This document shows, in pieces, positions 1 to 11,212 of a stretch of 11,212 nt of DNA. The stretch's first letter is position 1; each line of letters begins with the position of its first letter. This DNA comes from a bacterium (lineage in GTDB: Bacteria > Thermosulfidibacterota > Thermosulfidibacteria > Thermosulfidibacterales > JALWSI01): positions 1-11,212 of the forward strand of contig JALWSI010000229.1 of NCBI GenBank assembly GCA_027080315.1. Reading direction: 5' to 3'. The translations under genes and the position numbers were made by a program. Under the pieces are notes generated by a model. The model saw nothing but the letters and a program-made list of their open reading frames with translations, was not told the origin of the DNA and did no database searches.

Positions 1-653
1 GTATAGGCATAGCCCTGTTTTTTGGATTTCCACCTTTGGTTGGAGCAGGGGCTTTTGCCCTTCTCTCTTCCTTTGTGATGGGGACCCTTTCATTGAAAAG
101 GGAGAGAACAGAGGTGGCCATAGGGGTGATATGGGCCGCTGGTATGGCAGTTGGGATCATCTTTAGCATCCTTGCTCCGGGATACAAGGGAGGGCTCATG
201 AGCTACCTCTTTGGAAGCATTCTTGCTGTGCCTGCCAGCGATCTTGTCTTTATGTCCCTGTTGCTTGTAGGGGTGCTGGTGGTGGTCTTTCTCTTCTACA
301 AAGAGTTATTGGCCTTCTCTTTTGATAGGGAACACGCTCGGGTTGTGGGGATTCCAGTTGTCCTGTTCTACCATCTGATCCTGGCCATGGTGGCAATGGT
401 GGTGGTTATGAGCATAAGGGTTGTTGGGCTCATTCTGGTGATAGCAATGCTCTCCATACCCCCAGCCATTGCAGAGCGATTTGTGGGGAAGCTATGGCAG
501 GTGATGTTGCTGGCGGCTGTGTTGGGAATGTTCTTTAACCTGGGGGGGCTTTTGCTCTCTTGGTTCCTCAATCTTCACGCAGGAGCCACAATTGTCCTCT
601 TCTCAACGGTGATGTACGGCCTTGCCTCATTGATTCCCAGAAGGGCGGTTTAA
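1..653 (+). CDS. Metal ABC transporter permease (ABC-3 family), 3' part
   Basis: This is the C-terminal part of an integral membrane permease of the ABC-3 family (ZnuB/MntB/TroC-like), which imports zinc, manganese or iron with a periplasmic binding protein and an ATPase. The reading frame is already open at base 3, so the 5' end lies outside the window; 216 residues are visible of a family that usually has about 260-290. The visible part is almost wholly hydrophobic, with several membrane segments. It carries the family signature near the C-terminus: a run GLILVIAMLSIPPAIAERF followed by a segment with LSWFLNLHAGATIVLF. The motifs before it (FGFPPLVGAGAFALL, KELLAFSFDREHA) also fit the family. 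The metal cannot be told from this part. The gene stops 2 bases before the methyltransferase start, so the two are probably co-transcribed. The binding protein and ATPase are probably upstream. Confidence 0.86.
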   Translation, partial: IGIALFFGFPPLVGAGAFALLSSFVMGTLSLKRERTEVAIGVIWAAGMAVGIIFSILAPGYKGGLMSYLFGSILAVPASDLVFMSLLLVGVLVVVFLFYKELLAFSFDREHARVVGIPVVLFYHLILAMVAMVVVMSIRVVGLILVIAMLSIPPAIAERFVGKLWQVMLLAAVLGMFFNLGGLLLSWFLNLHAGATIVLFSTVMYGLASLIPRRAV

Positions 654-655
654 CT

Positions 656-1981
656 ATGAGCATTCTTGGCAAAACCCTTCAGCTAAGGGTGAACACCCTG
701 GTTTACCAAGGAGACGGGCTGGGCAGGTATCAGGGCAAAGCGGTGTTTATTCCCTTCACTGCGCCGAAAGATGTGGTCTCATGCCGCATAGTGGAGGAGA
801 AGCGTAGCTTTTTGAGGGGAGTTGCAGAGAGGGTGGTGATACCTTCTCCCCTTCGTGTAGAGCCCCGTTGCCCCCATTTCACCCGTTGTGGGGGGTGCCA
901 GTGGCAGCACCTTGATTATGAGGCTCAGCTTGATGCCAAGAGGGAGATATTTGCCTCTGCCCTTGAGAGAAACGCCTCTGTGGCCAAGGAGGTGATAGAG
1001 GAGATCGTCCCTTCTCCTGACCAATGGGGATACCGCAGCAGGTGTCTGCTTAGGTGTAAAGCGGAGGGGGGAAACAACAGCATAGGCTTCTACAGTCGGA
1101 AAACCCGTGAGGTGGTGGATGTAGAAGAGTGCCCCATACTTAAACCGGAGCTCAACAGGATCCTCTCTCTTATCCGCCAAAGGCTCAAAGATGTGGTCTA
1201 TCTTTTCTCTGATGTTCAGATGGAGGTAGGAGATGAGGGTGCTCCCAGGGTGATGGTGGGGGCGAGTAGTTTGGCAAAGAGAGGTGAGGGAAAGAGGCTC
1301 TTTAGCAAGGCAACAGAGGCGCTCAGAGAGGTGGCTGAGACTGAGGGATTCTCCCTTTTAGTGCGGGATTCCAAGGGAGAGGTGAGCATCTTGAATCAGG
1401 CATCCGAGCCTCAGATCAAACCTCTTCATGGCTCTGAAATGACCCTTAAGATGGATCCCTTAGGATTCTTTCAGGGCAATCTTGACCAGAACCGCAACCT
1501 GGTGGGTCTCGTTCTTCGTCTCATTGATCGCTTTCTTCCAAACCCATCACAGGCGAGGGTGCTTGATCTCTTCTGCGGTATGGGCAATCTCTCAGTCCCC
1601 CTTTCCACCATGTGTGGGGAGGTTGTTGGGGTAGAGGCCTATCCCTTAGCCGTTGATGTGGCGTGGAGGAATGCCAGGCAGAATGGCGTAGCCAATGTCA
1701 GGTTTGTTAAGGAGAAGGCGGAGAGGTTTTTGAGATCCGATGGTGAAGAGTTCCAGGCAGTGGTCATGGATCCCCCACGAATAGGGGCAAAGAGAGAGAC
1801 TCTTCTGGTGGCGGGGTTGAGGCCCAAGCTTGTGATCTACGTCTCTTGTGATCCCATGACCCTTGCCCGGGATCTGAGAGAGCTCATCTCAGTGGGGTAC
1901 AAGGTGGTCTCTTCAACCCCCATAGATATGTTTCCCCAGACCTTTCATATTGAGAGTGTCACCGCTTTGACGGCTCTTTGA
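656..1981 (+). CDS. rlmD: 23S rRNA (uracil-5-)-methyltransferase, RlmD/RumA family
   Basis: This 441-residue protein is a SAM-dependent RNA m5U methyltransferase of the TrmA/RumA family. An N-terminal TRAM-type RNA-binding domain (about residues 6-62) is followed by the iron-sulfur cysteines C72, C78, C81 and C159, spaced as in RumA. The SAM-binding loop is VLDLFCGMGNLS (302-313), FQGN (272-275) is the second SAM contact, and MDPPR (371-375) follows. The catalytic nucleophile is C398 in YVSCDP, and the base is probably E433 in FHIESV. All key residues are present, so the enzyme should be active. The open frame extends upstream to 560 inside the permease gene, but ATG 656 fits the family N-terminus and is preceded by an AAGGG-type ribosome site. 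The target (U1939 or U747 of 23S rRNA, or both) cannot be read from sequence; a tRNA m5U54 enzyme is less likely because of the TRAM domain and the iron-sulfur cysteines. Confidence 0.93.
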   Translation: MSILGKTLQLRVNTLVYQGDGLGRYQGKAVFIPFTAPKDVVSCRIVEEKRSFLRGVAERVVIPSPLRVEPRCPHFTRCGGCQWQHLDYEAQLDAKREIFASALERNASVAKEVIEEIVPSPDQWGYRSRCLLRCKAEGGNNSIGFYSRKTREVVDVEECPILKPELNRILSLIRQRLKDVVYLFSDVQMEVGDEGAPRVMVGASSLAKRGEGKRLFSKATEALREVAETEGFSLLVRDSKGEVSILNQASEPQIKPLHGSEMTLKMDPLGFFQGNLDQNRNLVGLVLRLIDRFLPNPSQARVLDLFCGMGNLSVPLSTMCGEVVGVEAYPLAVDVAWRNARQNGVANVRFVKEKAERFLRSDGEEFQAVVMDPPRIGAKRETLLVAGLRPKLVIYVSCDPMTLARDLRELISVGYKVVSSTPIDMFPQTFHIESVTALTAL

Positions 1982-2111
1982 TGGTTCGGCTGGTTTTCCC
2001 CCTTAGCTGAGGTAGTGCCAAGAGCCTTTTTGAGGCTTGCAGTGGGTTGTTATTCCATGAGTTGTGGAAATGGACTGTAAAAGATGAGCGAAGCCAGCCC
2101 CTTGCAGGATT
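1982..2111. other. Convergent intergenic region, no clear terminator
   Basis: The 130 bases lie between two converging genes. Two small dyads are visible: AGCCT-TTTTG-AGGCT at 2023-2037 and TTCCA-N7-TGGAA a little further on. An 8-base perfect inverted repeat, CTGTAAAA (2075-2082) and TTTTACAG (2110-2117), encloses 27 bases and runs into the stop codon of the lipoprotein gene. None is followed by a convincing run of T, so a role in termination is a guess. No small ORF with a ribosome site was seen. Confidence 0.4.
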
Positions 2112-2588
2112 TTACAGCTTCATGCTCTTTACCGACCTCATTAGATCAGCCTCGTATCGGGAGTAGGGTTCGCCCTCTCCAATCATGAATGAGGCCCACA
2201 CTATTCTGTCCCCATACTCCACATAGACTCTGAGAACGTTTCCACCTTCGGGGCCCTGAAGATGGGCTATGATCGCTTTGTGTCCTCCAATGGTGGTGGT
2301 GTGTTGAGAGAGAATTTTGGAGCCAAACTCCTTGGACATCTTTGTTGCTGTATCCTCAAATCCCCCCTCGCCTATTGGCTCATCCATGAGCACACCGGTG
2401 CAATATCTGCCCTTGTGACACATCTGGGGATTGTCTAAGACCCAGCCTCTGGGGATGTTCATGGAGACACCGAGGCGAGATATCTCCATCTTTGCTTTAT
2501 TGGGGCCCTGTTTTCCTCCACAGCCCCACACCAATAAAGCCGCAAAGGCTATGACTATAAGTTGAGATGCTCTGATGGCTCTTCTCAT
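2112..2588 (-). CDS. Small lipoprotein of unknown function
   Basis: This is a 158-residue protein with a lipoprotein signal peptide: basic N-terminus (MRRAIR), hydrophobic core, and lipobox VWG-C with Cys23 as the expected lipidated residue. Gly at +2 gives no inner-membrane retention signal of the Asp type. The mature part begins with a short Gly/Lys/Asn linker, then a compact domain with the pattern of small beta-rich PsbP/DcrB-like lipoproteins: SMNIPRGWVLD at the start, GGHKAIIAHLQG in the middle, and a final helix ending SRYEADLMRSVKSMKL. This fold assignment is tentative. Two cysteines near CHKGRYC (mature part) could form a disulfide. The ATG is preceded by GAAAGGAG at good spacing (2596-2603). 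It is the last gene of the operon, 26 bases after the radical SAM gene, so it is probably made with AmrA and AmrS, but no known role links it to them. Confidence 0.8.
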   Translation of the reverse strand: MRRAIRASQLIVIAFAALLVWGCGGKQGPNKAKMEISRLGVSMNIPRGWVLDNPQMCHKGRYCTGVLMDEPIGEGGFEDTATKMSKEFGSKILSQHTTTIGGHKAIIAHLQGPEGGNVLRVYVEYGDRIVWASFMIGEGEPYSRYEADLMRSVKSMKL

Positions 2589-2614
2589 ACCTGATCTCCT
2601 TTCAATGGTTGGGT

Positions 2615-3613
2615 TTAATTAAATACCCCGTAGATTTTCGTGCCACAGTTGGGACAGGCCCCACCTTTCAGTCTGTTATCCCTAACCCCGAAGAAGGCTC
2701 CCCTCTTGATTACCGCCTCTTCACACTGGGGGCAGTAGGTAGTTTGGGCCTCTTCATCCCTAAGATTGCCCAGGTAAACGAAGTGTAGCCTCTCTTTGGC
2801 CTCTGAGAACGCCTGGTACATGCTATCCAAAGGAGTTGGGGGCAGGTTCTGCATCTGGTAGCAGGGGAAGAACCTGGAGATGTGCAAAGGAATCTCTCTG
2901 CTAACCGAGGCCACCCACTCTGCCAAGCGGCCCACCTCTTCCTCAGAGTCGTTGCAGCCGGGGATGAGCAGGTTTGTGACCTCAAGGTGAACTCCTGCTT
3001 CAAAGGCCTTAGCTATGGTGTGCTTAACTGTGGCGAGAAAGTCTCCCCCGCAGTAACGCCGGTAGAAGTCGGGGTCTATTGACTTGAGATCAATGTTCAT
3101 GGCGTCAACAAAGGGTAGCAGCTCTTCCAGAGGCTCGGGGTTTATCACCCCGTTGGTGACCAGCACCACCTTTAGCCCCTTCTCTCTGAGAAGAACTGCT
3201 GTGTCCAGTATGTACTCAAACCAGACCAAGGGCTCCGAGTAGGTGAAGGCCACCCCCCTTGAGTCGTCCATACCCCCCAGGGTGGCCAGCTCTTCAGGGC
3301 TCAGGAATCGCCCCGGTATGTCCCGCTGAGAGACCTCCCAGTTCTGGCAGAAAACACAAGAGAGGTTGCATCCGTTGCAACCCACTGAGAGAATGCGGGA
3401 TCCAGGCAAGAAGTGGTAGAGGGGCTTCTTCTCAATGGGGTCGTTGGCGGCAGAGACCACCACCCCGTAGCCGTTGGGGATAAGCTCTCCCTTCTGGTTA
3501 GAGCGCACCCTGCAGCGCCCCCTCTTCCCAGGCGCGATTACGCAGGCATTGGGGCAGAGGGTGCATCTCACCCTCTCGTCGCCAAGGTTCTCCCAGAACT
3601 CAGCCTTTCTCAA
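2615..3613 (-). CDS. amrS: AmmeMemoRadiSam system radical SAM enzyme (AmrS)
   Basis: This 332-residue radical SAM protein is related to pyruvate formate-lyase activating enzymes. The cluster-binding motif is C82-x3-C86-x2-C89 in CNGCNLSCVFCQNW, with an extra Cys79 just before it. An N-terminal cysteine group (C17, C20, C24, C34, in CTLCPNACVIAPGKRGRC) and a C-terminal zinc-ribbon-like set (C294, C297, C320, C323) are typical of the AmmeMemoRadiSam branch rather than of true PflA. SAM-contact motifs are visible as TYSEP (124-128) and VTNG (152-155). The start is TTG at 3613: no ATG lies nearby, the N-terminus matches the family from there, and AAAGG lies just upstream. The gene follows amrA after 13 bases. 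The radical SAM reaction should give a 5'-deoxyadenosyl radical; the substrate is not known to me. The short PflA-like annotation often given to this family is misleading here because no glycyl-radical enzyme is adjacent. Confidence 0.92.
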   Translation of the reverse strand: MRKAEFWENLGDERVRCTLCPNACVIAPGKRGRCRVRSNQKGELIPNGYGVVVSAANDPIEKKPLYHFLPGSRILSVGCNGCNLSCVFCQNWEVSQRDIPGRFLSPEELATLGGMDDSRGVAFTYSEPLVWFEYILDTAVLLREKGLKVVLVTNGVINPEPLEELLPFVDAMNIDLKSIDPDFYRRYCGGDFLATVKHTIAKAFEAGVHLEVTNLLIPGCNDSEEEVGRLAEWVASVSREIPLHISRFFPCYQMQNLPPTPLDSMYQAFSEAKERLHFVYLGNLRDEEAQTTYCPQCEEAVIKRGAFFGVRDNRLKGGACPNCGTKIYGVFN

Positions 3614-3626
3614 GGTGCCTTTGCCC

Positions 3627-4142
3627 TTAGTGGAACCTCTCCACCGAGAACCGATAGAGCTTAACCCTTTCTCCCCTGCCTATTCCCGCCTTGGCCATGG
3701 CGATGGCCAGCTGCTGCTCAACGGTGTCCACCCCCTCCAAGTCTGGAAGCAACAGGCCCTTTTTCCAGCCTGACTCAACAATCACCCCGTACTTTTTGGG
3801 GTCCAGCTCCTCTGGGCCTGAGATGGGCTCTGGGGGAGAGAGTATATCCACCGACACCTCTAAGTGTGGAAGCTCCTGAGGCCCCACAGGGGGGAAGCGG
3901 GGATCCCGGGTGGCGGCTGAGATGGCGTTTTCAATCACCTCTCTTGCCACGTTCTCCTGGGTGGGCATGAAGGTGCCGATGCATCCCCTCAATTGACCAC
4001 CCTTCTTGATGGAGACGAAGGCCCCAGCCTTGCGCTTCATCTCTTCGGTGAGCTCCTCAGGGGGATCTATCACCTTCTGCTCCCTCACGTAGGACTCAAT
4101 GGCCCTTCTGGCTAAGCTGACCAACGGATGGTGCTTCTTCAT
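3627..4142 (-). CDS. amrA: AMMECR1-domain protein (AmrA)
   Basis: This 171-residue protein is essentially one AMMECR1 domain. The family hallmark LRGCIG is at residues 51-56, preceded by [11 protein letters not shown]. Other family features are the stretch [11 protein letters not shown] (76-86), the strand motif [14 protein letters not shown] (94-107), and a [22 protein letters not shown] segment near the C-terminus. The cysteine in RGCIG is invariant in the family and has been proposed as functional, but no reaction is established that I can name. The ATG at 4142 follows directly on the TAG stop of the polyprenyl synthase gene (0 bases), with GGAGAGGG inside the end of that gene as its ribosome site, so translation is likely coupled. 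AmrS follows. The Memo (AmrB) partner, usual in many genomes, is not present on either side within the window and is not fused here. Confidence 0.93.
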
Positions 4143-5123
4143 CTAAAAATCCCTCTCCACAATGAAACTTGCAATGCCCTTCAGGTACTCCTTCTCCGGA
4201 CAATCCCTGAAGTTTTCTATCCTGGTAATGGCGTGGTTTACGTGGCGCCATGCAATTTCTATGCTCTTCTCTACCCCTCGGTGTCTCTCCACAATCTCTT
4301 TAACCTTGGTAAAATCTTCGGCAGGATCGTCGCTTAGAACCACTTCTTTTATGGTCTCCAAGTCCTTCTGGTAGCCTTTCTCCTTTGCGGATTCCATTGT
4401 GAGAATCACAGGCAGAGTGATCTTTCCCTCTTTCAGGTCGATTCCCAGCGGCTTTCCGGTACGCTTGGGATCCCCGGTAATGTCCAAGCAATCATCAACA
4501 ATCTGGAAGGCAAAGCCTATATCCTCCCCGTACTCTTTCAGGGCGTGCCTGTCGCTCTCAGGTGCCCCTGCCAGCACTGCTCCCACCTCACAACAGGCAG
4601 AGATGAGGGCTGCGGTCTTTCCGTAGATTGTTCTGTAGTACTCCCTTTGGGCTATGTTTGGGTTAAAGCTGTTTATGAGCTGCAGGATCTCCCCCTCTGC
4701 CAGGGAGATGCAGGCCCCGGACATTATTTTTAGCACCTCTTCGCCGCAATCATGCACCATCATCTGGAAGGAGCGGGCAAAGAGGTAGTCTCCCACAAGC
4801 ACACTGGCCTCGTTACCCCAGATGGTCTTGGCTGCGGCCTGTCCCCTGCGCATGTCGGCCTCATCCACCACGTCGTCGTGGAGCAGGGTGGCTGTGTGGA
4901 TATACTCCACAACAGCAGAGGCCACATGGGCTTTGCGCCCCCGATAGCCGCAGAGAGATGCAGAGAGCATGAGGAGCACCGGACGAAACCTTTTTCCCCC
5001 GCTCTCAAGGATGTAGTTGCTTAGGTCTGGAATCACCTTGATGGTTGAGTGGATGTTGTTGTTTATCACCGCTTCAGCGGCCTTAAAGTCCTCTCCTAAG
5101 AAGGCTATGGCTTCCTTTAGCAT
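4143..5123 (-). CDS. ispB: Long-chain polyprenyl diphosphate synthase (IspB-like)
   Basis: This 326-residue trans-isoprenyl diphosphate synthase extends FPP or GGPP with IPP to a long all-trans chain. GGKRFRP (42-48) binds IPP. The first Asp-rich motif is LLHDDVVDEADMRRG (D83, D84, D87) and the second is QIVDDCLDITG (D210, D211, D214). The residue five before the first Asp is a small Ala (ATLLHDD), as in octaprenyl/heptaprenyl synthases rather than FPP or GGPP synthases. The product is probably the side chain of menaquinone or ubiquinone; the exact length is not readable. The frame opens at GTG 5153, but ATG 5123 has AGGAGG at ideal spacing and gives the normal family length, so it was chosen. 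It is the first gene of the operon with amrA, amrS and the lipoprotein. Confidence 0.93.
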   Translation of the reverse strand: MLKEAIAFLGEDFKAAEAVINNNIHSTIKVIPDLSNYILESGGKRFRPVLLMLSASLCGYRGRKAHVASAVVEYIHTATLLHDDVVDEADMRRGQAAAKTIWGNEASVLVGDYLFARSFQMMVHDCGEEVLKIMSGACISLAEGEILQLINSFNPNIAQREYYRTIYGKTAALISACCEVGAVLAGAPESDRHALKEYGEDIGFAFQIVDDCLDITGDPKRTGKPLGIDLKEGKITLPVILTMESAKEKGYQKDLETIKEVVLSDDPAEDFTKVKEIVERHRGVEKSIEIAWRHVNHAITRIENFRDCPEKEYLKGIASFIVERDF

Positions 5124-5217
5124 TGTTGTATCCTCCTGCTCCTCTTCTACCACCTCCGTCTAAACCGGGCAACGTGTCAGGTTGCGTCTGAGGATGGCTA
5201 CAGGTAAGAGAGGGGCC
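5124..5217. promoter_or_regulatory. Divergent promoter region of ispB operon and cobD-like gene
   Basis: The two genes start outward from these 94 bases, so both promoters should lie here or inside the opposite gene's 5' end. The strong ispB ribosome site AGGAGG lies on the minus strand just inside. A dyad GCAAC-N7-GTTGC at 5169-5185 sits near the middle and could bind a dimeric regulator. No hexamer pair close to sigma-70 consensus was found with confidence on either strand. No cobalamin riboswitch fits in so short a space and no B12-box-like sequence was seen. Confidence 0.4.
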
Positions 5218-6300
5218 ATGAGAGAGTTGCTTCATGGCGGAGGGGTTAGGGCTGCTGCGGCTGCCCTTGGTGTGCCTGAGGGGGAGATCCTTGATTTCAG
5301 TAGCAACCTTAACCCTCTTGGGCCTCCTCCTGAGGTGATTGAGCTGCTTGAAGAGGAGGGGATTCTCCTTCAAGAGGCTACCACCCATCCCCCTGAGTAT
5401 CCCTTTGAGCTGGAGAAGGCCTTGGCTGACCGCTGGAAGGTTGATGAGGGGAGCCTCGCGGCGGTTCCAGGGAGTGTTTACGGTATCTATCTGATCTTCC
5501 AATTATTGAGGCCAGAAAAGACGGTGATGCATGTTCCCACCTTTTCCGAATACTCAAGGGCAGCCCGGTCTGTTGGCTCTGAGATTGTGGCTCACAAGAC
5601 CTCTAAGGAGAGAGGATTCCGTCTATGTCTGGGAGAGTACTCTTGGAGGATTGAGCCTGGAATCCAGGTGGCGGTGCTGTGTAACCCCAACAACCCAACA
5701 GGATACCTGATGCCCCTTGATGAAGTGGATGCCCTGGCCCGTTGGTGCGATAGGGAGGGATGCTATCTGCTGGTTGATGAAGCCTTTGTGGAGTTCACCT
5801 CTCAAGGTAGCGCCGTTGATCTCGTGAGAGAGCATTCGCACTTGGTGGTGCTAAGGTCTTTCACCAAGGCCTTCGCTATTCCTGGCCTCAGGGTGGGGGC
5901 AGTTGTTGGTCCAGAGGCCCTGATGAAAAGGGTGAAAGAGAGCACACCCCCGTGGAGCATAAGCGGAATTGGCCAAAAGGCATGCATACTGGCGCTAAAC
6001 TGCCAGGGGTATTTAGAGAAGACAAGAGCGCTTGTGAAGGAAGAGAGGGAGAGGCTTAGACGGGATCTGAGCGGTTTGGGTTTAAGCCCCGTTCCTTCAT
6101 GGGCAAACTATCTTCTCTTGCAGCTACCGCAGGGGTTAACAGGAGAGACTCTGCAGAGCCGATTGTTGAAGTATAAGATCCTGATCCGTTGCTGTGACAA
6201 TATCCCTGGGTTGACCCACAGATACATCCGTATCTCTGTGAGAAGGGCCGAAGAGAACCAGCAGCTCCTCAGCACCCTGCAGGAGTGCACCAAGGGATGA
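5218..6300 (+). CDS. CobD-like PLP-dependent aminotransferase/decarboxylase
   Basis: This 360-residue fold-type I PLP enzyme resembles L-threonine-O-3-phosphate decarboxylase (CobD), which makes aminopropanol phosphate for the cobalamin nucleotide loop, and the related HisC. CobD-type signs are the N-terminal HGG (6-8), DFSSNLNPLG (26-35), PTFSEY (107-112), TPPWSISGIGQKA (243-255) and the end ILIRCCDNIPGLTHRYIRISVR. PLP residues are Asn157-Asn158 in CNPNNPTG, Asp187 in LVDEAF and Lys217 in SFTKAF. Two usual positions look altered: where the family has Tyr in YPDP, an ungapped reading gives His57 (THPPEYP), and the GNG-x-x-E segment reads VPGSVYG (83-89). The substrate is therefore less sure than the fold. 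ATG 5218 gives the usual CobD length and has AGAGAGGGG upstream; TTG 5182 and ATG 5194 are alternatives. No other cobalamin gene is in the window. Confidence 0.82.
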   Translation: MRELLHGGGVRAAAAALGVPEGEILDFSSNLNPLGPPPEVIELLEEEGILLQEATTHPPEYPFELEKALADRWKVDEGSLAAVPGSVYGIYLIFQLLRPEKTVMHVPTFSEYSRAARSVGSEIVAHKTSKERGFRLCLGEYSWRIEPGIQVAVLCNPNNPTGYLMPLDEVDALARWCDREGCYLLVDEAFVEFTSQGSAVDLVREHSHLVVLRSFTKAFAIPGLRVGAVVGPEALMKRVKESTPPWSISGIGQKACILALNCQGYLEKTRALVKEERERLRRDLSGLGLSPVPSWANYLLLQLPQGLTGETLQSRLLKYKILIRCCDNIPGLTHRYIRISVRRAEENQQLLSTLQECTKG

Positions 6301-6308
6301 TTAACAAA

Positions 6309-6334
6309 AAAGGCCCCGCTTAAGCGGGGCCTTT
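6309..6334. terminator. Bidirectional rho-independent terminator between cobD-like gene and csp
   Basis: A 26-base perfect palindrome begins 9 bases after the cobD-like stop and ends 17 bases before the csp stop. Its stem is AAAGGCCCCGC with loop TTAA, or a full self-complementary arm of 13. The plus side is followed by TTTGCTCTTTT, and on the minus strand the palindrome is followed by a run of T (complement of AACAAAAA). It can stop both converging transcripts. Confidence 0.93.
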
Positions 6335-6351
6335 GCTCTTTTGATTAAGAC

Positions 6352-6555
6352 CTACTTAGGAACAACCTTTGTGGCCTCAAGGCCTTTGCGTCCCTGAGAC
6401 ACTTCAAACTCAACCTCTTGTCCTTCACGAAGGGTTTTAAATCCCTCGCCGCTGATGTTTGAATAGTGAACAAAGATATCCTCGCCACCGTCGTTAGGTG
6501 TGATGAATCCATAACCCTTTTGATCGCTGAACCACTTAACTGAACCTGTTGACAT
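6352..6555 (-). CDS. CspA-family cold-shock protein
   Basis: This 67-residue protein is a single cold-shock domain, the usual size for CspA-type RNA chaperones that bind single-stranded RNA and melt hairpins. RNP1 is KGYGFI (13-18) and RNP2 is DIFVHY (26-31); the N-terminus STGSVKWF and the end GLEATKVV are typical. The chosen ATG at 6555 has GGAGGA (6566-6571) 10 bases before it. The frame also contains an ATG at 6585 that would add 10 residues ([10 protein letters not shown]) not seen in the family; that ATG lies just after a possible leader-frame stop (see the leader entries). The gene is preceded by a promoter with perfect -35 and a leader of about 170 bases, like E. coli cspA in general plan. 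It ends at the shared terminator. Which csp paralogue this is cannot be told. Confidence 0.95.
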
Positions 6556-6728
6556 ACTACTAACTTCCTCCAATTTCTCTCTCATCCTTAGATGAGTCTA
6601 ATACTCCCCTCTTTACTGCTCCAGAACCTCCGGGGATTGTAGGCTCCGAACTCGGCCTTGCGGTGCAGCGCCTTCTACCTCCTCCTTTCTCCAGCGCTGC
6701 TGTCTAACTGGTCTGACCGTCCTTCCGA
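6556..6728 (-). promoter_or_regulatory. Structured 5' leader of the cold-shock gene
   Basis: If transcription starts about 6-7 bases past the -10 hexamer, the csp mRNA carries a leader of about 170 bases. It holds a 7-bp hairpin GCAGCGC/GCGCTGC (arms at 6694-6700 and 6665-6671) whose 22-base loop exposes AGGAGGAGG (6678-6686, minus strand). Near the gene, two hairpins share bases and exclude each other: TTAGA-CTCA-TCTAA (6588-6601) and CTCATC-TAAG-GATGAG (6581-6596). These lie 10 bases upstream of the csp ribosome site. Long structured leaders control cspA translation by temperature in E. coli; a similar role here is an inference. No known riboswitch class was recognised. Confidence 0.55.
6588..6668 (-). 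other. Possible leader peptide frame in the csp 5' region, non-standard start
   Basis: Between an in-frame TAG (6675-6677) and TAA (6588-6590) lies an open frame that, read from CTG 6668, encodes 26 residues: it begins LHRKAEFGAYNPRRFW and ends in SIRLI. AGGAGG lies 9 bases before the CTG, an ideal spacing, but no ATG, GTG or TTG is present. The TAA is followed by GG and then ATG 6585, which is in frame with csp. This arrangement would suit coupled translation. The alternative is that the conserved part is an RNA structure and the frame is chance. The peptide is not one I recognise. Confidence 0.25.
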
Positions 6729-6734
6729 TTCTGA

Positions 6735-6763
6735 AAGGTATGCCTGAGATGACGGGTTGTCAA
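6735..6763 (-). promoter_or_regulatory. Sigma-70-type promoter of the cold-shock gene
   Basis: On the minus strand a perfect -35 hexamer TTGACA (6758-6763) is followed by a 17-base spacer and a -10 candidate TACCTT (6735-6740). The -10 is weak (3 of 6 consensus bases), but the -35, the spacing and the A/T block directly upstream make this the best promoter in the window. Transcription would start near 6728. Confidence 0.6.
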
Positions 6764-6838
6764 CTGTAAAGATTCAAAAAAGCAAAAAATTTCAAACATT
6801 TTTTCTGGACTTAGCGGAAGGAGTGGTTTGACAGTCTT
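6764..6838 (-). promoter_or_regulatory. A/T-tract block upstream of csp promoter (UP-element-like) and tail of GGDEF transcript
   Basis: This stretch contains A-runs at 6776-6781 and 6784-6789 and a T-run at 6799-6804 directly upstream of the csp -35, as in an UP element that binds the RNA polymerase alpha subunit. The runs also form a 7-bp A/T dyad (6784-6790 with 6798-6804, loop 6791-6797). On the minus strand it is followed by GCTTTTTT, so it might weakly terminate the GGDEF transcript that ends at 6839. Neither role is certain. Confidence 0.4.
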
Positions 6839-8533
6839 TTACCCCCTCTGGCGCTTCCTTCTCGTTTTCTCAAGGTACATCAGTTTATCTGCCTGTATCA
6901 AAATGTCTTTAAGCTTCCAATCCTTGCCCTTTGCATCCATCTCAGAGAGGGTTGCGATTCCGATTGAGGCTCCAATCTTGGCATCAGGCCATTGGGGGAT
7001 CTCCACATTGTTCAGGGCCTTCTCTATTCTGTCTGCTACGATTTTTGCCCTCTCTCTACCTTGTCTTGGTAGAATCACCAGGAACTCGTCTCCTCCAAAC
7101 CGCACTGCTATGTCGGAGGTTCTTATGTTATCTTTGAGTATATTGGCTACCTCTTTGAGAATGGCATCACCTGCTTCGTGGCCGAAGGTGTCGTTCACCG
7201 CCTTGAACCCGTCTAAGTCAATCATCAATACTGCCAGATCCTCGTTGTAGCGCCGGCGTTCTTCCACCAAGTGGGCGAAGTGTTCGTTGAAGAATCTGCG
7301 GTTGAAGAGCCCTGTTAGCTCGTCTTTGGTGCTGAGGTAGTTTAGCCTCTCGCTCTTCTCCACCACCTCCCTCATTGCGCTTCCCAAACGAACTAAGTTG
7401 CCTATGCGCATACGTAGTTCTGGAAAGGTGAAAGGTGCTTTGATGAAGTCTGATGCCCCTGCCAGAAAGGCGTCGTACCCTATGAAGGGGTTTTCGTCTG
7501 ATGAGTATAGCAGCACCATTTTGCGGTACTCTGGAAGCTCCGAGTCGCGCAGCCAGCTTGTCATCTCCATTCCAGACGAGCCTTCCAGAACTATATCTGA
7601 CACCACCACCGAGAAGTCGTTTAGCATGATTAAAGATCTTGCATAGTCAGCGTTTCTCACGGCAATCACCTTGTAGCCCATGCTCTCTATTCCTCGCCTG
7701 ACGATGTTTCTTCTGGTGGTGCTATCCTCTACCAGCAGAATGCTGTGTATGTTGTCCGTTGCCTCTTTCTCGCCACCAATAAGGGCAATCACGTATCGGG
7801 TGAGGGTTTTAGGATCGTATGGTTTGTGTAGGTAGAAGGCTACCCCTGCGTTTAGGACCTTTTTCTTGAACTCTTCAGAGAACTCTGATGTGGCCATCAC
7901 AATGGGAATGTACCTGCCTGACCTTTGCAGCCAAAGGGCGAGATCCAACCCAGTGTCTTTGCCACCCAAGTTCTGGTCAAGAACCATGAGTCTCAATTTG
8001 TGGCCTAATGCTTTTATTCTCTCTTTTGCCTCTTCAATACTCTCGGCCATCTCTATCTTGTATCCAAAGGGAGCCAATCCTTTGATGGCCATCTGTCTGG
8101 CGGTTATTGAGTCGTCTACCACCAGGACCACCCCTTTTTCCGCTCTTAGAATATTGTAAGAGACGCAGCTCATCACAGACTCTTTCAGCACCTCAGGGGT
8201 GAAGGGCTTGTATAGAGCCAGATCCGGCATTCTTTGGGGGTATTTCCAGTTCAAGGCCTCTGATGATGTCAGAACGATCAAAGGCAGGTGGCAGAAACCA
8301 TTCTGGCAGATCTTTTCCATTACTGCTTCGGCTCTTACCCCCTCGAGGGGCTCCCTGTCGCAGATCAACACGTGGAGCTTTTCCAGCAGCTCTTTGAGAT
8401 TGTCAAGGGAGTCTTCAAAGTAGAGAACCGCTTCCCCTTCAAGGTGGGACTCTATGACCCTTCTTAGGGTGCTACTCTCTGTAACTACCCCCACTTTGGG
8501 GATAAAGTTTCCCTCCTCACCCTGTAACAGCAT
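6839..8533 (-). CDS. Response regulator with three receiver domains and a GGDEF diguanylate cyclase domain
   Basis: This 564-residue cytoplasmic protein should make cyclic di-GMP from two GTP under phosphorylation control, on the plan of PleD but with one more receiver. Receiver 1 (about 12-128) is partly degenerate: Asp59 and Lys109 are present but the N-terminal acidic pair is missing (VVTES). Receiver 2 (135-253) has Asp140/141, Asp186 and Lys237. Receiver 3 (264-385) has Glu269/Asp270, Asp313 and Lys365. A short coiled linker (about 385-402) leads to the GGDEF domain (404-557), with LTGLFNRRFF, DLDGFKAVND and the intact catalytic GGDEF at 480-484. RTSD (471-474), five residues before it, is a product-inhibition I-site. 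No membrane segment is seen. ATG 8533 lacks a Shine-Dalgarno sequence and lies 19 bases after a terminator, so its own promoter is close or the start is elsewhere. The partner kinase is not in the window. Confidence 0.92.
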   Translation of the reverse strand: MLLQGEEGNFIPKVGVVTESSTLRRVIESHLEGEAVLYFEDSLDNLKELLEKLHVLICDREPLEGVRAEAVMEKICQNGFCHLPLIVLTSSEALNWKYPQRMPDLALYKPFTPEVLKESVMSCVSYNILRAEKGVVLVVDDSITARQMAIKGLAPFGYKIEMAESIEEAKERIKALGHKLRLMVLDQNLGGKDTGLDLALWLQRSGRYIPIVMATSEFSEEFKKKVLNAGVAFYLHKPYDPKTLTRYVIALIGGEKEATDNIHSILLVEDSTTRRNIVRRGIESMGYKVIAVRNADYARSLIMLNDFSVVVSDIVLEGSSGMEMTSWLRDSELPEYRKMVLLYSSDENPFIGYDAFLAGASDFIKAPFTFPELRMRIGNLVRLGSAMREVVEKSERLNYLSTKDELTGLFNRRFFNEHFAHLVEERRRYNEDLAVLMIDLDGFKAVNDTFGHEAGDAILKEVANILKDNIRTSDIAVRFGGDEFLVILPRQGRERAKIVADRIEKALNNVEIPQWPDAKIGASIGIATLSEMDAKGKDWKLKDILIQADKLMYLEKTRRKRQRG

Positions 8534-8552
8534 ATTTCACTAAATAGAATAG

Positions 8553-8585
8553 AAACGGCCGCAGGGCAAGTCTCTGCGGCCGTTT
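8553..8585 (-). terminator. Rho-independent terminator of the hdrA–mvhD operon
   Basis: A 12-bp perfect stem (8553-8564 with 8574-8585, core ACGGCCGCAG) encloses a 9-base loop, starting 16 bases after the mvhD stop. On the minus strand it is followed by a T-rich tail (TTTCTATTCTATTT). It should end the HdrA–MvhD transcript; the GGDEF gene begins only 19 bases beyond it. Confidence 0.85.
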
Positions 8586-8601
8586 TACAAGATTTTTCAA
8601 T

Positions 8602-9027
8602 CTACACCATCTTCTGGTTGGCTATGGGATTGGGGCCAAGGTTCTTTATGTGCTCGGTGAACTCAGAGACCACCTGGGCAAACCGGGGACCTTCTGAGGC
8701 CGAGATCCAGGATAACCTCACCCTTTCTGGCTCCAGGCCTAAACTTGTGAGAAGCTGCTTGGTGAGGGCCATCTTGCGCCGTGCGTAGTAGTTGCCCTTC
8801 TGGTAGTGGCAGTCTCCTGGATGGCAGCCAGCCACCAGCACCCCGTCGGCACCTTCAAGAAGGGCCTTTATGATGAATACGGGATCAACCCTGCTTGAGC
8901 ACATAACCTTCACGGCCTTGAGATTGGGGGGATACTTGAGCCTGCTGATTCCCGCAAGATCCGCTCCAGTATAGCTGCACCAGTAGCACAAGAATCCCAC
9001 CAGATTGGGTTTTAACTCTCCGCTCAT
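8602..9027 (-). CDS. mvhD: MvhD/FlpD-type hydrogenase iron-sulfur subunit
   Basis: This 141-residue cytoplasmic protein of the MvhD/FlpD family carries a [2Fe-2S] cluster and hands electrons between an oxidoreductase (hydrogenase or formate dehydrogenase) and HdrA. Family signs are CYWCSYTGADLAG (C14, C17), VMCSSRVDP (C43) and the signature GCHPGDCHYQKGN (C68, C73), followed by SASE near the C-terminus (109-112). The length is normal. The frame runs upstream into the hdrA end, but ATG 9027 overlaps the hdrA stop as ATGA, has AGAGGGGG before it and gives the correct N-terminus, so it was chosen; the 4-base overlap implies translational coupling. No in-frame TGA for selenocysteine is present. 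MvhD-like BamF of class II benzoyl-CoA reductase complexes is an alternative identity that needs the upstream genes to settle. Confidence 0.93.
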   Translation of the reverse strand: MSGELKPNLVGFLCYWCSYTGADLAGISRLKYPPNLKAVKVMCSSRVDPVFIIKALLEGADGVLVAGCHPGDCHYQKGNYYARRKMALTKQLLTSLGLEPERVRLSWISASEGPRFAQVVSEFTEHIKNLGPNPIANQKMV

Positions 9028-11212
9028 AGTAACACCCCCTCTAACTCTGCGAATATCTCTTGGTTGTTGAAGTGCCTTGTGGTGACCGCCTTGTTGGGAC
9101 AGGTGGCTGCGCAGAGCCCGCAGCCCTTGCATATTGCGGCGTTAACCACACAGACCCCTTGTGCAGGGTTGTACTCTATTGCCGAGTACATGCACACCCC
9201 CATGCACTGCTGGCATCCCACACAGACCTCGGGATCAATGTGGGACACCGCCGCTTCAACCTCCACCTGTCCTCGCATAATGAGGCTGAGAGCCTCTGAA
9301 GCGGCGCCCTCTGCCTGGGATACGGTGTCAGGAATGTCTTTTGGCCCCTGACAGCATCCCGCCAAAAAGACCCCGTCGCTGGCGGTAGAGAGGGGGGCCA
9401 GCTTGGGATGAAGCTCAATGAACCAGCCGTCCTGATCCTGTGAGATTCCTACCAGGCGAGCAATCTCCTCAGCTCCGTCGGCAGGCTCAAGGCCTACGCT
9501 GAGAAGCACCATGTCAACAGGCACCCTGCGGACCTTGCCTGCCAAGGTGTCCTCTGCCACCACTATGAGCTTGCCCTCCTCCTCTGGTGAGAGGGGCACG
9601 TCGGTCACCTGGGCCACCTTACCCCTGATGAAGAGCACCCCCTCCTCTTGCAGCCTGTTGTAGAACTCCTCGTAGCCCTTACCTGGGGAGCGTATGTCAA
9701 TGTAGAACTCGTAAACCTCAGCGCCCACCTTCTCTCTCACCAGATGGGCAAACTTCATGGAGTACATGCAGCAGACCCGGGAGCAGTAGCGCTTGTTGTT
9801 GGCGTCTCTTGAGCCCACGCAGTGGATGATGGCCACCCTCTCGGGTTTTTTGCCGTTCTTCATGAGCACCTCTCCGCTGGTGGGCCCTGCGGCGTTGTTC
9901 AGGCGCTCAAACTCTATGCTGGTGTAAACCTCTGGGTATCTCCCGTAGCCGAACTGGGATAGGGTCTCTGCAGAGGGATCTATGGGCTTGAAGCCTGTGG
10001 CCACGATGATGGATCCAACATCAACCTCAATCTCTTCATCCTTCATCTCGTGGCGTATGGCTTTTGCCTCGCATAGCTTCTCACACTCGCGGCACTCGCA
10101 GCAGCCAGCACAGTCAAGGCACCTCTTGGCCTCTTCCAGAGCCTCCTCTTCAGACATAGGCTGCTCAACCTCTGCAAAGTTGGAGATACGCTCTTTTGTA
10201 TCCAGGTGTCTTAGAGAGACAGGGCTTGAGACGCTGTAGCGACGCTTCTTTAGCACCTCCTCCTTATCCACGCTCTCCATCCAGTGCTCTTCGTAGGGAC
10301 GGGCTTTTAGGTCCTCTCCCTCAAGGTAGCGGCTGATGTACTCTGCTGCCTGGCGTCCAAGGCCAATGGCCTCAACAATGGAGGCAGGCCCCTTTGTGGC
10401 GTCTCCACCAGCAAAGACCCCTTCAAGGTTGGTCTGCAGCGTCTCTGGATCAACCCAGATTGTGCCGTTTCTGTTCACCTTGAGCCCTTCCGCGGCCAAT
10501 GGCTCGCTGTAAGGCTCCTGTCCAATGGCCAGAATCACCCTGTCTGCATCAATGGTGAACTCTGAGCCCTCAACGGGGATTGGGCGTCTTCGCCCAGACT
10601 CATCAGGCTCTCCAAGCTCCATCTTGATGCACTCTGCAGCGGCGAGCTTGCCGTTCTTGCCTAAGAACTTCACGGGGTTGGTGAGTATCCTCAGCTTCAC
10701 CCCCTCTTCTTCTGCCGCTTCAATCTCCTCCACGTAGGCAGGCATCTCCACCCGGGAACGGCGGTAAACAATGGTGACCTCCTTTGCCCCCAGCCTCAGG
10801 GCAGAGCGAGCAGCGTCAACGGCAGAGTTTCCTCCGCCCACCACTATCACCTTCTCGCCCACATCAAACTTCTCGCCGCTGTTCACCCGCCTTAAAAACT
10901 CGATGGAGCTCCAGACCCCATCAAGATCCTCTCCCTCAATGCCCATCTTTCTGTCTTTGTGGGCTCCGATTCCCACAAAGACGGCATCGTACTCCTCCTT
11001 CAGCTTCTTAAGGGAGATCCCGTCTTTTCCAACAGGGGAGCTGCACACAATCTCAACCCCTGTCTTCTTGATGAACTCAACCTCTTTGTCCACAAGCTCG
11101 TTGGGAATACGGTAGTTGGGTATGCCGTAGCGCAGCATGCCTCCTGGCTCTGGAGCTGCTTCAAGCACCTTCACCTGGTAGCCCTTACGGGCGAGGTAGA
11201 AGGCGCACGAGA
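9024..11212 (-). CDS. hdrA: HdrA-like iron-sulfur flavoprotein with fused GltD-like NAD(P)H domain, 5' end missing
   Basis: The frame is open to the right edge, so the N-terminus lies outside; 728 residues are visible. Numbered from the GTG at 11174, residues 1-300 are a GltD-like FAD/NAD(P) reductase (GGMLRYGIPNYRIP, the NAD(P) loop VVGGGNSAVD at 111-120, and FAGGDATKGPASIVEAIGLG). Next is a cysteine-rich stretch with seven Cys (352-368, CLDCAGCCECRECEKLC). The second half of HdrA follows, with IIVATGF, HCVGSRD (451-457), YCSRVCCMYSMKFAH (463-477) and FLAGCCQGPKDIPDTVSQAEGA. The C-terminus has two ferredoxin-type [4Fe-4S] sites: C651, C654, C657, C661 and C682, C685, C688, C692. HdrA flavin is a site of electron bifurcation in methanogens; the GltD part suggests coupling to NAD(P)H. 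The first HdrA half (FAD loop and its Cys) is not visible. MvhD follows with a 4-base overlap. BamE of benzoyl-CoA reductase complexes is an alternative. Confidence 0.9.
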   Translation of the reverse strand, partial: SCAFYLARKGYQVKVLEAAPEPGGMLRYGIPNYRIPNELVDKEVEFIKKTGVEIVCSSPVGKDGISLKKLKEEYDAVFVGIGAHKDRKMGIEGEDLDGVWSSIEFLRRVNSGEKFDVGEKVIVVGGGNSAVDAARSALRLGAKEVTIVYRRSRVEMPAYVEEIEAAEEEGVKLRILTNPVKFLGKNGKLAAAECIKMELGEPDESGRRRPIPVEGSEFTIDADRVILAIGQEPYSEPLAAEGLKVNRNGTIWVDPETLQTNLEGVFAGGDATKGPASIVEAIGLGRQAAEYISRYLEGEDLKARPYEEHWMESVDKEEVLKKRRYSVSSPVSLRHLDTKERISNFAEVEQPMSEEEALEEAKRCLDCAGCCECRECEKLCEAKAIRHEMKDEEIEVDVGSIIVATGFKPIDPSAETLSQFGYGRYPEVYTSIEFERLNNAAGPTSGEVLMKNGKKPERVAIIHCVGSRDANNKRYCSRVCCMYSMKFAHLVREKVGAEVYEFYIDIRSPGKGYEEFYNRLQEEGVLFIRGKVAQVTDVPLSPEEEGKLIVVAEDTLAGKVRRVPVDMVLLSVGLEPADGAEEIARLVGISQDQDGWFIELHPKLAPLSTASDGVFLAGCCQGPKDIPDTVSQAEGAASEALSLIMRGQVEVEAAVSHIDPEVCVGCQQCMGVCMYSAIEYNPAQGVCVVNAAICKGCGLCAATCPNKAVTTRHFNNQEIFAELEGVLL

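Follow-up and report, generated by a model that had tools for sequence, protein, structure and literature searches.

Cold-shock mRNAs of the Escherichia coli cspA type carry a long 5' leader. Ribosome standby sites, which also lie in leaders, are generally unstructured, have no strong Shine–Dalgarno (SD) complementarity, and are found close to a structured ribosome-binding site (RBS). In the hbs mRNA of Bacillus subtilis, a 5' ribosome site is reportedly paired with a 3' complement. A 5'/3'-UTR interaction in hbs is named in the title of Braun et al. (2017), cited in PMC7509114, and in Staphylococcus aureus icaR, the 5' ribosome site pairs with its 3' complement (PMC3868564). Leader ribosome sites have also been linked to mRNA decay: an RBS in the leader of one E. 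coli mRNA has been reported to shield that mRNA from RNase E, an enzyme against which such protection becomes weaker at a distance (PMC3997798). Stand-alone SDs that bind the 30S subunit and protect mRNA are represented by the STAB-SD of Bacillus thuringiensis cry3A (Agaisse and Lereclus 1996; PMC4113751), an SD-like sequence near −129 that starts no translation, can pair with 16S rRNA, and stops RNase J1.

We analyzed a csp leader from the bacterial order Thermosulfidibacterales. The window, i.e., the whole stretch of DNA analyzed (11,212 nt; contig JALWSI010000229.1, assembly GCA_027080315.1), carries csp on its minus strand (Table 1). The leader contains a ribosome site, GAGAAAGGAGG, at 6691–6681 of that strand, approximately 110 nt upstream of the csp RBS. 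As the start of csp, ATG 6555 with its GGAGG is likelier than the in-frame ATG 6585. Transcription is expected to begin at approximately 6730–6726, as placed from the promoter-like hexamers; the TTGACA–17–TACCTT arrangement at 6763–6735 points to a start at about 6730, which would put the SD element near +40. This hexamer pair was not listed in a sigma-70 pattern scan whose rule was at least 9 of 12 matches, with at least 4 of 6 per hexamer; a TTGAC-type hexamer occupies the matching place in the 11 homologous csp leaders described below. Rfam covariance models at their gathering scores had no match in the window, and relaxed thresholds in the leader region returned chance-level matches only, belonging to no family.

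Table 1. Features of the csp locus in the window, listed in the direction of csp transcription
Feature	Position	Strand	Basis
TTGACA, −35-like hexamer of the csp promoter	6758..6763	−	sequence; spacer to TACCTT of 17 nt
TACCTT, −10-like hexamer	6735..6740	−	sequence
Hairpin 5' arm, GCAGCGCT	6693..6700	−	folding; the second csp leader has a hairpin homologous to it
Stand-alone extended SD, GAGAAAGGAGGAGG, in the hairpin loop	6678..6691	−	complementary to the 16S rRNA 3' tail
Hairpin 3' arm, GGCGCTGC	6665..6672	−	folding
26-codon frame opened by CTG, stop included; probably not a gene	6588..6668	−	frame comparison
GGAGG, own RBS of csp	6567..6571	−	sequence; 11 nt 5' of ATG 6555
csp, cold-shock domain protein, 67 aa	6352..6555	−	PF00313, E = 9e-31
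Intrinsic terminator 3' of csp, common to the convergent aminotransferase gene	6309..6334	−	11-bp stem and U-run

The comparison set comprised nine genomes of the order, which belong to the window's own family (f1) and two sister families (f2 and f3). The core of the site, GAGAAAGGAG, was unchanged in 11 csp leaders across the nine genomes and three families, lying 93–140 nt before the ATG; these 11 core-bearing genes include at least one per genome as well as the second csp of the window genome. The csp proteins of the order are 58–88% identical to that of the window, and the 10-mer is invariant across families whose csp proteins share approximately 60% identity. Promoter-like hexamers place the core near +40 in f1 and near +10 in f2 and f3. 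All five csp genes without the core were second members of tandem pairs, located directly after the first csp. Of 80 csp leaders from other phyla, only 2 proved to contain a related string, indicating that the core is a feature of this lineage and not of csp in general. The 1.84-Mb window genome contains GAGAAAGGAG 33 times on both strands (roughly once per 110 kb on each strand), and judged against this count, its occurrences in csp leaders confirm that the core is more than chance. The preliminary description had looked to homologous leaders for a kept frame or hairpin; the frame was not kept, nor was the hairpin outside the window genome, whereas the SD core was kept. Separately, a further csp copy with the same leader element lies at a contig edge in G008 (L164 / L024, G008:C14). 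Two other MAGs (L092 and L119) have AGAAAGGAGG approximately 48 nt before the csp ATG (within 160 nt upstream), and the hairpin-like stretch between their SD and ATG, changed in sequence but paired, is perhaps a structured SD-to-start spacer.

We investigated whether the element matches the 3' end of 16S rRNA. AGAAAGGAGG is complementary to ACCUCCUUUCU, the 3' tail of standard 16S rRNA; the tail was assumed to be standard because the lineage's own 16S 3' end is absent from the assemblies. With this assumed tail, the predicted duplex of the window element has an energy of −17.9 kcal/mol (p = 0.027 versus dinucleotide shuffles). The csp leaders pooled gave a combined p of approximately 9e-4, uncorrected for their relatedness, and reversed-tail controls for these leaders gave p values of 0.08–0.72 (n = 11). 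In f2 and f3, pairing of the csp element is limited to about 9 nt of the tail, with energies of −13.5 to −13.8 kcal/mol. Taken singly, these leaders were not better than shuffles, except for one f2 leader.

When the window genome was searched for the core, a longer form, (A)GAAAGGAGGTGGT, was found standing alone in the leaders of satP (a Gpr1/Fun34/YaaH transporter) and of type IV pilin, OprB porin, multihaem cytochrome, and lipoprotein genes, each of which has its own RBS further downstream. The element precedes the gene by 57–182 nt in satP and the pilin, porin, and cytochrome genes, and the lipoprotein leader has two copies, approximately 240 and 350 nt before the gene. Six of the eight AAAGGAGGTGGT sites in the window genome are stand-alone leader sites, and in f2 the element also precedes satP and at least two pilin genes. 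In all eight satP orthologues with leader sequence, from f1, f2, and f3 (L338, L340–L345, and L348), the element is retained at the equivalent position 3' of TTGACA; its sequence drifts (AAAGGAGGTGGT, AAAGGGGGTGAT, AAGGGGGGTGA, and AAGGAGGTGGT), but the 16S pairing stays. Each satP leader was better than dinucleotide shuffles (p = 0.003–0.020, values that are not independent because the leaders are related by descent), whereas the reversed tail gave p ≥ 0.25, apart from one leader at 0.03. In the leader of the predicted lipoprotein gene (L243:2063–2074 and 2173–2184), the two AAAGGAGGTGGT copies are 110 nt apart, the first directly after a TTGACA promoter-like site. A string common to the csp and lipoprotein leaders, GGAGCYTACAAT, was found in those two only among the stretches compared and was left as chance.

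In an unbiased sample (642 kb of contigs, picked regardless of pattern), one long match was found in 229 upstream regions. Upstream 16S-complementary sites showed no k-mer surplus over controls in these 229 regions, and 16S duplex energies in 285 regions were no better than those with shuffled tails. We thus rejected a general surplus of stand-alone SDs, and the element appears to be limited to a small set of genes. The best site in the 642-kb sample was the porin leader, and further good sites lie upstream of genes whose proteins have signal-peptide-like N-termini. From the nature of the element-bearing genes, their products are probably abundant. The suggestion that the leader holds a ribosome site, standby or similar, is supported, as the SD core is invariant in the order and part of a stand-alone SD set.

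We lean towards reading the csp-leader element as a stand-alone 30S docking site, akin to a STAB-SD or a standby site. The exposed GAGAAAGGAGG(AGG) would pair with the 16S rRNA 3' tail and dock a 30S subunit, starting no conserved peptide. Most likely, the docked subunit would protect the 5' portion of the transcript against 5'-end-dependent decay by RNase E/G or RNase Y, and/or it would be kept near the csp RBS approximately 110 nt downstream. A small hairpin would present the site in its loop in the window genome, and in the sister families, a complement just 3' of csp could, through 5'/3' pairing, mask the site and thereby make it switchable. As with 30S binding and the ensuing stabilization or standby loading, a part in cold regulation is something we infer from sequence. 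Full-length RNase J (TIGR00649) scored above the cut-off in f2 only, with no full-length match in the window genome (94% complete; G000) or in three f3 genomes. RNase Y is encoded in all genomes and RNase E/G in most, and the window genome encodes both. Hence, without full-length RNase J here, a stabilizing element would act against RNase E/G or RNase Y, or the element would load 30S subunits for csp.

The preliminary description had placed AGGAGGAGG in the loop of a 7-bp GCAGCGC hairpin, and both the sequence and its folding bear this out. GCAGCGC (6700–6694) pairs with GCGCTGC (6671–6665), with a closing U-G as the eighth pair of the stem, and the loop is GGAGAAAGGAGGAGGTAGAA, so AGGAGGAGG (6686–6678) is exposed. 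The isolated 45-nt hairpin has a predicted energy of −14.1 kcal/mol (z = −2.2; 7 of 200 shuffles were as good) and is present in both the MFE and centroid structures of the 191-nt leader, the overall folding of which is no better than that of shuffles (z = −0.48). The second csp of the window genome has the core in the loop of a 16-bp hairpin, which compared with the window hairpin shows one compensatory change (C-G to G-C) and one change from G-C to G-U. When the f2 and f3 csp leaders were folded, the core did not lie in a stable hairpin, and an order-wide hairpin was therefore rejected. The alternative that the leader is an RNA structure thus holds in part, for the two csp leaders of the window genome, but not for the sister families, which keep the core without the hairpin; this distribution suggests that the hairpin is a local presentation of the core.

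Another explanation, which we consider unlikely, would be that a leader ORF is translated from a non-AUG codon (CTG in the window, TTG in relatives) and is coupled to csp or senses ribosome state. The frame itself, which may have arisen by chance, is as first described: CTG at 6668–6666 stands exactly 9 nt after AGGAGG (6683–6678) and opens 26 codons, which end at TAA 6590–6588, 2 nt before the ATG 6585 that is in frame with csp. Similarly, the f2 and f3 leaders have TTG (eight leaders) or CTG (one) 5–6 nt after the AGGAG core, a spacing at which non-AUG initiation may occur, and in 7 of these 9 leaders the frame is open to a stop overlapping or abutting the csp ATG. However, the csp ATGA itself supplies the TGA stop in one frame, and the frames of two relatives (G007 and G003) are broken by stops after 7 and 17 codons, respectively. 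In the f1 paralogue, i.e., the leader of the second csp, no start codon was found at a usable SD spacing; its first TTG lies 16 nt past the core, and no stop in frame precedes csp. The intact f2 frames, compared in small numbers, differ exclusively by amino-acid-changing substitutions at codon positions 1 and 2, with none at position 3, whereas 17 of the 19 differences in csp between the same two f2 genomes are at position 3. The peptides of the three families have no resemblance beyond HRK in f1 and f2. A leader peptide in the window was accordingly set aside as improbable on its frame, start, and substitution pattern, and nothing in the substitutions appears to point to a protected peptide.

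CsrA binds GGA in hairpin loops. A reading in which CsrA, or another GGA-reading protein, binds the GGA motifs of the loop and controls csp mRNA is live, albeit distinctly unlikely. The window genome encodes CsrA (tblastn, E = 7e-15; PF02599), and the loop of the window hairpin contains several GGA. On the other hand, conservation tracks the 16S complement past GGA, as the long form has AGAAA before and GUGGU after it, and the f2 and f3 leaders are without the hairpin, so that a GGA hairpin is present in f1 only. In satP, moreover, the core GGAGG has become GGGGG with G-U pairing to the 16S tail kept, though other GGA are nearby.

In the sister families, the element has a counterpart on the other side of csp. 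CTCCTTTCTCCC occurs 29–64 nt after csp in all eight f2 and f3 loci with a sequenced 3' side (L027, L028, L031, L023, L035, L036, L037, and L038); it mimics the 3' tail of 16S rRNA and is complementary to the leader core over 12–16 nt, with predicted duplex energies of −24.7 to −32.3 kcal/mol. Such a sequence is rare 3' of genes, with CTCCTTTCT found within 120 nt past the stop in 1 of 321 genes (G001 sample). This suggests 5'/3' pairing in f2 and f3, where the mimic may mask the leader site or, alternatively, act on other mRNAs. The pairing between leader and 3' complement could even be the function of the element, its likeness to a ribosome site being secondary; this has precedents in icaR (PMC3868564) and hbs (Braun et al. 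2017), but we regard it as highly unlikely, because neither f1 csp locus has a 3' partner and a consistent one is lacking for the satP and pilin leaders. For the window element, no 3' partner was found, and the best internal complement is interrupted (−15.2 kcal/mol). Lastly, chance, or a promoter-proximal DNA feature in place of an RNA feature, is hardly credible: purine-rich leaders are common in the window genome and global 16S-tail duplex energies are no better than those of shuffled tails, but the 10-mer is invariant despite the divergence of csp, and its distance from the promoter varies between families.

Returning to the docking site, we tentatively extend this reading, with considerable doubt, to the order as a whole. 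Stand-alone extended SDs would form a leader module shared by csp and by envelope and energy genes with abundant products; this module would work against RNase E/G or RNase Y where there is no RNase J, and the 16S-tail mimic in sister-family csp mRNA would let ribosome availability, e.g., after cold shock, set mRNA stability. Stand-alone SD stabilizers have been worked out in Bacillus and are explained there by RNase J. If the proposal is true, 30S docking on leaders would be a more general way of protecting or priming important transcripts, even without full-length RNase J, and cold-shock mRNA would be tied to free 30S subunits. The mimic located 3' of csp in the sister families would make a directly testable switch.

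Among the known systems, E. coli cspA-type mRNA shares with the window a long 5' leader on csp (see PMC9947658). hbs and icaR resemble the csp mRNAs of f2 and f3 in the 5'/3' pairing predicted for the latter, but the SD involved in hbs and icaR is the gene's own RBS, whereas that of f2 and f3 is separate and upstream, and the window lacks the partner. With standby sites, the window site has in common possible 30S docking upstream of the real RBS, although it is an extended SD located approximately 110 nt away. The closest precedent for the window element is the cry3A STAB-SD. A STAB-SD is situated near the native or processed 5' end of its mRNA, and the promoter-like hexamers would put the element near +40 in the window and near +10 in f2 and f3. 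The element differs from cry3A in its uncultured lineage, in its association with csp and envelope genes, in the hairpin loop of two csp leaders, and in that its stabilizing role is putative. Blocking of RNase J does not carry over to a genome without full-length RNase J, and as for the absence of a translation start, the frame here is unconserved, yet CTG stands at 9 nt in the window and TTG or CTG at 5–6 nt in f2 and f3. Common to both is an SD-like site in the leader with complementarity to the 16S 3' end (assuming, for the window, a standard tail), and, as in cry3A, this SD lies in the 5'-UTR, a long way before the RBS of the gene itself.
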